DNA of 64,000 nucleotides, from positions 682,001 to 746,000 of the forward strand of contig NZ_JAUSXN010000001.1 in NCBI RefSeq assembly GCF_030816015.1, given 5' to 3'. Under the pieces are notes generated by a model. It did not search any database, was not told the DNA's origin, and saw nothing but the letters and a program-made list of their open reading frames with translations. Shown here piece after piece: positions 1 to 64,000 of the stretch. Every line of letters starts with the position of its first letter. Positions within the stretch are counted from its first letter, which is position 1. Source of the stretch: Pedobacter sp. W3I1 (GTDB taxonomy: Bacteria; Bacteroidota; Bacteroidia; Sphingobacteriales; Sphingobacteriaceae). The translations under genes and the position numbers were made by a program.

Positions 1-846
1 GCCTTCCTTAATCTCGAGCATTTTTTGCTTATCGCTGGCGCAAGGTCTTAATAATCCAACTGATTGATCGGTAAGCATTTTTGAAACACCGTCTATTTTA
101 ATGTAATTGATCGGCACATCAGGGAAATCGACAAAATACAGAGGATTACTTTTTTTCGAAGAAAATAGTTGGTTCACCTCCCCCAAAACCTGCTCATTAT
201 TAATTCCTATTCCTGTTAGCCTGTCGAATTTCGAACTCAGGTAATTGTTTTCTTTTTTAAAGAGGGCACTGAAAATAAATTTGGTTCTATTTAATAACCC
301 CTCGGGTAAGTTGGGAAAAATATTAAAATGAATGGTTGGTTGATGTTGGAATTTCTTTTCGTGGAACTTAAAATGTGGATGTTTTTTTTTGATCAAACTT
401 TTAATGATCAATGCCCATTCATCAATAATCGGTTTATCTAACATCTTCCATTTATGCTGGTAGCTTTTGGATGGCTTAAAGTCTTCTTCGTTCTTTTTTG
501 GATAAAAATATTCCTCATACCGGCTTAATATAAAAAATGAGGCAGCAAAAACATCAAATGGCAAGGCTGATTGTGCAACCGGAAAAGGAGCCTGATATTC
601 GCCAAAAGGAATAGTTTTTGGCTTAATTTCTTCTAATTTATTGGAGAAGAGTAAAGCGGTACGCTTAAAAAAAAGTTCCTCACCTAAGGGCTCCTCCCCA
701 TAACTGACTTTGATGTGCTCGCTCTGTAGAAAATACTGGCTATTGCCCGTAAATTCTAATTCTGCTTTAAGAATATCTTTAAAAATAAAATTAAAGATAT
801 ATTTTATCCGAGGCGTTAATATATTGGAGAAGATGATTAGATGCAT
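1..846 (-). CDS. DUF7033 / polysaccharide deacetylase-type protein (C-terminus cut off)
   Basis: An open frame runs from an ATG at 846 to the window edge, 282 codons with no stop, so the C-terminal part lies outside. The N-terminal half carries the pattern PFDVFAASFFILSRYEEYF (about residues 100-118), which I recognise from the DUF7033 N-terminal region of Bacteroidota proteins that end in a NodB-type polysaccharide deacetylase domain; that domain is not visible here. No signal peptide is evident. An in-frame TAA lies 6 bases upstream of the ATG and fixes the start (MHLIIFSN). A cytoplasmic or envelope carbohydrate-deacetylating role is inferred from the family only. Confidence 0.75.
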   Translation of the reverse strand, partial: MHLIIFSNILTPRIKYIFNFIFKDILKAELEFTGNSQYFLQSEHIKVSYGEEPLGEELFFKRTALLFSNKLEEIKPKTIPFGEYQAPFPVAQSALPFDVFAASFFILSRYEEYFYPKKNEEDFKPSKSYQHKWKMLDKPIIDEWALIIKSLIKKKHPHFKFHEKKFQHQPTIHFNIFPNLPEGLLNRTKFIFSALFKKENNYLSSKFDRLTGIGINNEQVLGEVNQLFSSKKSNPLYFVDFPDVPINYIKIDGVSKMLTDQSVGLLRPCASDKQKMLEIKEG

Positions 847-980
847 AACTTATTTTAACGACACGGTATTTAAAAAAAGAGTACAAGAAATATTTCTCAG
901 CAGATATTAACCTAAATAATATTGCCTTCTAAATTAACGGTAATTTAACATTGAACCGTTATCTAATACAAAAATTACAA

Positions 981-1493
981 TTAAAAGTTTGCTGTGAACT
1001 TTTTTTCAGGGTAAAGGATTTTTGTGCTTTTACGGATAGGACCTTTTACAATATGTACAATGCTCATCTGATCATCAAACATATCGTATAAAATAGTATT
1101 ACTCACTTCAATCGATTTTATGGATGAAATTTTCTCCACTTCAAGATAAATATTAGTGGCCTCATGATCGATCTCAAATCCGATGTAGTTCATGGCAACA
1201 GCTTTGCCATTGGCTTTTAGCTGTAAATGAGAAAGCAGGTATTTTTTTACCAGTTCATCCATCGTACTCTTCATATTCGGATTGCTCAGATCGGTTTTTT
1301 GTTTGTATAATTTGGTTAAAATTGCCTCAAAGTCGTCTGAAAAAATTTTGCAGCTTACTTCTAAAGTTTTATCCTTTGCATTAAAGTTCACTTCGGTTGT
1401 GCTCACATGCAATGGATGTTTTATTCCAGCACTGACAGAAAAAAAAGCAACACACAAAAGCAAAAGGCTATATTTTAACTTACGCATCAACAT
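981..1493 (-). CDS. DUF6702 family secreted protein
   Basis: A 170-aa protein with a signal peptide (residues 1-22, hydrophobic LLLLCVAFFSVSAG) followed by HPLHVSTTEVNFNAKDKTLEVSCKIFSDDFE, which is the start of the DUF6702 domain. The function of this family is unknown. In Bacteroidota it commonly accompanies a HupE/UreJ-like protein and an M1 peptidase, and both lie 1-4 kb away here (divergent). Two ATG codons are possible (1493 and 1487); the second gives MRKLKY, a more usual signal-peptide start. A TAnnTTTG promoter element lies upstream inside the end of the methyltransferase gene. Likely periplasmic. Confidence 0.8.
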   Translation of the reverse strand: MLMRKLKYSLLLLCVAFFSVSAGIKHPLHVSTTEVNFNAKDKTLEVSCKIFSDDFEAILTKLYKQKTDLSNPNMKSTMDELVKKYLLSHLQLKANGKAVAMNYIGFEIDHEATNIYLEVEKISSIKSIEVSNTILYDMFDDQMSIVHIVKGPIRKSTKILYPEKKFTANF

Positions 1494-1525
1494 ATTTAAA
1501 TCTTTTCTTAAAAAAGTTAAGGAGG

Positions 1526-1533
1526 CAAAGTTA
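1526..1533 (-). promoter_or_regulatory. Putative -7 box of the DUF6702 gene
   Basis: On the minus strand this reads TAACTTTG, a perfect match to the Bacteroidota -7 consensus TAnnTTTG, 33 bases upstream of the DUF6702 start. I see no clear -33 TTG at the usual distance, so support is partial. Confidence 0.4.
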
Positions 1534-1546
1534 ACAGATAATCGGT

Positions 1547-2212
1547 CTACTTGTTAAATGTAATTAAGGTGTTGTGCCCACATTGTTCTAAATGTAAGTG
1601 CCTGAAATTTAAGCTGGCAAATATTTTACTGAGTTTTTTATGGGATGGATGAACATGCGTAAGCTTAATGTTAAATTTTTCATTGAGCCAATAGCTCGTT
1701 TTAATGGCTAATTTTCTAAAACCCGATTCTTTTACAAGTTCTTCCTGAAGGTACTTCTCATTGTTAACCACAATAAAACCGCACCCGTTTTTTTTGACTA
1801 AGCTGTAGATGCATTTTGCAAACCGGTAATCATTGATGCAGTAATACCAACATATGCGATTAAAAATAATATCGAACTTGCCCCGGGCTTCCTCTAAATA
1901 GCCCAACGAAAAATTGATAACCATATTTTCTTCCTTAGCTTTAGCTTTTGCTATGGTTAAATAATTCAGGCTAATGTCGTGCCAGGTAACTTTTGCTCCC
2001 CTCCTGGCAAATTCAATACTATATTGCCCTGGGCCAGCACCGAGATCAAGTAAAGTTTTATCTTCGAAATCACCTAATTGGGTTTTTATAACCTCTATTA
2101 TTTTGCTGTCAATTTTTTTGTATTCGTTTGCTGCATATTTTTCTGCAAAAGCTTTTGGAACCGGATCGAAACCTTTTTCTGGTTTTTGGAAATAATATTT
2201 AAGCCAAAGCAT
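1547..2212 (-). CDS. Class I SAM-dependent methyltransferase
   Basis: A 221-aa protein when started at the ATG at 2212 (MLWLKYYFQK). The frame is open further to a TTG at 2281, but the added 23 residues look like read-through of the upstream region. The SAM-binding glycine loop LLDLGAGPGQY sits at about residues 54-64, followed by an acidic residue after strand 2 (VTWHDIS) and a post-I region LEEARGKFDIIFNRI. This is the Rossmann methyltransferase fold; the substrate cannot be read from the sequence. It precedes the DUF6702 gene on the same strand with a 54-base gap and may be co-transcribed with it. Confidence 0.8.
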   Translation of the reverse strand: MLWLKYYFQKPEKGFDPVPKAFAEKYAANEYKKIDSKIIEVIKTQLGDFEDKTLLDLGAGPGQYSIEFARRGAKVTWHDISLNYLTIAKAKAKEENMVINFSLGYLEEARGKFDIIFNRICWYYCINDYRFAKCIYSLVKKNGCGFIVVNNEKYLQEELVKESGFRKLAIKTSYWLNEKFNIKLTHVHPSHKKLSKIFASLNFRHLHLEQCGHNTLITFNK

Positions 2213-2285
2213 AGTGTTGAATAGAAGACCAATAGTTATAAGTACCAAGTTACTGCATTGGCTATGTTTATTAAACAACAATTTT

Positions 2286-2328
2286 GTTTACAACTGTAAA
2301 CCCAGTTGTTTATGATAAAATTTTATCA
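2286..2328. repeat. Cluster of palindromes between divergent genes
   Basis: Three inverted repeats are packed into 43 bases in the spacer between the minus-strand methyltransferase and the plus-strand hupE-like gene. GTTTAC (2286-2291) pairs with GTAAAC (2296-2301); ACAACTG (2290-2296) pairs with CAGTTGT (2303-2309); TGATAAAATTTTATCA (2313-2328) is a perfect 16-bp palindrome. The first two overlap and are mutually exclusive. The location suits operator sites for a dimeric regulator, but nothing identifies the regulator. Confidence 0.5.
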
Positions 2329-2501
2329 AAAAGCATCAAATGCGTTAAAAATTAGTAACAAATTTGGTATTTAGGGTTTTTTTGAAGGATATTTCGGGTT
2401 TTTGTAATTAAAAATATAATTTTAGCTATTGTAAACTATTTCATTCTCAATAGTTAGCTTATTATTCATGCCGTTACAAGATTTTATCTTTTTATTTTAA
2501 A

Positions 2502-3053
2502 TTGGGTTGGACGCACATTATCAGCGCCGACGCTTTAGATCACCAGTTGTTTGTTTTAGCTCTGGTGGCTATTTACAGCTATGTCAATTTAAAGCAGGTG
2601 CTCATTTTGGTTACGGCCTTTACCATCGGTCATTCATTTACCTTACTTTTAAGCGTATTGGATATGATCAGGTTTGATAGTAAATGGGTAGAATTTTTGA
2701 TTCCCTGTACCATTGTAATTACCGCGATCAGCAATTTGTTTAGAAAGAATTTCTCCTTAAAATCCATTAAGATCAATTATTTTTTGGCACTGGGCTTTGG
2801 GCTTATTCACGGAATGGGCTTTGCCAACTCCATCAGAATCATGCTGGCCAAAGATCAGAATATTGGCTGGGGCTTATTTGGCTTTAATGTGGGCTTAGAA
2901 GCCGGACAGATTTTTATGGTGATGATCATTCTTCTGATTACCTTTTTAATTTTTAATTATACCCACATCAAGCGTATGAGCTGGGTTTTATTTATATCAG
3001 CAGCCGTATTTAGCCTGGCTTTAAAAATGGCTTTAGAACGTATTCCTTTTTAA
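2502..3053 (+). CDS. HupE/UreJ-like membrane protein (5' end probably frameshifted)
   Basis: A 183-aa polytopic protein with about six hydrophobic segments, GHSFTL (about residues 43-48) and GLIHGMGFAN (about 99-108), as in the HupE/UreJ_2 family of Bacteroidota. The family is named after nickel or hydrogenase accessory permeases, but its role here is unknown. This frame has only a TTG start at 2502. An ATG at 2468 opens another frame (MPLQDFIFLF, then stop). Removing one T from the T5 run at 2489-2493 joins them into MPLQDFIFYFKLGWTHI, which matches the usual N-terminus of the family. The gene is followed after 11 bases by the M1 peptidase and is surely co-transcribed with it. Confidence 0.8.
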   Translation: MGWTHIISADALDHQLFVLALVAIYSYVNLKQVLILVTAFTIGHSFTLLLSVLDMIRFDSKWVEFLIPCTIVITAISNLFRKNFSLKSIKINYFLALGFGLIHGMGFANSIRIMLAKDQNIGWGLFGFNVGLEAGQIFMVMIILLITFLIFNYTHIKRMSWVLFISAAVFSLALKMALERIPF

Positions 3054-3064
3054 TAAATCGTATC

Positions 3065-5434
3065 ATGAATAAACTATTTACTTTAACTGGCCTGCTATTC
3101 TTCTCTGGTAGTTTGGCTATGGCTCAAAATATTCAGAATAATCCAGGGAGTAACCATGGGAATAAGTTTGAGCAGTTGGGCACCATTTTGCCAACACCTA
3201 ACGAACAACGTACCGCCAGTGGGGCGCCTGGTGTTAAATATTGGCAGCAACGGGCCGATTATAATATTAAATGTGAGCTGGATGAAAAAAATCTGTTGTT
3301 AACGGGATCTGAAACAATTACCTATACCAACAATTCTCCCGATCCGTTAACTTATATCTGGTTGCAGCTTGATGAAAACGAGCACAGTACCGATAGAAAT
3401 GCCAATTATCAGGATGCGACTAAGATGCCTGCCACCGGAACTACTAAAAATTTAGATCAGTTAAGTGCAACAGGAAACAACGGTTTTGGAATAAATATCA
3501 CCAGATTAACCGATGCAGCAGGTAAAAACTTATCCTATACGGTTAACAAAACCATGATGAGGATAGATTTGCCAGTTGCGCTGAGAACCGGGCAAAAATT
3601 TATCTTCAATATCGATTGGAACTATAAAATTTCTGACCGGATGAGTGTTGGTGGCCGTGGAGGTTACGAGTTTTTTCCAACGGATGGAAACTACCTGTTT
3701 ACCATGACGCAGTGGTACCCACGCTTATGTGTATATAGCGATTTTCAGGGATGGCAAAACCATCAATTTACTGGCAGAGGCGAATTTGCTTTAACTTTTG
3801 GCGATTTTAAAGTGCAGATGACTGTTCCGGCAGATCACCTGGTGGGTTCAACAGGAGAGTGCATCAATTATAGCGCTGTTTTAAATCCAACACAGTTAAG
3901 CAGGTACAATGCTGCAAAAACTGCGGCTGCACCTGTAGAAATTCAAACTTTAGCTGAAGCTAAAGCTGCGGAAACTAAAAAATCTACTACTAAGAAAACC
4001 TGGGTTTTTAATGCCAGTAACGTCCGCGATTTTGCATGGACATCTTCCCGTAAGTTTATATGGGATGCCATGCCACAAAAAATTCAGGCCAATAACAATA
4101 CCGTAATGTGCATGAGTTTTTATGGAAAAGAAGCCTACAATCTGTACAGCAAGTTTTCTACCCGTGCGGTGGCACATACCATTAAAACCTATTCAGATTT
4201 CACCATCCCTTATCCTTACCCGGTTGCACAAAGTATTGAGGCTGCAAACGGAATGGAATACCCAATGATCTGTTTTAACTATGGCCGTACGGATACTGAC
4301 GGTACATACAGCGAAAGCACAAAAAATGGCATGTTAGGTGTAATTATTCACGAGGTTGGGCATAACTTCTTCCCAATGATTGTAAATAGTGATGAGCGCC
4401 AATGGACCTGGATGGATGAAGGACTAAATTCTTTTGTTGAGTATTTAACCGAAGAACTTTGGGATAACAAATTTCCAAGTAAAAAAGGACCGGCATATAC
4501 CATTGTTGATTACATGAAACTGCCAAAAGATGAGCTGGAACCAATTATGACCAACTCTGAAAATATTACCCGTTTCGGCCCGAATGCGTATTCGAAACCT
4601 GCTACAGGTTTAAATATCCTTCGCGAAACCATCATGGGAAGGGAGCTTTTCGATTATGCATTTAAAGAATATTCGAGAAGATGGGCTTTTAAACATCCAG
4701 AACCTGCTGATCTTTTCCGTACGATGGAAGATGCCAGTGGCGAAGATTTAGATTGGTTTTGGAGAGGTTGGTTTTATGGAACCGATCCATGTGATATATC
4801 TTTAGATAGCGTGAAATTTGCAAAAGCCGATTTTCCTAAGGATTTACCAGAAGCTAAATCGAAAATGGTTAAAATTGATAAACCTGCTGTTAATGCCTTT
4901 GAAGATATTTCGAAAATCAGAAACCGTGAGGATAAAAAGATTAATTTTTATGTAGATAAAACGCCTGCAGCACAAGATTTCTACTATAAATATGATAGGG
5001 GAATGGTTAATGTTGATACTACTGTTGCCACTAAAACGCAACCCGCTGCAACGCTGGAAGCTGTTCCCTCAGCAGAGCAGGGTAAATATGACAACAAATT
5101 CCTTTACGAATTGAGCTTTGGCAATAAAGGCGGCTTAGTAATGCCAGTAATTGTTGAGTTTACCTATAAAGATGGTACAAAGGAAATAGACCGTATTCCA
5201 GCTCAGATTTGGAGACATAATGAATTGAAAACAGCTAAATTTTATGTGAAAGATAAAGAAGTAGCTTCAATCTTAATTGATCCATTACGCGAAACTGCCG
5301 ATATTGATACATCGAATAATGCTTGGGGCGGTAAGGTTAAAGAAAGCAAATTTAAAGTATATAAAACTAAAGCTGGCGGAGCAGTAAGAGGCCAATCGGT
5401 TGGTAAAAACCCAATGCAGGCCGCTAGTAAATAG
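3065..5434 (+). CDS. M1 family metallopeptidase (secreted aminopeptidase)
   Basis: A 789-aa zinc aminopeptidase of the M1 (gluzincin) type. A signal peptide (residues 1-20, ending SLAMAQ) predicts export to the periplasm or outer surface. The exopeptidase motif appears as GMEYP (residues 396-400), the zinc site as HEVGH (429-433), and the third zinc ligand as E452 in WMDEGLN, exactly 18 residues after the second His, so all catalytic residues are present. The C-terminal third is less conserved and probably beta-rich. The gene follows the hupE-like gene by 11 bases; a strong terminator closes the unit. The natural substrate is unknown. Confidence 0.92.
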   Translation: MNKLFTLTGLLFFSGSLAMAQNIQNNPGSNHGNKFEQLGTILPTPNEQRTASGAPGVKYWQQRADYNIKCELDEKNLLLTGSETITYTNNSPDPLTYIWLQLDENEHSTDRNANYQDATKMPATGTTKNLDQLSATGNNGFGINITRLTDAAGKNLSYTVNKTMMRIDLPVALRTGQKFIFNIDWNYKISDRMSVGGRGGYEFFPTDGNYLFTMTQWYPRLCVYSDFQGWQNHQFTGRGEFALTFGDFKVQMTVPADHLVGSTGECINYSAVLNPTQLSRYNAAKTAAAPVEIQTLAEAKAAETKKSTTKKTWVFNASNVRDFAWTSSRKFIWDAMPQKIQANNNTVMCMSFYGKEAYNLYSKFSTRAVAHTIKTYSDFTIPYPYPVAQSIEAANGMEYPMICFNYGRTDTDGTYSESTKNGMLGVIIHEVGHNFFPMIVNSDERQWTWMDEGLNSFVEYLTEELWDNKFPSKKGPAYTIVDYMKLPKDELEPIMTNSENITRFGPNAYSKPATGLNILRETIMGRELFDYAFKEYSRRWAFKHPEPADLFRTMEDASGEDLDWFWRGWFYGTDPCDISLDSVKFAKADFPKDLPEAKSKMVKIDKPAVNAFEDISKIRNREDKKINFYVDKTPAAQDFYYKYDRGMVNVDTTVATKTQPAATLEAVPSAEQGKYDNKFLYELSFGNKGGLVMPVIVEFTYKDGTKEIDRIPAQIWRHNELKTAKFYVKDKEVASILIDPLRETADIDTSNNAWGGKVKESKFKVYKTKAGGAVRGQSVGKNPMQAASK

Positions 5435-5452
5435 TTGTATTTTTATCCCGAG

Positions 5453-5526
5453 CGATCGTCATTTCGACCGTATCGGAGAATCTTTAAGCTAATGGGATTA
5501 CGATTTCCGTTTTTGCGAGAATGACC
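5453..5526. repeat. Dispersed intergenic repeat, short copy
   Basis: A copy of the repeat family whose ends read GTCATTTCGA or GTCATTGCGAG and the reverse. Here GTCATTTCGACCG at 5458-5470 is followed by a reverse-oriented TTGCGAGAATGAC end at about 5512-5524. Related copies occur near 11.2, 17.1, 19.7 and 33.5 kb, always between genes. Confidence 0.55.
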
Positions 5527-5532
5527 TTGTTC

Positions 5533-5571
5533 AATAAAAATCCCTGTTGAAAACCAACGGGGATTTTTATT
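5533..5571. terminator. Bidirectional rho-independent terminator
   Basis: A 12-bp perfect stem (AATAAAAATCCC at 5533-5544 with its complement at 5560-5571) continues inward with GTTG/CAAC. A T run lies on both sides, so it can end the M1 peptidase transcript from the left and the AAA-ATPase transcript from the right. The stop codon of the ATPase lies inside the right arm. Confidence 0.8.
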
Positions 5572-6726
5572 GTATTTGAGGGAGAATATTCAGTAAGAAG
5601 TTTTTAATATTTGTTACTGTAATATCATTTGATGAAGTATAGGTTTCACTATTCGGCGTAATAATATACTTGTATTTTGGCTCAAGATCTTTTATACAGC
5701 TGATAAATCCTTTAGATATGGTGGGTGCATTTGATAGTTTGATTTCAATACATGCAATTGGGGTAATCCCCTGTACAAGGATTAAATCACATTCTGCCCC
5801 AGTTTGTGTACGGTAAAAAAAAAGGTCCGTTTGCTTATCCTTTATTTGATAAATCTGCTCAACTACATAACCTTCCCAGGATGCGCCAATGCCTGGATGG
5901 CCAAACAAATCACTGTAACTTGGGATGTTTAATAAACGGTGTAAAATGCCGGTATCTCTGATATATGTTTTTGGCGACTTAATTAAGCGCTTTTTGGCAT
6001 TAACAAACCATGGCTGTAATCTTCTGATCAAAAAACCTCCCTCTAAAAAATCTAAATACCGGTTTACAGTGGGTGCACTCACTCCTAAAGATCTTGCAAA
6101 GGATTCCCCATTAAATAGATTTCCGTTTAAATGCGCAAGCATACTCCAGAAATTTCTTAGGAGCATCGGGGCTAAATCGACACCAAACATCTTTGCTAAG
6201 TCTCTTTCAACATAACTTACGATAAAATCATCAATCCATTCTTTGCTAAGCAAGTCGTTTTCTGATAGTAAGGATTCTGGAAATCCGCCACGAAACCAGT
6301 GTTGTTCAAAACCTATTGTATCGGGTAGTTCGGTTAATCCGATGGGACACAATTCATTATAAGAAATTCTACCAGCCAGCGTTTCAGAAACACCTTTGAC
6401 CAATTCAGGTGAAGCAGATCCTAGCAAGATAAATCTTCTTGGTGTTCTTTTAGCATCAATTAATGGCCGTAATAAGGAAAACAATATTGGCAATAGCTGT
6501 ACCTCATCAATAATTACAGTATAATCCTGGAGGCTTTCGAGAAAAGTATAAGCATCTTGTAGTTTGGCAACATCCCTAGGATTTTCCATATCAAGATATA
6601 TATACTCATTGCTTAAATCTTTTCCCAGCGCAGTTTTTCCGACCTGTCGCGGTCCGAGAATAGCAATAGCTGGAGTTTTTTAAGCCTATTTCTTAATTGG
6701 GATGCAAGATTTCTAATAATCAACAT
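5567..6726 (-). pseudogene. AAA_14/DUF4143 ATPase, frameshifted near the N-terminus
   Basis: Only 5567-6589 is one open frame (340 aa), but homology continues upstream in two frames. From an ATG at 6726 the frame reads MLIIRNLASQLRNRLKK. After a run of six A residues (minus strand, about 6679-6684) the gene must shift by -1 to read TPAIAILGPRQVGKTAL, the Walker A motif, and then the long frame. Repaired length is 386 aa, normal for these proteins. Walker B is YTVIIDEVQ, sensor-like LLGSASPEL follows, and the C-terminal DUF4143 part has a PD-(D/E)xK-like ECDLI...CIEIK core. Without the shift, the ATP site is lost. Function of the family is unknown. The shift could be a real mutation, slippage on A6, or a sequence error. 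Confidence 0.75.
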
Positions 6727-6740
6727 ACACAAATATATGT

Positions 6741-6787
6741 ACTAACCTAGTAAATCAAAAGTTTAACTTTTGATTTACTAGGTTAGT
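6741..6787. repeat. Perfect 47-bp palindrome upstream of the ATPase
   Basis: Two perfectly complementary 23-base arms (6741-6763 and 6765-6787) are separated by one T at 6764. The left arm starts ACTAACCTAGTAAATC. It sits 14 bases before the ATG of the frameshifted DUF4143 ATPase. There is no T run beyond the arms, so it is not a normal terminator for either neighbour. It may be an operator, a 5'-UTR hairpin of the ATPase mRNA or a recombination site. Confidence 0.85.
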
Positions 6788-6957
6788 GTGTCTTTAATTT
6801 ATTTAAATAGAAATTTGAATATTGAAGGTATAAAATTCTGATGGGAATAATTTCTTCTTACCACAACTTTCCTGACTTTCTCCTGTTTTAGACTTTGCAG
6901 CCTAAATCGTATATTTCCTCCCGGCCGTTTATGTTTTTATAAGCGGAGGAGAGAACA

Positions 6958-6994
6958 TTAAAATTGATTTAAAGATCAATTTTAACTAAGTTTG
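6958..6994 (+). promoter_or_regulatory. uvrB promoter with overlapping dyad
   Basis: TAAGTTTG (6987-6994) is a perfect TAnnTTTG -7 box, and a TTG (6964-6966) lies 20 bases before it, the usual -33 spacing. The start codon of uvrB is only 8 bases beyond the -7 box, so the transcript would be leaderless or nearly so. An 11-bp inverted repeat (6958-6968 with 6975-6985, loop TTAAAG) covers the -33 element and the spacer and could be an operator. Confidence 0.55.
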
Positions 6995-7002
6995 GTATAC
7001 TC

Positions 7003-9045
7003 ATGAAATTTAAAATCACCTCAGAATATCAACCCACCGGAGATCAGCCAAGCGCTATAAAACAATTGGTAGATGGCGTAAATGCCAACGAACATTATCA
7101 AACTTTATTAGGGGTTACGGGATCGGGAAAAACATTTACGATAGCCAATGTGATTGAGCAGACACAGAAACCCACCTTAATTTTAAGTCACAATAAAACT
7201 TTGGCGGCGCAGCTTTACGGCGAGTTCAAAAATTTCTTTCCTGAAAACTCAGTGAATTATTTTGTTTCTTATTACGATTATTATCAACCAGAAGCTTTTA
7301 TCGCATCAAGCAATACTTATATCGAAAAAGATCTGAGTATAAACGAAGAAATTGAAAAACTCCGGTTACGCACTACATCTTCGTTAATGAGCGGTAGACG
7401 CGATATTATAGTGGTATCATCCATCTCCTGTATTTATGGTATGGGTAATCCGGAAGATTTTTCACGGATGGTTTTCCGTTTTGGCGTGGGCTTACGGATT
7501 TCGAGGAATGCTTTTTTGCATAGCTTGGTAGAGATTTTATATTCCAGAACTACAACAGACTTCAAGCGCGGAACCTTTAGGGTTAAAGGTGATACGGTCG
7601 ATATCTATCCTGCATATCTTGATCATGCTTATCGGATTTCATTTTTCGGTGATGATATTGAAGAACTTTCAGCCATTGATCCCGTTTCTGGTAAAACAAT
7701 AGAGAAGCTGGAAGACATGGCCATTTATCCTGCCAATCTTTTCGTCACGCCAAAAGACAGATTTAATTCATCTATCTGGGGAATACAAGAAGAGCTGGAA
7801 ATTCGTAAGAACCAATTAATTGCAGACAGGCATTTGTTGGAAGCAAAACGTCTGGAAGAACGTACTAATTTCGATATCGAAATGATGAAAGAATTGGGTT
7901 ATTGTTCTGGTATCGAAAACTACTCCCGTTTCTTCGATGGAAGGCAACCCGGCATGCGCCCTTTCTGTTTGTTAGATTATTTTCCGGAAGATTATTTAAT
8001 GGTGATAGATGAAAGTCATGTTACCGTTCCGCAAATCAGGGCCATGTATGGCGGAGATAGGTCTCGAAAATTATCTTTGGTTGAATATGGCTTCCGTTTA
8101 CCAGCCGCATTGGATAACCGACCTTTAAACTTTAACGAATTCGAAGCCCTTGCCCCACAAACCATTTATGTAAGTGCAACGCCTGCCGAATACGAACTGG
8201 AAAAGTCAGAAGGTGTGGTAGTAGAGCAGGTAATTAGGCCAACCGGATTATTGGACCCTGTTATAGAGATTAGACCTGCAATTAACCAGGTTGATGATCT
8301 TTTAGATGAAATCGATATTACCATCAAAGAGGGTGGACGTATTCTGGTTACTACTTTAACCAAACGTATGGCTGAAGAATTAACGAAATACCTGGATCGT
8401 TTAAATATCAAAACCAGGTATATCCACTCCGAAATTAAAACCTTAGAACGTGTAGAAATTCTTCGTGGTTTACGTTTAGGAGAATTTGATGTGTTAGTTG
8501 GGATTAACCTCTTGCGTGAAGGTTTGGATTTACCTGAGGTTACTTTGGTGGCTATTTTAGATGCAGATAAAGAAGGTTTCTTGAGGTCTGAAAAATCGCT
8601 GATCCAAACCATTGGACGCGCTGCCCGGAACGATAAAGGCCGTGTAATTATGTACGCCGATAGCATTACAGATAGCATGTCGAAAACCATCTCTGAAACG
8701 AACAGGCGTAGGGATATACAGATTGCTTATAATCTTGAACATGGCATTACGCCTAAAACCGTTGGTAAATCAAGAGAAGCAATTTTAGAACAGACCTCAG
8801 TGCTCGATTTCTCGCAAAAAGCAAGCGATAACAAAGCAAGAGCTTATGTCGAAAATGCAGAAATCAGTATTGCAGCAGATCCAATTGTACAGTATATGGG
8901 TAAAGCGGAACTGCAGAGGGCAATTGATACGACCAGGAAGGATATGCAAAAAGCCGCAAAAGACATGGACTTTTTGCAGGCAGCCAAACTGCGTGATGAA
9001 ATGTTTGCTTTAGAGAAAATGTTTAACGAGAAGTTCGGCAAGTAA
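7003..9045 (+). CDS. uvrB: UvrABC system protein B (nucleotide excision repair)
   Basis: A full-length 680-aa UvrB, the damage-verifying helicase-like subunit that takes DNA from UvrA and recruits UvrC. Walker A GVTGSGKT is at residues 37-44, the beta-hairpin motif YYDYYQPEAF at about 90-99, the DEAD-like motif DESHVT in the middle, the C-terminal helicase motif QTIGRAARN near 540, and the UVR domain (DMDFLQAAKLRDEM) at the C-terminus. It stands alone, with its own promoter immediately upstream and an inverted repeat just after the stop codon. Nothing is unusual in the protein. Confidence 0.98.
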   Translation: MKFKITSEYQPTGDQPSAIKQLVDGVNANEHYQTLLGVTGSGKTFTIANVIEQTQKPTLILSHNKTLAAQLYGEFKNFFPENSVNYFVSYYDYYQPEAFIASSNTYIEKDLSINEEIEKLRLRTTSSLMSGRRDIIVVSSISCIYGMGNPEDFSRMVFRFGVGLRISRNAFLHSLVEILYSRTTTDFKRGTFRVKGDTVDIYPAYLDHAYRISFFGDDIEELSAIDPVSGKTIEKLEDMAIYPANLFVTPKDRFNSSIWGIQEELEIRKNQLIADRHLLEAKRLEERTNFDIEMMKELGYCSGIENYSRFFDGRQPGMRPFCLLDYFPEDYLMVIDESHVTVPQIRAMYGGDRSRKLSLVEYGFRLPAALDNRPLNFNEFEALAPQTIYVSATPAEYELEKSEGVVVEQVIRPTGLLDPVIEIRPAINQVDDLLDEIDITIKEGGRILVTTLTKRMAEELTKYLDRLNIKTRYIHSEIKTLERVEILRGLRLGEFDVLVGINLLREGLDLPEVTLVAILDADKEGFLRSEKSLIQTIGRAARNDKGRVIMYADSITDSMSKTISETNRRRDIQIAYNLEHGITPKTVGKSREAILEQTSVLDFSQKASDNKARAYVENAEISIAADPIVQYMGKAELQRAIDTTRKDMQKAAKDMDFLQAAKLRDEMFALEKMFNEKFGK

Positions 9046-9062
9046 CGTTTTAGTTTTAAAGA

Positions 9063-9119
9063 ATGATTTTTAGATAATTTGGATTACAATTGCAATTCAA
9101 TAAGTTATCTAAAAATCAT
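9063..9119. repeat. Long-loop inverted repeat between uvrB and the DUF3472 gene
   Basis: Arms of 15 bases, ATGATTTTTAGATAA at 9063-9077 and its exact complement at 9105-9119, enclose a 27-base loop holding the palindrome AATTGCAATT. It ends 3 bases before the ATG of the next gene, so it could fold over that ribosome-binding region or act as a weak terminator for uvrB. Confidence 0.6.
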
Positions 9120-9122
9120 CAA

Positions 9123-10415
9123 ATGAAATCTTTAAAACTAGTGACGCTGATCGTACTCGGCGTTATGGGTCTGAAAAGTCAGGCCCAAAATTCTGCGACA
9201 ATATCCCTGCCGCTTGCAGGCAATGCTTACAGTTCTCTACATCAGGATTCTGAAAGGACCCTGTCTAATAGAGGAATTATAAACTGGTCTAATCCAAAAG
9301 AATATTTTACGGTGTATTTCAGGGTTTCCAGGCCGGGTACCGTAGTTATTTCACTAAACGATAAACCTATTGCCGAGGGCCAATCTATCCTGGAATTTGC
9401 GATCAATAATCAACCTAAAAAAGTAAGTATCGATGAAACTAAAGCTTTCGATGGCAAGATTGGCGAATGGACCGTTAAAGATACCGGCTATGTTGCCCTA
9501 ACCATTAAAGGAATTAGCAAAAGTGCTGGCAGATTTCCTTCAATACAAACCTTAACCATCAGCGGTACAGCTCTTGAAGGCAAAACGGCCTATGTTAAAA
9601 ACAACGAAGGTAACTTCTTTCATTGGGGCAGACGCGGGCCATCAGTTCATTTAAACTACCAACAACCAGAAAATGTAAATGCAGAGTGGTACTACAATGA
9701 GGTAACCGTACCAAAAGGTGAAGATATTTTAGGCTCTTACTTTATGGCGAATGGATTTGGTGAAGGTTATTTCGGTATGCAGGTAAATAGTCCAACAGAA
9801 CGACATATCTTGTTTTCGGTATGGAGCCCTTTCCATACCGATGATCCTAAAAGCATTCCGGAATCGCATAAGATTAAAATGCTTAAGAAAGGAGAAGGTG
9901 TACACACAGGAGAATTTGGTAATGAAGGCGCAGGAGGTCAGAGTTACCTGAACTATATGTGGAAGGCAGGAAACACCTATAAATTCTTGTTGCATGGTGC
10001 GCCTGGAAAAGATAGCCTAACCACGTATACGGCTTATTTCTTTGCGCCCGAAACCAATAAATGGCAGTTGATAGCCAGTTTTACCAGGCCACAGACTAAA
10101 ACTTATTTAAAACGCTTCCATTCCTTTTTAGAAAATTTCTCACCTGTGCAGGGAGACTTATCGCGAAAAGTTTTGTTTAATAACCAATGGATCTGCGATG
10201 ATAAAGGCACTTGGATTGAATTAAAATCTGCGCGCTTTACTACCGATAATACAGGAACAAAAGGATATCGGATGGACTATCAGGGGGGAGTAGATAAGGA
10301 CGCCTTTTATTTAAAGAACGGTGGTTTCTTTAACGATTATACCACACCAGGAAAAATCTTTACCAGAAGCACTCCAGGTAAAAAACCCGAAATAGATTTC
10401 AATAAATTACCCTAA
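9123..10415 (+). CDS. DUF3472 domain-containing secreted protein (with DUF5077-type N-terminus)
   Basis: A 430-aa protein from the ATG at 9123; an alternative TTG at 9090 would add 11 residues without signal character. A signal peptide (MKSLKLVTLIVLGVMGLKSQAQ, cut into the first 22 residues) is followed by a beta-rich DUF5077-like region (about 25-150) and a DUF3472 domain (HWGRRGPSVHLNY near 165 to the end). Members are often found near polysaccharide-degrading genes; a carbohydrate-binding or hydrolytic role is a guess. Likely periplasmic or surface exposed. Confidence 0.8.
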   Translation: MKSLKLVTLIVLGVMGLKSQAQNSATISLPLAGNAYSSLHQDSERTLSNRGIINWSNPKEYFTVYFRVSRPGTVVISLNDKPIAEGQSILEFAINNQPKKVSIDETKAFDGKIGEWTVKDTGYVALTIKGISKSAGRFPSIQTLTISGTALEGKTAYVKNNEGNFFHWGRRGPSVHLNYQQPENVNAEWYYNEVTVPKGEDILGSYFMANGFGEGYFGMQVNSPTERHILFSVWSPFHTDDPKSIPESHKIKMLKKGEGVHTGEFGNEGAGGQSYLNYMWKAGNTYKFLLHGAPGKDSLTTYTAYFFAPETNKWQLIASFTRPQTKTYLKRFHSFLENFSPVQGDLSRKVLFNNQWICDDKGTWIELKSARFTTDNTGTKGYRMDYQGGVDKDAFYLKNGGFFNDYTTPGKIFTRSTPGKKPEIDFNKLP

Positions 10416-10416
10416 C

Positions 10417-10441
10417 ACTCAAAATAATTATGGAATTTTGA
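10417..10441 (+). terminator. Possible weak terminator after the DUF3472 gene
   Basis: CTCAAAAT (10417-10424) and ATTTTGAG (10434-10441) form an 8-bp AT-rich stem with a 9-base loop right after the stop codon. There is no strong U tract after it, so the call is weak. Confidence 0.3.
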
Positions 10442-10471
10442 GGCTTTAATCATTATCTTATTTCAGCATAC

Positions 10472-10669
10472 ATGGACGGGCAAAACAGAAAAGACATTTA
10501 TCCAGGATTAGAAGTCGGAATTATTTTAAAGAAAGATCAACGATCAGGAAACATCACTTATGGCGTGGTGAAAGATCTGCTTACTTCATCCGCATTTCAT
10601 TCAAGAGGGATAAAAGTGAGGCTCGAAGATGGCCAGGTTGGCCGCGTAGCTGAAATTATTGAAGATTAA
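10472..10669 (+). CDS. YwbE family protein
   Basis: A 65-aa basic and acidic mixed small protein (MDGQNRKDIYPGLEVGIILKK at the start) that matches the YwbE family, characterised by PGxxVxIxxKxDQRSGxxTxGxVxxxLT and HxxGIKVRLxxGxVGRVxxI. The fold is a small beta barrel; the cellular role is unknown. The length is normal for the family. It lies alone between the DUF3472 gene and DUF4834. Confidence 0.9.
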   Translation: MDGQNRKDIYPGLEVGIILKKDQRSGNITYGVVKDLLTSSAFHSRGIKVRLEDGQVGRVAEIIED

Positions 10670-10706
10670 TGGCGATATTAAAACCTTTATGGGCTTATTT
10701 ACGTAT

Positions 10707-10776
10707 TATATTTGTAATCAAAATGCAATTAAAGGCTCAATAAGTAACAAAATAAATTTTATGACGTCTATATTTG
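10707..10776 (+). promoter_or_regulatory. Two tandem -7 boxes before the DUF4834 gene
   Basis: TATATTTG occurs at 10707-10714 and again at 10769-10776, both perfect TAnnTTTG matches, each preceded by ACGT and followed by TAA-A-AA, so the two sites look like a duplicated promoter core 62 bases apart. The second is 20 bases before the ATG. No convincing -33 TTG is seen for either. Confidence 0.45.
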
Positions 10777-10796
10777 TAACAACAGTAATTTAAAGA

Positions 10797-11045
10797 ATGG
10801 CATTAGTAAAATTTATTTTCATCACAATATTGGTACTTTGGCTGATCAGAATGTTGATTAGGTTAATTCTGCCAATGCTGTTTAATAACCTGGCCAGCAA
10901 AATGCAAAGTCAGGCTACAGGCCAGCAACAACAAAGACGGTCAAAACCCGAAGGCGCTATTTCGATAGATTATATGCCTCCAAAGCCTGATCAAAGTAAA
11001 ACAGATAAACTCGGCGACTTCGTAGACTACGAAGAAGTGAAATAA
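10797..11045 (+). CDS. DUF4834 family small membrane protein
   Basis: An 82-aa protein with one N-terminal membrane segment (about residues 5-28, FIFITILVLWLIRMLIRLIL), a Gln-rich polar linker (QATGQQQQRR, about 40-48) and a conserved C-terminal tail ending KLGDFVDYEEVK. This architecture is that of DUF4834, a Bacteroidota family without known function. The tail should face the cytoplasm. Transcription probably starts from one of two promoters just upstream and ends at a clear hairpin terminator after the stop. Confidence 0.85.
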   Translation: MALVKFIFITILVLWLIRMLIRLILPMLFNNLASKMQSQATGQQQQRRSKPEGAISIDYMPPKPDQSKTDKLGDFVDYEEVK

Positions 11046-11050
11046 AACTA

Positions 11051-11079
11051 AACCCTGAACTTGTTTCAGGGTTTTTTGT
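11051..11079 (+). terminator. Rho-independent terminator after DUF4834
   Basis: AACCCTGA (11051-11058) pairs with TCAGGGTT (11066-11073) around a 7-base loop, followed by TTTTTG. It starts 5 bases after the stop codon. Confidence 0.85.
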
Positions 11080-11087
11080 TTAAAGGA

Positions 11088-11406
11088 GGCTGTGTCATAA
11101 ATTGTAATTCACTTTTATTTTGTCACGTTGAGCCTGTCGAAACGCCTTGTAAGGCATTTAAAACGGGTCCTTCGACCAGCTACCATTGATAGATTCTTAT
11201 AGAAGGGTCGTCATTGCGAGGAGGAACGACGAAGCAATCTTTCCTGCTAGTGATCCTGCTATAAAGATTGCTTCGTCGGCTGAAAAAGCCTTCTCGCAAT
11301 GACGATAATCTGAGGAGATTTATCTCCTTAAATCTCTTGTCATTAATATTGATTTTTATATAATAAATTAACCCTCAGGATGACAATTCTATATTTAGGA
11401 CACAGA
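11088..11406. repeat. Composite repeat island, MITE-like ends
   Basis: About 320 non-coding bases. The two ends resemble inverted copies of each other: GGCTGTGTCATAAATTG at 11088 onward and, on the other strand from 11406, GTCTGTGTCCTAAATATAG. Inside lies a hairpin from GTCATTGCGAGGAGG (11210) to CTTCTCGCAATGAC (11290-11303) with AAGCAATCTTT/AAAGATTGCTT arms. A fragment with CACGTTGAGCCTGTCGAA lies at about 11123. The layout suggests an old non-autonomous element or nested repeats; no transposase is present. Confidence 0.5.
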
Positions 11407-11506
11407 CTCTTTTTTGTTTGAATTCAAAAAGCAATAATTTAAAGTATATAGTTTAAGTTTAATACTTTTAACTCTCAACTCGAAAACCAAAAATATACTG
11501 GCAACT

Positions 11507-11956
11507 ATGAAATACTTTATTGTTTTTATCTCCTTGTGGATGATAAGTGCGAAATGCTTTAGCCAAACAAAACAGGATAGTTTAGAAATCAAACGTGCAG
11601 TCCTTGATTATATAGAATCGCAACATAGCCCAAACCCTAAACAAATGGAGCAAGCTTTGCACCCAAGGCTGGTTAAACGCACATTTTGGACGGATAAGGA
11701 AACCAACAAAGATTATGTTCGTGAAACCTCTGCAGAATCGATGGTTATCTTAGCTGAAAGCTATAACCGCAAAAAAGATAAATTCCCTGCTGTTCCTAAA
11801 AAGGAGATTAAAATGCTTGATATTTCTGAGAAAACAGCTTCGGTTAAACTAATAGCAGATGAATGGATAGATTACATGCATCTTGTTAAATTAAATGGTG
11901 CCTGGAAGATTATTAATGTGCTTTGGCAATTTAATGATAGCGCAAGGCACAAATAG
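11507..11956 (+). CDS. NTF2-like / putative lumazine-binding secreted protein
   Basis: A 149-aa protein with a signal peptide (MKYFIVFISLWMISAKCFSQ, residues 1-20) followed by one NTF2-like domain: EIKRAVLDYIESQHSPNPKQ, a central HPRLVKRTF strand and the closing WKIINVLWQF strand. Bacteroidota proteins of this kind are annotated as putative lumazine-binding, without experimental support. It is probably periplasmic. It converges on the SRPBCC gene with only 6 bases between the stop codons. Confidence 0.75.
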   Translation: MKYFIVFISLWMISAKCFSQTKQDSLEIKRAVLDYIESQHSPNPKQMEQALHPRLVKRTFWTDKETNKDYVRETSAESMVILAESYNRKKDKFPAVPKKEIKMLDISEKTASVKLIADEWIDYMHLVKLNGAWKIINVLWQFNDSARHK

Positions 11957-11962
11957 CACACA

Positions 11963-12415
11963 TTAACCTTCAGCTTGAAATTTGATTTCCTTATTTCTTT
12001 TCTCAATTAGTTTCAACATGTAATTTTTAAGAAATATTTTTTCTACAAGCCAGCCTAATAAGCCAAAAGGTGCCTGAAACTCAAAAACATCGGTCATTTC
12101 TGTCTGAGAATCTATTGTTATGAACTGGTGTTGGTGATGGAGTTTTTTAAAGGGACCTTTCACCATCTCGTCTACAAATAGCTTTGGATATTCCATTGTG
12201 CTAATCTTATTTGTCATTTCGAATGGAATGCCAAAATGCCTGGCTCGCCAGGTAACCGATTCATTTAAATCGATCAAACCACTTTTTTTTCCAGCTATTG
12301 CTTTTTCTCCAGAGGCTTTCATTGATTGTAAGTGGAGATCGATACTTCTGGCCAGATCGAAACAATTTTCAATTCGGGCGTTAATCAATGTTTTTAAGAT
12401 AATTGTAGGCATCAC
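11963..12415 (-). CDS. SRPBCC family protein
   Basis: A 150-aa single-domain protein of the START/Bet v1-like (SRPBCC) fold: an N-terminal strand TIILKTLINARIENCFDLARSIDLHL, the middle VTWRARHFGIPFEMTNKISTMEYPKLFVDEMVKG and a long C-terminal helix ending KNYMLKLIEKRNKEIK. Close relatives in Bacteroidota are often annotated as cell-division inhibitors or cyclases, but ligand and role are unknown. No signal peptide, so cytoplasmic. Two adjacent ATG codons are possible starts (12415 or 12412). Confidence 0.8.
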   Translation of the reverse strand: MMPTIILKTLINARIENCFDLARSIDLHLQSMKASGEKAIAGKKSGLIDLNESVTWRARHFGIPFEMTNKISTMEYPKLFVDEMVKGPFKKLHHQHQFITIDSQTEMTDVFEFQAPFGLLGWLVEKIFLKNYMLKLIEKRNKEIKFQAEG

Positions 12416-12662
12416 TGTTAACTTTAGGCTTTTTCTACACTTTCATCTTCTTTGGTCTTTCAGCTTTAGTCTTTTCGGCCATCTCTTGTTTTAATTTTAT
12501 GTTTTCAGTAAAAAAATGAAAGACATGGTTAAAAAATTAAACTAAACTTGAGGGTAAAACTTTTTAGGGTTTAGCGCTTGGCGTTTAGGGTGAATATGTC
12601 TTGATACTCGATACTTACTACTTGATACTCAAATCTTACTAATCAATACCTCTCTCTCAAAT
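12416..12662. other. Intergenic spacer with short phrase repeats
   Basis: No gene seen. Around 12570-12640 it holds GGTTTAGCGCTTGGCGTTTAG and then the phrase CTTGATACTC twice (12600 and 12620 region) separated by GATACTTACTA. Such phrases resemble others at 20.4-20.5 kb in this window. Confidence 0.5.
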
Positions 12663-13169
12663 CTATTTAAACACCTTCAATACCGAACCCCAGAACCAGC
12701 TTTCTTCGGCTTTAAGCATCGTTTCTAACGTTTCATCTACGTTAACAGCCAGTTTGTTAATATCGCTTACTGATTTTTTGAAGGTTTTAAACGCCGGGTC
12801 TTTTTCATCACCTACTACCGTTGACAGCTCATTCAAAACTTTTAAAATAGGTTCTAATTCTCTTTTTTTTCGTTCTTTGGCTACCTGACGGGAAATATTC
12901 CAAACATCCTTATCGGCAAAAAAATATTCTTTGCGCTCACCGGCTTTGTGTTGTTTTTCAATTAAGCCCCATCCAATTAAATCGCGCAGCGTCATGTTGG
13001 CATTGCCCCTGGAAATACTAAGCGCTTCCATAATTTCTTCGGTGGTAAGTGCTTCAGGCGTAATTAACAATAGTGCATGTACCTGGGCCATGGTGCGGTT
13101 AATTCCCCATTCGGAGCCTAATTTACCCCAGGCTTCTATAAATTTTAATTTCGCTGCTGCTAGTTCCAT
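12663..13169 (-). CDS. GbsR/MarR-type transcriptional regulator
   Basis: A 168-aa winged-helix protein. The N-terminal half holds the DNA-binding domain (WGINRTMAQVHALLLITPEALTTEEIMEALSISRGNANMTLRDLIGWGLI, about residues 20-70), with the SRGNANMTLRDL recognition helix typical of GbsR-like regulators, followed by a helical C-terminal dimerisation part. The start is the ATG at 13169; a TTG six bases upstream is inside the -7 box. Its promoter carries a perfect dyad over the -33 element, so it probably represses itself. The neighbouring lyase gene upstream on the same strand may be linked, but targets are unknown. Confidence 0.85.
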   Translation of the reverse strand: MELAAAKLKFIEAWGKLGSEWGINRTMAQVHALLLITPEALTTEEIMEALSISRGNANMTLRDLIGWGLIEKQHKAGERKEYFFADKDVWNISRQVAKERKKRELEPILKVLNELSTVVGDEKDPAFKTFKKSVSDINKLAVNVDETLETMLKAEESWFWGSVLKVFK

Positions 13170-13172
13170 ACA

Positions 13173-13217
13173 CAAATATAAATTTATTTTTAAACTTTCA
13201 ATAATTCTTGAAAGTTT
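13173..13217 (-). promoter_or_regulatory. gbsR-like promoter with operator dyad
   Basis: On the minus strand TATATTTG (13180-13173) is a perfect -7 box, and TTG (13201-13199) lies 18 bases before it. The inverted repeat AAACTTTCAA (13192-13201), six-base spacer, TTGAAAGTTT (13208-13217) covers the -33 box. The -7 box ends 3 bases before the ATG, so the mRNA is predicted to be leaderless. Confidence 0.65.
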
Positions 13218-13229
13218 GTTTGTTTGAAG

Positions 13230-14315
13230 CTATTTGCTCTCGCGTTGTATTTTATCTAACACCATCTGCCAGCTGGTATCATTGTTATTTACTTTTTTTA
13301 ACAGATCAGCGTGTGCCCTATCGAAATAGACAGATAGTTTTATTACAGGTAAAGCCAAATCTGGTTTAAACATAGTCCCCGGAGCAAACCCTGGTTCATT
13401 ATTCTTCGCCCGGTCGCGGTCGAATTTAACGGTGGTATTTACATATTCTTCGTGTTGTTTTTCGCCATTGATGTATGGAATCAGCCATTCTACCGATTTT
13501 TTGATCGACGATCCTTTTGGCGACTCGTAGTTATAAAAATTAGTACCGTTTGCCCTATCAATTATAATGGCCAACTTTAGCATAGGTTCCAGGTCGTAAA
13601 TGTGGTAATGCATGGCATCGCGCTCTTTAAAATCCAAACTTGTTCCATCGGGATATAAATTGATATTAATGTGGCTCTTCAAATTTTCGATGGTCCATTT
13701 AATAAAATTTTGATTGTTTAAGGTATAACCAATTTCACCAACTTCTTTTAGCCGGTGGGCGTTCCAATTATTAATGGCCGTGGCTCTCCCTGCTTTCATT
13801 CGTTTGCTGTTAATTTCTGCCCAGGCCGTTTCAGTAAGCCATTGCTCAATCTGTTTTTTATCAGCTGTTGGGATATCTTTTTTAATCAGATCGAAAGCTT
13901 CAATGGCTTTATCCAGATTGGTATCGTCAATAGGATCGCCATTCGGTTTATTGATTTTGGCCCATGCATCAAGAAATTCTACACATTTGTTTAAATATTT
14001 TTGATCATCGGTAATCCGGTATTGTAAGGCCAGTGCAAACATTTTGTTCATATCAGCCAGCGCTAATCTGGTCTTTTCTTTTTTTGGATTTCCTTTCAAT
14101 AATCCTTCAGTTCTGATGGTATCAATGGGGTTCGGTTGTTCGTTTAGATAATTTAATGTCGATTTTTCAAAGCCCAGGTATAGTTTTTGGGTTTCCCCAT
14201 CATTTTTGATCTGGCTTTTCAGCTTTTTAATTTCATTGATATTTAAACTGACGAGCTGCGAAAACGAAGAAAAAGTTAATAAAGCCAGCGCGATTGTAAC
14301 CACAAACTTTCTCAT
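13230..14315 (-). CDS. Alginate lyase family protein (secreted)
   Basis: A 361-aa protein with a signal peptide (residues 1-19, MRKFVVTIALALLTFSSFS) and an alpha/alpha-toroid alginate-lyase-type domain. The family motifs NNWNAHRL (about residues 181-188) and ERDAMHYHIYDLEP (about 227-240) supply the Asn, His and Tyr-region residues used in beta-elimination of uronate polymers. The length is close to the usual 340-380 aa. It should act in the periplasm; the exact polysaccharide is uncertain because this fold covers several lyase families. No SusC/SusD pair is present nearby, so it is not in a classic utilisation locus. Confidence 0.82.
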   Translation of the reverse strand: MRKFVVTIALALLTFSSFSQLVSLNINEIKKLKSQIKNDGETQKLYLGFEKSTLNYLNEQPNPIDTIRTEGLLKGNPKKEKTRLALADMNKMFALALQYRITDDQKYLNKCVEFLDAWAKINKPNGDPIDDTNLDKAIEAFDLIKKDIPTADKKQIEQWLTETAWAEINSKRMKAGRATAINNWNAHRLKEVGEIGYTLNNQNFIKWTIENLKSHININLYPDGTSLDFKERDAMHYHIYDLEPMLKLAIIIDRANGTNFYNYESPKGSSIKKSVEWLIPYINGEKQHEEYVNTTVKFDRDRAKNNEPGFAPGTMFKPDLALPVIKLSVYFDRAHADLLKKVNNNDTSWQMVLDKIQRESK

Positions 14316-14408
14316 AATAAATAGGTTGAATTTTTATTCTTTGTTACAAATCTAATTTTTTATTCAGCATGCATTTAATTTATTACTTTTTTATACCGCC
14401 CAATTTTT

Positions 14409-14416
14409 TATTTTTG
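14409..14416 (+). promoter_or_regulatory. Putative -7 box of the YfhO gene
   Basis: TATTTTTG matches TAnnTTTG, 28 bases upstream of the YfhO start codon. A GTTTAAAC palindrome lies between. No clear -33 TTG at the expected distance. Confidence 0.4.
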
Positions 14417-14444
14417 ACGTTCGTTTAAACTTAAACAAACCTTA

Positions 14445-16952
14445 ATGAATAACTGGTTTAATAAAAATGGCATTCACTTAGCCATTATTGCATTTTTTGT
14501 AGTCATCACTTTTGCCTACTTCAGTCCTGTTTTGGTAGGTAAAGCCCCTGCGCAAAGCGATGTGATCCAATCGCAAGCGATGCAAAAGGAAATTATGGAC
14601 TTTAAAGAAAAGGATGGTAAGGCACCACTCTGGACCAACCAGATGTTTAGCGGTATGCCTGCCTATCAAATTTGGGTACCTTATGCCTATAATGGTGCTA
14701 CTTATGGAATTGCTTTAATTACCAAAGCCTTGCCAAATCCAACAGGTACAGTTCTTTTATTGCTTTTAGGGGCTTATTTCTTGTTTATTGTATTAAAGGT
14801 TAATCCCTGGTTAGCTGCGGCAGGTGCAATTGCGTTTACATTTACGATGTACAATTTTGTGTTAATTGCCAGCGGGCATAGTAGCAAGGCCCTGGCGATT
14901 GGTTTTTTCGCGCCAATAATAGCCAGTATATTGTTAACCCTAAGGGGCAGATATTGGTATGGAGCGAGTTTAACGGCGCTATTCTTAGCGCTTGAAATAA
15001 GAACTAACCACGTCCAAATGACATATTATTTGATGTTGGCTATTTTTATTTTTGTTATTGTAGAGTTTTACCAGGCATTTAAAAACAAAACCGTTTCAAA
15101 TCTATTAAGATCGTTCGCTTTTCTTGCTTTTTCGGTAGCTATCGCAATAATGATTAACGCCAGTTTGTTATGGTCTACCGCAGAATATGCGAAAGAAACA
15201 AACCGTGGCAAATCGAACCTAACCACTACAGAATCAGCACCAGCAGAAAAAGGGGCGGGCATGTCAAAAGAATATGCTTACCAATGGAGCCAAGGTGTTG
15301 GCGAAAGTTTTACCTTTTTAATTCCGGATTTATACGGAGGTGCTTCAGGAGTAGATAAGTTGGTGAAACCTGAAGGGAATATGTATAAAGCTGTTGCCGA
15401 AATTACAGGAGGAGACCCTACTCAAACCGCACAAGCGATCCAGCAATTGGGAGGGCAACTAAATATGCAACAGTATTGGGGTGAGAAACCATTTACCCAG
15501 GGAGGCTATTATTTCGGTGCAATTATCTGTTTCTTATTTGTTTTTGGCTTGTTCATTGTTCGTAGCCAGTTAAAATGGTGGATCCTGGCAACAACCGTTT
15601 TATTTATTTTACTTTCTTTTGGCCGCCACTTCCCGCTTGTAAGCGATTTATTCTTCGATTATTTCCCGCTTTATAATAAATTCAGAGCTGTTGAATCAAT
15701 TTTGGCCGTAGTTGGCTTAATGGTTCCGATATTAGCCATTTTAGGAATCAAAGAAATTCAGGATGGAGCTATAGACCAAAAGGTTTTGATCAGGAAATTA
15801 ACCTGGTCGGCTGCTATTACTGGTGGTTTTGCTTTAATTGTAGCCATCGTGCCTACACTGTTCTTCAGCTTTAAAGCATCAAACCATATGCAGATTGTGC
15901 AGGCTTTAACGCAGACTTTGCAAAATAATGCTGCCGTTGCGCAAAAGATAGCAAATGGATTAGTGGAAGATAGAATTGCAATAGGTCGTGCCGATGCTTT
16001 GCGTTCATTCTTTTTCGTGGTTATCGGTTTCGGAATCGTTTGGGCATTTATTACTAAGAAATTGAACTCACAACTGGCTTTAGGCTTGTTAGGGCTGGCT
16101 GTTTTGGTAGATATGTGGCAGGTAGACCGCAGGTATTTAAATAACCAAAACTTTGAATACAAAAAAACGGCTTCAGATTTTTTCAAACCAAGAGACGTTG
16201 ATAATTTTATTATGGCGGATAAAGATCCGAATTTCAGGGTATTTGATGCTTCCATAAATACTTTTAGCGACGCCAGCACCTCTAATTTTCATAAAACAAT
16301 TGGTGGTTACCATGCCGCTAAACTGAAACGTTATGATGAACTCATTCAGCATCAATTTACTAAAAGTGTTAACCAGGATGTTCTGGATATGTTAAATACG
16401 AAGTACATCATTACGCAGGATCAGCAAAACGGATCGTATAAAATGCAGCGTAATGCAACGGCTGCAGGTAATGCCTGGTTTGTACAAAGTGTGCAGTTTG
16501 CCAAAAACGCTGATGAAGAAATGAAAGCCATTAGCAGTTTTGATGCTAAAAAAGAAGCCATTGTTGATGAAAGCTTCAAAAATTCGATGGATACCAAGCG
16601 TTTGGGAACTGGGCAGGAAGGTTTTATTAAATTAACGAATTATAATCCTGATCATTTAACTTATGAATACTCAACCGCTAAAGATGTAATTGCAGTGTTT
16701 TCAGAAATCTATTATGATAAAGGTTGGAAAATGTATATCGATGGTGTTGAAAAGCCTTACTTCAGGGCAGATTACGTTTTACGTGCAGCGCAGTTAGAAG
16801 CTGGTAATCATAAACTTGAGTTTATTTTCCACCCAACATCGTATTATACCGGAGAGAAAATCTCTTTAGCAGGATCGATCTTATTGTTGGCCGGATTAGG
16901 TTTTGGCTTTTACTCAGAAGAAAAGAAGAAAAAGAAAGCTGTTAAGGCTTAA
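14445..16952 (+). CDS. YfhO family membrane protein (glycosyltransferase-like)
   Basis: An 835-aa protein of the YfhO family: an N-terminal membrane segment (residues 11-30), the loop with DVIQSQAMQKE and PLWTNQMFSGMPAY (about 39-75) that is conserved among GT-C-like proteins, about eleven further membrane spans to residue 550, a soluble region of about 230 residues, and one last span (SILLLAGLGFGFY) before a lysine-rich tail. YfhO proteins are thought to modify envelope polymers with sugars (lipoteichoic acid in Firmicutes); the role in Bacteroidota is not known. A strong terminator follows. Confidence 0.9.
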   Translation: MNNWFNKNGIHLAIIAFFVVITFAYFSPVLVGKAPAQSDVIQSQAMQKEIMDFKEKDGKAPLWTNQMFSGMPAYQIWVPYAYNGATYGIALITKALPNPTGTVLLLLLGAYFLFIVLKVNPWLAAAGAIAFTFTMYNFVLIASGHSSKALAIGFFAPIIASILLTLRGRYWYGASLTALFLALEIRTNHVQMTYYLMLAIFIFVIVEFYQAFKNKTVSNLLRSFAFLAFSVAIAIMINASLLWSTAEYAKETNRGKSNLTTTESAPAEKGAGMSKEYAYQWSQGVGESFTFLIPDLYGGASGVDKLVKPEGNMYKAVAEITGGDPTQTAQAIQQLGGQLNMQQYWGEKPFTQGGYYFGAIICFLFVFGLFIVRSQLKWWILATTVLFILLSFGRHFPLVSDLFFDYFPLYNKFRAVESILAVVGLMVPILAILGIKEIQDGAIDQKVLIRKLTWSAAITGGFALIVAIVPTLFFSFKASNHMQIVQALTQTLQNNAAVAQKIANGLVEDRIAIGRADALRSFFFVVIGFGIVWAFITKKLNSQLALGLLGLAVLVDMWQVDRRYLNNQNFEYKKTASDFFKPRDVDNFIMADKDPNFRVFDASINTFSDASTSNFHKTIGGYHAAKLKRYDELIQHQFTKSVNQDVLDMLNTKYIITQDQQNGSYKMQRNATAAGNAWFVQSVQFAKNADEEMKAISSFDAKKEAIVDESFKNSMDTKRLGTGQEGFIKLTNYNPDHLTYEYSTAKDVIAVFSEIYYDKGWKMYIDGVEKPYFRADYVLRAAQLEAGNHKLEFIFHPTSYYTGEKISLAGSILLLAGLGFGFYSEEKKKKKAVKA

Positions 16953-16972
16953 TATTTTCTTAGATAGATTAC

Positions 16973-17009
16973 ACCCCGCAAGATCAAAATCTTGCGGGGT
17001 TTTGTTTTT
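16973..17009 (+). terminator. Rho-independent terminator after YfhO
   Basis: A perfect 12-bp GC-rich stem, ACCCCGCAAGAT (16973-16984) with its complement at 16989-17000, loop CAAA, followed by TTTTGTTTTT. Confidence 0.92.
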
Positions 17010-17520
17010 AAGTTCTAAGTCGTTCACTCCCAGCAACTTATCATCTCTTCTTTTCTCCCGTCATTTCGAGCGGAGTGCAACGCAGTCGAGAACCCGAAGG
17101 CTCAGCGAAGCTAAATCTGTCCAGATAGATCTCTCCATTCCACTGCGTTCCAGTCGAGATGACGACCTTTCTTTTGGAATCCGTCAATGATTGCGCAGTC
17201 AAAAAATCTTTAAGATAAATTCACTGAGTACCTTGTGATTCTTGCCGTTCAAACTTGCGATCGTCCTCCTGAACTTGTTTCAGGATCTATAAGGTGCAAT
17301 CAACCCTAAGCTTTATTCAACAATCCAAAGTCGATATCACGCTACGTGTCATCCTGAGCTTAGTCGAAGTTCAAAGTCCTTAAGTCAATTAAGCTATTCT
17401 GCAATTAACCAGTTAACCAATTATACAAGTAACCATACTAATGAACTATTTAACAAATACTCCTCCTACGTCATTTTAACAATCTTTAGCAAATAGAATA
17501 ATAATTTAACAATGTCGTAA
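17010..17520. repeat. Repeat-filled intergenic region
   Basis: No gene seen. 17058-17165 is a full copy of the dispersed repeat: it begins GTCATTTCGAGCGGAGTG and ends in the opposite sense with GTTCCAGTCGAGATGACGAC, with AGATCTCTCC inside. Another phrase, CCTGAACTTGTTTCAGGAT (about 17269-17287), and CATCCTGAGCTTAGTCGAAG (about 17349-17368) are further members of the same set. Short tandem AACCAGTTAACCAATTA lies near 17407-17423. Confidence 0.6.
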
Positions 17521-17522
17521 CA

Positions 17523-17551
17523 TTTGTTTGATATACAGAGTCTTACCTTTG
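17523..17551 (+). promoter_or_regulatory. Promoter of the 31-aa membrane ORF
   Basis: TTTG (17523-17526), 17-base spacer, TACCTTTG (17544-17551, perfect TAnnTTTG), then 18 bases to the ATG at 17570. Both elements and a suitable distance to the ORF are present. Confidence 0.55.
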
Positions 17552-17569
17552 TAATGTAAATCAGATGAT

Positions 17570-17665
17570 ATGTTAGAATCATTCTTTGCCGTGTGTTTAT
17601 TAATTGTTGTACTTTATTTCTTTAGCCCCTTTGAGGTAAAACTCGATGAGGAAGAGGAGTGGTAA
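17570..17665 (+). CDS. 31-aa small membrane protein, undescribed
   Basis: A short ORF, ATG at 17570 to TAA at 17665, encoding one hydrophobic segment (about residues 5-20, FFAVCLLIVVLYFF) and a short acidic tail KLDEEEEW. It is preceded at the right distance by a good promoter. I do not recognise a family. The residue pattern (a single membrane helix with an acidic cytoplasmic tail) is typical of small regulatory or assembly subunits of membrane complexes. It lies 71 bases upstream of the LpxH-like gene and could be co-transcribed with it. Confidence 0.5.
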   Translation: MLESFFAVCLLIVVLYFFSPFEVKLDEEEEW

Positions 17666-17736
17666 CACAACTAATTTATCTCTAAACTGCTTTAACCGAG
17701 CGGTAATAAGATCTTTCCCCCTAAAATTTCCCGTTT

Positions 17737-18591
17737 ATGGATAAAAGAAATGTCGATGTAGTCGTGATATCCGATGTACATTTAGGCACCTATGGTTGCC
17801 ATGCAAAAGAACTTCTAAAATATCTGAAGAGCATAAAGCCAAAAACGTTGATCTTAAACGGCGATATCATCGATATCTGGCAGTTCAGCAAAAGTTATTG
17901 GCCCGAATCGCACATGAAAGTGATCCGTAAACTGATGAAATTCGTGTCAGAAGGTGTGCAGGTTCACTACCTGACCGGGAATCATGATGAGATGCTCCGC
18001 AAGTTTGATGGTATGGAAATGGGGACTTTCCACCTTCAGAATAAGTTAATCTTAGAACTGGATGGTAAAAAAGCATGGTTTTTTCATGGTGATGTTTTCG
18101 ATGTAACCATGCAACATTCTAAATGGCTGGCTAAACTTGGCGCGGTTGGCTATGATACGCTTATCCTCATTAATAGTTTTGTAAACTGGATACTCACCGC
18201 ATTTGGAAGAGAAAAGATGAGTTTTTCGAAAAAAATCAAAGCTAAATTTAAAGATGCTGTAAAGTTTATAAACAGTTTTGAGCAAACAGCAGCAGAACTG
18301 GCTATCGAAAAAGGGTATCAGTATGTCGTTTGTGGTCATATTCATCAGGCTGAGCAACGCGAAATTGCTACCGAAGATGGTAAAGTGCTTTACCTGAACA
18401 GTGGCGATTGGGTAGAAAGTTTAACCGCTTTAGAATATGAAAACAAAAACTGGACGGTTTTTAAATACGAGCATCAGCATTTTACGAAAGATGAATTGGA
18501 TGAAGGAATCCTTTCTGATGCCGAGGATTTAAAAAGTAAACTGGACATAAATATTCTTTTACAGAATATAAAATATGAAATTGCCCAATAA
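17737..18591 (+). CDS. UDP-2,3-diacylglucosamine diphosphatase-like metallophosphoesterase
   Basis: A 284-aa calcineurin-type phosphoesterase with the full set of metal motifs: DVHLG (residues 13-17), GDIIDIW (42-48), GNHDE (about 81-85), FHGDVFD (about 111-117) and GHIHQ (about 199-203). This is the LpxH/YbbF-like group found in Bacteroidota, which cuts UDP-2,3-diacylglucosamine to lipid X in lipid A synthesis; the exact substrate is inferred from the family. It should act at the inner face of the cytoplasmic membrane. The glycosyltransferase gene follows after 20 bases, so they probably share a transcript. Confidence 0.8.
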   Translation: MDKRNVDVVVISDVHLGTYGCHAKELLKYLKSIKPKTLILNGDIIDIWQFSKSYWPESHMKVIRKLMKFVSEGVQVHYLTGNHDEMLRKFDGMEMGTFHLQNKLILELDGKKAWFFHGDVFDVTMQHSKWLAKLGAVGYDTLILINSFVNWILTAFGREKMSFSKKIKAKFKDAVKFINSFEQTAAELAIEKGYQYVVCGHIHQAEQREIATEDGKVLYLNSGDWVESLTALEYENKNWTVFKYEHQHFTKDELDEGILSDAEDLKSKLDINILLQNIKYEIAQ

Positions 18592-18611
18592 TTTATGATA
18601 TTCGGGCATAA

Positions 18612-19601
18612 ATGAAGATACTTTACGCAATACAGGGAACAGGTAACGGTCATATCAGTAGGGCGAGGGAAATTATCCCTTTGCTTCAGCAGTATGGCGA
18701 ATTGGATATTTTAGTAAGTGGAACACAGGCCGATGTGAAACTCAGTCAGCCCGTAAAATACCAGTTACATGGCTTCAGTTTTATTTTTGGAAAAAAAGGT
18801 GGTGTAGACCATTTTAAAACATGGCTGAACATGAATCTTTTCCGCTTTAGGAAAGATATGAAGCAGCTGCCGCTTAAAGAGTACAATTTAATCGTTAACG
18901 ATTTTGAACCTGTAAGCGCCTGGGCCTGTAAGCTGCAGGGCATAGAATGTGTGTCATTGAGCCATCAGGCTGCATTTAAATCTAAAAAAGTACCCCGCCC
19001 AAGAACTTTAGATTGGGGGAAGCTTATTTTGAGCCGCTATGCACCTACCAAATACCACATTGGCTTTCATTTCGATCGTTACGATAGCTTTATCCATACT
19101 CCGGTAATCAGGGCAGAGATCCGAAACCTGAAAAGTGAAAATTTAGGACATTATACGGTCTATCTTCCAGCCATTGACGATAAACGTTTGGTAAAGCTCT
19201 TTACACAGCTACCTGATATTACATGGCAGGTTTTTTCTAAACACAGTAAAGTTGCCTACCAGGAAGGGAACGTTTTTGTGGAGCCTGTTAACAACGAAAA
19301 ATTTAATAAAAGTCTGGCCACTTGTGAAGGTTTGTTTACCGGCGGTGGTTTCGAAGGCCCCGCAGAAGCACTTTATTTAAAGAAAAAGTTGCTGGTTGCG
19401 CCTATGCGTTTTCAGTTTGAACAACAATGTAATGCCTATGCCTTAAAACAGTTTGGGTTGCCTGTGATTTGGGGAAGTACCAGAAACTGGTTGCCTATTA
19501 TCAAAAACTGGATAGAAAATCCGCAACAGCATGAGTTTAATTTTCCGGATGAAACTGCCCAAATAATTGATGATATGGTGAAGAAATATGCCAGGGTTTA
19601 G
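18612..19601 (+). CDS. Glycosyltransferase family protein (GT28-like fold)
   Basis: A 329-aa GT-B type protein. The N-terminus ILYAIQGTGNGHISRAREI (residues 3-21) is the acceptor-side loop of MGT/GT28-like enzymes, and the C-terminal FTGGGFEGPAEALYLKKKLLVAP (about 236-258) is the donor-binding loop. The group is annotated as Glyco_trans_1_3 and is widespread in Bacteroidota; donor and acceptor are unknown. It follows the LpxH-like gene by 20 bases, which suggests a link to lipid A or another glycolipid. Confidence 0.75.
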   Translation: MKILYAIQGTGNGHISRAREIIPLLQQYGELDILVSGTQADVKLSQPVKYQLHGFSFIFGKKGGVDHFKTWLNMNLFRFRKDMKQLPLKEYNLIVNDFEPVSAWACKLQGIECVSLSHQAAFKSKKVPRPRTLDWGKLILSRYAPTKYHIGFHFDRYDSFIHTPVIRAEIRNLKSENLGHYTVYLPAIDDKRLVKLFTQLPDITWQVFSKHSKVAYQEGNVFVEPVNNEKFNKSLATCEGLFTGGGFEGPAEALYLKKKLLVAPMRFQFEQQCNAYALKQFGLPVIWGSTRNWLPIIKNWIENPQQHEFNFPDETAQIIDDMVKKYARV

Positions 19602-20424
19602 TTTTTAGTCCTGAGTCTTAAGTCGGCAGTCTTGAGTCCAAAGTCGATTCCCTCGGATTGTCATCCTGAGGAGTAATTTATTTTATCCCCTCGAGATACC
19701 GTCATTTCGAGCGAAGTGCAACGCATTCGAGAAATCTGCCTAGATAGATCTCTCTCCTGAAAGTTCGGGACTGCGCTTCAGTCGAGAGGACGACGATTCT
19801 ATCAGAATCTGTCAATTATAGCGTAGCCGAAGGATCTCTATGATGAACCTACTCACCAGCGTTAGCTGTTTGATTTGGAAATGAATGCTAGTAGCTTTTG
19901 GCTTGTACAGCCCCGTCATTCGTAATTTAGTGGCGATTCATCGGTAAAGTATCGGGGCTGTCGCTACTCCCGGGTTTATTTAACGCAGAGCAGCACTTTT
20001 GGGCATGGTTAGCTACATCACCTATTAGAATTTTCTATAACATTTCTTCTTTTTACCTACCAAACGGTCTTCGACTCCGCTCAGACTGACAAATCTTTGA
20101 GTATATTTTAATCTTTCGGCTTATTCTAATTCGTGACACAATACTGCGTCATCTAAACCTGACAGGAGCGGGCACCGAACGTAGTGAGGTAAAGCGGATG
20201 GCAGGGCTGGTTGAAGCGATACAAACAGGAACCTGCTTTTCTAAAAATACAGAGCCATTCTTTTGTTTTTGCCTACAAAAAGGCCTTCGACTCTGCTCAG
20301 ACAGACAGCTTTATGGATGTCTTTAATTTTCCTTTTATCCATCAAACGGTCTTCGACTCCGCTCAGACTGACAAACCTTTTGATATATTTTATAAGGTAG
20401 ATGACCGCATGAACCTTGTTTTTT
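19602..20424. repeat. Repeat-rich intergenic region
   Basis: No convincing gene. It begins with the phrase set GTCCTGAGTCTTAAGTC / AGTCTTGAGTCCAAAGTC (19606-19645). 19690-19795 is a copy of the dispersed repeat (GTCATTTCGAGCGAAGTG to CTTCAGTCGAGAGGACGAC). 19907-19915 ACAGCCCCG pairs with 19953-19961. The phrase CTTCGACTCCGCTCAGACTGACA occurs near 20069 and 20350, and a variant CTTCGACTCTGCTCAGACAG near 20285. A 71-codon frame at 20211-20426 is made of these phrases and is not a gene. Confidence 0.6.
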
Positions 20425-20530
20425 AGTCTTTAAGCTTTGGTCTTTCCGCTATACGCCCAACGCTTACTGCCCTCCGCTTTGGTCTTTAAGCTTTGGTCTT
20501 TCCGCTCAGCGCTTACCGCCCTCCGCTCTT
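20425..20530. repeat. Two-copy tandem repeat
   Basis: Two copies of a unit of about 50-55 bases: AGTCTTTAAGCTTTGG then TCTTTCCGCT then CGCTTACTGCCCTCCGCTT (20425-20480), repeated from 20481 with GGTCTTTAAGCTTTGG, TCTTTCCGCT, GCTTACCGCCCTCCGCT. It ends 60 bases before the DUF6427 gene. Confidence 0.7.
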
Positions 20531-20589
20531 TATCTTTCTTCTGCTACTGTTAAATTATTTTCTTTACTTTGCCTACTCTTTAAAAAGGC

Positions 20590-21570
20590 ATGATTAATCA
20601 GTTTAGAAAGCTAAATCCAATTAACCTCGTATTCTTGCTGGCATACACGTTCTTTCTGCGCATTGCCATTTTTCATGAAACGCACGAGAAGCTGAATTTT
20701 GATTTTTTGGAGCCATTTGCCCGATTGCTGATTAATATAGATTTAGACAATGCCTTTACGCCATATACCAATATTTTTATTGCAGCACTTTTGGTTTATG
20801 TACAGGCGCTAATTTTCAACCGGGTTGTCAATAATCATAATTTATTGGCCAAACCCAGTTTCCTTCCTGGCCTGATGTTTATTACCGGAACAAGCTTGTT
20901 TATGCCTTTTATGATTTTGAGTCCGGCATTGTTGTGCAACTTTCTGCTGATTTGGATTATAGATAAGTTTTTAAAACTGGGTAAAAGTGCCAACGCCATA
21001 ACCACTGTTTTCGATATCGGGATGATTATTGGGGTTGGAACATTAATCTATTTTCCGTTTATGGCCATGTTGCTCATGATCTTTTTAGCGTTGTTGCTTT
21101 TTAGATCGTTTAACTGGCGCGAATGGGTAGCGGGCTTAATTGGCTTTATTACGGTTTTCTTTTTTCTGGCCGTATTTTATTATTGGAAAGATAATTTAAG
21201 CTCGTTTTATCAGATCTGGAAGCCATTAGGCAATAAGTTTCCTTCGGTTTTTAAAATCAACTATAACGACTACCTGGTGCTGATTCCGGTAACGGTAATT
21301 ATCATACTGGCATCGCTACAGCTCCGCGAAAATTTCTTCAGGAGTTTTATCAGTACGAGGAAAAGTTTTCAGCTGTTGTTTTTCATGTTTATTATTTCTG
21401 CAGCTAGTTTTTACCTTAAACCAGATTTCAGGACATGGCATTTCTTACTCTGTGTACCACCTGGATCGGTACTGTTAGCCTACTATTTTAGCAATGCCAA
21501 AAAACGTTGGTTTTACGAAACATTGTTCGTTTTATTTGTGCTTTCTATACAGTATTTTCTGTTTGTTTAA
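20590..21570 (+). CDS. DUF6427 family membrane protein
   Basis: A 326-aa polytopic protein with about nine hydrophobic segments beginning LNPINLVFLLAYTFFLRIAIF. This matches DUF6427, a Bacteroidota family with no known function. The loop WREWVAGLIGF (about residues 177-187) and the C-terminal KKRWFYETLFVLF are typical. No soluble domain or catalytic motif is visible. The 155 bases to coaX hold no other gene; weak promoter-like TACTTTG occurs before the start at about 20562. Confidence 0.75.
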   Translation: MINQFRKLNPINLVFLLAYTFFLRIAIFHETHEKLNFDFLEPFARLLINIDLDNAFTPYTNIFIAALLVYVQALIFNRVVNNHNLLAKPSFLPGLMFITGTSLFMPFMILSPALLCNFLLIWIIDKFLKLGKSANAITTVFDIGMIIGVGTLIYFPFMAMLLMIFLALLLFRSFNWREWVAGLIGFITVFFFLAVFYYWKDNLSSFYQIWKPLGNKFPSVFKINYNDYLVLIPVTVIIILASLQLRENFFRSFISTRKSFQLLFFMFIISAASFYLKPDFRTWHFLLCVPPGSVLLAYYFSNAKKRWFYETLFVLFVLSIQYFLFV

Positions 21571-21725
21571 CCTTTTTTAACAAATAACTAGAACGAAACT
21601 TAACAAAGATTAATAGCTTTGTGCATGATTTTAGAATTAAAGCTTTTTTAGTTTTAATCAAGATGGATAAAAAATGGGATCATTGGAATTGCTAAGAACA
21701 TATTATTTGCAGTGGGAGATTTTAA

Positions 21726-22460
21726 ATGCGTAGCCTAAGCATTGATATTGGAAATTCTGCTGTTAAGGTTGCGGTTTTTGCAAATCAGGAAATTGTTCAT
21801 CATCAGCGTTTCAATAAAATTGGAATACTTGATCTGGCTCAATTGATTGAGAAGTTTTCGCCTGCGAAATCCATTATCAGCAGTGTTAGCCAGGAAATTG
21901 GACCATTAGAAGTATTTTTAAAAAAGCATACCGGGTATATCCGTTTTTCAACCATGTTGACGAATGGCGTACAAAACAGATATAAAACGCCGGTTACTTT
22001 AGGACTCGATAGGTGGGCTGCTATTTTGGGTGCAAATGGCTTACATCCAACAAATGCAAGTTTGGTGGTTGATGCAGGTACCTGTATTACTTACGATGTT
22101 TTAACGAGCTCGAAGGAATATTTTGGTGGAAGTATAAGCCCGGGCATTAAAATGCGTTTTAAGGCTGTGCACGAATTTACGGGCCGTTTGCCTTTGGTAG
22201 AGTGGGATGCAAATGAAGATATTGTAGAAGGTACGGATACACCATCGGCAATCAAAAACGGCGTTTTACAAGGAATAATAAACGAAATTGAAGGCTTTAT
22301 TGCCCTAAATAATAAAAAAGAAAGTGCTCTGAAGGTAATTATAACGGGGGGTGATGCTAATTTTTTGTATAAACAATTACAAAACAGCATCTTTGCGCCT
22401 CAAATTATAAAAGATCCTTACTTAGTATTAAAAGGATTAAATGAAGCTATTGCAGATTAA
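21726..22460 (+). CDS. coaX: Type III pantothenate kinase
   Basis: A 244-aa CoaX, which phosphorylates pantothenate in the first step of coenzyme A synthesis, is insensitive to CoA feedback and needs a monovalent cation. The ASKHA-fold motifs are present: DIGNSAVKVAVF (residues 6-17), GLDRWAAILGA (about 97-107), VVDAGTCITYD (about 113-123) and GGSISPGIKMRF (about 132-143). The length is normal. The outer-membrane protein gene begins 1 base after the stop codon, so the two are co-transcribed with lptC; that order is common in Bacteroidota. Confidence 0.95.
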   Translation: MRSLSIDIGNSAVKVAVFANQEIVHHQRFNKIGILDLAQLIEKFSPAKSIISSVSQEIGPLEVFLKKHTGYIRFSTMLTNGVQNRYKTPVTLGLDRWAAILGANGLHPTNASLVVDAGTCITYDVLTSSKEYFGGSISPGIKMRFKAVHEFTGRLPLVEWDANEDIVEGTDTPSAIKNGVLQGIINEIEGFIALNNKKESALKVIITGGDANFLYKQLQNSIFAPQIIKDPYLVLKGLNEAIAD

Positions 22461-22461
22461 A

Positions 22462-23754
22462 ATGTACAAAAGAATAAATTATATTGCAGCCATACTCGTT
22501 CTAGTTTGTGGTTTAAGTGCGCAGGCACAGGTTACCACTTCATCACCATATTCAAGATATGGACTTGGAAATATAAAAGGATCTTTGTTGCCTCAGCTGA
22601 GAGCAATGGGTGGAATTTCTACCGCAGTAGGTAAAGTAACCGGGTTCAATTATATCAATATGCAAAACCCAGCATCTTATGCCGGAATAACTTTAACCAC
22701 TATTGATGTGGGTATGAGCGCTGGTTTAACCAGTCTTTCGCGAAGCAATTTAAAGGAAACGAGTTTCAATTCTACTTTTAGTCATTTGGCATTCGCGGCT
22801 CCGGTTACCAGGAGATCGGCCCTGAGTTTTGGTATTTTACCTTACTCAGATCTAGGTTATTCTTACAGAAACACGACCAAAGTTGATACAACTACTTTAG
22901 ATCAGCTTTATGAAGGCGAAGGTGGCTTATCAAAAGCTTACCTGGGGTACGGCTATCGTTTTGGGGATCATTTAAGAATTGGTGGTAACTTAGAATATAT
23001 TTTTGGTAATCTCCAAACTACGCGTGCTACCGAATTTCAATCGGTAGGGGCTTATAACGCTAAACTTCAAAATAAAAACAGCGTTGGTGGTATAAATTAT
23101 TCTTATGGCATCCAGTACGATTTTAACATCGGTAAAAAAACAATTATGACCCTGGGTTATTCTGGAAGTACATCCGGGAAAATAAATTCAACACAAACTT
23201 CTTTTGCTACGTTCTACACAAGAGATCAAAGTGGTAATGAAAACCCTGCAGCCGATACGTTAAATATCGCGAATAACGGAAAATCTAATCTTACCCTACC
23301 GTTAACGCATAATCTTGGGATCTCTATCCAGCAAAATGATAAGTGGATGATTGGTGCCGATTTTAGAATGGGTAAATGGTCTGCAACCAGTATCAATAAT
23401 GTAAACCAGGGCCTGCAAGATAGCTGGGGCGCTTCATTGGGTGGCCAGTGGACGCCAGATGCATTTTCTTACAACAGTTATATGAAACGTGTAGACTATC
23501 GCATTGGTTTTAATTACGATAAAACTTATATCAAGATCGGTAATCAGGATATCAAACAAATGGGTGCATCGTTAGGTTTTGGCTTCCCGCTACCTACTGC
23601 TAATGGCGGTACTGCATTTTATAAAATCAATTTTACAACAGAAGTTGGACAAAGAGGAACATTAACCAATAATCTGGTTAAAGAGCAGTATATTAATTTC
23701 CACTTAGGTTTTACCCTGAACGATACCTGGTTTCGTAAGTATCGTGTAGACTAA
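22462..23754 (+). CDS. Outer-membrane beta-barrel protein
   Basis: A 430-aa protein from the ATG at 22462 (MYKRINY); the frame extends 7 codons upstream into coaX. A signal peptide (residues 1-23, ending SAQAQ) is followed by alternating amphipathic strands and the early motif SSPYSRYGLGN, seen in Bacteroidota barrel proteins placed between coaX and lptC. The C-terminal strand LGFTLNDTWFRKYRVD is typical of a barrel end. A FadL/OMPP1-like transport role is possible but not shown. The stop codon overlaps the lptC start by one base. Confidence 0.75.
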   Translation: MYKRINYIAAILVLVCGLSAQAQVTTSSPYSRYGLGNIKGSLLPQLRAMGGISTAVGKVTGFNYINMQNPASYAGITLTTIDVGMSAGLTSLSRSNLKETSFNSTFSHLAFAAPVTRRSALSFGILPYSDLGYSYRNTTKVDTTTLDQLYEGEGGLSKAYLGYGYRFGDHLRIGGNLEYIFGNLQTTRATEFQSVGAYNAKLQNKNSVGGINYSYGIQYDFNIGKKTIMTLGYSGSTSGKINSTQTSFATFYTRDQSGNENPAADTLNIANNGKSNLTLPLTHNLGISIQQNDKWMIGADFRMGKWSATSINNVNQGLQDSWGASLGGQWTPDAFSYNSYMKRVDYRIGFNYDKTYIKIGNQDIKQMGASLGFGFPLPTANGGTAFYKINFTTEVGQRGTLTNNLVKEQYINFHLGFTLNDTWFRKYRVD

Positions 23755-24326
23755 TGAATTGGAGAGCATTTTTATATGGTCTGTTCCTGGTGTTGCCTTT
23801 TTTTCTGGCTTCCTGTGGAGACGACGATCTAAAAAATGCCAATTCAGTGTCACCAAATAAAGTAATCTTAAGCAGAGACCGTACCATTGGTGTGGATATT
23901 ACTTATAGCGATTCGGCCAGAATTAAGGCTAAAGGTTATGCGCCGATAATGGATAAGGTTACCCCTACCAACGGAAGCGCTTATCAGGAAATGATTAAGG
24001 GTGTAAATATCGATTTCTATAATCCGAACGGAACCATTGATGGGAACCTGGTTTGCGATTATGCCATTAGGAAAGACAATGAGCTTAAGACCGAATTCAG
24101 GAAAAACGTAGTGGTGAAAAACAGTAAGGGTGATACCTTTTCCTCACAAGAATTAATTTGGGATGAATCGAAGAAGATTTTTTATTCCAATCAGCGGGTA
24201 TATGTGAAAGGTGTAGATGGTAGTATTGGCGAAGGTATTAACTTTAAAGCCCCACAAGATTTTAGCACTTATGAAATGGATAGTGGAAACGGTGAATTGA
24301 ATATGAAGGAAGGTGTGGCGCCTTAA
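23754..24326 (+). CDS. lptC: LPS export protein LptC (lipoprotein form)
   Basis: A 190-aa protein. The N-terminal hydrophobic segment ends in a lipobox-like LASC (Cys at about residue 22), a form usual for LptC in Bacteroidota. The rest is the beta-jellyroll LptC domain: DVTYSDSARIKAKGYAP-like strand, VNIDFYNPNGTIDGNLVCDYAI, and FSSQELIWDESKKIFYSN (about 130-147), which is the conserved signature. LptC bridges LptB2FG and LptA in the periplasm. The start overlaps the stop of the barrel gene by one base. Confidence 0.85.
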   Translation: MNWRAFLYGLFLVLPFFLASCGDDDLKNANSVSPNKVILSRDRTIGVDITYSDSARIKAKGYAPIMDKVTPTNGSAYQEMIKGVNIDFYNPNGTIDGNLVCDYAIRKDNELKTEFRKNVVVKNSKGDTFSSQELIWDESKKIFYSNQRVYVKGVDGSIGEGINFKAPQDFSTYEMDSGNGELNMKEGVAP

Positions 24327-24329
24327 CCT

Positions 24330-24470
24330 AATGAGTGAATGATAGAATTTTGAATGAGTGAATGTTAAGTGGACTTACTTTTTTGCTATCATTCAGTCAT
24401 TCAAGCAATCAATAATTCCCTCATTCTCTCATTCAATCAATCTCTCAATCAATCATTAAAATAGGGCTTC
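24330..24470. repeat. ATTC/GAAT-rich low-complexity hairpin region
   Basis: The left part (24334-24365) repeats GAATG-AGTGAATG, and the right part (24395-24460) repeats CATTC, TCATTC and CAATCAAT. The two halves are complementary in a loose way and can form a long imperfect hairpin between lptC and ppiD, which may act as a transcription end. Confidence 0.5.
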
Positions 24471-24583
24471 TATTGCCTTAAAAATTAAACACTTAATAAA
24501 TAAAATTTTGTGTTTTCTTTTTTGAGGCAAATTTGTATCTTGCGCCCTCTTAAAAAAGAACTAAATAAATTTATAATTACAAT

Positions 24584-26668
24584 ATGGGATTAATGACATT
24601 TTTGCGTAACCGTGCGGGCTACATCCTGGTCTTCGCAATCGGTTTTGCAATTGTTGCATTTTTAGTAGGTGATGCAATTAACGTGGGTAAACCTTTTTGG
24701 GCAGCAGATCAAAAAGTTGTAGGATCAATTGATGGTAAGGATATCAGTATTGATGAATTCGGACCAAAGGTTGATCAGGGTGTAAACCAGATGAAACAAC
24801 AATATGGCGGTAGTGCAAATGCACAGATGACCGCTATGGCTGTAGATCAGGCATGGAATGCAGAGTTGGCAAAAGTTTTGTTAACTAAAGAATATGATCG
24901 TTTAGGTTTAACCGTTTCTGAAGATGAATTGTTAGATTTATTACAAGGTCAAAACCCTAGCCCCCTGATTAAACAATATTTCTCTAACCCACAAACAGGA
25001 CAGTTAGACCGTGCTACCTTGATGAACTTTCTAAAATCGAAAGAACCTCAGGCTTTGCAGCAATCTACTATGTTACAGGAAGAAATTAAAAACCAGGCCT
25101 TGCAGACCAAATATTCTAACTTAATCCGTAATTCGGTTTATGTAACTTCTTTAGAAGCTACAGATGAGTATACCAACCGCAATAAACTGGCTAATTTTAA
25201 ATACGTAAGTTTAGATTATACTTCTATTCCTGATGCTGCTGTTAAATTAACAGACAACGACTACTCAGAATATTATGAGCAGAACAAAGCACGTTTCAAC
25301 AATCCACAAGAAACACGTGCTTTCGAATACGTTACTTTCAGTATCAGCCCAACCAAAGCAGATTCATTGGCAATCAAAGCTCAGGTAGATAAAATTGCTG
25401 CTGATTTCCAGGTAGCTAAAAACGATTCACTTTTCGCAGCAATTAATTCAGACGTAAAAGTTCCCTTTACTTATATCACAAAAGGTAAACTTGATCCAGC
25501 GGTTGATTCGGCAGTGTTTGCTTTACCGGCAGGCAGTTTTTATGGTCCTAAATTAACAGGTAACTCCTACAAAATTATAAAGGTAGTTTCTACCCGGATT
25601 TCTCCTGATTCAGTAAAAGCAAGTCACATCTTAATCGATCCGGCTAAAGTGGGTGGCGAAGATAAAGCACTTAAGTTGGCTGATTCATTAAAAGCATTAA
25701 TTTTAAAGGGCGCTAACTTTGCAGAACTGGCTAAAAACTACAGCGTAGATGGTTCGAAAGATAAAGGCGGTGAAATGCCGGCTTTTGCCCGTGGTGCGAT
25801 GGTACCTGAGTTTGAGAATGCAGCCTTTGATGGTAAAACAGGAGATCTTAAAGTAGTAAAATCTCAGTTTGGATACCATGTGCTTAAAATTGAAAAACAG
25901 ATCGGTTCATCTAAAGTAGCTAAATTAGCTTACGTAGAAAAAGCATTAAATGCGAGTAGCAAAACCCAGGCAGCTGCTTACAAAGCCGCAAGTAATTTCT
26001 TAACCGAAGTAAAAGGTAACGATTTTAGCAAATTTGCAGCACAAAAAGGATTAAAAGTTGCTGTTGCTGATAAGGTTGCCGCTACACAAGGATTTGCAGC
26101 TGGATTAGATAATCCACGTAAATTAATCCAGGACGCTTACGCAACAGATAAAGGTGATGTATTACCTGAAATTTATACAATGAGCAATGCTTATGTTGTG
26201 GCCCGTTTAACTACCATCAGTCCGAAAGGTGTTTTATCATTAGCCGATGTGAAGAAAGAAATCGAGCCAATGGTAATCAACGCGGTTAAAGCAAAACAGC
26301 TGAAAGAAAAATTAGCTAAGGCAGGTAAAGGAAGTTTGGAGCAGGTTGCTGCTAAAGTTGCACGTCCGGTTAATCCTGTACAGAATGTCGTATTTGCCAA
26401 TCCGGTAATCCCGGGTGTAGCACAGGAAAATGCTTTAGTAGGAAGCGTTTTCGGTTCACAGCCAGGTAAAGTGTCTGCTCCTGTTCAGGGCGAACGTGGT
26501 GTTTATGTGTTTTCAGTTGATGGATTTACTAATCCTGCGCCAATTGCCAACATGTTCAAACAGAAAGAAAGCATGATGTTAAGTTTAGGACAGCGTTCGT
26601 TAGGATCGGCTTTCCAGGCTTTACAAGAAAATGCAAAGATAAAAGACAATCGCGTGAAATTCTATTAA
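24584..26668 (+). CDS. ppiD: PpiD/SurA-type periplasmic peptidyl-prolyl isomerase
   Basis: A 694-aa protein with one N-terminal membrane anchor (residues 11-29, AGYILVFAIGFAIVAFLVG), a SurA/PpiD N-terminal chaperone domain (about 40-230), a parvulin (PPIC) domain (about 340-450; KASHILID, FAELAKNYSVDGSKDKGGE, QFGYHVLKIEKQ) and a second degenerate rotamase-like region. It helps outer-membrane proteins fold after Sec export. A -7-like TATCTTGC (24536-24543) lies about 40 bases upstream of the ATG. The gene ends at a strong terminator and stands alone. Confidence 0.93.
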   Translation: MGLMTFLRNRAGYILVFAIGFAIVAFLVGDAINVGKPFWAADQKVVGSIDGKDISIDEFGPKVDQGVNQMKQQYGGSANAQMTAMAVDQAWNAELAKVLLTKEYDRLGLTVSEDELLDLLQGQNPSPLIKQYFSNPQTGQLDRATLMNFLKSKEPQALQQSTMLQEEIKNQALQTKYSNLIRNSVYVTSLEATDEYTNRNKLANFKYVSLDYTSIPDAAVKLTDNDYSEYYEQNKARFNNPQETRAFEYVTFSISPTKADSLAIKAQVDKIAADFQVAKNDSLFAAINSDVKVPFTYITKGKLDPAVDSAVFALPAGSFYGPKLTGNSYKIIKVVSTRISPDSVKASHILIDPAKVGGEDKALKLADSLKALILKGANFAELAKNYSVDGSKDKGGEMPAFARGAMVPEFENAAFDGKTGDLKVVKSQFGYHVLKIEKQIGSSKVAKLAYVEKALNASSKTQAAAYKAASNFLTEVKGNDFSKFAAQKGLKVAVADKVAATQGFAAGLDNPRKLIQDAYATDKGDVLPEIYTMSNAYVVARLTTISPKGVLSLADVKKEIEPMVINAVKAKQLKEKLAKAGKGSLEQVAAKVARPVNPVQNVVFANPVIPGVAQENALVGSVFGSQPGKVSAPVQGERGVYVFSVDGFTNPAPIANMFKQKESMMLSLGQRSLGSAFQALQENAKIKDNRVKFY

Positions 26669-26689
26669 ATAGAAATTCCGTAATTTTGT

Positions 26690-26726
26690 AACCGTTCCGA
26701 TGATTAGTCGGAACGGTTTTTTTTAT
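26690..26726 (+). terminator. Rho-independent terminator after ppiD
   Basis: AACCGTTCCGA (26690-26700), 7-base loop, TCGGAACGGTT (26708-26718), then a run of eight T residues. Perfect 11-bp stem. The next gene starts 16 bases beyond the T run. Confidence 0.92.
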
Positions 26727-26734
26727 TTAAGGCC

Positions 26735-27250
26735 ATGGAAATTCAGGAAAACATTATTAATAAAGTAGCGAACAGCGGTTTAATAACCTTAAATCTGGAA
26801 GATTTTTATCATAAAGGCGAAAGGGTAGTTTATGATATTGTAGATAATCTGTTTCATGGTTTAATGTTAAGGGAAAAGGATTTTAGGGAGTTTATCAAAA
26901 ATCACGATTGGACACAATACCAGGATAAGAATGTAGCCATTATCTGTTCGGCCGATGCCATTGTGCCTACCTGGGCATATATGCTGCTGGCCAACAGGCT
27001 AAAGCCATATGCTAATGAAGTGGTATTTGGCGACTTAAACACATTGGAGGCTGTTTTATTTACCAAGGCATTGGCTAAAATTAATCCGCAGGATTATGCC
27101 AACGAGCGTGTGGTGGTAAAAGGATGTGGAGATATCGAAGTTCCGGTTTCAGCCTATGTTGAGGTAACCAACCTGCTAACCCCGGTAGTGAAAAGCATTA
27201 TGTTTGGCGAGCCCTGCTCTACAGTTCCTGTATATAAAAGAAAAGATTAA
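26735..27250 (+). CDS. DUF2480 family protein
   Basis: A 171-aa cytoplasmic protein (no signal peptide) matching DUF2480 of Bacteroidota: NKVANSGLITLNLEDFYHKGERVVYDIVDNLFHGLMLREKDFR at the N-terminus, then AIICSADAIVPTWAYMLL (about 69-86) and the C-terminal VKSIMFGEPCSTVPVYKR with a conserved Cys. The function is unknown. A -7-like TAATTTTG at 26681-26688 lies before the ppiD terminator and might serve this gene. Confidence 0.9.
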   Translation: MEIQENIINKVANSGLITLNLEDFYHKGERVVYDIVDNLFHGLMLREKDFREFIKNHDWTQYQDKNVAIICSADAIVPTWAYMLLANRLKPYANEVVFGDLNTLEAVLFTKALAKINPQDYANERVVVKGCGDIEVPVSAYVEVTNLLTPVVKSIMFGEPCSTVPVYKRKD

Positions 27251-27326
27251 ATTTTGGATTGCTTTTTGTATATCTTCATGGGAGAAAGAATTTGACCAGG
27301 TTAATAATGGTTCTTTCAAGATTCGG

Positions 27327-27360
27327 CTGTCGTCATCCTGAATTTATTTCAGGATCTATG
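27327..27360. repeat. Dispersed repeat fragment
   Basis: GTCGTCATCCTGAATTTATT followed by TCAGGATCTA: the stem TCCTGAA...TTCAGGA is the same phrase as near 17.27 kb. It lies about 20 bases before the DUF3108 gene. Confidence 0.5.
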
Positions 27361-27380
27361 CTGTTAATCAACACACACAA

Positions 27381-28169
27381 ATGCGTACAAAAGCAATGAA
27401 GAAATTATTTTTAACGGTCGCGGCTGGCTTATGCAGTCTTTTCACAATGGCTCAGGAACTTCCTTTGAAGAAAGAATCTGTATTTCAGGAAGGTGAGGTG
27501 TTACAATATAAATTAAGATACGGGTTTATCACCGCGGCAGAGGCTACAATTAAGGTCACTAATTCTGATTTAAAGTTTGATAACAGGCCTACCTATAAAC
27601 TTACCGTTGATGCGCAGACCTCTGGAACCTTTGATGTTTTTTACAAGATAAGAGATCATTACGATTCTTATATCGATAAAACCAGCCTCTTGCCGTACTT
27701 CTACCAGGAGAATATAAGAGAGGCCAGTTACAGGCGCCAGGATAAAGCGCGTTTTACGCAAAGTGCTAAAAAAGTAGTTTCGAACAGGGGAACTTTTACC
27801 ACACCAACCGATCAGACTTTTGATCTGGTTTCGGCCTATTACTTTGCCCGAAGCCTTGACATTGGTAAAATCAAAGTTGGCGATAAGTTTAAACTGAACT
27901 ATTTTTTAGGAGATGAAATTTCTGCTTTAGAGGTTGAATATGTGGGTAAAGAAACCATTAAAAGTAAATTAGGGAATATCCGTTGTTTAAAATTTAGCCC
28001 ATCGATAAAACCGGGAAGGATCTTTAAAAAAGATAGCCGGTTATACCTTTGGGTAACTGACGATGGAAACCGCGTACCGATAAAGGCTCAGGTAGAGATA
28101 TTAGTTGGCGCGGTAACCATGGAATTAAAATCGGCCAATGGGCTGAAATATGCTTTAGCAAAAGAATAA
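27381..28169 (+). CDS. DUF3108 domain-containing secreted protein
   Basis: A 262-aa protein (or 257 aa from the second ATG at 27396, MKKLFLTVAAG). A signal peptide ends at TMAQ, then the DUF3108 domain: FQEGEVLQYKLRYGFITAAEATIKV (about 32-56), DHYDSYIDKTSLLPYFYQENIREASYRR and the C-terminal DSRLYLWVTDDGNRVPIKAQVEI. The function is unknown; the domain is beta-rich and periplasmic. The stop codon overlaps the start of the DUF3109 gene by one base, so the two form an operon. Confidence 0.88.
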   Translation: MRTKAMKKLFLTVAAGLCSLFTMAQELPLKKESVFQEGEVLQYKLRYGFITAAEATIKVTNSDLKFDNRPTYKLTVDAQTSGTFDVFYKIRDHYDSYIDKTSLLPYFYQENIREASYRRQDKARFTQSAKKVVSNRGTFTTPTDQTFDLVSAYYFARSLDIGKIKVGDKFKLNYFLGDEISALEVEYVGKETIKSKLGNIRCLKFSPSIKPGRIFKKDSRLYLWVTDDGNRVPIKAQVEILVGAVTMELKSANGLKYALAKE

Positions 28170-28735
28170 TGATGATAGAAGTTGAACAGGTGCTGGTGCA
28201 CGAAGATGTATTGAAAGAGAACTTTGTTTGTAATTTAAGCAAATGTAAAGGGATCTGTTGTGTAGAAGGTGATTCGGGTGCACCATTGGATAATGAAGAA
28301 AAAGCTATTTTAGAAGAGATCTATCCAAAAATTAAACACCTGTTAAATGAAAAAGGCATTAAAGCCATTGAAGAGCAAGGGGTTTATGTAGTGGATGAAG
28401 ATGGCGATTTAACCACCCCCTGTGTAGATAAAAATAAAGAATGCGCTTATGTGCTTTTCGAAGGTGGTATTACCAAATGTGCCATTGAAAAAGCTTATGA
28501 GCAGGGTATTGTAGACTGGCAGAAACCGATCTCCTGTCACCTCTATCCCATCCGGATAACTAAATATCCGGAATTCGAAGTGTTAAATTATGACCGCTGG
28601 CACATCTGCCACGATGCCTGTACTTTTGGTCGTGAGCTTAAGGTGCCGGTATACAGTTTTTTAAAGGGACCGCTTATCCGCAAATACGGAGAAGACTGGT
28701 ATAAAGAACTGGAAAGTTCGGTGGCGGCAATGTAG
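28169..28735 (+). CDS. DUF3109 family cysteine-rich protein
   Basis: A 188-aa cytoplasmic protein with the DUF3109 pattern: NLSKCKGICCVEGDSGAPL (about 22-40), TPCVDKNKECAYV, KCAIEKAYEQG, ISCHLYPIRI, and WHICHDACTFG (about 147-157). The eleven cysteines arranged as CxxxCC, C, C, C, C and CxxxC suggest binding of metal or an Fe-S cluster, related to the CxxCxxxCC (YkgJ-type) families; no enzyme activity is known. It overlaps the DUF3108 gene by one base. Confidence 0.88.
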   Translation: MMIEVEQVLVHEDVLKENFVCNLSKCKGICCVEGDSGAPLDNEEKAILEEIYPKIKHLLNEKGIKAIEEQGVYVVDEDGDLTTPCVDKNKECAYVLFEGGITKCAIEKAYEQGIVDWQKPISCHLYPIRITKYPEFEVLNYDRWHICHDACTFGRELKVPVYSFLKGPLIRKYGEDWYKELESSVAAM

Positions 28736-28940
28736 GTTTTCTTCTGTATTGGTAAGTTTGAGTGATGGTAAAAGTTGATTATATGCTAATTACGTTTTAT
28801 CATACTTAGGCTAAGTATCAATTTGAGCATATACTTCATTGGATTTTTACTTATAGCCTTCTTTTGAAACTTTATGCTCCTATTAAACTTAAGTAATAAG
28901 GATCTCTTGAAACTAATTTTCAATTTATAAGTTTATAGTT

Positions 28941-28948
28941 TAACTTTG
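28941..28948 (+). promoter_or_regulatory. Putative -7 box of the 70-aa membrane protein
   Basis: TAACTTTG, a perfect TAnnTTTG match, 20 bases upstream of the ATG at 28969. No -33 TTG is obvious. Confidence 0.5.
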
Positions 28949-28968
28949 TATTTCTAACTGAATATTTT

Positions 28969-29181
28969 ATGAGCAATATCTCTGATCCGAAACTGGTGAA
29001 AAAAGGTGACAGGATGGACAATGAGCATAATAACCTTGATGAATCTTACACTCCTGTTTCAAAACACAAATTTGAAGGGTGGCCCATCTTGTGGATCTTA
29101 ATTGCGATATTTTTGATTTCTGCAATTTTATGGTATACAGGAGCTGCGCCCTACTTAATTAAGTGGATCGCCAACAAATAA
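28969..29181 (+). CDS. Small single-span membrane protein, unknown function
   Basis: A 70-aa protein: a polar N-terminal half (about residues 1-37), one strongly hydrophobic helix (WPILWILIAIFLISAILWY, about 38-56) and a short C-terminal PYLIKWIANK. I do not recognise a family. A good -7 element precedes it at a normal distance. A second small membrane ORF converges on it from the opposite strand. The isolated position between DUF3109 and the polysaccharide locus gives no clue to its job. Confidence 0.6.
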   Translation: MSNISDPKLVKKGDRMDNEHNNLDESYTPVSKHKFEGWPILWILIAIFLISAILWYTGAAPYLIKWIANK

Positions 29182-29297
29182 AGAAGTATTCCAAAAATAC
29201 TGAGGCTAAATTTTAGCCATATGGATCATTGCCTTTCTCTGAAAAGGTCAAATGCATTAAAGGGAGACGTTAATTTTGATGAAGTAGAAAAAACTGG

Positions 29298-29408
29298 TTA
29301 AAATTTTTCGTCATCGCTGGGAATCTGCTCAGCGGAGAAATAGCAGTACAACATTGTTCCAAAAGAAATAATATAGAATGCCGCGGTAATTAAAAGGAAT
29401 GTGCTCAT
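29298..29408 (-). CDS. 36-aa small membrane protein, undescribed
   Basis: A short minus-strand ORF, ATG at 29408 to TAA at 29298. It encodes one membrane helix (about residues 3-24, TFLLITAAFYIISFGTMLYC) and an acidic tail ending EQIPSDDEKF. The codon pattern and amphipathic layout look like a real gene rather than chance, but I see no family match and no perfect promoter. The layout (helix then acidic tail) is like that of the 31-aa ORF at 17570. Confidence 0.4.
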   Translation of the reverse strand: MSTFLLITAAFYIISFGTMLYCYFSAEQIPSDDEKF

Positions 29409-29722
29409 ATCAAATAGTTATTTGGTTAGTGTAATTATAACGTTAAGTTATCTTAAATTATATAAGGCAGTATATTTATTTTCTATTAATTATTAACATA
29501 GTTTATTTTAATGTTGAAAACTAAATAAATAGTTTGTGGTTTGTAATTACACTCCTCGTTTTATAATTAGCAATGCAATTAAAAACAGCAATATCTACTG
29601 TTCAAATAAGATAATCGACTAAAACTTAGAAAAATAAATAAAACGCCAAGCAATATCGTTCTGAATTCGCCTTTTAAGATTCGATATTTAGCCACTCAGA
29701 TGTTAAGAATGTCAAAATTAAG
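29409..29722. other. AT-rich spacer before the polysaccharide locus
   Basis: No gene or repeat recognised. It is notably AT-rich (many TTAT/TAAT runs) and leads into the rfbB promoter. Confidence 0.5.
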
Positions 29723-29753
29723 TTGTTTTTTGCCTGAATCTAACTTACTTTAG
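29723..29753 (+). promoter_or_regulatory. Putative promoter of rfbBCDA
   Basis: TTG (29723-29725), exactly 20 bases, then TACTTTAG (29746-29753), one mismatch from TAnnTTTG. The GTG start of rfbB lies 25 bases further on. Confidence 0.4.
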
Positions 29754-29778
29754 CGGAATTGAAAATCATTTAATAACT

Positions 29779-30831
29779 GTGAAAAAAATCTTAATCACTG
29801 GTGGTGCGGGCTTTATTGGCTCTCATGTAGTCCGCCGTTTTGTAAATAATTATCCCGGGTACGAGATCGTCAATTTAGATAAACTTACCTATGCTGGTAA
29901 TCTGGCTAACTTAACCGATATTGAAAATAAGCCAAATTACAGATTTGTAAAGGAAGACATCACAGATGCTACTGCAATGTTTGATCTGTTTAAGGCAGAA
30001 AATTTTGATGCAGTGATTCATTTGGCAGCAGAAAGTCATGTAGATCGTTCTATTTCTGACCCAACCGCTTTTGTGATTACCAATGTTATCGGCACGGTGA
30101 ATTTATTAAATGCTGCCCGCGAATACTGGAAAGGTGATTATCATAAAAAACGTTTCTACCATGTAAGTACCGATGAGGTATATGGTGCTTTGGGTGAAAC
30201 AGGGATGTTTACCGAAACTACAGCCTACGATCCACATAGCCCCTATTCGGCATCAAAAGCGAGTTCTGATCATTTTGTGAGGGCCTATCATGATACCTAT
30301 GGTATGGACTGTGTAATTTCGAATTGCTCTAATAATTATGGTTCTCATCATTTCCCTGAGAAACTGATTCCACTGGCGATAAATAATATTAAAAATAACA
30401 AACTGGTACCAGTGTATGGTAAAGGTGAAAATGTACGCGATTGGTTATGGGTTGAAGACCATGCCAGGGCAATTGACGTGATTTTCCATAACTCGAAAAC
30501 AGGTGATACCTATAATATCGGTGGCCATAACGAATTGAAAAATATTGACCTGATTAATTTGCTTTGCACCATTATGGATCAGAAACTGGGCCGCGAAGCC
30601 GGGGAATCGGCCAAACTGATTACCTATGTAACCGACCGTGCAGGGCATGATTTACGTTATGCCATAGATTCAAGTAAACTGCAAAATCAATTGGACTGGG
30701 TACCAAGCTTACAATTTGAAGAAGGCTTGGCCAAAACAGTAGATTGGTATTTACAAAACGAAGACTGGTTAAACAATGTAACCTCTGGTAATTATCAATC
30801 TTATTACGAACAGCAGTACAACAATAAATAA
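29779..30831 (+). CDS. rfbB: dTDP-glucose 4,6-dehydratase
   Basis: A 350-aa extended SDR that turns dTDP-glucose into dTDP-4-keto-6-deoxyglucose, the branch point for L-rhamnose and other deoxysugars. The NAD motif GGAGFIGSHVVRRF is at residues 7-20, STDEVYG (about 129-135) and YSASKASSDH (about 156-165) give the catalytic Thr/Asp/Glu and Tyr-x3-Lys. The start is GTG. It begins the rfbBCDA unit with no gap to rfbC. Its product can also feed the 2,3-dehydratase module near 53 kb. Confidence 0.96.
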   Translation: MKKILITGGAGFIGSHVVRRFVNNYPGYEIVNLDKLTYAGNLANLTDIENKPNYRFVKEDITDATAMFDLFKAENFDAVIHLAAESHVDRSISDPTAFVITNVIGTVNLLNAAREYWKGDYHKKRFYHVSTDEVYGALGETGMFTETTAYDPHSPYSASKASSDHFVRAYHDTYGMDCVISNCSNNYGSHHFPEKLIPLAINNIKNNKLVPVYGKGENVRDWLWVEDHARAIDVIFHNSKTGDTYNIGGHNELKNIDLINLLCTIMDQKLGREAGESAKLITYVTDRAGHDLRYAIDSSKLQNQLDWVPSLQFEEGLAKTVDWYLQNEDWLNNVTSGNYQSYYEQQYNNK

Positions 30832-31379
30832 TGGAAATCGAGCAAACAGGATTAAAAGACTGTCTGATTATTAAACCAAGGATATTTGAAGATCCAAGAG
30901 GCTATTTTTTCGAAAGCTTCAACAGAAATACTTTCGAAGAGAAAACAGGTATGCCGGGCAATTTTGTTCAAGATAACCAGTCGTTTTCTTCCTATGGTGT
31001 AATTAGGGGGCTACATGCTCAAGCCGGAGAATTTGCGCAGGCTAAATTAGTAAGTGTGATTAGAGGCGAAGTTTTGGATGTTGCAATAGACGCCCGCCCC
31101 GGTTCGCAAACTTATGGAAAACATTTTTCTATTAAACTCAATGCTAAGAACAAATTACAAGTATATATTCCGAGAGGATTTGTACATGGTTTTTCGGTAT
31201 TGAGTGAAACCGCAGAATTTTTATATAAATGCGATAATTTTTTTAACAAGGCCTCAGAAATCGGCGTAATTTATAACGATTCGGATTTAAATATTGATTG
31301 GTTAATTCCTGAAGAGCATCAGGCTGTTTCTGATAAAGACCTGCTTTTAAAACCCTTTTCAGCGTTACACCATATATGA
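30831..31379 (+). CDS. rfbC: dTDP-4-dehydrorhamnose 3,5-epimerase
   Basis: A 182-aa cupin that epimerises dTDP-4-keto-6-deoxyglucose at C3 and C5. Key parts are FFESFNRNTFEE, the substrate loop DNQSFSSYGVIRGLHAQ with the catalytic His in RGLH (about residue 62), and PRGFVHGFSVLS (about 115-126). HAQAG replaces the more usual HxQ(x)PP turn, a common variation. The start codon overlaps the rfbB stop by one base and the end overlaps rfbD by four bases. Confidence 0.94.
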   Translation: MEIEQTGLKDCLIIKPRIFEDPRGYFFESFNRNTFEEKTGMPGNFVQDNQSFSSYGVIRGLHAQAGEFAQAKLVSVIRGEVLDVAIDARPGSQTYGKHFSIKLNAKNKLQVYIPRGFVHGFSVLSETAEFLYKCDNFFNKASEIGVIYNDSDLNIDWLIPEEHQAVSDKDLLLKPFSALHHI

Positions 31380-32236
31380 GTAAAATATTAGTAATTGGCG
31401 CTGGCGGGCAATTGGGCCAATGTTTAAAAACAGTAGCTGAACGCAGGGGGATTAACGATATTGTTTTCCCTGCAGAACAGGATGCCAATATTCTGAATGG
31501 AAGTGGTTTGAATGAGCTTTTGGCTAAGGAGCAGCCTGCTTTTGTAATTAACTGCGCGGCGTATACCGCTGTTGATAAAGCCGAAGATGAGGTTGAGCTG
31601 TCCAAAGCCATTAACGAAACAGGGGCAGCCTATCTGGCTTCGGCTTGTTTGACAAATAGGGCTACACTTATACATGTGTCTACCGATTTTGTTTTCGAAG
31701 GAAATGAAGTGAAATTGCTAAAGGAGGATGACGCTGCTAAACCCATTAATGTTTATGGTGTAACCAAATTAGATGGAGAAAAAGCAGTGCTATCAATATT
31801 ACCTGCCCATTTCATTATCCGCACCAGCTGGTTATATTCTGAATATGCCAACAACTTTGTAAAAACCATGCTGAAACTGGGTGCTGAACGGGATGAGCTG
31901 AATATTATTGCCGATCAGGTGGGTACACCAACTTATGCGATCGATCTGGCAAATGCTATTTTTGATATCGTTGCTTCTTCATCAACAGCTTATGGCGTTT
32001 ACCATTATAGTAACGAAGGTGTAACCTCTTGGTTCGATTTTGCAAAGGCTATTTTTGAGATTAGCGAAACTGCGGTTAAAGTTAATCCGATACCGGGTTC
32101 TGCCTATCCAACTAAAGCTACACGACCGGCATTTTCGGTAATGGATAAAACCAAGATCAAAGAAATTTTTAGTATCGAAATTCCTTACTGGAGAGATAGT
32201 TTGGTGGAGTGTATAAAACAAATTAAAATACAATAA
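31376..32236 (+). CDS. rfbD: dTDP-4-dehydrorhamnose reductase
   Basis: A 286-aa RmlD-type reductase that makes dTDP-L-rhamnose with NAD(P)H. The nucleotide motif GAGGQLGQCL (about residues 7-16), NCAAYTAVDKAE, STDFVFEG (about 102-109) and the catalytic YGVTKLDGE (Tyr-x3-Lys, about 126-134) are present. The start overlaps rfbC by 4 bases (ATGA). After it, a 71-base gap with a tandem repeat leads to rfbA. Confidence 0.94.
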   Translation: MSKILVIGAGGQLGQCLKTVAERRGINDIVFPAEQDANILNGSGLNELLAKEQPAFVINCAAYTAVDKAEDEVELSKAINETGAAYLASACLTNRATLIHVSTDFVFEGNEVKLLKEDDAAKPINVYGVTKLDGEKAVLSILPAHFIIRTSWLYSEYANNFVKTMLKLGAERDELNIIADQVGTPTYAIDLANAIFDIVASSSTAYGVYHYSNEGVTSWFDFAKAIFEISETAVKVNPIPGSAYPTKATRPAFSVMDKTKIKEIFSIEIPYWRDSLVECIKQIKIQ

Positions 32237-32265
32237 ATAGGCATCATTATTTCATTTAGGTCTGT

Positions 32266-32300
32266 AATGACCAATGAACCAATGACCAATGAACTAATGA
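32266..32300. repeat. Tandem 15-bp repeat before rfbA
   Basis: AATGACCAATGAACC (32266-32280) is followed by AATGACCAATGAACT (32281-32295) and a partial AATGACTAA. It occupies the short rfbD-rfbA spacer, 8 bases before the rfbA start, where a ribosome-binding site would lie. Confidence 0.7.
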
Positions 32301-32307
32301 CTAAAAT

Positions 32308-33168
32308 ATGAAAGGTATAATCTTAGCTGGTGGCAGCGGAACCCGTTTGCATCCTTTAACTTTGGCTTGTAGTAAACAGATGATGCCGGTTTACGATAAA
32401 CCGATGATCTATTACCCTTTATCTACCCTGATGTTGGCTGGGATTAAGGAAATCCTGATTATCTCTACCCCACACGATCTACCAAATTTTGAGAAATTAT
32501 TGGGTGATGGAACTACGTTGGGCTGTAAATTTAGTTATGCTGTGCAGGCAGAGCCTAATGGTTTAGCACAGGCTTTTGTGATCGGTGAGGAGTTTATTGG
32601 GGAAGATAAAGTTGCGCTAGTTCTGGGCGATAATATCTTCCATGGTGATGGAATGGTTAAATTATTACAAGCGAGTGCTGATCCTGATGGGGGGGTGGTA
32701 TTTGCTTATCAAGTTTCAGATCCTGAACGTTATGGTGTGGTGGAATTTGATGCCAATAAGAAGGCTATTTCTATTGAAGAAAAACCTGTTCAGCCGAAAT
32801 CTGATTATGCGGTGCCTGGCCTGTACTTTTATGATAATGAAGTGGTAGAGATCGCGAAAAATATTAAACCTTCTCCAAGAGGTGAATATGAAATTACGGA
32901 TGTAAACCGCATTTACTTAGAGCGTGGTAAATTAAAAGTAGGTGTTTTAAGCCGTGGTACGGCCTGGCTAGATACCGGAACTTTTACCTCTTTAATGCAG
33001 GCAGGGCAATTTGTACAGATTATTGAAGAAAGGCAGGGCTTAAAGATAGGTTGTATTGAAGAAATTGCTTACCGCATGGGTTTTATCGATGCAGAACAGC
33101 TTAAGGCTATCGCTACGCCATTGGTTAAAAGTGGCTATGGTAGTTATCTGTTGAAGCAGATTAAATGA
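32308..33168 (+). CDS. rfbA: Glucose-1-phosphate thymidylyltransferase
   Basis: A 286-aa RmlA that joins dTTP and glucose-1-phosphate to dTDP-glucose, the first step of the rhamnose pathway. [11 protein letters not shown] (residues 8-18), [17 protein letters not shown] (24-40), [20 protein letters not shown] (about 155-174) and WLDTGT (about 219-224) are all typical. The length is normal. It ends the rfbBCDA group and is followed by a hairpin terminator. Confidence 0.96.
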
Positions 33169-33207
33169 TAAGTTCTAAGGCAGATTAATACACTCATCAT
33201 AATAATA

Positions 33208-33249
33208 CACCAATCGATGCCATGGTATTGATTGGTGATTTTCTTTTAT
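33208..33249 (+). terminator. Terminator of the rfb unit
   Basis: CACCAATC (33208-33215) pairs with GATTGGTG (33230-33237), with partial pairing in the loop, followed by ATTTTCTTTTATTT. Confidence 0.6.
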
Positions 33250-33251
33250 TT

Positions 33252-33732
33252 GGGAATTTTGTCATCCTGAGCGCAGCGAAGGATCTCTAAAATGCATACG
33301 CAATTTTTGCCATATAAGAGCTATCAGCTCATTTAAGTATTGTTCTGCTCCCGACGATGTGTGCTTAGTGCTTTTTCTCTGTGGACTTTGTGGTTAAAAG
33401 AATTAAGCATTCTACATTTATCTTCAGAAGGATGATTTAAAGAGATAAAGGATCTTGAAGTAGCGTCATTTCGACCGCAGTGGAGAGATCTTTTAATATA
33501 GTCCAAAGATCTCTCCTCCGAAGGAGTTCCTTTGGAACATTACGCGTTGCTCTGGTCGAGACGACCGTTCATTGCTATCCCAGCGAAAGATCTTTACAGA
33601 AGTATCTGAAATTTTTACCACATAAGGGGTATAAGTTCATTTAAGCACTACGGTCCATCCAACTCTGTGTACTTCGCGCTTTCTCTTTGTGTCCTTTGTG
33701 GTTAAAAGAATTAAGCATTCCTGATTTATCTT
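33252..33732. repeat. Two direct repeats flanking an inverted repeat element
   Basis: No gene. A block of about 130 bases near 33290-33425 recurs diverged at 33600-33732; both hold the same 27 bases (33386-33412 and 33694-33720, starting CTTTGTGGTTAAAAGAATT). Between them, 33464-33566 is a dispersed-repeat copy with GTCATTTCGACCGCAGTGG at one end and GGTCGAGACGAC at the other. The phrase CATCCTGAGCGCAGCGAAGG lies at 33263-33282. The second direct repeat ends at the -7 box of the next gene. Confidence 0.7.
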
Positions 33733-33739
33733 ATATTTG
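33732..33739 (+). promoter_or_regulatory. -7 box of the UDP-sugar dehydrogenase gene
   Basis: TATATTTG, a perfect TAnnTTTG match followed by CCC, 20 bases upstream of the ATG. It abuts the end of the second direct repeat, so the repeat supplies the -33 region; no TTG is seen at the expected distance. Confidence 0.5.
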
Positions 33740-33759
33740 CCCAATTATCGAAAGAAAAA

Positions 33760-35037
33760 ATGAATACAGAAAAGCAGATTGCCATTATCGGTTTAGGTTA
33801 TGTTGGACTACCACTGGCTATCGAATTTGCTAAGCAATATAAAGTAATTGGTTTTGATACGAATGAGGAGCGGGTAGCGGAATTAAACCAGTTAAAGGAT
33901 CGAACAAATGAAGCCAATCTGGCCGATTTGCAAGCTGTACTTTCTGGATCTGAAACATGCTTAACCCTGAGTGCTAATCTGGCCGATCTGGCTGCTTGCA
34001 GCATCTACATTGTAACCGTCCCTACACCTATCGACCAGCTCAAACGGCCAGATCTTCAGCCTTTGCTTGCGGCCAGTAAAATGTTGGGTATTGTGCTTAA
34101 AGTTGGTGATATCGTGATTTATGAATCAACTGTTTACCCTGGCTGTACCGAAGAAGATTGCGTGCCTGTTTTAGAAAAAATTTCAGGATTAAAATATAAC
34201 ATCGATTTTTTCTGTGGCTATTCCCCAGAACGGATCAACCCAGGCGATAAAATTAATACCCTTACCAAAATCAAAAAGGTAACCTCAGGTTCTAACCCTT
34301 CAATAGCCTTGGAGATAGACCGACTTTACGCCTCTATCATCACGGCTGGAACACATCTTGCACCCAGCATAAAAGTAGCAGAAGCCTCAAAAGCAATAGA
34401 AAATGCGCAACGGGATGTGAATATTTCTTTTGTAAACGAACTGGCTCTAATCTTTGATCGGATGGGCATTGATACCGCAGATGTGTTGGCTGCAGCTGCA
34501 ACCAAATGGAATTTCCTCAATTACAAACCCGGTTTGGTTGGTGGCCATTGTATCGGAGTAGATCCTTATTATTTAGCGCATAAATCGGAAGCGCTGGGTT
34601 ATAAACCTGAAGTGATTTTATCAGGCAGGCGGGTGAATGATAACATGGGGATGTTTGTAGCCAATAAGGTGATTAAGATGCTAGTGGCCAAAGATAAAGT
34701 GATCAATGGCGCTAAAGCCCTAATCTTAGGTTTCGCTTTCAAAGAAAATTGTCCTGATACGCGTAATACCCGGGTAATTGACATTTATAAAGAACTAAAA
34801 GCTTTTAGCATGGATGTTGATGTATATGATCCATGGGCTAATACCGATGAAGTGAAAGCTGAGTATGGCATCGAAATGATTGATGATGATCATTTTAAAC
34901 ATTATGATGCTGTTATCCTCGCTGTGGCGCACCAGCAGTTTTTAGACATTGATTATCGCAGTATTAAAGAAAAAGGGACACTCATTTTTGATACCAAATC
35001 TTTTATCGATAGAAATTTGGTGGATGCCAGGTTATAG
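33760..35037 (+). CDS. UDP-N-acetylhexosamine 6-dehydrogenase (TviB/WbpA-like)
   Basis: A 425-aa nucleotide-sugar dehydrogenase. The NAD motif GLGYVGLPLA (residues 11-20), the VPTP motif in VTVPTPID (about 87-94), ESTVYPGCTEE (about 121-131) and the catalytic Cys in GGHCIGVDPYYL (about 260-271) are present. The last pattern and the length place it with the UDP-GlcNAc/GalNAc oxidisers (TviB/WbpA) rather than UDP-glucose dehydrogenases. It should supply an N-acetylhexosaminuronic acid to the polysaccharide. It has its own promoter and no close neighbour. Confidence 0.88.
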   Translation: MNTEKQIAIIGLGYVGLPLAIEFAKQYKVIGFDTNEERVAELNQLKDRTNEANLADLQAVLSGSETCLTLSANLADLAACSIYIVTVPTPIDQLKRPDLQPLLAASKMLGIVLKVGDIVIYESTVYPGCTEEDCVPVLEKISGLKYNIDFFCGYSPERINPGDKINTLTKIKKVTSGSNPSIALEIDRLYASIITAGTHLAPSIKVAEASKAIENAQRDVNISFVNELALIFDRMGIDTADVLAAAATKWNFLNYKPGLVGGHCIGVDPYYLAHKSEALGYKPEVILSGRRVNDNMGMFVANKVIKMLVAKDKVINGAKALILGFAFKENCPDTRNTRVIDIYKELKAFSMDVDVYDPWANTDEVKAEYGIEMIDDDHFKHYDAVILAVAHQQFLDIDYRSIKEKGTLIFDTKSFIDRNLVDARL

Positions 35038-35859
35038 GCACTTCACCTCAAAACAGCTAGTTTTGGCTGTCTCGCTTTATCTTTTCTTGCTACCATATTA
35101 CCAACTGAGTTAGATCTTTTATAGGATTGTTCGCAGGTGTTTAGCACTTATTTCTGTTTGCTTGCTGTTTGATGTGGGCTGCTATATTTGGAACGATGAG
35201 GGCACTTACCTCCTAATCTACGAGGGGAAGGTGGTTATGAAGAGTGTCATTAACAACGTGCGTCATTCTCGCGCAGGCGGGAATCTTAATGGTAATAATT
35301 CGTCATCCGATAGCTATTCGATGCGAGGACGGGATTGAGCGAGCCAGCCTGTACCGATTTGTCGGTAAAGTAATCTGATAAACGGAGCCAACCTGTGGTC
35401 TTGGTTTTTACCGCCTTACCCGGACTGCTCCGACATCGCCATAGACCAAAATAACCCTAAGCTATGTTTTTCTTTACCTTTTATTTAGCCATTATTAACC
35501 TGCTAATGGAAAGTAATGTAAACTTCATGAATAGCCCGCCTGCAACGAAGCCTCAGTCCTACCGAAGGGACTTCGTTGCAGCAGGCAGTTTAGTACACAG
35601 TAGGGTGCAGCCAAGCCTGGCCGGAAGGTGGCCTAAACGTGGCGTATTGAATATTTTTTCGGATTTTTAATCAGATTGGCTAAATTGGGTGATCATCCCT
35701 TTTGTTTAACCTAATATACTAAAATTATAGCTCTCCAGAACGGAATTATTAAAATTTACAGGGAGCTCGGCGATCTTATTTTTACAAACGCGAACTAAGG
35801 ATGTGGTAAAGACCAAAAGTTACTCATAAATAGCAAACCGAAGCCAGTAGCAAACCTGA
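35038..35859. other. Non-coding region with repeat fragments and a hairpin
   Basis: No gene supported. It carries a copy of GTCATTCTCGCGCAGGCGGGA (around 35265) and other phrases of the dispersed family. TGCAACGAAG (35541-35550) pairs with CTTCGTTGCA (35571-35580), extended by GCC/GGC with a bulge, forming a hairpin. A 68-codon frame at 35464-35670 runs through these repeats and is not a gene. Confidence 0.55.
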
Positions 35860-36236
35860 GATTTTGGAATTGTAAAAGGCATTACCACCACCGTGCGCGA
35901 TTTTACTCCCATGAGTTTTGCCGAATTGGATTGATATAGAATTTTAGGGAAAGGATGATAACGAGAAGGGTTTAATATCAGTTTAGATGTGGAGGTGCTT
36001 AACCGTTTAGTCTTAGACACTGAAAAACTTTTTTTGGGCAGCACAATAGTTAAGGTAGATCTAAATATTTCAGGCCTACAGAAGTCGATGTGTTACTGGG
36101 GAGATCCAGCGAAATCAAAGACTCAATTCGGATGGAACCTAAATATAATTTAGCAGCTTTGGTAAAAGATATGGTCATTTCCTGATCTTTATTTAATGAA
36201 AAAGGATGAATATTTAAAAGAGGAGTGTTTTAGAGC
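35860..36236 (+). pseudogene. Relic of a GDP-mannose 4,6-dehydratase gene
   Basis: Fragments of the C-terminal third of a gmd gene lie in order but in changing frames. 35878-35928 reads GITTTVRDFTPMSFAEL. 35936-35983 reads IEF, stop, GKDDNEKGLISV. 36063-36101 reads [13 protein letters not shown]. Then DPAKSKT, and after another shift PKYNLAALVKDMVIS, and 36184-36232 DLYLMKKDEYLKEECF. These match the usual GMD end ([53 protein letters not shown]). At least four frame changes and one internal stop make it dead. It is not a copy of the intact gmd at 40.6 kb, whose C-terminus differs. Confidence 0.8.
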
Positions 36237-36541
36237 CGTAACTATTTTGAATAATTTCTTAAGTATTGTTAATAGTATGCAGGTTATATTTTTGTTAATT
36301 CTCTAGCGTGAATTAAGCTGTAGATTCTTTTTAAAGCATCATTTTCGACTATTTGTCTGATTTAATCTACTTTTTATTGGAAAATAGCATGAATTTTCTT
36401 AAATTTAACACATTAATTAGAATACTTTTGTTGTTCTATAAATAATACTTTCCAATTCGCATATTATTGCAGTAATTATTTCGTTTGGTAAATGAGTGAT
36501 TATGATAAGGCGGGTTAATTTGATATTCCATTGCTATAAAT
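36237..36541. other. Leader region of the export genes
   Basis: About 300 AT-rich bases between the gmd relic and the CpsB-like gene. I see no ORF, no strong hairpin and no perfect promoter; TTAATTTG at 36516 is a near match to a -7 box. Confidence 0.4.
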
Positions 36542-37282
36542 ATGTTAAGTTTTTTTTCGAAAAAGAATAAAGTAACTGATATCTCCTGGCTAGGCGTTGA
36601 TATTCATTCACATATCCTTCCCGGTATCGATGATGGTTCTCCAGATCTGGCTACTTCTTTGCGTTTTGTTAAATCATTACAGGAACTGGGGTTTGATCAA
36701 TTGATTGCTACACCACATATCTATAAAGAATTGTACCCAAATACAAAGGAAACAATCGTTAGTGCAAAAGATTTACTACAACAAGAAATGGATAAAGCTA
36801 ATGTTTCTTTGAAATTAAGTGCTGGTGCAGAGTATATGGTTGATCAGGATTTTAAAATGGATGGCCCATTATGTACTTTAGATCAGAAACATTTATTGAT
36901 CGAGATGTCGTATTTGTCTGAAAGTCCAGGGATTAGTCAGACCATTTTCGACATAGAAATAAAGGGATATCAGCCTATACTCGCTCATCCAGAACGCTAT
37001 ACTTTTTATTTTAGAGACAAAAGCCGCTTAAAAAGATTTAAAGAAAAAGGATGTCTTTTTCAATTAAACCTGTTGTCCATATTGGGTTATTATGGGAAAG
37101 ATGTTAAACAATTAGCTGAAGCTTTATTGAAGGATAAGATGTATGATCTTGCTGGTACAGACATGCATCATGATAAGCATTTGAGTGTTCTTACTGACGG
37201 TATTCAGTCGGGGCGACTATATGACTTATTGGGGCGATATGGTTTTAAAAATCAGGAGATTTTTGGTTCAATTTTAGTTTGA
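36542..37282 (+). CDS. CpsB/CapC-type protein tyrosine phosphatase (PHP domain)
   Basis: A 246-aa PHP-fold phosphatase that removes phosphate from the tyrosine cluster of the Wzc-type kinase and so controls capsule length and export. The metal motifs DIHSHILPGIDDG (residues 20-32), ATPHIY (about 60-65), AGAEYMV (about 98-104), LAHPERY (about 141-147) and GTDMHHD (about 206-212) are present. It is the first gene of the export set, followed by Wza- and Wzc-like genes, exactly as expected for this partner. Confidence 0.9.
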   Translation: MLSFFSKKNKVTDISWLGVDIHSHILPGIDDGSPDLATSLRFVKSLQELGFDQLIATPHIYKELYPNTKETIVSAKDLLQQEMDKANVSLKLSAGAEYMVDQDFKMDGPLCTLDQKHLLIEMSYLSESPGISQTIFDIEIKGYQPILAHPERYTFYFRDKSRLKRFKEKGCLFQLNLLSILGYYGKDVKQLAEALLKDKMYDLAGTDMHHDKHLSVLTDGIQSGRLYDLLGRYGFKNQEIFGSILV

Positions 37283-37398
37283 ATTATATAACAACCTGTA
37301 AGATAAGATCAAATGGGTGTTTAGTTCGAGATAAATAAGTAATTAAAGATTATTTTGAATCTGATGGTTGAGATTTTTAGATATTACAATTAAATGAT

Positions 37399-37406
37399 TA
37401 AGTTTG
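37399..37406 (+). promoter_or_regulatory. Putative -7 box of the wza-wzc genes
   Basis: TAAGTTTG, a perfect TAnnTTTG match followed by C, 45 bases upstream of the wza start. A matching -33 TTG is not seen (nearest at 37368-37370). Confidence 0.45.
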
Positions 37407-37451
37407 CAACCTGTTTAAAATTGTTGTTTTATTTTAAACAGAAATATACCT

Positions 37452-38258
37452 ATGAATAAAAAATATAATGTGATTAGAGGACTAAGTCTTGTAATGATAC
37501 TTTTTAGTACAGTCCTTGTATCTTCTTGTGTTAGTAGTAAAAAAATCGCCTATTTTCAAGATATTCAAGCTGTTAATCAGGCGAAGTTAGATAATGCAGC
37601 GGCATTTGTTGAGCCCACAATACAGCCAGACGATATCCTCAGCGTTAATATATTTACACTTAACCCCCAAAGTGGCGCAATTGTAAATCAAGCGGCCAAT
37701 ACGCCAACCTTGGGCGGTAATTCTAATAGCAGCCTTTCTACTCAGAGTACTGGATTTTTAGTAGATAAGAATGGGGAAATTGAGTTGTCCCTTATAGGAA
37801 AACTTAAAGTCGCTGGCTTAACTACTTATCAGGCAAGAGAACTGATTAGAGATAAAGCTGCTGAAGTTTATAAACAACCAAATGTTCAACTAAGGTTTGC
37901 TAATTTTAAAGTTAGCGTGTTAGGAGAAGTAAATGCTCCTTCAGCTTATACATTGCCAAATGAGAAAGTCAGTATTTTGGATGCATTGAGCTTGGCTGGG
38001 GATCTGACCATTTATGGAAAACGTGATAATGTATTAATTGTTCGGGATAATAATGGTAAGAAGGAATTTGCGAGGTTAAACCTCAATTCCTCAGATATTT
38101 TTAATAGTCCATTTTATTATTTAAAACAAAATGATGTTGTTTATGTCGAGCCAAATAAGCGAAAAGTATCTGCATCAAATTCAGCTCAAATTCAAACAAT
38201 AGGGGTTTTGGCATCTGTTGTTTCTGTAATCGTTTTGGCAATATCAAGTTTTAAATAG
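37452..38258 (+). CDS. wza: Polysaccharide export lipoprotein (Wza-like)
   Basis: A 268-aa outer-membrane export protein. A lipoprotein signal peptide ends in LVSSC (Cys at residue 26). The Poly_export domain follows (TIQPDDILSVNIFTLN at about 55-70; FLVDKNGEIELSLIGKLKVAGLT), then an SLBB domain (VSVLGEVNAPSAYTLPNEKVSILDAL, about 156-181), and a C-terminal hydrophobic helix (IGVLASVVSVIVLAIS) that would cross the outer membrane. It is shorter than E. coli Wza (379 aa), as usual in Bacteroidota. The Wzc-like gene follows after 11 bases. Confidence 0.92.
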   Translation: MNKKYNVIRGLSLVMILFSTVLVSSCVSSKKIAYFQDIQAVNQAKLDNAAAFVEPTIQPDDILSVNIFTLNPQSGAIVNQAANTPTLGGNSNSSLSTQSTGFLVDKNGEIELSLIGKLKVAGLTTYQARELIRDKAAEVYKQPNVQLRFANFKVSVLGEVNAPSAYTLPNEKVSILDALSLAGDLTIYGKRDNVLIVRDNNGKKEFARLNLNSSDIFNSPFYYLKQNDVVYVEPNKRKVSASNSAQIQTIGVLASVVSVIVLAISSFK

Positions 38259-38269
38259 CATTTTTATCA

Positions 38270-40631
38270 ATGAGTAATTTATCTGAAAGAATTATGACGC
38301 ACGATGTGGAGGAGGATGAAAGTATAAATTTAAAAGAAATCTTTAATAAGCTATTGGATAAATGGGCTTGGTTTGTCTGCAGTATTTTGTTATGTTTAAT
38401 CATAGCATTTATATACACACGTTATACACCACCGGTTTATCAGATCAATGCAAAACTGCTTGTGAATGACGATGATAAAGGCGGAAGTTTAGGTAAGCAG
38501 GCCGGCGCTTTAATGGACTTAGGAGGATTGATGGGAGCTAAAAATTCTGTTGACAATGAAGTTGAAATCTTGAAAACCAGGTTTTTAATGGAACAGGTTG
38601 TCCGTAAAATGCAACTAAATATTACATATTCAAGAAAAACTGATTTTGTCAGTCGGGAATTATATAATGCTCCTTTTAAGATTAACATTTTAAAGGGTAT
38701 CGATACGATAAAGGCCACTAAATTAGATGTTGTAAAGTTAGCAAGCAACAAGCTTAGGGTTAGTACAAGGGATTTTGAAAAAACAATAAAATGGAATGAG
38801 GAGTTTGCTGTAAACGGGATTGGAATTATCAACATAGAGCCAACTCCTTTTGGCATGGAAGAGAATAAGGAATATTTTACATTAATAAATTCGATTGATG
38901 AAAGAGTAGCCGCATTGATGAATCAGCTATCTGTTGGAGTGTCAAATAAACAAGTTAGTATAATTGATTTAGGCCTTTCATATGCTCTAACCCCAAAAAG
39001 GTGAGGATATACTAAATACACTTATTAAAAAATATACTGATGCGAATTTGAGTGATAAGAATGCGATAGCAGATAGTACATACAAATTTATTAAAGAGCG
39101 ATTAAATGTAATAGCTACCGAACTTGGTGATGTAGAAAATCAAGAGGAAGATTTTAAACAACAAAATAGACTTGCCGATATGAGCGAACAAGGGAAATTG
39201 TTAGTTCAGAACACTGGCGAATTTAGCGGCGAATTGGCAAAGGCCGAAACCCAGGTAACCATACTAACTGATTTAGAAAACTATATTAAGGATGAAACAA
39301 AAAATAAAAGGGTTTTTCCTGCTTCATTACTGCCATCGGATATGGTTTTCTCTGGATTAATGAATCAATATAATGCCTTGCTCATTGAGAGAGACAGACA
39401 ATTACTTAGTGTCACAGAAGAGAGTCCCTTCATCCAAAATATAGACACTCAGATTTTAGGATTGAGGAAAGGGATTTTGGCAAATATACAAAGCACTAAA
39501 AATAGTTATGTGCAAACCCGAAATAAGCTTAGAAATCAATTGAGTAAAGCTGAGGGACAAATTTCGGGGGTTCCTAAGGTAGAAAAAAATTATTTAAAAT
39601 TAGCTAGAAATAAAGGAATTAAGCAAGAGCTTTACATTTTTTTAATGCAGAAAGCAGAAGAAACCGCAATATCAAAAACCTCTAATATATCTGTTGCAAA
39701 AACGATAGATCCGCCAAAATCTCAAGTAATCCCAATCAGCCCTAAAAAGAGGATAGTATATCTGGCTGGATTGATCGCCGGTTTTATTTTTCCGATTGGT
39801 TTAATTTTTGCGCAAGGATTATTCAATACCACCATTTCAACAAAAGAAGATATTTTATCATTAACAAGGGTTCCTGTTGTAGGCGAAATTAGTCATAATA
39901 CTAGCGCTGACAATCTAATCGTTGCCAATCATAGTCGATCAGCTATATCAGAACAATTTCGGGCTTTGAGAACTAACTTATCTTTTTATTTAAAGAGTAA
40001 AAATGAAAAGGTTATTCTTTTAACATCCAGTATGAGCGGAGAAGGAAAATCATTTACAGCTATTAATTTAGGAAATATTTTGGCACTCGCGGGAAAAAAA
40101 GTTCTGCTAATGGAATTGGATCTGAGAAAACCCGGACTTTCTGCCAAATTGGATGTTAGGAACGATATTGGTTTTAGCAATTATACCATTAGCCCCGGAC
40201 TCAAGCTTGATGATATAGTTAAGCCATTATCTATTAATAAGAATATGTTTATTATATCTTCTGGACCTTTGCCACCAAATCCAGCTGAAACTTTGATGAG
40301 CGAACATACCTCTGTGTTAATCGCAAAGCTTAAAGAGGAGTTTGACTATATTATTATGGATGCTCCGCCAATTGGAATTATCACCGATGCACAATTGCTA
40401 GCAAACTACGCAGATGTTACCCTATATTTGGTTAGGCAAAAAGTAACACAAAAGCAACAATTGTCTATTGTTGATCATTTATATCGAACAGGTAAAATGA
40501 AAAATATCGGAATTGTTGTAAATGATATATTAAGTAAATATTACGGTTATGGGTATGGATATGGAACCTATGGTAATGTAGATGAACAGAGTAAATTAAA
40601 AAAGTTATTGAGTAAATTTAAGTCAAGCTAA
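38270..40631 (+). CDS. wzc: Wzc-like polysaccharide co-polymerase/tyrosine kinase, split by a frameshift
   Basis: Two frames (38270-39004, 244 aa; and the frame open from about 39000 to 40631) encode one protein. The first has the N-terminal membrane span ([18 protein letters not shown]) and Wzz domain and stops at TGA 39002-39004 after LSYALTPKR. The second continues with [16 protein letters not shown], directly after the shift, and holds the second span, the BY-kinase Walker A ([10 protein letters not shown]), Walker A' ([10 protein letters not shown]), Walker B (YIIMDAPP) and the Tyr-rich tail [12 protein letters not shown]. Skipping one base in the A5 run 38995-38999 gives 786 aa, the normal length. 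The second frame has only a TTG as possible start, so it is not a separate gene. Either the kinase is disrupted or the base is an error. Confidence 0.85.
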
Positions 40632-40642
40632 AAAATATAATA

Positions 40643-41770
40643 ATGAAAGTTGCATTAATTACAGGAATCACAGGTCAAGATGGTACATATCTTGCAGAAT
40701 TGTTACTTGAAAAGGGCTATATGGTTCATGGTATTAAAAGAAGAAGTTCTTTGTTTAATACAGATCGGATTGATCATTTATATCAAGATCCACACGACGA
40801 TAATGTTACATTTAAGCTTCATTACGGAGATTTAACCGACTCAACGAATTTAATCAGACTTGTTCAGGAGATACAACCAGATGAAATTTATAATTTAGGT
40901 GCAATGAGTCATGTAAAAGTATCCTTTGATTCACCTGAATATGTAGCTAATGTAGATGGAATCGGAACTTTGCGGATATTGGAGGCAGTGAGAATCTTAG
41001 GCTTGGAAAAAAAGACCAGGGTTTATCAGGCATCTACATCTGAATTATATGGGGGTATGCCAGAAAATAAAAATGATAAAGGATTTTATGATGAAAATTC
41101 ACCTTTTTATCCACGTTCACCATATGGTGTAGCAAAGATTTATGGTTTTTGGATTACTAAGAACTATCGTGAAGCTTATGGCATGTTTGCTTGTAATGGC
41201 ATATTATTTAATCATGAAAGCCCATTAAGAGGCGAGACTTTTGTAACCCGTAAGATCACTCGGGCGGTGGCTAAAATAGCTCAGGGTCTACAGAAAAAAT
41301 TATTTTTAGGAAATCTTGATGCCGAACGTGATTGGGGACATGCTAAAGACTATGTAGAAGCGATGTGGCGGATCCTGCAACAAGATGTGGCAGAAGATTA
41401 CGTGATTGCTACGGGTGTTACTACACGTGTTAGAGAATTTGTACGTATGGCATTTGCAGAAGTGGGTATTACTATCGATTTTAAGGGTGAGGGTGTTGAC
41501 GAAAAAGGATATGTAAGTGCTTGTTCAAATCCAGAATTTCAAGTAGCTATTGGTACTGAGGTAGTTGGCGTCGATCCTTCTTATTTCCGTCCGACAGAGG
41601 TAGATTTGTTGATCGGAGACCCAACCAAATCGAAAACAAAATTAGGCTGGGAACCTAAATATGACTTAGCTGCATTAGTGAAAGAAATGGTTACCGCTGA
41701 TGTGGATCATTTTAGGAAGGAATCTTTACTGAAATCACACGGTTATACCATTAAAAATCAGTACGAGTAA
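40643..41770 (+). CDS. gmd: GDP-mannose 4,6-dehydratase
   Basis: A 375-aa extended SDR that makes GDP-4-keto-6-deoxymannose. It has [15 protein letters not shown] (residues 8-22), the arginine-rich [15 protein letters not shown] (about 34-48), STSELYGG (about 132-139) and [12 protein letters not shown] (about 155-166), all signature parts of GMD. The length is normal. Together with the next gene it forms the GDP-L-fucose pathway. The stop codon overlaps the fcl start by one base; it follows wzc by 11 bases. Confidence 0.97.
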
Positions 41771-42720
41771 TGTCGGATTTGTATCTTCAAGATAAATCAG
41801 CTGCAATATATATCGCCGGGCATAAAGGAATGGTTGGTTCTGCCATTAAGCGTAAACTTGAGGCTGAGGGCTTTAAAAATATACTTTTGGCTGATTCTAA
41901 ATCTTTAGATTTAAGAAATCAACAATCAGTTTTCAACTGGTTTGAGCTGAATAAACCTGAATATGTTTTTTTAGCAGCAGCAAAAGTAGGCGGCATCGTT
42001 GCAAATAATACCTACCGAGGTGAATTCTTGTATGATAATTTGATGATTCAAAGCAATATCATAGAGGCATCCAGGCGAAATGATGTTAAGAAATTAATGT
42101 TTTTAGGTTCTTCCTGTATTTATCCTAAAATGGCTCCGCAACCATTGAAAGAAGAATATTTATTAACTGGTGAGTTAGAACAAACGAATGAACCTTATGC
42201 AATAGCAAAAATTGCGGGCATAAAAATGTGTGACGCCTACAGGGATCAATATGGTTGCAATTATATTTCGGTGATGCCGACCAATCTTTATGGCTTAAAC
42301 GACAATTATCACCCACAAAATTCACACGTATTGCCAGCCTTGATTAGAAGATTTCACGAGGCAAAAGAACAAAATTTGCCAACTGTAACCATTTGGGGTA
42401 CAGGTACCCCGAAACGAGAGTTTTTGTTTGCCGATGATTTAGCCGATGCCTGTTATTTCTTGATGCAAAATTATAACGAAAAAGGCTTGGTAAATGTAGG
42501 TTGCGGGGAAGATTTAAGTATTGCTGATTTAGCTGAAGCGGTAAAACAGGTGGTTGGATTTGAAGGGGAAATTAGTTTCGATCTTTCTAAACCAGATGGA
42601 ACACCTCGCAAATTAATGAATGTAGATAAGTTATCCGATTTGGGCTGGAAATATACCGTAAACCTAACAGAAGGTTTAAAAATGGCATATACTGATTTTA
42701 AGAATAAAACATTATCATAA
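41770..42720 (+). CDS. fcl: GDP-L-fucose synthase
   Basis: A 316-aa bifunctional epimerase/reductase that turns GDP-4-keto-6-deoxymannose into GDP-L-fucose. The N-terminal [14 protein letters not shown] (residues 16-29), [12 protein letters not shown] (about 73-84), [15 protein letters not shown] (about 110-124) with the catalytic Ser and Cys, and [13 protein letters not shown] (Tyr-x3-Lys, about 142-154) are all typical. Overlaps one base with gmd and one with the next gene, so all three are translated from one message. Confidence 0.96.
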
Positions 42721-43757
42721 TGAATTATACTTTAAAGGTTGCGGAGATTAGGCAGGAAACTGAGGATACAGTTACTTTGTGTTTTAAGCAACCTGGATTA
42801 AAAAAGGTTAAATATGAGGCTGGTCAATATCTTACCTTAATCTTCAGAATTAATGGCAGGCGTTATATCCGTCCTTATTCATTCTCATCCTGTCCAGGTG
42901 TTGATTCTTTTTTAGAAGTTACTGTTAAACGTGTAGAGAATGGCCTTGTTTCCAATCACATTAATGATATGGTACAAGTTGGTGATACTATTGAAGTAAT
43001 GCCACCAATGGGCGATTTTATTTATGATACAGGGCAAGATTTTGAAGATATATATTTCTGGGGAGTAGGTAGTGGGATTACACCTTTAATTTCTATTATT
43101 AAGTATATATTATCAACTACGACAGCCGTAAAGGTTCATTTGAATTATGGAAATAAAAACCATGAAACCACTATTTTTAAGAATCAAATTGAACTATTAA
43201 AAACACAGCATGCTGACCGCTTTATCGTACGTCATTTTCATACCAAATTATTTGTGGACGAAGCTAATCCACATTTAATTCAGGGAAGAATTGATCAAGC
43301 TAAGGCTTTACAGATTCTGGATGAAAGTTCTGATGCGAAAAAATGTGCTCATTATATCTGTGGGCCTGCTGGTTTAAAAGAATCTGTGAAAAGTGCCATT
43401 CTAAATAAATTTGGGTCTTTGGAAAATGTATATTCTGAAGATTTTGAACTGGTGAAAGATCCAAAGGATTTGATTGATGTTCATACTCAACATGTGCTCT
43501 TAAATTTTAATGGAAAGGGCTATCATCTCGAAGTAGCAAAGGGGAAAAGTATTTTAGAAGCGGCTTTAAATGCTGATATTGAATTGCCTTACTCGTGCCA
43601 AACTGGGAATTGTAGTACCTGCAAAGGAAAATTGCTAGATGGAAAGGCTAAAATGATAGGGTTAAATAAAAAAAGAGAGGATTTGGCAATAGATGAGTTT
43701 TTACTTTGTTGTGCCCATCCCTTAACAGAAAACGTACATATAGAAATATTAAGTTAA
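42720..43757 (+). CDS. CDP-6-deoxy-3,4-glucoseen reductase (E3-type), PaaE-like domain order
   Basis: A 345-aa flavo-iron-sulfur electron carrier. The N-terminal part binds FAD (RPYSFSSCP, about residues 53-61) and NAD(P)H (GVGSGITPLISI, about 115-126; YICGPAGL, about 214-221). The C-terminal part is a plant-type ferredoxin with CQTGNCSTC and a later Cys in LLCCAHP. Its place beside rfbF, rfbG and rfbH shows that it should pass electrons from NADH to the C3-dehydratase RfbH in 3,6-dideoxyhexose synthesis. The ferredoxin domain is C-terminal, whereas in the Yersinia enzyme AscD it is N-terminal. Confidence 0.85.
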   Translation: MNYTLKVAEIRQETEDTVTLCFKQPGLKKVKYEAGQYLTLIFRINGRRYIRPYSFSSCPGVDSFLEVTVKRVENGLVSNHINDMVQVGDTIEVMPPMGDFIYDTGQDFEDIYFWGVGSGITPLISIIKYILSTTTAVKVHLNYGNKNHETTIFKNQIELLKTQHADRFIVRHFHTKLFVDEANPHLIQGRIDQAKALQILDESSDAKKCAHYICGPAGLKESVKSAILNKFGSLENVYSEDFELVKDPKDLIDVHTQHVLLNFNGKGYHLEVAKGKSILEAALNADIELPYSCQTGNCSTCKGKLLDGKAKMIGLNKKREDLAIDEFLLCCAHPLTENVHIEILS

Positions 43758-43763
43758 AAAGAT

Positions 43764-44540
43764 ATGAAGGTAGTAATACTAGCAGGTGGTTTAGGTACCC
43801 GATTAATGGAAGAAACCGAAGCTCGCCCAAAACCGATGGTTGAAATTGGTGGAAAGCCAATTCTGTGGCATATCATGAAGATATACGAGGCTTATGGTTA
43901 TAACGATTTCGTATTGTGCCTGGGCTACAAAGCACAAAGTATTAAAGAATATTTCTTAAATTACTACCTGTACAATTCGGATGTTTCTATTGATATTGAA
44001 AAAAACAAGGTTGATGTACATTTTTCTAATTCTGAATCTTTTAAAGTTACCTTGGTTGATACTGGATTAACGACGAATACTGCTGGTAGGATTAAAAAAA
44101 TTCAAAAATATGTTGACGGTGAAACCTTTATGTTAACCTATGGTGATGGTGTTGCTGATATTAACATTAACGCACTGGTGGAATTTCACAATAGTCATGA
44201 TAAATTGGCTACTTTAACGAGTATTCAGACTCCTGGACGTTTTGGCAACATTGAAATGGATAATAATGGAACCGTTAAACATTTCGTAGAAAAACCTCAG
44301 GGTGATGGCATGTGGATTAATGGTGGATTCTTTGTTCTTGATTCTGGGATTTTTAAATATTTAGAAGGAGATGTTGAAGATGTGCAGTGGGAAAATAAAC
44401 CGCTAAAAGAAATTGCCAATGATGGTCAATTAGCTGCTTTTAAGCATTCGGGCTTCTGGAAACCAATGGATGCCCTGAGAGACAGAATTGAATTGGAACA
44501 ACTTTGGAGCAGTGGTGAAGCTAAATGGAAAATTTGGTAG
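43764..44540 (+). CDS. rfbF: Glucose-1-phosphate cytidylyltransferase
   Basis: A 258-aa enzyme that joins CTP and glucose-1-phosphate to CDP-glucose, the first step to CDP-3,6-dideoxyhexoses. The signature is GGLGTRLMEETEARPKPMVEIGG, beginning at residue 7, where the usual LSEET appears as LMEET, followed by KPILWHIMKIY and the YGDGVADI motif (about 131-138). The length is normal. It lies 6 bases after the E3 gene and 1 base before rfbG. Confidence 0.95.
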   Translation: MKVVILAGGLGTRLMEETEARPKPMVEIGGKPILWHIMKIYEAYGYNDFVLCLGYKAQSIKEYFLNYYLYNSDVSIDIEKNKVDVHFSNSESFKVTLVDTGLTTNTAGRIKKIQKYVDGETFMLTYGDGVADININALVEFHNSHDKLATLTSIQTPGRFGNIEMDNNGTVKHFVEKPQGDGMWINGGFFVLDSGIFKYLEGDVEDVQWENKPLKEIANDGQLAAFKHSGFWKPMDALRDRIELEQLWSSGEAKWKIW

Positions 44541-44541
44541 T

Positions 44542-45633
44542 ATGAGTTTTCAAAATATATATCAAGGTAAAAAGGTATTAATTACCGGACATACAGGTTT
44601 TAAAGGGTCTTGGATGGCGATCTGGTTGAAGGAATTGGGTGCCGATGTATATGGTTATGCTTTACCGCCATATTCTGAAATGGACAATTTCGTAACCAGT
44701 AAACTTGCAGATCATGTACATCATCTTGAAGGTGATGTGCGTGATGGGGCTAAATTGAAACAATATTTTCAAGATGTACAACCTGACTTTGCATTTCATT
44801 TAGCCGCGCAGCCGCTTGTAATTTTATCATATAAAGATCCCGTTGGAACCTTTGATACCAATTTAATGGGAACGGTTAATTTTTGGGAAGCTGTAAGGGC
44901 AACTCCATCTGTTAAGGCGGCTGTTAATGTAACCACAGATAAATGCTACGATAACAAGGAATGGGTGTGGGGCTACAGGGAAAATGATCCTATGGGCGGA
45001 AAGGACCCTTACAGCGCATCTAAAGGATGTTCTGAATTGATTACGAACGCTTATCTTGAATCTTTTTTTAAGGCCGAAGGTACCTGTAATATCGCTTCTG
45101 CTCGAGCAGGGAATGTAATTGGCGGAGGGGACTGGGCTGCCGATCGTATTATTCCTGATTATTTTAGGGCAGTCAAAGAAGGAAAAAAGTTAGAAATCAG
45201 AAATCCTTTCGCTACCCGCCCATGGCAACATGTTTTAGAGCCGTTAAGCGGATATCTAAATCTTGGAGCAGAACTTTGGTTAAAGGGTAAAGACTTTAGC
45301 GGCGGTTGGAACTTTGGGCCAGAAGACAATACTAATTATTCTGTAAAAGAGTTGATTGATGAAATGCTTACGCTTGATGGCCGTGGAGGATACATCATTC
45401 CTGAGCAGACTCAAAAAATGCACGAGGCTATTTTATTAAAGTTAGATATCTCGAAGGCCGCTAATTTTCTAAAGTGGAAACCTGCATTAGGTTTTAAAGA
45501 AACTGTAGATTTCACACTTACTGGTTATTTAGACGATCTTAGCGAAGACGGAAACATGTTTAACCTGCGATCGAAACAAATTGAACTTTACACTAAAGTA
45601 GCTTTAAATAAAGCGATAAACTGGGCATTATAA
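44542..45633 (+). CDS. rfbG: CDP-glucose 4,6-dehydratase
   Basis: A 363-aa extended SDR from the ATG at 44542 (MSFQNIYQGKK). The frame extends 18 codons upstream into rfbF, but those residues are the rfbF end read in another frame. It has ITGHTGFKGSWMAIWLKELGA (the RfbG-type variant of the NAD motif, begins about residue 14), VTTDKCYDNKEW (about 131-142), and DPYSASKGCSEL (about 154-165). It turns CDP-glucose into CDP-4-keto-6-deoxyglucose. The stop codon overlaps the next start by one base. Confidence 0.95.
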   Translation: MSFQNIYQGKKVLITGHTGFKGSWMAIWLKELGADVYGYALPPYSEMDNFVTSKLADHVHHLEGDVRDGAKLKQYFQDVQPDFAFHLAAQPLVILSYKDPVGTFDTNLMGTVNFWEAVRATPSVKAAVNVTTDKCYDNKEWVWGYRENDPMGGKDPYSASKGCSELITNAYLESFFKAEGTCNIASARAGNVIGGGDWAADRIIPDYFRAVKEGKKLEIRNPFATRPWQHVLEPLSGYLNLGAELWLKGKDFSGGWNFGPEDNTNYSVKELIDEMLTLDGRGGYIIPEQTQKMHEAILLKLDISKAANFLKWKPALGFKETVDFTLTGYLDDLSEDGNMFNLRSKQIELYTKVALNKAINWAL

Positions 45634-46169
45634 TGGAAATATTAGATACACCATTCCAGGATTTATATATAATGGAATACAATAGCTTTCTTGATAATAG
45701 AGGGGAATTTGTTAAGACAATACATAAGGAAACATTTTTGGAGAAAAACCTGAACTATGTTTTTACAGAAAGTTTTTATTCGATTTCCAACAAGAATGTG
45801 ATTCGTGGAATGCATTTTCAGGTGCCTCCCGAAGATCATTCAAAGTTGGTTTATGTTGTTACCGGATCAATCATAGATGTTATCTTAGATATCCGAACAA
45901 GCTCTGAAACTTATGGGGAATTTTTCTTTTTAGAATTATCTGCTAAGAACAGGAAAGGTATTTATATTGGAAAAGGATTTGCACATGGGTTTTTATCGTT
46001 AGAAAATGGTACAACTGTAGAGTATCATACATCAACCAGTCAAAACCGTGAATGTGAAGCAGGTATTAGGTTCGATTCGTTTGGATATGATTGGGAAGTA
46101 AAAAAGCCTATATTGTCTAACAGAGATTTAGAATTTAAGATTTTTTCTGAAATACAAAGCCCATTTTAA
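45633..46169 (+). CDS. RmlC-like epimerase, probable AscE (CDP-sugar 5-epimerase)
   Basis: A 178-aa cupin of the dTDP-4-dehydrorhamnose epimerase family, with FTESFYSISNKNVIRGMHFQVPP (His in RGMH at about residue 62) and GKGFAHGFLSLENG (about 113-126). It differs from the rfbC product at 30.8 kb and lies inside the CDP-dideoxyhexose genes, which matches AscE of Yersinia, the C5 epimerase of the CDP-L-ascarylose pathway. The function is inferred from family and position. One base overlaps with rfbG; one base separates it from the next gene. Confidence 0.75.
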   Translation: MEILDTPFQDLYIMEYNSFLDNRGEFVKTIHKETFLEKNLNYVFTESFYSISNKNVIRGMHFQVPPEDHSKLVYVVTGSIIDVILDIRTSSETYGEFFFLELSAKNRKGIYIGKGFAHGFLSLENGTTVEYHTSTSQNRECEAGIRFDSFGYDWEVKKPILSNRDLEFKIFSEIQSPF

Positions 46170-46170
46170 C

Positions 46171-47052
46171 ATGAAGGCATTTATCATTGGAGCATCGGGT
46201 TTGGTTGGCTCACATTGTTTATCGGTTTTTAAGAATAATAACTGGGATGTGATGGGTACCCATTTAAGCTTTTCTACAGATTCAACTATAGCTTTTGATT
46301 TCTTAAAGGATGACTTAGAAATTTTATTTAACAATTCAAATTTTCAACCAGATGTAATCATTCATTGTGCAGCATTAACCAATGTGGATTATTGTGAAAA
46401 AAATGTAGAGGAAAGCTACGAAAAAACAGTTTTGCCAACAGAGAAAATCGTTGACTATTGTAAAAAAAATAATGTAAAATTAGCGTTCATTTCTACGGAT
46501 TATGTATTTGATGGCGCTAATGGTCCCTATCGGGAAGATGCCGAAGTTAATCCGTTAAATGTATATGGAAGCCACAAATTAGATTGTGAGCAACTCGTCT
46601 CAACATTATCTGATTATTTAATTTTGCGGATTACGAATGTTTACGGTGAAGAAAAAAGGTCAAAAAATTTTATCTCAAGATTAATTGAAGATCTTCGTAA
46701 TAACGTAGTAAAAGAGCTTAATCTGCCATATGATCAGTTTGCAACACCGATATATGCCGGGGATATTGCAAATATGACACTTAAATTATGTGAAGACCGT
46801 AAAAATGGTATTTACCATTTATCAGGTACGGACTATTATAACAGATTTCAGCTTGCGTCAAAAGTCTTATCTTATTTCAAGGATAATAAGACATTAAAAA
46901 TTAATTCTGTAAAAACATTAAGTGTTAATCAAGCTGCCTTGAGACCCTTAAATGGAGGCTTATTAAATACAAAATTTATTGAAGAGTATCCTGAATTTAC
47001 ATTTGAAAATGTAGATTTCTTTATCTTAAAAGTAACAAAACATGAACTATAG
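46171..47052 (+). CDS. RmlD-like reductase, probable AscF (CDP-dideoxyhexulose reductase)
   Basis: A 293-aa SDR of the dTDP-4-dehydrorhamnose reductase type, with [14 protein letters not shown] (residues 7-20), [26 protein letters not shown] (about 108-121) and [11 protein letters not shown] (Tyr-x3-Lys, about 130-140). In this position it best fits AscF, which reduces the 4-keto group of the CDP-3,6-dideoxyhexulose after epimerisation. A role in a second rhamnose-like pathway cannot be excluded. Its last 11 bases overlap the rfbH start. Confidence 0.75.
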
Positions 47053-48346
47053 ACATTTTAGCGGAACCTTGCAAGAACAACTATCTGAGATAGCCGCAAA
47101 AAACGCAAAGCGAGAAATTATACCGGGGAAGGATTATATTGCCGTTACAGGAAAAGTAATGGATGAAGATGACCTGTTATTAGGTGTAGATTCTATGTTG
47201 GATGGCTGGCTTACAGCTGGGCGTTTTGCAACTGAATTTGAATATGAGTTTGCTAAATATTTTGGAGCTACTAAAGCGTTATTGGTAAATTCGGGCTCAT
47301 CAGCCAATTTGGTGGCATTTTACACGCTAACATCTCCTAAACTTGGTGATAGAGCGATTAAGCCTGGAGACGAGGTAATTACGGTTGCAGCTGGCTTTCC
47401 CACAACTGTTAATCCAATAGTACAAGCCGGTGCGATACCTGTTTTTATTGATGTGGATATTGCTACGCATAATGTTAAAGCAGATATGATTGAAGCTGCA
47501 GTTTCATCAAAAACGAAAGCAATTATGATCGCCCACTCGCTAGGTAATCCATTTGATTTGGACGAGGTGATGCGTGTTGCTAGAAAATATAATTTGTGGG
47601 TTATTGAGGATGACTGCGATTCCTTAGGTGCAACATACAAGGGAAAGAAAACGGGAACATTTGGTGATTTATCTACATTTTCATTTTATCCTGCTCACCA
47701 TATTACAATGGGTGAAGGTGGAGCTGTAGTAGTTAATAACCCTGAATTAGCTAAAATTGCTGAAAGCTTTAGAGATTGGGGAAGAGATTGTTATTGTTTA
47801 CCAGGCAAAGATGATACTTGTGGCTGTCGCTTTGGTCAACAGCTGGGGAGTCTTCCTTACGGTTATGACCACAAGTATACTTATTCACATGTGGGTTTTA
47901 ACCTCAAAGTAACCGACATGCAAGCTGCATTAGGTGTTTCACAACTTAAAAAAGTTGAGCATTTTATACAAAGAAGGAAAGAAAACTACAAAGCTTTATA
48001 TTCTAGAATGAAGGAATTTGAAGAAGTATTTATATTGCCGGAACCAACCCCAGATTCTGATCCTTCTTGGTTTGGATTTTTAATGACACTTAGAGAGGGT
48101 GATTCGAATGATCGTCATATGTTGGTGCAGCATCTAGAAGAGAAAAAAATCGGGACGCGATTACTCTTTGCTGGTAACTTATTAAGACAGCCTGCCTATG
48201 CTAATGTTGAACATAGAGTAGTAGGGGACTTAGTAAATACAGATATTATTATGAACCAATCATTTTGGTTAGGTGTTTGGCCGGGGTTAAATGAAAATCA
48301 TTACGACTATATAACAGATGTTATTAGGAACTATATTAATTCTTAA
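47042..48346 (+). CDS. rfbH: CDP-6-deoxy-4-hexulose 3-dehydrase (RfbH/E1)
   Basis: A 434-aa PMP-dependent [2Fe-2S] enzyme that removes the C3 hydroxyl of CDP-4-keto-6-deoxyglucose. The residue where aminotransferases have Lys is His, in [13 protein letters not shown] (His219/220), and the four cysteines lie at 192, 250, 252 and 260, spacing C-X57-C-X1-C-X7-C, as known for the Yersinia E1 cluster. NSGSSANL and [12 protein letters not shown] are the cofactor-fold motifs. With the E3 gene at 42.7 kb it completes C3 deoxygenation. It overlaps the upstream reductase gene by 11 bases. Confidence 0.96.
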
Positions 48347-48363
48347 TTTTTATAATATCAGTT

Positions 48364-49269
48364 ATGCTTGAAGAGGTTACTTTTGCTATTCCCACTTATA
48401 ACAGGAATGAGTATTTAAAAAAATTGCTAGATTCTATCCCTGTGTCGTTGAGTACAGCTTTTGTAATTAGTGATAATGGAGGTTATGTGAGAGAGGAAAC
48501 CCTTCAAAAACATAGATCTAAAATTACGATTGTTTCTTCAAAAGAGGTTGTAGGAATGTATGAGAATTGGAATAAAGCTATCGATTTAGTACAAACTAAG
48601 TGGTTCTTTATTCCATCAGACGACGACCTTTATTATGAAGATGGTCTAGCAACTATTCAGGAGATTTTACAAAAATATCCTAATGGGGATATATTTATCT
48701 TTGGTCATCATGTTATTGATGAAAATGATAAAATTTTGTCACAATGGGTACCATCTCAAGAAGTAGAACTATTAGCACCAAAGGGATTTGAAGTTTTTAA
48801 ATATGGTGTAAACGCTAGATTTCCATCGATCTTGTTCAGGACTGCGCATGTAAGGGAAATGGGGGGGATTGACTCCTCGTATTCTTTTACCGCAGGGGAC
48901 AGTTTACTTATACAAAAATGTTTAATCAATGGTACCGCTGTTTTTGTAGATAAAATCGTTGGTGCCTATCGTACCTGGCCAAATAATTACACTAATCAGC
49001 TTATCGCTTCGAAAGAATGGCTTGAGAAAATCGACAGATGGCAAGATGAAATTGCTATCGAACTAAATAAAACGAATGGTAAAAAATTAAATTTAGCTAG
49101 CATAAAAGATGAAGTATACGCTCAAAATCTTCTCAATAGCATTGTAGTTATGAGAAAAAATAAAAAGCAGTTATTATCTATCCTAAAGTTTCTTTACCAA
49201 AATAGATTTCCTTGGAAAGCAAATTTCAAGACAAAAGTACAAGTATTTAAATTAATCTTAATTGGATGA
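48364..49269 (+). CDS. GT2 glycosyltransferase (possible dideoxyhexosyltransferase)
   Basis: A 301-aa GT-A enzyme. FAIPTYNRNEYLKKLLDSI (residues 7-25) is the nucleotide-binding start, VGMYENWNKA follows, and PSDDDLYYEDG (about 86-96) gives the DxD motif. The overall pattern resembles the abequosyltransferase-like GT2 group. It lies 17 bases after rfbH, so transfer of the CDP-dideoxyhexose is a reasonable guess, not a demonstrated one. The last 4 bases overlap the Wzx gene (ATGA). Confidence 0.75.
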   Translation: MLEEVTFAIPTYNRNEYLKKLLDSIPVSLSTAFVISDNGGYVREETLQKHRSKITIVSSKEVVGMYENWNKAIDLVQTKWFFIPSDDDLYYEDGLATIQEILQKYPNGDIFIFGHHVIDENDKILSQWVPSQEVELLAPKGFEVFKYGVNARFPSILFRTAHVREMGGIDSSYSFTAGDSLLIQKCLINGTAVFVDKIVGAYRTWPNNYTNQLIASKEWLEKIDRWQDEIAIELNKTNGKKLNLASIKDEVYAQNLLNSIVVMRKNKKQLLSILKFLYQNRFPWKANFKTKVQVFKLILIG

Positions 49270-50531
49270 AAAGGAGCCTAATAACATCTATTGCTGGCTC
49301 GACTTCTTTCAAACTTTTGTCTGCGGTTGTTTCTTTCTTAACTGTTCCCTTATTGCTTAAAACGTTAGGAACTGATAGCTATGCAATTTGGGTTACTACA
49401 ACGGCGTTGGTAGCCTGGCTAAACCTATTTGATTTTGGATCTGGATATAGTTTGAAAAATAAAGTTACTGAAAGCATTGCCCTTGATAACTATACAGAAT
49501 TAAATGGTTTAATTGCCGGAACTATCCAGTTCTATTTACTAATGTCTTTAGGGATTTTACTTGTTTTTATAGGATCCTTGTTCGTCGTTTCTGTTTTCAA
49601 AGCCAATTTAATTCTCGCATTAGTTTTATATTTACCCATTATTTTCTCGTTTCCATTAACACTAGGTCATTTTATTATACAGGGAAGGAAAAAATTTAAC
49701 ACATTTAATTTTTTATTATTATTCCAATCAATTGTTTGGTTAGTTATAGTAATGTTTTTTAGATATGGATTATTTTCAGTTAGCCTTTATACACTAGCAA
49801 CACTTTATAGCGGCTTATTTTTCGTGACAAATTTAATGATTATGATTTATTCCTTAAAAGGAATAGGGTTTAAGGTAAAAGAAATATTTAATTTTAAGCA
49901 TATCGTAGCTTCAAAAGAATCATTGAAAGTAGGTTATCGTTTTTTCCTCCTTCAAGTTTCTTCATTATTCCTTTTTTCCCTTGGGAATATATTGACTTAC
50001 GATCATCTTACTTTGTCAAACGTTGCACAATTTGATACAGTTAACAAAATATACTTAATGGGTATGACTGTGTTTAATGTAGTAATTTCAGTTTATTGGG
50101 CGGAAATATCGCATGCAAAAGCCACTAAAGATAAAAAAGTACTCAATAAATTATTTAATCAACTATTACTTATAGCAATTGTTTTTTGTATGGGGACATT
50201 GATTTTTACTTTTTTCATCCCATTTGTAATTGAAATTTGGACAAAAAAAATGATAAAAGTGGAGTTGTTTCAATTATATCCATTCGTAATATTAGTTTGC
50301 GTGCAGGCTTTGGCATACGCGGGCGCAACAATATTAAATGCCTTTGAAAATTTAAAAGGACAAATTATTTTGGCTGTTATGGCAGCACTATTCATTATTC
50401 CCTTAGCTAAGTTTTTATTTACTTTAAATGTAGGCATCGGTACAGTTCCTTTATCTAGTGCTATCCTTCTTGTTCCGTCAGCTATATTTGTTATTTATAA
50501 GGCAAGAGCAATAATTAATAACGTATCATGA
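49266..50531 (+). CDS. wzx: Wzx-like oligosaccharide flippase
   Basis: A 421-aa protein with about twelve membrane spans and the MOP/MATE-type start (GSTSFKLLSAVVSFLTVPLLLKTLGTDSYAIW, about 11-42), followed by LFDFGSGYSLKNKV (about 56-69). It should move lipid-linked repeat units to the periplasmic face. Sequence identity within this family is low, so the call rests on layout and place among glycosyltransferase genes. It overlaps the next gene by 4 bases. Confidence 0.85.
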   Translation: MKRSLITSIAGSTSFKLLSAVVSFLTVPLLLKTLGTDSYAIWVTTTALVAWLNLFDFGSGYSLKNKVTESIALDNYTELNGLIAGTIQFYLLMSLGILLVFIGSLFVVSVFKANLILALVLYLPIIFSFPLTLGHFIIQGRKKFNTFNFLLLFQSIVWLVIVMFFRYGLFSVSLYTLATLYSGLFFVTNLMIMIYSLKGIGFKVKEIFNFKHIVASKESLKVGYRFFLLQVSSLFLFSLGNILTYDHLTLSNVAQFDTVNKIYLMGMTVFNVVISVYWAEISHAKATKDKKVLNKLFNQLLLIAIVFCMGTLIFTFFIPFVIEIWTKKMIKVELFQLYPFVILVCVQALAYAGATILNAFENLKGQIILAVMAALFIIPLAKFLFTLNVGIGTVPLSSAILLVPSAIFVIYKARAIINNVS

Positions 50532-51154
50532 TAGGTTTATTCATACAAAAGATTAAAGAATATCAAAATAAAAAAAGACTTAAGGACGCAAATCCTTTTA
50601 TAAATAAAGGAAGTTCTTTTTTATTAGAGACATTTAGATTTGCTGTAACTAATCCAAGGCCTGGTAAAAAATATTTAAGAATTGGAAATGATACAATGCT
50701 TGGTTGCCAAATTACATTTGAATCGACAGAAGGAGAGGTAATTATTGGTGATAGGTGTTTTATTGGAGGAACACACCTAATATCACGTAATAAAATTGAA
50801 ATTGAAAATGATGTAACAATAGCGTGGGGTGGATATATATATGATCATGATTCTCATTCAATAGACTATAGGGAGCGAGAATATGATATTAAAATGCAAC
50901 TGGCTGATTATAGAGAAGGAAGGAATTTTATTCATAGTAAAAAGTGGGATGTTGTAAATTCAAAGCCAATCAAAATTTGTTCCCATGCTTGGATTGGGAT
51001 GAACTGTACTATATTAAAAGGCGTTACAATTGGAGAAGGTGCAATAGTGGGCGCTGGAAGTATTGTTACAAAGGATGTTGAACCCTGGACAATTGTCGGG
51101 GGTAATCCAGCAAAAAAAATAAAGGATATACCAGAAGAACTCAGGAAAAAATGA
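50528..51154 (+). CDS. Left-handed beta-helix acyltransferase (WbbJ/maltose O-acetyltransferase-like)
   Basis: A 208-aa protein with hexapeptide repeats: GDRCFIGGTHLISRNKIEIENDVTIAWGG (about 75-103) and, after a loop with DHDSHSIDYRER, IKICSHAWIGMNCTILKGVTIGEGAIVGAGSIVTKDVEPWTIVGGNPAKKIK (about 152-200). The closing GNPAK motif and the catalytic-type His in DHDSH are typical. It likely O-acetylates a sugar of the polysaccharide. It overlaps wzx and the next SDR gene by 4 bases each. Confidence 0.85.
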   Translation: MIGLFIQKIKEYQNKKRLKDANPFINKGSSFLLETFRFAVTNPRPGKKYLRIGNDTMLGCQITFESTEGEVIIGDRCFIGGTHLISRNKIEIENDVTIAWGGYIYDHDSHSIDYREREYDIKMQLADYREGRNFIHSKKWDVVNSKPIKICSHAWIGMNCTILKGVTIGEGAIVGAGSIVTKDVEPWTIVGGNPAKKIKDIPEELRKK

Positions 51155-52041
51155 AAATACTAATAATAGGCTCTGAAGGTTTTATCGGTAGCCATGCTAA
51201 AAATTTCTTTGCTAAATCAAATGAAGTTTGGGGGGCTGATATTGTAGATAAAAAGTTTGAAAGATATTATCAGTTGCATATTGAGCATAGCAATTTCGAT
51301 TTTATCTTTGAAAGTCAGCGTTTCGATGTTTGTATAAACGCGAGTGGTAACGGAAGTGTTCCAATATCTATAAATAAGCCGGTTTTTGATTTTGAGCTAA
51401 ATGTGACCAATACAATAAAAATATTAGATGCTATAAGAGTTCACAATCCAGATTGTAAGTTCATTAATATGTCATCAGCTGCAGTTTATGGTAATCCTTC
51501 GGCTCTACCTATAAATGAAACGGTAGAATTAAAGCCATTATCACCATACGGATGGCATAAATTATATGCAGAACAACTATGTAGAGAATACTATTATTTA
51601 TACCAAATTCAGACCATTAATTTAAGGTTGTTCTCTGTATATGGCGAGCACTTAAAAAAACAACTTTTTTGGGATATTTATCAAAAAAGTCTTAGATCTA
51701 ACGAAATTGAATTGTTTGGTACAGGAAACGAGACCAGAGATTTCATATACATAAAAGATCTTTTGAATGCAATCCAAAATATAATAGATAAAGGACTTTT
51801 TAATGGAGAGTCATTAAATGTTGCATCTGGAGTTGAAACTTCTATTAAAACAGCTGCAGAAATATTTTGCAGCGCAATTGATTCTAATATTAAAATTGTT
51901 TTTAACTCAATTGTAAAACCGGGAGATCCTCTCAATTGGCGTGCCGACATTAGCAAAATTAGTAGTTTTGGCTTTAAGCAAACTACAACGATTGAAGAAG
52001 GATTAATAAATACTGTGAAATGGTTAAAAGGAAACAAATAA
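51151..52041 (+). CDS. NAD-dependent epimerase/dehydratase (extended SDR)
   Basis: A 296-aa extended SDR. IIGSEGFIGSHAKNFF (residues 4-19) binds the nucleotide, NMSSAAVYGN (about 107-116) gives the catalytic Ser, and SPYGWHKLYAEQLC (about 131-144) the Tyr-x3-Lys. This is the general NDP-sugar epimerase/ketoreductase group; the substrate is unknown. It is one of two SDRs here that could act as 4-ketoreductase or epimerase for the 2-deoxysugar. It overlaps the following glycosyltransferase gene by 22 bases. Confidence 0.8.
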   Translation: MKILIIGSEGFIGSHAKNFFAKSNEVWGADIVDKKFERYYQLHIEHSNFDFIFESQRFDVCINASGNGSVPISINKPVFDFELNVTNTIKILDAIRVHNPDCKFINMSSAAVYGNPSALPINETVELKPLSPYGWHKLYAEQLCREYYYLYQIQTINLRLFSVYGEHLKKQLFWDIYQKSLRSNEIELFGTGNETRDFIYIKDLLNAIQNIIDKGLFNGESLNVASGVETSIKTAAEIFCSAIDSNIKIVFNSIVKPGDPLNWRADISKISSFGFKQTTTIEEGLINTVKWLKGNK

Positions 52042-53162
52042 CGCTAATCTATTCATATGATGATAATTGGATAGGAGGTACATACTACATTCTAAATATT
52101 ATAAAGGCCTTATTAACCCTTAAGGATGAAGATAAACCCAAAATTTTAGTATTACATAATCTCAAATCTTCGATAAAACCGATTTTAGATATTGAATATC
52201 CCTTTATTGAATTCAAAGTTGTAGACCTTCAATTGTCATTACCTAAGAAGGTAATTAACAAACTATTCTATTATCTTAATGGAAAATCCATATTCAATAT
52301 GGTATTACCAAATGATATTGGGCCAAACGTTTATCCATTATCTTATAATGTTAGCGATGCTAACATTAAGAACGGTTTTTATTGGATTGCCGATTTACAG
52401 GAATATTTTTTGCCAGAGTTTTTCTTAAAGTTAGATGTTAGAAATAGAAAAAATGTACATAAACAATTGGTGAAAAATCAAAGTAGAATTGTTTTTAGCA
52501 GTAAAACTGCCGCCGATGAATTTGATACATTTTATCCTAACAATAAGAACGAAAAGTATATTTTAAATTTTGCAAGTTTTATTGATGAGACATATAAGGA
52601 AATCAATTTACAGTCATTACTTAACAAGTTTAAAATAGATAAACCTTTTTTTATTGTATCTAATCAGTTTTGGGTACACAAAAATCACATGGTTGTTCTG
52701 GAAGCATTAAAAATACTTCAAAATGAAGGTGATTTGCCTTTTAAAATTATTTTTACCGGCAAAGAGTCTGACTATAGAAATCCAGGATATTTTGGCGAAT
52801 TAAAAAAATACATTAAAGATAATAATCTTGAGAAATACGTTGAGTTTTTAGGTTTTATTGACAGAAATGAACAGCTTAAGTTAATGGCAAATTCTATTGC
52901 CATTATACAACCATCGTTATTCGAGGGGTGGAGTACTGTTGTTGAAGATGCAAAAGTAATTAACCAGCACATTATTGTTTCTGATATTAAACTTCATAGA
53001 GAGCAGATAAATTTAAACTGTAGTTTTTTTGATCCATACAATGCCGAAGATTTAGCTAAGGTAATTAATAGAGTATTGACAAGCGACTTGGAGCCTATTA
53101 AAATAGATTATCAATTTTTTCAGAAAAAGTTTGGGGGAGACTTTAACAAACTATTTAAATAA
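52020..53162 (+). CDS. GT4-type glycosyltransferase
   Basis: A 380-aa GT-B enzyme. The N-terminal DDNWIGGTYYILNIIKAL (about 13-30) is the acceptor-side Gly loop, FIVSNQFWVHKNHMVVLEAL (about 217-236) the start of the donor domain, and IIQPSLFEGWSTVVEDAKV (about 298-316) the E-x7-E motif of retaining GT4 enzymes. The donor and acceptor cannot be read. It starts inside the SDR gene (22-base overlap) and is followed after 27 bases by the 2,3-dehydratase genes. Confidence 0.82.
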   Translation: MVKRKQITLIYSYDDNWIGGTYYILNIIKALLTLKDEDKPKILVLHNLKSSIKPILDIEYPFIEFKVVDLQLSLPKKVINKLFYYLNGKSIFNMVLPNDIGPNVYPLSYNVSDANIKNGFYWIADLQEYFLPEFFLKLDVRNRKNVHKQLVKNQSRIVFSSKTAADEFDTFYPNNKNEKYILNFASFIDETYKEINLQSLLNKFKIDKPFFIVSNQFWVHKNHMVVLEALKILQNEGDLPFKIIFTGKESDYRNPGYFGELKKYIKDNNLEKYVEFLGFIDRNEQLKLMANSIAIIQPSLFEGWSTVVEDAKVINQHIIVSDIKLHREQINLNCSFFDPYNAEDLAKVINRVLTSDLEPIKIDYQFFQKKFGGDFNKLFK

Positions 53163-53189
53163 GATGAGAAATTAAATTAAACTATAGAT

Positions 53190-53951
53190 TTGATAATGAA
53201 AACGATTAAAGAAATTTTGGAATTGAGGAAGAAAATATTGGAAACTTATCCAGAACTTTCGCCCATTGGAGTTGAACTTATTTTATCATCTGCAGTAGAG
53301 TATAATCCAGAGTTAAGTTTAGATAGTTTTTTCAAGTGGCTGAACGATTTAAACGAAAAGGTAACGTTTGAAATCGAATTTACTCCCTTATCAAAACTTA
53401 AGAATTGGAAAGTTGAAGAAAATGGTAATATTAAACATGAAAGTGGCAGGTTTTTTAGCATTGAAGGAATTCATGTTAAGGCAACTATAAATAACTTAAC
53501 CAAGGAGTGGGACCAACCAATTATCAATCAACCAGAAGTTGGATTCTTAGGAATTTTATGCCAGGAGAGAAATGGAATACTCTGCTTTTTGATGCAGGGT
53601 AAAATTGAACCTGGAAATGTTAATAAAATTCAGCTCTCACCCACTTTGCAGGCCACAAAGAGTAACTTTACGCAAGTTCACGGAGGAAATGTTCCAAAAT
53701 TCTTGGAATACTTTAAAGATGAAGTGTTTGGAAAAAAAATAATTGTTGATCAATTACAGTCTGAGCAGGGGGCAAGGTTTCTGAAAAAGAGAAATAGAAA
53801 TATGATTATACAGATGGATCAGAGTATAGAGCTTGATGTTCCAGATAATTTTTGTTGGTTAACATTAAACCAGCTAAAAACATTGCTCAATTATCCAAAT
53901 CTGATAAATATGGATACTAGAACTGTTTTATCATGCATTCAAATTATATAA
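53190..53951 (+). CDS. NDP-hexose 2,3-dehydratase, N-terminal half
   Basis: A 253-aa protein (251 aa from the more likely ATG at 53196) that corresponds to the first of two repeats in NDP-hexose 2,3-dehydratases such as TylX3/SpnO. These remove the C2 hydroxyl of dTDP-4-keto-6-deoxyglucose. The repeat shows WDQPIINQPEVGFLGIL (about 107-123), FLMQGKIEPGN, LSPTLQATKSNF and LQSEQGARFLKKRNRNM (about 188-204). The next ORF is the second repeat and is in the same reading frame, separated by one TAA and one codon. The two halves together have 482 aa, the size of one full enzyme. Confidence 0.85.
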   Translation: MIMKTIKEILELRKKILETYPELSPIGVELILSSAVEYNPELSLDSFFKWLNDLNEKVTFEIEFTPLSKLKNWKVEENGNIKHESGRFFSIEGIHVKATINNLTKEWDQPIINQPEVGFLGILCQERNGILCFLMQGKIEPGNVNKIQLSPTLQATKSNFTQVHGGNVPKFLEYFKDEVFGKKIIVDQLQSEQGARFLKKRNRNMIIQMDQSIELDVPDNFCWLTLNQLKTLLNYPNLINMDTRTVLSCIQII

Positions 53952-53954
53952 GAT

Positions 53955-54644
53955 ATGGCAATTTACAATAGCGATTTTAAAAACCAACTCCTAGAATCTA
54001 TCCTTACAAAAGATGGTGATTTAAACTCATTTGAATTAATAATTAGCTGGTTTACTAATTTGAAGATGTACGCTTCATTGGAAATTAAAGAATGCAGTAT
54101 TAACCAGACACAAAACTGGAGTATTGATGATTTATCAGTATCACATGATTCTGGCAAGTACTTTGAAGTTCTTGGTGTAAAATGCAAAGTCGGAAATAGA
54201 GAAATGTCTGAATGGTATCAACCTATCATTAGACAGAGAGAAGAGGGGATAATAGGTTTTATCATAAAAAAGATAAATGGGATATATCATTTACTGATCC
54301 AAGCAAAATTAGAAGCTGGAAACTTTGATGTTTTAGAAATGGCACCAACTGTTCAATGCATCACAGGGAGTTATAATAATCCAGAATATAATGTTGTATA
54401 TCTTGATTACTTTTTAGACAAGAAGGGGATTGTTCACTACGATACACTCCAGTCTGAAGAAGGTGGGAGATTTTATCAAGAACAGAATCAGAACATTGTG
54501 ATTGAAATTGGAGAAGATGAATTGAATGAAATTCATCCAAATTATATATGGATGACAGTGAAGCAGGCTAAGGCCTTTATAAAATTTAATAATTATTTTA
54601 ATATTGAAGCCAGAAGTTTATTGGCTTGTATTACCCCTGTTTAA
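53955..54644 (+). CDS. NDP-hexose 2,3-dehydratase, C-terminal half
   Basis: A 229-aa protein homologous to the preceding ORF: SEWYQPIIRQREEGIIGFI, LIQAKLEAGNFDVLEMAPTVQ and LQSEEGGRFYQEQNQNI (about 170-186), the signature of the dehydratase repeats. It starts with ATG one codon after the TAA of the first half and in the same frame. Either the two halves form a heterodimer, or a fused gene was interrupted by one stop codon. The stop overlaps the ketoreductase start by one base. Confidence 0.85.
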   Translation: MAIYNSDFKNQLLESILTKDGDLNSFELIISWFTNLKMYASLEIKECSINQTQNWSIDDLSVSHDSGKYFEVLGVKCKVGNREMSEWYQPIIRQREEGIIGFIIKKINGIYHLLIQAKLEAGNFDVLEMAPTVQCITGSYNNPEYNVVYLDYFLDKKGIVHYDTLQSEEGGRFYQEQNQNIVIEIGEDELNEIHPNYIWMTVKQAKAFIKFNNYFNIEARSLLACITPV

Positions 54645-55624
54645 TGAAAAAGCCCTTAAATATAGCGATTATAGGATGTTCGGCAATAGCAGATAAAACT
54701 GTTTTGCCAACAATTATTGAAAACCCGCTGTTTAATTTGGTAATGGTAGGCTCCAGATCTGTTGAAAAAGGTAAACAGTTTGCTGCAAAGTATAAATGCG
54801 ATTTTGGATCTTATGATGATGTTCTTAATTCCTCAAGAGTTGATGCAGTTTATGTTTCTGTACCAACGGGACTCCATTATGAATGGGGCATGCGGGTTTT
54901 GCAAGCGAAAAAACATTTATTGCTTGAAAAGCCTTTTACATCGACTTTAGAGCAATCTCAATCCCTTATAAATATTGCAGCCCAATTTAATTTAATTGCT
55001 ATGGAAGGTTTAGCGTACGTATATCATCCATATTTTGAGAAATTGAAAGAATTGATTAATAAAAAAATTATCGGAGACATAAGGCTATTCGAGAGTTCAT
55101 TTGGCTTTCCCAGCTTACCATTAACTGATATAAGAAATCAAAATGAAATTGGAGGTGGCGCGATTTTAGATAATTTAATTTATCCGCTAAGCGCGAGCTT
55201 GGAGATTTTCGGCAAAAAATATACTAATAAGTCGTATTACTTTCAAAATAATGAAGAATTGCAGATCGATGAGAGAGGATTTTTAAGGCTAGATTGGGCA
55301 AACTATTCAGCAAATTTAACATACGGATTTGGTTTTTCGTACAAAAATCGGATAGAAATATGGGGCAGCGAAGGCACGATCATTGTCGATAGGGCATATA
55401 CTAAACCAGCAAATATGACAGCAGAAATTGTTATTAAAACAGATAAGGGCACGGAAATTGTTGAAATTCGAGCAGTAAATCAATTTCATCTTATGCTAGA
55501 TGGTTTTTATCATAAAATTTCTGGTGAAGATCGAAGTTTTAAGAATGAAAAGGATGATATCCTTATGAGAATGGAAATTATTTCTGAAATGTATAAGGCT
55601 TCCCAAAATTTAAATCATGAGTAA
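54644..55624 (+). CDS. Gfo/Idh/MocA oxidoreductase, probable NDP-sugar 3-ketoreductase
   Basis: A 326-aa protein from the ATG at 54644 (MKKPLNIAII); an upstream GTG-type start would lie inside the previous gene. It has the Rossmann start IAIIGCSAIADKTVLP (about 6-21) and EKPFTST (about 95-101) with the conserved Lys. Enzymes of this type (SpnN, KijD10 and similar) reduce the 3-keto group of the 2,3-dehydratase product, and the position directly after that gene supports the same role. It overlaps the next SDR gene by 8 bases. Confidence 0.82.
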   Translation: MKKPLNIAIIGCSAIADKTVLPTIIENPLFNLVMVGSRSVEKGKQFAAKYKCDFGSYDDVLNSSRVDAVYVSVPTGLHYEWGMRVLQAKKHLLLEKPFTSTLEQSQSLINIAAQFNLIAMEGLAYVYHPYFEKLKELINKKIIGDIRLFESSFGFPSLPLTDIRNQNEIGGGAILDNLIYPLSASLEIFGKKYTNKSYYFQNNEELQIDERGFLRLDWANYSANLTYGFGFSYKNRIEIWGSEGTIIVDRAYTKPANMTAEIVIKTDKGTEIVEIRAVNQFHLMLDGFYHKISGEDRSFKNEKDDILMRMEIISEMYKASQNLNHE

Positions 55625-56501
55625 AATTTCAATTTTAGGAGCCAATGGATACATTGGACAGCACTTAGCTTACAATTTATTAGAAAATCATGAGCATGAT
55701 ATAGCCCTGTTTGACGTTCAAGCTACGGGTAAAATTAAAAATGAACTCTATGAGCAACTTGACTTGAGTAGCGACATTAGCAATAATGCTACAAAAAAAT
55801 TATGCGACTCAGATTACATTTATTTTTTTTCTGGCTTAACGGGGACGTATAAAAGCATAGAGGAATATCAAAATTTTATTAACATAAATGAACTTGGATT
55901 ATTAAAGGTCTTAGATTTAATAAAGGATCAGATAACAAAGCCAAAAATTATATTTCCTTCAACACGCTTGATTTATAAAGGCAAAAAAGGTGTCTTATTA
56001 AAAGAAGATGATGAAAAGGAATTTAAAACAATTTATTCTATAAACAAATTTGCTTGCGAGAGCTATTTGGAAATTTATAGAAATTTATTTGGCTTAGATT
56101 ATACAATATTTAGAATATGTGTGCCATATGGTAATATGATCGGTACAGAATTGTCATATGGTACATTAGGCCATTTTGTAAGTAAAGCCCAAAATGGGCA
56201 ACCTATCAGTCTGTATGGTGACGGGAATTTATGCAGAACTTTTACACATGTAGAAGATCTTACCAATATTTTAATTATTGGAGGGATGGTTAGTGACACA
56301 AATAATAAAGTATACAACATTGGAGGAAAGGACCATCTTTCATTATTGGATGTAGCAACGCCTATCGCAGATTTTTTTAATGTTACAGTTAATTTTATTC
56401 CGTTTCCAGAGATAGATATGTTAATTGAGTCGGGAGATACCATGTTTGATGATTCTGCATTAATGGCAACTATTAAGTATAACTATATTTCATTCATTTA
56501 A
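55617..56501 (+). CDS. NAD-dependent epimerase/4-ketoreductase-like SDR, C-terminus altered
   Basis: A 294-aa extended SDR with ILGANGYIGQHLAYNLL (about 5-21), PSTRLIYKG (about 119-127), and YSINKFACESYLEIY (Tyr-x3-Lys, about 141-155). It probably reduces the 4-keto group of the 2-deoxysugar. The end reads KYNYISFI then stop. In the next frame the sequence continues SFNDWMGTLK, stop at about 56524, the expected tail. Deleting one CATT from the CATTCATT at 56491-56498 joins the two, so a 4-bp duplication seems to have shifted the last residues. Confidence 0.8.
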   Translation: MSKISILGANGYIGQHLAYNLLENHEHDIALFDVQATGKIKNELYEQLDLSSDISNNATKKLCDSDYIYFFSGLTGTYKSIEEYQNFININELGLLKVLDLIKDQITKPKIIFPSTRLIYKGKKGVLLKEDDEKEFKTIYSINKFACESYLEIYRNLFGLDYTIFRICVPYGNMIGTELSYGTLGHFVSKAQNGQPISLYGDGNLCRTFTHVEDLTNILIIGGMVSDTNNKVYNIGGKDHLSLLDVATPIADFFNVTVNFIPFPEIDMLIESGDTMFDDSALMATIKYNYISFI

Positions 56502-56690
56502 CGATTGGATGGGGACCCTAAAATAGGGTATATTGAGGGATATGAATTAAAAGTTAACGCTATAATTGGGTAATCAGATTTCCATCTAATAATTACAGTA
56601 GCGTTTATAGATCTAAAGAGGCTTGCTGCAAACATTTAACAAAACACTAGTGCCAACATATAAACGAAACTTAAAATTAATAAATTTTTA

Positions 56691-58028
56691 ATGAAACAAC
56701 ACTTGGCAAGCGCTAATCAGTATACTGTTCCAGTAATTAGAAAGACAAGTTCAGTCGAGGATTTTTTAATAAAGGGTTTTTTAATTTTTTTACCTTTTTC
56801 CCAGGCATTGACAATAAATATTATGTTTCCTTTAAAGTTATCTGAGATTTGTTTGTTATGTTTAATTTCTTTAAAGTTAGCATCTGGAAAAACAGAAATG
56901 TGGAAGGTTGGAAAACCAAGCCTAACAATTATAATGTTTTGCATTTGTATTTTAATATCATTAATTATAAATACGCTCTATACTTACAACTACCCATTAA
57001 CTACTAGTGCCGTTAGAATAAGTCCGACTGTTGACAGTGTGCTAAAATTTATATATGTTTTTTTGGTTGTTGCAGGGATGTTTATTACAACGGATATTTT
57101 AAAAAGAAAACCAGAATTAATTAAATTTTTGTTTGTAGGTGCAATTATTTCTGCATCATATTCATGGTACCTTTTTTTTAGTGGGATACTTCATCTACCA
57201 GTATTAAAATTACCAGGAATGGAGGAAGAATCACAGATGATAATGAATGTTATCCGCAGTGGAACATTTAAAGAAGGTAACTACATGGGTTTCTATTTAT
57301 TGCTTATGGGAATCATTTCCTTTTTTTATGAGAGGAAAAAAATGGCTTATTTTTTTTGGGGAACAATATTAACCACATTTTCTACAGCTTCAATATTTTG
57401 CTTATTTTTATTTTTTGTTATATATACATATTATGTTTATAAAAAACATAAGCTAAAATTGATTGCCTCTATAACTGTAATTGCCATTTCTGTTACTCTA
57501 TTAACTCAGTTTAGTGATGGTTTTAGAAGTTTGATCTATAATAAAATTTTCGCTAGTGAAGATTCTGTTGAGAATACTAATGATATATATTCAAGGCTTG
57601 ATCGTTTAAATACTACAATTACAGGACTGAAAATGGCTACTTCTAATCCTTTCTTTGGTGTTGGACTTTCTAGTTATGGAATGCATTATAGTCACTTTAA
57701 CAATTTACCTGATTTCGATTTAGGGGGCAAAAGAATTCCAAATAATATATATGTCGAAATTTTATCAGAAACTGGTATTTTTGTATTTATACTTTTTATA
57801 TATTTTCTTTATCTTTTATATAAACGTGCTAAAAAAGTGTCAAATGTGCTAGCGGCTGGTATACTTGCTTCTTGTGTCTACTTTTTTGCTTTCCCTACTT
57901 TTACAATGCTTTTTATTTGGGTCTTTTTTAGTGTCATTCTATCGGCTCAAACATTAATAAAATCAAACTATGAATATGATCAATCGAAATTTATTAACGC
58001 TGAGAATGATTATAGACATGGAATTTAA
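56691..58028 (+). CDS. wzy: Wzy-like O-antigen/capsule polymerase
   Basis: A 445-aa polytopic protein with about ten spans and a large periplasmic loop (about residues 155-190 and 275-345). The loop before the last spans has RLDRLNTTITGLKMATSNPFFGVGLSSYG followed by IPNNIYVEILSETGIFVFILFIYFL, the classic Wzy/WaaL-type (O-antigen ligase family) signature. In this setting, next to wzx and glycosyltransferases, polymerase is more likely than ligase. About 190 bases without a gene precede it. Confidence 0.8.
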   Translation: MKQHLASANQYTVPVIRKTSSVEDFLIKGFLIFLPFSQALTINIMFPLKLSEICLLCLISLKLASGKTEMWKVGKPSLTIIMFCICILISLIINTLYTYNYPLTTSAVRISPTVDSVLKFIYVFLVVAGMFITTDILKRKPELIKFLFVGAIISASYSWYLFFSGILHLPVLKLPGMEEESQMIMNVIRSGTFKEGNYMGFYLLLMGIISFFYERKKMAYFFWGTILTTFSTASIFCLFLFFVIYTYYVYKKHKLKLIASITVIAISVTLLTQFSDGFRSLIYNKIFASEDSVENTNDIYSRLDRLNTTITGLKMATSNPFFGVGLSSYGMHYSHFNNLPDFDLGGKRIPNNIYVEILSETGIFVFILFIYFLYLLYKRAKKVSNVLAAGILASCVYFFAFPTFTMLFIWVFFSVILSAQTLIKSNYEYDQSKFINAENDYRHGI

Positions 58029-58171
58029 TATTACCACAGGAATTACTTTAACTATGATGATTAGATTAAACAGGCCTGACAATTAGGTTTATTGACGTAA
58101 TTCTCATGTCATTTATAATGAATGAATGATCAATCAGTGTAATTTTAAAATGCAGAAAAATAAGAATTTTT

Positions 58172-59420
58172 ATGAAGATAATCTTATCCCAAGGCCAAGG
58201 TAGAATACAATTGGGCCAGGCTGGAGCCCTTTTAAAAGAAAGTGGAATTAAGGTTAAGTATCTAACCGGGTGGTTACCAAAAAAAATAAACCCTATAATT
58301 GTTAACTTTCTGGGAAAGATTGTAGGAAGAGCGGATCTTTATAAAAGATTAATGGTTAGGCAACCTGTAGGCCTTGATGATGATGATATTATCTCATGTT
58401 CAAAGTCAGAATTTTACCTGTGGTTTTTAATTATTCTGGTTAGACTTAAGCTCTTAAAAGAGGATAATGCACTTACTTGGGGCTGGAAATTATTTAGGTA
58501 AAGAAACTAAAAAACACATTAAAAATGCTGATATTTTTCATGTTAGGAGTGGTGCAGGGCAAGGTGGGGCGATAGAAAAGGCTAAGAAAGAAAATATGAT
58601 CACAATTGCGGATCATAGTATAGCCCACCCAGTATCGATGAAAGAATATTTAATCGAAGAATATAAGAGGTTTAATCAAAAATATGACCTAGATCCTAAT
58701 TCAAAATTTTGGACGCTCGTTGAAAAAGATTGCTTAGACGCAGATTATGTCCTAGTAAATTCAGACTTTGTAAAAAGTACTTTTTTAGATAATGGCTATA
58801 GGGAAGATATTGTAAAGGTAATTTATTTTGGGGTGAGAGAGGATTTTGTTGGCTTAAAAACCGATTGGTCTTTTGTTAAAAAAGATGCAGTTCATCTTAT
58901 CTTTATTGGGCATTTTTGTTTTAGAAAAGGGGCAAGAATATTAATTGAAGCAATTAAGGAACTTAACGAAAGGGGAGTTTCAGTAGTTCTTGATGTTTTG
59001 GGCATAGTAGATGATTTAAAAATACCAGATATTCCTTCTAATATTGTTTTCCATGGCATTTTTTTATATGATGAACTTAAAGATCATTTGAAGAATAGCG
59101 ATTTATATGTTTTTCCAACCTTTGCCGAAGGTTCATCAAGGGCTGCCATGGAGGCAATGGCATCAGGTTTACCAGTAATAACAACAGAGAATTGTGGCGT
59201 GCCTATTGTACATGATGAAACTGGGGTAATTATTCCAATAAATAATTCAATGATACTTGCTGATGAAATTGAAAGGCTAATTAATGATAAAATGCTACGA
59301 GAAAAAATAGGTAGAAGTGCTTCGAAATTAATCGGTGAAAAATATACATGGGGAATTTATAAAAAAAATCTTGTTGATTTTTATGAATTGATTTTGGATA
59401 AAAAAAATGATAAAAAATAA
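58172..59420 (+). CDS. GT4-type glycosyltransferase, split by a frameshift
   Basis: Two frames (58172-58501, 109 aa; and 58467-59420) form one GT-B enzyme. The first starts MKIILSQGQGRIQLGQAGALLKES, with the acceptor-side Gly loop and no C-terminal domain. The second continues with HIKNADIFHVRSGAGQGGAIEKA and holds the donor domain (LIFIGHFCFRKGARILIEAI; VFPTFAEGSSRAAMEAMASGLPVI, the E-x7-E motif). Dropping one base near 58497 gives WKLFGKETKKHIK and 415 aa, a normal size. The second frame has its own ATG at 58467 but would lack the N-terminal domain. No homopolymer is at the site, so a real mutation is possible. Confidence 0.75.
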
Positions 59421-60177
59421 TACACCTCTGATTTCCGTTATAATCGCAACTTATAATGCAGGTAAAACTTTAGAAACTTGCTTAAAAAGTATAATCGGGC
59501 AAACTTATCGCAACTTTGAAATAATTGTCATTGATGCTGCATCTACAGATAATACAATAGATATCATAGAGAAGTATAATGAATATATTCATAAATGGAT
59601 AAGTGAAAAGGATTCGGGTATTTATGAGGCATGGAATAAGGGTATAAATTTTTCAACCGGTGACTGGATAGGCTTCATAGGATCAGATGATTCATACTAT
59701 CCAAATGCGTTGCAGGATTATGTAGATCATATTTTAACTTGTAAATCTGATTTGGAGTATGTGTCATCGAAAATGGATTTAGTGAATACAAATGATAAAT
59801 ATATAAAAACACTCGGTGAAAAATGGGATTGGAAAAAAAGTAGATTAATGAATACAATTGCACATCCTGGCTCTCTTCACAGTAGAGTTTTTTTCAATAC
59901 TTATGGACTGTTTGATACAAGATATAAAATATGTAGCGATTATGAGATATTATTACGGCCTGGAAATGCATTTAAAACTTCATTCTTTAATAAAGTTACT
60001 GTAAGAATGGCCCAGGGAGGAGTAAGCTTTAATGAAAAAAAACTTTTTAAAGAGCATTATCAAATCGTTACTTCTACTGGAAAATTGAATTTAATAATTG
60101 CCAAATATTATTACTGTTTGCAAATAGCTAAAAGTAATTTGAAGAAAATTTTGAGAAAAATTGGCTACAATATCTAA
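59407..60177 (+). CDS. GT2 glycosyltransferase (WcaA-like)
   Basis: A 256-aa inverting GT-A enzyme: ISVIIATYNAGKTLETCLKSIIGQTYRNFEIIVIDAASTDNT (about 9-50), EKDSGIYEAWNKGI (about 67-80), and the DxD-type IGSDDSYYPNAL (about 91-102). Relatives near colanic-acid-type loci transfer single hexoses or deoxyhexoses. The start overlaps the previous gene by 14 bases. 63 bases without a feature follow it. Confidence 0.85.
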   Translation: MIKNNTPLISVIIATYNAGKTLETCLKSIIGQTYRNFEIIVIDAASTDNTIDIIEKYNEYIHKWISEKDSGIYEAWNKGINFSTGDWIGFIGSDDSYYPNALQDYVDHILTCKSDLEYVSSKMDLVNTNDKYIKTLGEKWDWKKSRLMNTIAHPGSLHSRVFFNTYGLFDTRYKICSDYEILLRPGNAFKTSFFNKVTVRMAQGGVSFNEKKLFKEHYQIVTSTGKLNLIIAKYYYCLQIAKSNLKKILRKIGYNI

Positions 60178-60240
60178 TAATAAGCAACAATAATATACTT
60201 GATACGAATTAAAATTGTTTAGCCTAGGCGCTACAGAAGG

Positions 60241-61506
60241 ATGTTAAAAGATAACTCAAAACTCAACATTATAATTGTTAATGACTTTTCTAATATAAAT
60301 GGAGGGGCTGCAAAAGTTGCTGTAGATAGCGCTGTTGGTTTAAGCTTGGCAGGATATAATGTAAATTATTTTTGTGCCGTTGGTAATGTAGACCAATCTT
60401 TGTTGGATAGTAATGTGTCCATCAGTCACCTTAATAATGAGGAGATATTGTATTCCAAAAATAAGATTAAAGCTCTTTTTAGAGGTATTTGGAATGTTAA
60501 GGCTTATCGCCAAATGAAAAAACTATTAAAGACTTTTAATCAGGAGAATACTATAGTGCATATTCATGGCTGGACCAAAGGTTTATCGATTAGCCCTATT
60601 GTTTGTTCACTGCTTCACTCCTACTCAACAGTAATTACACTACATGATTACTTTATTGCTTGCCCCAATGGTAGTTTTTATAACTTTCAAAGTAAAGGCA
60701 TATGCAAAAAAGTACCACTTTCTTTAAGTTGTATAGCTTCAAACTGTGATTCGAGAAATTATGGCTTTAAATTATATCGGATAATCAGATCGTTTGTTCA
60801 GAAAGCAATGTTTGTAGCTTTAAAGAAAAAACTTAGTCTAATTTCTATCTCAAAATTATCGTATGAGGTATTAACTCCATACATTAAGGGTTTCAAGCAT
60901 ACATATTATGTAGAAAACCCCGTTGATAGTATACTTATCCCTAGGATTGAAGCAGAGCTAAATAAGAATTGTATTTTTATTGGCAGGCTTTCATCAGAAA
61001 AAGGAGTTGAATATTTCTGCGAAGCAATGCTTAAGTTGAATATAGATGATGCTATAATTATTGGTGAAGGAGATAATTTTAAAAATTTAATTCAAAAATA
61101 CCCTAAGTTTAAGTTTGTAGGGTGGAAGAACAAATTGGAAATAAGAGATATCTTGAAAAGTGCTAGATTTCTGGTTTTTCCTTCAGTTTGGTACGAAACT
61201 TATGGTTTAGTAGTTCAAGAAGCCTCTTCTTTTGGTATTTCATCTATTGTTTCCGATTGCACCGCTGCATGCGAATTAATTAACGATGGAACAGATGGAA
61301 TGATATTCCGTTCTGAAGATGTTAATGATTTGGCTGAAAAGATAAGTTGCATGTATAATAACGATGAGCTTTTATCATCTTTAAGTAAGGCAACTTATGA
61401 GAAATTTTGGAACAGGGATCATTCCCTCATGAATCATGCTAAAAATTTGGTAAGCGTTTATGGACAAATAGTTGGCAAAAATGAATTAGTATTACAAAAT
61501 AAATGA
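60241..61506 (+). CDS. GT4-type glycosyltransferase
   Basis: A 421-aa GT-B enzyme. The acceptor side shows NDFSNINGGAAKVAVDSAVGLSLAGY (about 16-41) and HIHGWTKGLS; a Cys-rich loop FIACPNGSFYNFQSKGICKKVPLSLSCIASNCDSRN (about 138-173) is typical of a subgroup of capsule enzymes. The donor side has FIGRLSSEKGVEYFCEAM (about 243-260) and FPSVWYETYGLVVQEASSFG with the E-x7-E motif. It overlaps the next gene by 4 bases. Confidence 0.85.
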   Translation: MLKDNSKLNIIIVNDFSNINGGAAKVAVDSAVGLSLAGYNVNYFCAVGNVDQSLLDSNVSISHLNNEEILYSKNKIKALFRGIWNVKAYRQMKKLLKTFNQENTIVHIHGWTKGLSISPIVCSLLHSYSTVITLHDYFIACPNGSFYNFQSKGICKKVPLSLSCIASNCDSRNYGFKLYRIIRSFVQKAMFVALKKKLSLISISKLSYEVLTPYIKGFKHTYYVENPVDSILIPRIEAELNKNCIFIGRLSSEKGVEYFCEAMLKLNIDDAIIIGEGDNFKNLIQKYPKFKFVGWKNKLEIRDILKSARFLVFPSVWYETYGLVVQEASSFGISSIVSDCTAACELINDGTDGMIFRSEDVNDLAEKISCMYNNDELLSSLSKATYEKFWNRDHSLMNHAKNLVSVYGQIVGKNELVLQNK

Positions 61507-62465
61507 AGAAAGTCGCAATTATATCAGGCATTACAGGGCAAGATGGTGCTTATTTGGCGCAACTTTTATCCAGGAATGATTATGTGGTCGTAGGTTTAAC
61601 GAGAAGCAGTCATAATTTTAGTAAAAAGAATTTTGTTTACTTGGGCATCTCAGAAAACATTCTTATAGAAGAATGTGATTTGCTTGATTTTTCAAGTATT
61701 ATTAAGATTTTACTCAAATATAAACCTGATGAATTTTATAATTTAGCTGCGCAAAGTTCAGTAGGAATATCCTTTGAGCAGCCTATCGGCACCTTAAATT
61801 ATAACACGCAGTCAGTGTTAAATATTCTGGAGAGCGTAAGGTTGTTACAGCTAGATACTAAAATCTATCAAGCCTCAAGTAGTGAGATGTTTGGACAAGT
61901 AAATAATTTACCAGTGAATGAGAATACCCCTTTTCATCCATTAAGCCCATATGCTATATCTAAGGCTTCTGGATATTGGATTGGTGTGAACTATCGTGAG
62001 TCCTATAAAGTTTTTTGTGTGAATGGGATACTTTTTAACCATGAATCGTATTTAAGGAGCCCAAATTTCTTTGTTAAGAAGGTGATTAGAACTGGACTAG
62101 AAATTAGAAAAGGAATCAAAAATGAATTGCGTGTTGGGAATATTGATGTAAAAAGAGATTTTGGTTATGCGCCTGATTATGTAAGGGCCATGTGGCTTTC
62201 TTTACAGCAGGGTAAGGCAGATGATTATTTAATTTGCTCAGGTAATTCGGTTTATTTACGTGACATAATCAATTATACTTTAGATTATTTAAATATTCCG
62301 TTAAATAGGTTAGTAGAAGATCCCACATTGTTTAGACCAACAGATATGGCAGACATGTTTGGAGATAACCAAAAGGCTAAAGCAGTCTTGGGTTGGGAAT
62401 ATAACAGGTCTTTTTTCGATGTCTTGACATTATTGATTGAAGAAGAAGATAAAAATTTTAAATAG
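61503..62465 (+). CDS. Second GDP-mannose 4,6-dehydratase-family enzyme
   Basis: A 320-aa extended SDR of the GMD family: GITGQDGAYLAQLL (residues 9-22), YNLAAQSSVGISFEQP (about 80-95), ASSSEMFGQ (about 122-130) and SPYAISKASGYWIGVNYRESY (about 148-168). It is shorter than the first gmd product (375 aa), mainly at the arginine-rich loop and C-terminus. It may make GDP-4-keto-6-deoxymannose for another sugar such as D-rhamnose, or act on a different NDP-hexose. One base overlaps no gene; the next gene starts right after its stop. Confidence 0.85.
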   Translation: MKKVAIISGITGQDGAYLAQLLSRNDYVVVGLTRSSHNFSKKNFVYLGISENILIEECDLLDFSSIIKILLKYKPDEFYNLAAQSSVGISFEQPIGTLNYNTQSVLNILESVRLLQLDTKIYQASSSEMFGQVNNLPVNENTPFHPLSPYAISKASGYWIGVNYRESYKVFCVNGILFNHESYLRSPNFFVKKVIRTGLEIRKGIKNELRVGNIDVKRDFGYAPDYVRAMWLSLQQGKADDYLICSGNSVYLRDIINYTLDYLNIPLNRLVEDPTLFRPTDMADMFGDNQKAKAVLGWEYNRSFFDVLTLLIEEEDKNFK

Positions 62466-63584
62466 ATGAAAATAGCAATCGTTCACGATGAACTAATGAG
62501 GAGAGGAGGTGCTGAGCAAGTCGTGTTGACTATGTTAAAAGCATTTCCCGATGCAGATGTTTATACGCTGGCATATAATCCTGAGGGTACTTATCCTGAA
62601 TACCGGAACTACAATATTAAGACTTCAGCATTACAATTTTTATCAAAAAGTGTAAAATGGATGCAACGACTATATTTCCCATTTGCACTTTGGGCGATGA
62701 AAGCTGTCAAAGTTCACGGATATGATGTAGTTTTAATATCTAACACGCATAGTGCTAAATATGTAGACATTGATAAAAATGCTGTAGTATTCATATATAC
62801 CTACACTCCATTTCGTTTGGCGTGGAACCCAACTTCTTACAGTCAGTATAATGATTCGAAAGGAATCCATAGATGGGTTTTTGACAAAGTAGTAAGCTAT
62901 TTGCGAAAAGTTGATAAAAAGGCAGCACAAAAAGGTCACTTTTATCTGGGAATGACGAATGAAACATCACAAAGAATCAAAGACGCTTATGACATTCGTG
63001 ATGTGAAGATTATACCACCTGATGTTAAAACCCGTAATTTTCATGTTGTGGAAAAACCACAAGATTATTATTTATTGGTATCAAGGCTTGAATTTTACAA
63101 GAAGGCGGATTTGGCTATTGAAGCATTTAACAGATTAGGCCTCGAGCTTATTGTAGTTGGTAATGGGACAAAAGCAGAAGAATTGAAACGGCTGGCGAAA
63201 AATAATATTGAATTTCGAAAGGGATTATCTAGCGAAGAATTAGCAATATTATATGCAAACTGCAAAGCATTGATTTTTCCTCAATATGAAGACTATGGAA
63301 TTACCCCTTTAGAGGCAAATGCTTCGGGTAGGCCAGTTATTGCTTATGAAATTGGAGGGGTTCTCGAGACTATGATTCCTTATGATAATGACGCGTCTAG
63401 AGCAACAGCTGTCTTTTTCAAAGAACAGACTGTCAAATCTTTGATTGACGCTATTAGTTTGTTCGAGACCTTAGAATTTGATTCAAAATTTATACGTGCT
63501 CATGCAGAAAAATTTGATGAAAGTGTATTTATGAAAGAATTGCAAAAGTTTGTGTCTGAAAGTATAAATCTTAAATTAAAATAA
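62466..63584 (+). CDS. GT4-type glycosyltransferase (WbaZ-like)
   Basis: A 372-aa GT-B enzyme with VHDELMRRGGAEQVVLTML (about 6-24), the acceptor loop YTYTPFRLAWNPTSY (about 109-123), and the donor part YLLVSRLEFYKKADLAIEAFNRL (about 203-225) with FPQYEDYGITPLEANASGRPVIAY (about 275-298), the E-x7-E motif. WbaZ-type enzymes add mannose from GDP-mannose, which suits the following manC gene. It starts immediately after the upstream stop. Confidence 0.85.
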   Translation: MKIAIVHDELMRRGGAEQVVLTMLKAFPDADVYTLAYNPEGTYPEYRNYNIKTSALQFLSKSVKWMQRLYFPFALWAMKAVKVHGYDVVLISNTHSAKYVDIDKNAVVFIYTYTPFRLAWNPTSYSQYNDSKGIHRWVFDKVVSYLRKVDKKAAQKGHFYLGMTNETSQRIKDAYDIRDVKIIPPDVKTRNFHVVEKPQDYYLLVSRLEFYKKADLAIEAFNRLGLELIVVGNGTKAEELKRLAKNNIEFRKGLSSEELAILYANCKALIFPQYEDYGITPLEANASGRPVIAYEIGGVLETMIPYDNDASRATAVFFKEQTVKSLIDAISLFETLEFDSKFIRAHAEKFDESVFMKELQKFVSESINLKLK

Positions 63585-63586
63585 AA

Positions 63587-64000
63587 ATGAAGAATAATAC
63601 CTATATACTTATTATGGCCGGGGGAGTAGGTTCCCGCTTTTGGCCAAAAAGTCGCAATCATTTCCCGAAGCAGTTTATTGATATTTTAGGAATGGGTAAA
63701 TCTTTATTACAGCTTACCTATGAGCGATTTTTGAACATTTGCCCAAATGATCAAATATTTATATTAACAAATGAAAGTTATTCGGATTTAGTTGCCGAAC
63801 AATTGCCAACTGTTTTAAAGGCTAATATTTTGTTAGAACCTAGCCGTAACAATACTGCACCCTGTATAGCTTATGCTATTTATAAAATTGGTCAGTTAAA
63901 TCCCGATGCCAATATTGTGGTTGCACCTTCTGATCATTTAATCTTGAAAGAGGATATATTTTTAGACAAGATTAAACAAGCTTTGAATTTTAGTTCAAAA
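63587..64000 (+). CDS. manC: Mannose-1-phosphate guanylyltransferase, N-terminal part (cut by window end)
   Basis: 138 codons to the window edge. LIMAGGVGSRFWPKSRNHFPKQF (residues 8-30) is the pyrophosphorylase signature of the ManC/MPG family, followed by EPSRNNTAPCIAYA (about 86-99) and APSDHLI (about 115-121). It makes GDP-mannose, the precursor for gmd/fcl and for mannose transfer. The start lies 2 bases after the preceding stop. The rest of the gene and any isomerase domain are outside the window. Confidence 0.95.
   Translation, partial: MKNNTYILIMAGGVGSRFWPKSRNHFPKQFIDILGMGKSLLQLTYERFLNICPNDQIFILTNESYSDLVAEQLPTVLKANILLEPSRNNTAPCIAYAIYKIGQLNPDANIVVAPSDHLILKEDIFLDKIKQALNFSSK

Follow-up and report, generated by a model that had tools for sequence, protein, structure and literature searches.

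2,6-Dideoxyhexoses are known mainly from antibiotics. The question raised by a polysaccharide locus of Pedobacter sp. W3I1 is whether a set of genes for such a sugar serves a surface polymer, and whether the 2,3-dehydratase encoded there, which is divided between two reading frames, is genuinely a two-gene enzyme. The 64,000 nucleotides of DNA analysed are referred to here as the window. A preliminary description had placed the cassette at 53190..56524 and had named dehydratase "halves" without asking whether the split was real. The split into two dehydratase genes is real and, of the features of the cassette, is more out of the ordinary than the pathway itself. The four genes at 53196-56501 probably supply the surface polysaccharide with a dTDP-2,6-dideoxyhexose, with the products of the two dehydratase genes predicted to assemble as one enzyme.

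The four-gene cassette and its dehydratase halves

The genes of the cassette are as follows.

53196..53951, + strand: N-half of the split NDP-hexose 2,3-dehydratase (catalytic-pocket module), 251 aa; PF03559, EvaA residues 25-246
53955..54644, + strand: C-half of the split 2,3-dehydratase (second-pocket module), 229 aa; PF03559, EvaA residues 261-461
54644..55624, + strand: Gfo/Idh/MocA sugar 3-ketoreductase, KijD10-like, 326 aa; Pfam, best PDB match 3rbv at 156 bits
55617..56501, + strand: extended SDR, likely 4-ketoreductase; Pfam Epimerase, GANGYIG and YSINK motifs

The limits shift slightly from those of the preliminary description: the N-half begins at ATG 53196, with 53190 an alternative TTG, and the SDR frame stops at 56501, although a tail in another frame, of the type found in Pedobacter sp. 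ISL-64, ends close to 56524. The overlaps reported between the genes hold for C-half and Gfo (1 nt) and for Gfo and SDR (8 nt), but the N-half stop is separated from the C-half start by a 3-nt gap. The Gfo start was taken as ATG 54644; the mechanical ORF list starts at TTG 54626.

In the Pfam profile search (cut-off 25), PF03559 matched the N-half with 252 bits at 53196-53948 and the C-half with 231.5 bits at 53955-54641. The two proteins align best to different parts of EvaA and are therefore two halves of one enzyme rather than one half duplicated. Both the N-type and the C-type module of an EvaA-type NDP-hexose 2,3-dehydratase (PF03559) are therefore present; the one-chain architecture of EvaA is absent, the modules being separate ORFs in the window, in ISL-64, and in Pedobacter cryophilus (G286). 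Possession of both modules by a single chain was regarded as a matter of architecture, outside the EvaA-type family definition.

Residues E138 and E190 of the N-half match EvaA E139/E190. These positions are Glu in all 21 single-module N proteins, including that of the window, and in 108/108 N modules of full-length proteins. C modules likewise conserve both glutamates, in 48/48 single-module C proteins and in 96/108 and 107/108 full-length proteins. According to a review, EvaA activity was abolished by mutation of E139 and E190, and pocket-B mutants, named as E352 and D353, stayed active (PMC8987622). In the EvaA chain numbering used for the alignment, residue 352 is Val and 353 is Asp. The structure model of the C-half is of usable quality (mean pLDDT 84) and has EvaA as its best PDB match (Foldseek E 1.4e-15); the N-half model, built from a 20-row alignment and of low confidence (mean pLDDT 65), likewise matches EvaA best but is given no weight here.

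The reality and history of the split

The order N-half, C-half, Gfo, SDR is common to the window, ISL-64, and P. cryophilus, where the N and C proteins are identical to homologue rows P0098 and P0131. It is hardly credible that the divided dehydratase is a pseudogene undergoing decay or the product of a sequencing error. Two observations would fit such an origin: both in the window and in ISL-64, the two parts lie in one frame, with a stop codon and a single additional codon between them, and two other genes of the window show a frame disruption when compared with ISL-64, namely the SDR at its tail (294 aa in the window versus 302 aa in ISL-64, the last residues differing through a frame change) and a nearby glycosyltransferase (58172-59420). 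However, the N and C ORF lengths are identical in the window and ISL-64, the halves of P. cryophilus lie in different frames, and dN/dS between the window and ISL-64 is about 0.02 for each half, corresponding to few nonsynonymous changes. In addition, among the matches listed (120 of 1129 for N and 120 of 474 for C), 14 of 20 single-module N proteins have a listed single-module C protein on an equally long contig, with ISL-64 and P. cryophilus among the 14. On these results, both origins were rejected. Read-through of the stop codon, yielding a single chain, was also considered; the frames permit it in the window and ISL-64, but the different frames rule it out in P. cryophilus.

Among the same listed matches, 33 of the 48 single-module C rows are without an N partner. 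In a quick tree of 129 rows, a branch with SH-aLRT 100% sets the 21 split N halves apart as one group. The corresponding C-module tree, also a quick one, placed all 48 single-module C rows inside one 50-row group with 100% support; this group also holds two full-length, long-branched rows (P0053 and P0079), and a single split event is thus not shown by the C tree. A search of 50,697 phage records gave no match to the N-half at E 1e-5.

More tentatively, a Bacteroidota lineage may have turned a duplicated, fused dehydratase into an enzyme of two obligate subunits, each retaining the catalytic-type pair of glutamates, and may use it to place 2,6- beside 3,6-dideoxyhexoses in the surface polysaccharide. 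If so, the range of this pathway, which has been seen chiefly in antibiotic clusters, would extend to Bacteroidota surface polymers, and nature would have provided a 2,3-dehydratase in two pieces, allowing the second EvaA pocket to be studied alone and the role of each pocket to be tested by mixing separately made halves. EvaA mutants of that second pocket are described as active in the review (PMC8987622), yet the C-module glutamate positions are widely kept.

The predicted sugar and the surrounding polysaccharide locus

Upstream and downstream of the cassette, the window contains the following genes.

29779..30831, + strand: rmlB, dTDP-glucose 4,6-dehydratase (would supply the substrate); TIGR01181, 461 bits, over cut-off
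32308..33168, + strand: rmlA, glucose-1-phosphate thymidylyltransferase; TIGR01207, 478 bits, over cut-off
36542..40631, + strand: CpsB/CapC, polysaccharide export, Wzz, and kinase-like genes; Pfam PF19567, PF02563, PF02706, PF13807
42720..48346, + strand: CDP-3,6-dideoxyhexose block of reductase, ddhA, ddhB, RmlC-like, RmlD-like, and RfbH/ddhC; TIGR02623, TIGR02622, NF011936 over cut-off
56691..58028, + strand: Wzy/O-antigen ligase-type polymerase; PF04932, 55 bits

The rmlA, rmlB, 2,3-dehydratase, and 3-ketoreductase genes of a dTDP-2,6-dideoxyhexose pathway thus all occur in the locus, with rmlA and rmlB (rfbA and rfbB of the preliminary description) located 20-24 kb upstream of the cassette, and a dTDP-glucose 4,6-dehydratase scored over cut-off in 6/6 searched genomes having the dehydratase and Gfo genes. 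Within the limits of sequence evidence, the identities first proposed for the enzymes, and the order of their steps, are borne out. In the proposed mechanism, RmlA and RmlB would supply dTDP-4-keto-6-deoxyglucose; the N and C proteins would form a heteromer mimicking the EvaA chain, which would remove water from this substrate with loss of the C2 hydroxyl and conversion of C3 to a ketone; the Gfo protein would then reduce C3 and the SDR C4; and one glycosyltransferase of the locus would put the sugar into the repeat unit. The 4-reductase step is a prediction, and the sugar is given no assigned configuration.

The SDR matched general epimerase/dehydratase families only, and its scores fell well short of all the NCBIfam cut-offs applied to it, so that the designation 4-ketoreductase is assigned by position. 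The dehydratase and Gfo steps could be right and the SDR an epimerase or an enzyme for another sugar, with C4 reduced by, for example, RmlD; this is considered unlikely. Such a role would agree with the family matches and with a class-wide sample of eight other carriers, in which Gfo adjoins the dehydratase in 7/8 loci and an SDR homologue occurs within the fetched 15-16 kb in 3/8, adjoining Gfo in one (L059). However, in the window, ISL-64, P. cryophilus, a Bacteroidales MAG (L004), Flavobacterium sp. LC2016-13 (L005), and L059, the gene immediately after Gfo is the SDR, which speaks against this alternative.

A product lacking a further hydroxyl was also weighed. Rhodinose-type pathways make a 2,3,6-trideoxyhexose with a 3-dehydrase, and genes for RfbH, the reductase, and the RmlC-like and RmlD-like proteins are situated some 5-10 kb upstream of the cassette; moreover, rfbH, 2,3-dehydratase, and Gfo genes are adjacent on a Streptomyces lavendulae plasmid. 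It is nevertheless quite improbable that the cassette acts with the neighboring RfbH/DdhC 3-dehydrase and reductase to make such a sugar: the RfbH gene sits with the CDP-glucose genes ddhA/ddhB, whereas rmlA/rmlB give dTDP sugars, and the genomes of P. cryophilus and Flavobacterium sp. LC2016-13 (G847) carry the cassette without an RfbH match over cut-off.

The 2,6-dideoxyhexose is taken as the predicted product, and its destination is suggested by the neighbors of the cassette. Matched parts of a Wzx/Wzy locus include export, Wzz, and Wzy_C; for the ORF at 49266, a putative flippase, the Pfam search at 1e-6 gave no match. In the review, the characterized 2,3-dehydratases mentioned belong to antibiotic pathways (PMC8987622), a precedent for a sugar that decorates a small molecule, as in actinomycetes. 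For Pedobacter this is very improbable, given the neighboring export, Wzz, Wzy-type, and glycosyltransferase genes and the lack of any polyketide or peptide synthetase match among the subset of window ORFs scanned.

Of the other sugars proposed for this polymer, rhamnose is well represented (rmlA-D all over cut-off), and the ascarylose set corresponds to the CDP-3,6-dideoxyhexose block in the same locus, in which the PaaE-like reductase, RmlC-like, and RmlD-like genes score under cut-off. For fucose, gmd is over cut-off, and fcl narrowly misses its cut-off of 500 with 499.3 bits. Similarly, for the N-acetylhexosaminuronic acid, a nucleotide-sugar dehydrogenase passed the general cut-off but not that of TviB.

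Comparison with known systems

The cassette had been called the best candidate in the window for an undescribed system. This was too strong: antibiotic biosynthesis already provides examples of the pathway, and polysaccharide loci of other Bacteroidota contain fused homologues. The split order recurs in ISL-64 and P. cryophilus; the Flavobacterium and Bacteroidales loci have the fused form, and the dehydratase is one fused chain in all eight other carriers of the class-wide sample, so that this genome is not alone in having the pathway. What may be new is the two-gene form of the dehydratase. The literature matches listed include no report of the cassette in Bacteroidota; the novelty claim is weak owing to the limited scope of this search, in which the term "2,6-dideoxy" was not directly searchable and subscription papers fell mostly outside.

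Flavobacterium sp. LC2016-13 and the Bacteroidales MAG share the dehydratase-Gfo-SDR order amid glycosyltransferase-like ORFs, but their dehydratase is a single 466-aa chain, in contrast to the two genes of Pedobacter. In actinomycete pairs on Streptomyces and Pseudonocardia plasmids, a Gfo/Idh/MocA gene directly follows the dehydratase in 3/4 records and is not within the 60-base flank in the fourth; there the enzyme is fused, whereas that of Pedobacter is split. Among solved proteins, the sugar 3-ketoreductase KijD10 (3rbv) is closest to the Gfo protein, and its catalytic EKP lysine and YP tyrosine align with the Pedobacter protein; the similarity is moderate, and KijD10 belongs to an antibiotic context, that of kijanimicin. 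Finally, the dTDP-sugar 2,3-dehydratase EvaA of Amycolatopsis orientalis (4j7g/4j7h) has in common with the Pedobacter pair both modules and the pocket-A glutamates, and is the best structural match of the half models; however, EvaA is one chain in an antibiotic pathway, whereas the Pedobacter enzyme is encoded by two genes in a polysaccharide locus.

Two dehydratase modules and their glutamates

A predicted 2,6-dideoxyhexose cassette within a Bacteroidota surface-polysaccharide locus is real and conserved. The four ORFs recognized in the preliminary description were borne out by ORF examination of the window:

53196..53951, plus strand: N half of an EvaA-type NDP-hexose 2,3-dehydratase
53955..54644, plus strand: C half of the same dehydratase
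54644..55624, plus strand: Gfo protein
55617..56501, plus strand: SDR

Both dehydratase ORFs match PF03559 far above the family cut-off, and the sole solved relative significant by sequence for either is EvaA, the dTDP-sugar 2,3-dehydratase of Amycolatopsis orientalis. Because the best EvaA match of the first ORF covers residues 25-246 and that of the second residues 261-461, they represent two different modules of one enzyme. According to a review (PMC8987622), mutation of E139 and E190 abolishes EvaA activity, while EvaA pocket B is reported to be dispensable. In the window's N half, the aligned counterparts are E138 and E190, and this pair is kept in all 21 single-module N proteins and in the N modules of all 108 full-length proteins (listed proteins, all rows scored); the structure model of the N half was weak. 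The equivalent two positions of the C module carry Glu in 48/48 single-module proteins and in 96/108 and 107/108 full-length ones (same scoring). Most C modules examined keep both glutamates despite the reported dispensability of pocket B, one exception being EvaA itself, with Asp rather than Glu at the first position.

Reality and spread of the divided dehydratase

The division of the dehydratase into two genes is real. Pedobacter sp. ISL-64, 96% identical to the window in nucleotides over 20.7 kb, has the same two ORFs at the same lengths. Another genome (G286), whose N and C proteins are identical to P0098 and P0131, labelled Pedobacter cryophilus at their source, has the window order N-C-Gfo-SDR, with the halves in different frames. 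Among the 120 N-half relatives listed of 1129, 20 are single-module and 100 longer; 14 of these 20 pair with one of the 47 listed single-module C relatives on a contig of equal size, gene order having been seen for two pairs (ISL-64 and P. cryophilus) and the other 12 resting on contig size. In a quick tree of 129 rows, the 21 split N halves (20 listed plus the window) group together behind a branch whose SH-aLRT support is 100%; the C-module tree did not cleanly show a single origin of the split.

PF03559 was found in 1/148 relatives (the window genome only), 3/400 members of the order (ISL-64, G286 and the window genome, each with separate modules), 9/395 of the class sample and 3/395 of the phylum sample, these samples overlapping and each counting the window genome. 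In the other eight class-sample carriers the modules share a single open frame, 423-522 aa long, and a Gfo gene adjoins the dehydratase in seven of these loci. In one phylum-sample genome (G831), the modules lie at two contig ends, compatible with either form. The cassette was also sought in other Bacteroidota, and dehydratase-Gfo-SDR occurs in the window's order in Flavobacterium and Bacteroidales loci. A fused Bacteroidota query matched 85 of the 72,556 plasmid records, and 83 of these bear actinomycete names. In a Pelagibacteraceae genome (L006, 9944-12143), a Gfo gene comes after a fused 2,3-dehydratase of divergent sequence.

Predicted pathway and surrounding locus

Between the window and ISL-64, nonsynonymous and synonymous codon changes number 1 and 11 in the N half, 1 and 9 in the C half, 2 and 5 in Gfo, and 5 and 10 in the first 288 SDR codons. 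Judged from sequence, the cassette is likely functional. Both rmlA and rmlB lie inside the window above cut-off, and a dTDP-glucose 4,6-dehydratase is present in all six searched genomes having dehydratase and Gfo. The best solved relative of the Gfo protein is the sugar 3-ketoreductase 3rbv (KijD10); the window protein aligns with it at the EKP lysine and the YP tyrosine. The SDR carries NAD-binding and YxxxK motifs; family profile scoring found no specific family match for it.

On the basis of the TylX3, SpnO and EvaA pathways, dTDP-4-keto-6-deoxyglucose would be converted to dTDP-3,4-diketo-2,6-dideoxyhexose, followed by 3-reduction and then 4-reduction. These pathways are described in part in the review (PMC8987622). 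The predicted product is a 2,6-dideoxyhexose, for which sequence cannot tell C3 or C4 configuration or D/L form.

Surrounding sugar-nucleotide genes include rmlA-D, gmd, fcl (just below cut-off), a nucleotide-sugar dehydrogenase and a CDP-3,6-dideoxyhexose block, alongside export, Wzz, kinase-like, Wzy-type and glycosyltransferase genes. The cassette might, less probably, act with RfbH to yield a 2,3,6-trideoxy sugar in the window strain, a product that the adjacent rfbH, 2,3-dehydratase and Gfo genes of Streptomyces lavendulae plasmid pSA3239 would suit. RfbH exceeded the cut-off in three of eight PF03559-bearing genomes examined (window, ISL-64 and G846); no match above cut-off was found in G286 or Flavobacterium sp. 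LC2016-13 (G847), both with the whole cassette, which is therefore independent of RfbH. The trideoxy reading is thereby weakened relative to the 2,6-dideoxyhexose.

The window SDR has 294 aa versus 302 in ISL-64, its tail being out of frame and only the last residues differing. A glycosyltransferase at 58172-59420 forms two ORFs (109 and 317 aa) versus one of 415 aa in ISL-64; its G286 counterpart is intact (413 aa). These frame differences may be assembly errors or real, with intact copies in ISL-64. A GT2-type protein (48364-49269) shares only 81% identity with its ISL-64 counterpart, against 91-100% for the remaining proteins compared in this region, a possible sign of exchange or rapid change. 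An alginate lyase-family protein lies at 13230-14315, minus strand.

Comparison with known systems

The 2,6-dideoxyhexose pathway is already known, and other members of the phylum have the fused dehydratase. What is perhaps new is the two-gene form, though a literature search could not establish the split form as unreported. Among the eight class-wide fused loci, an SDR homologue was found within the fetched 15-16 kb in three and none in five.
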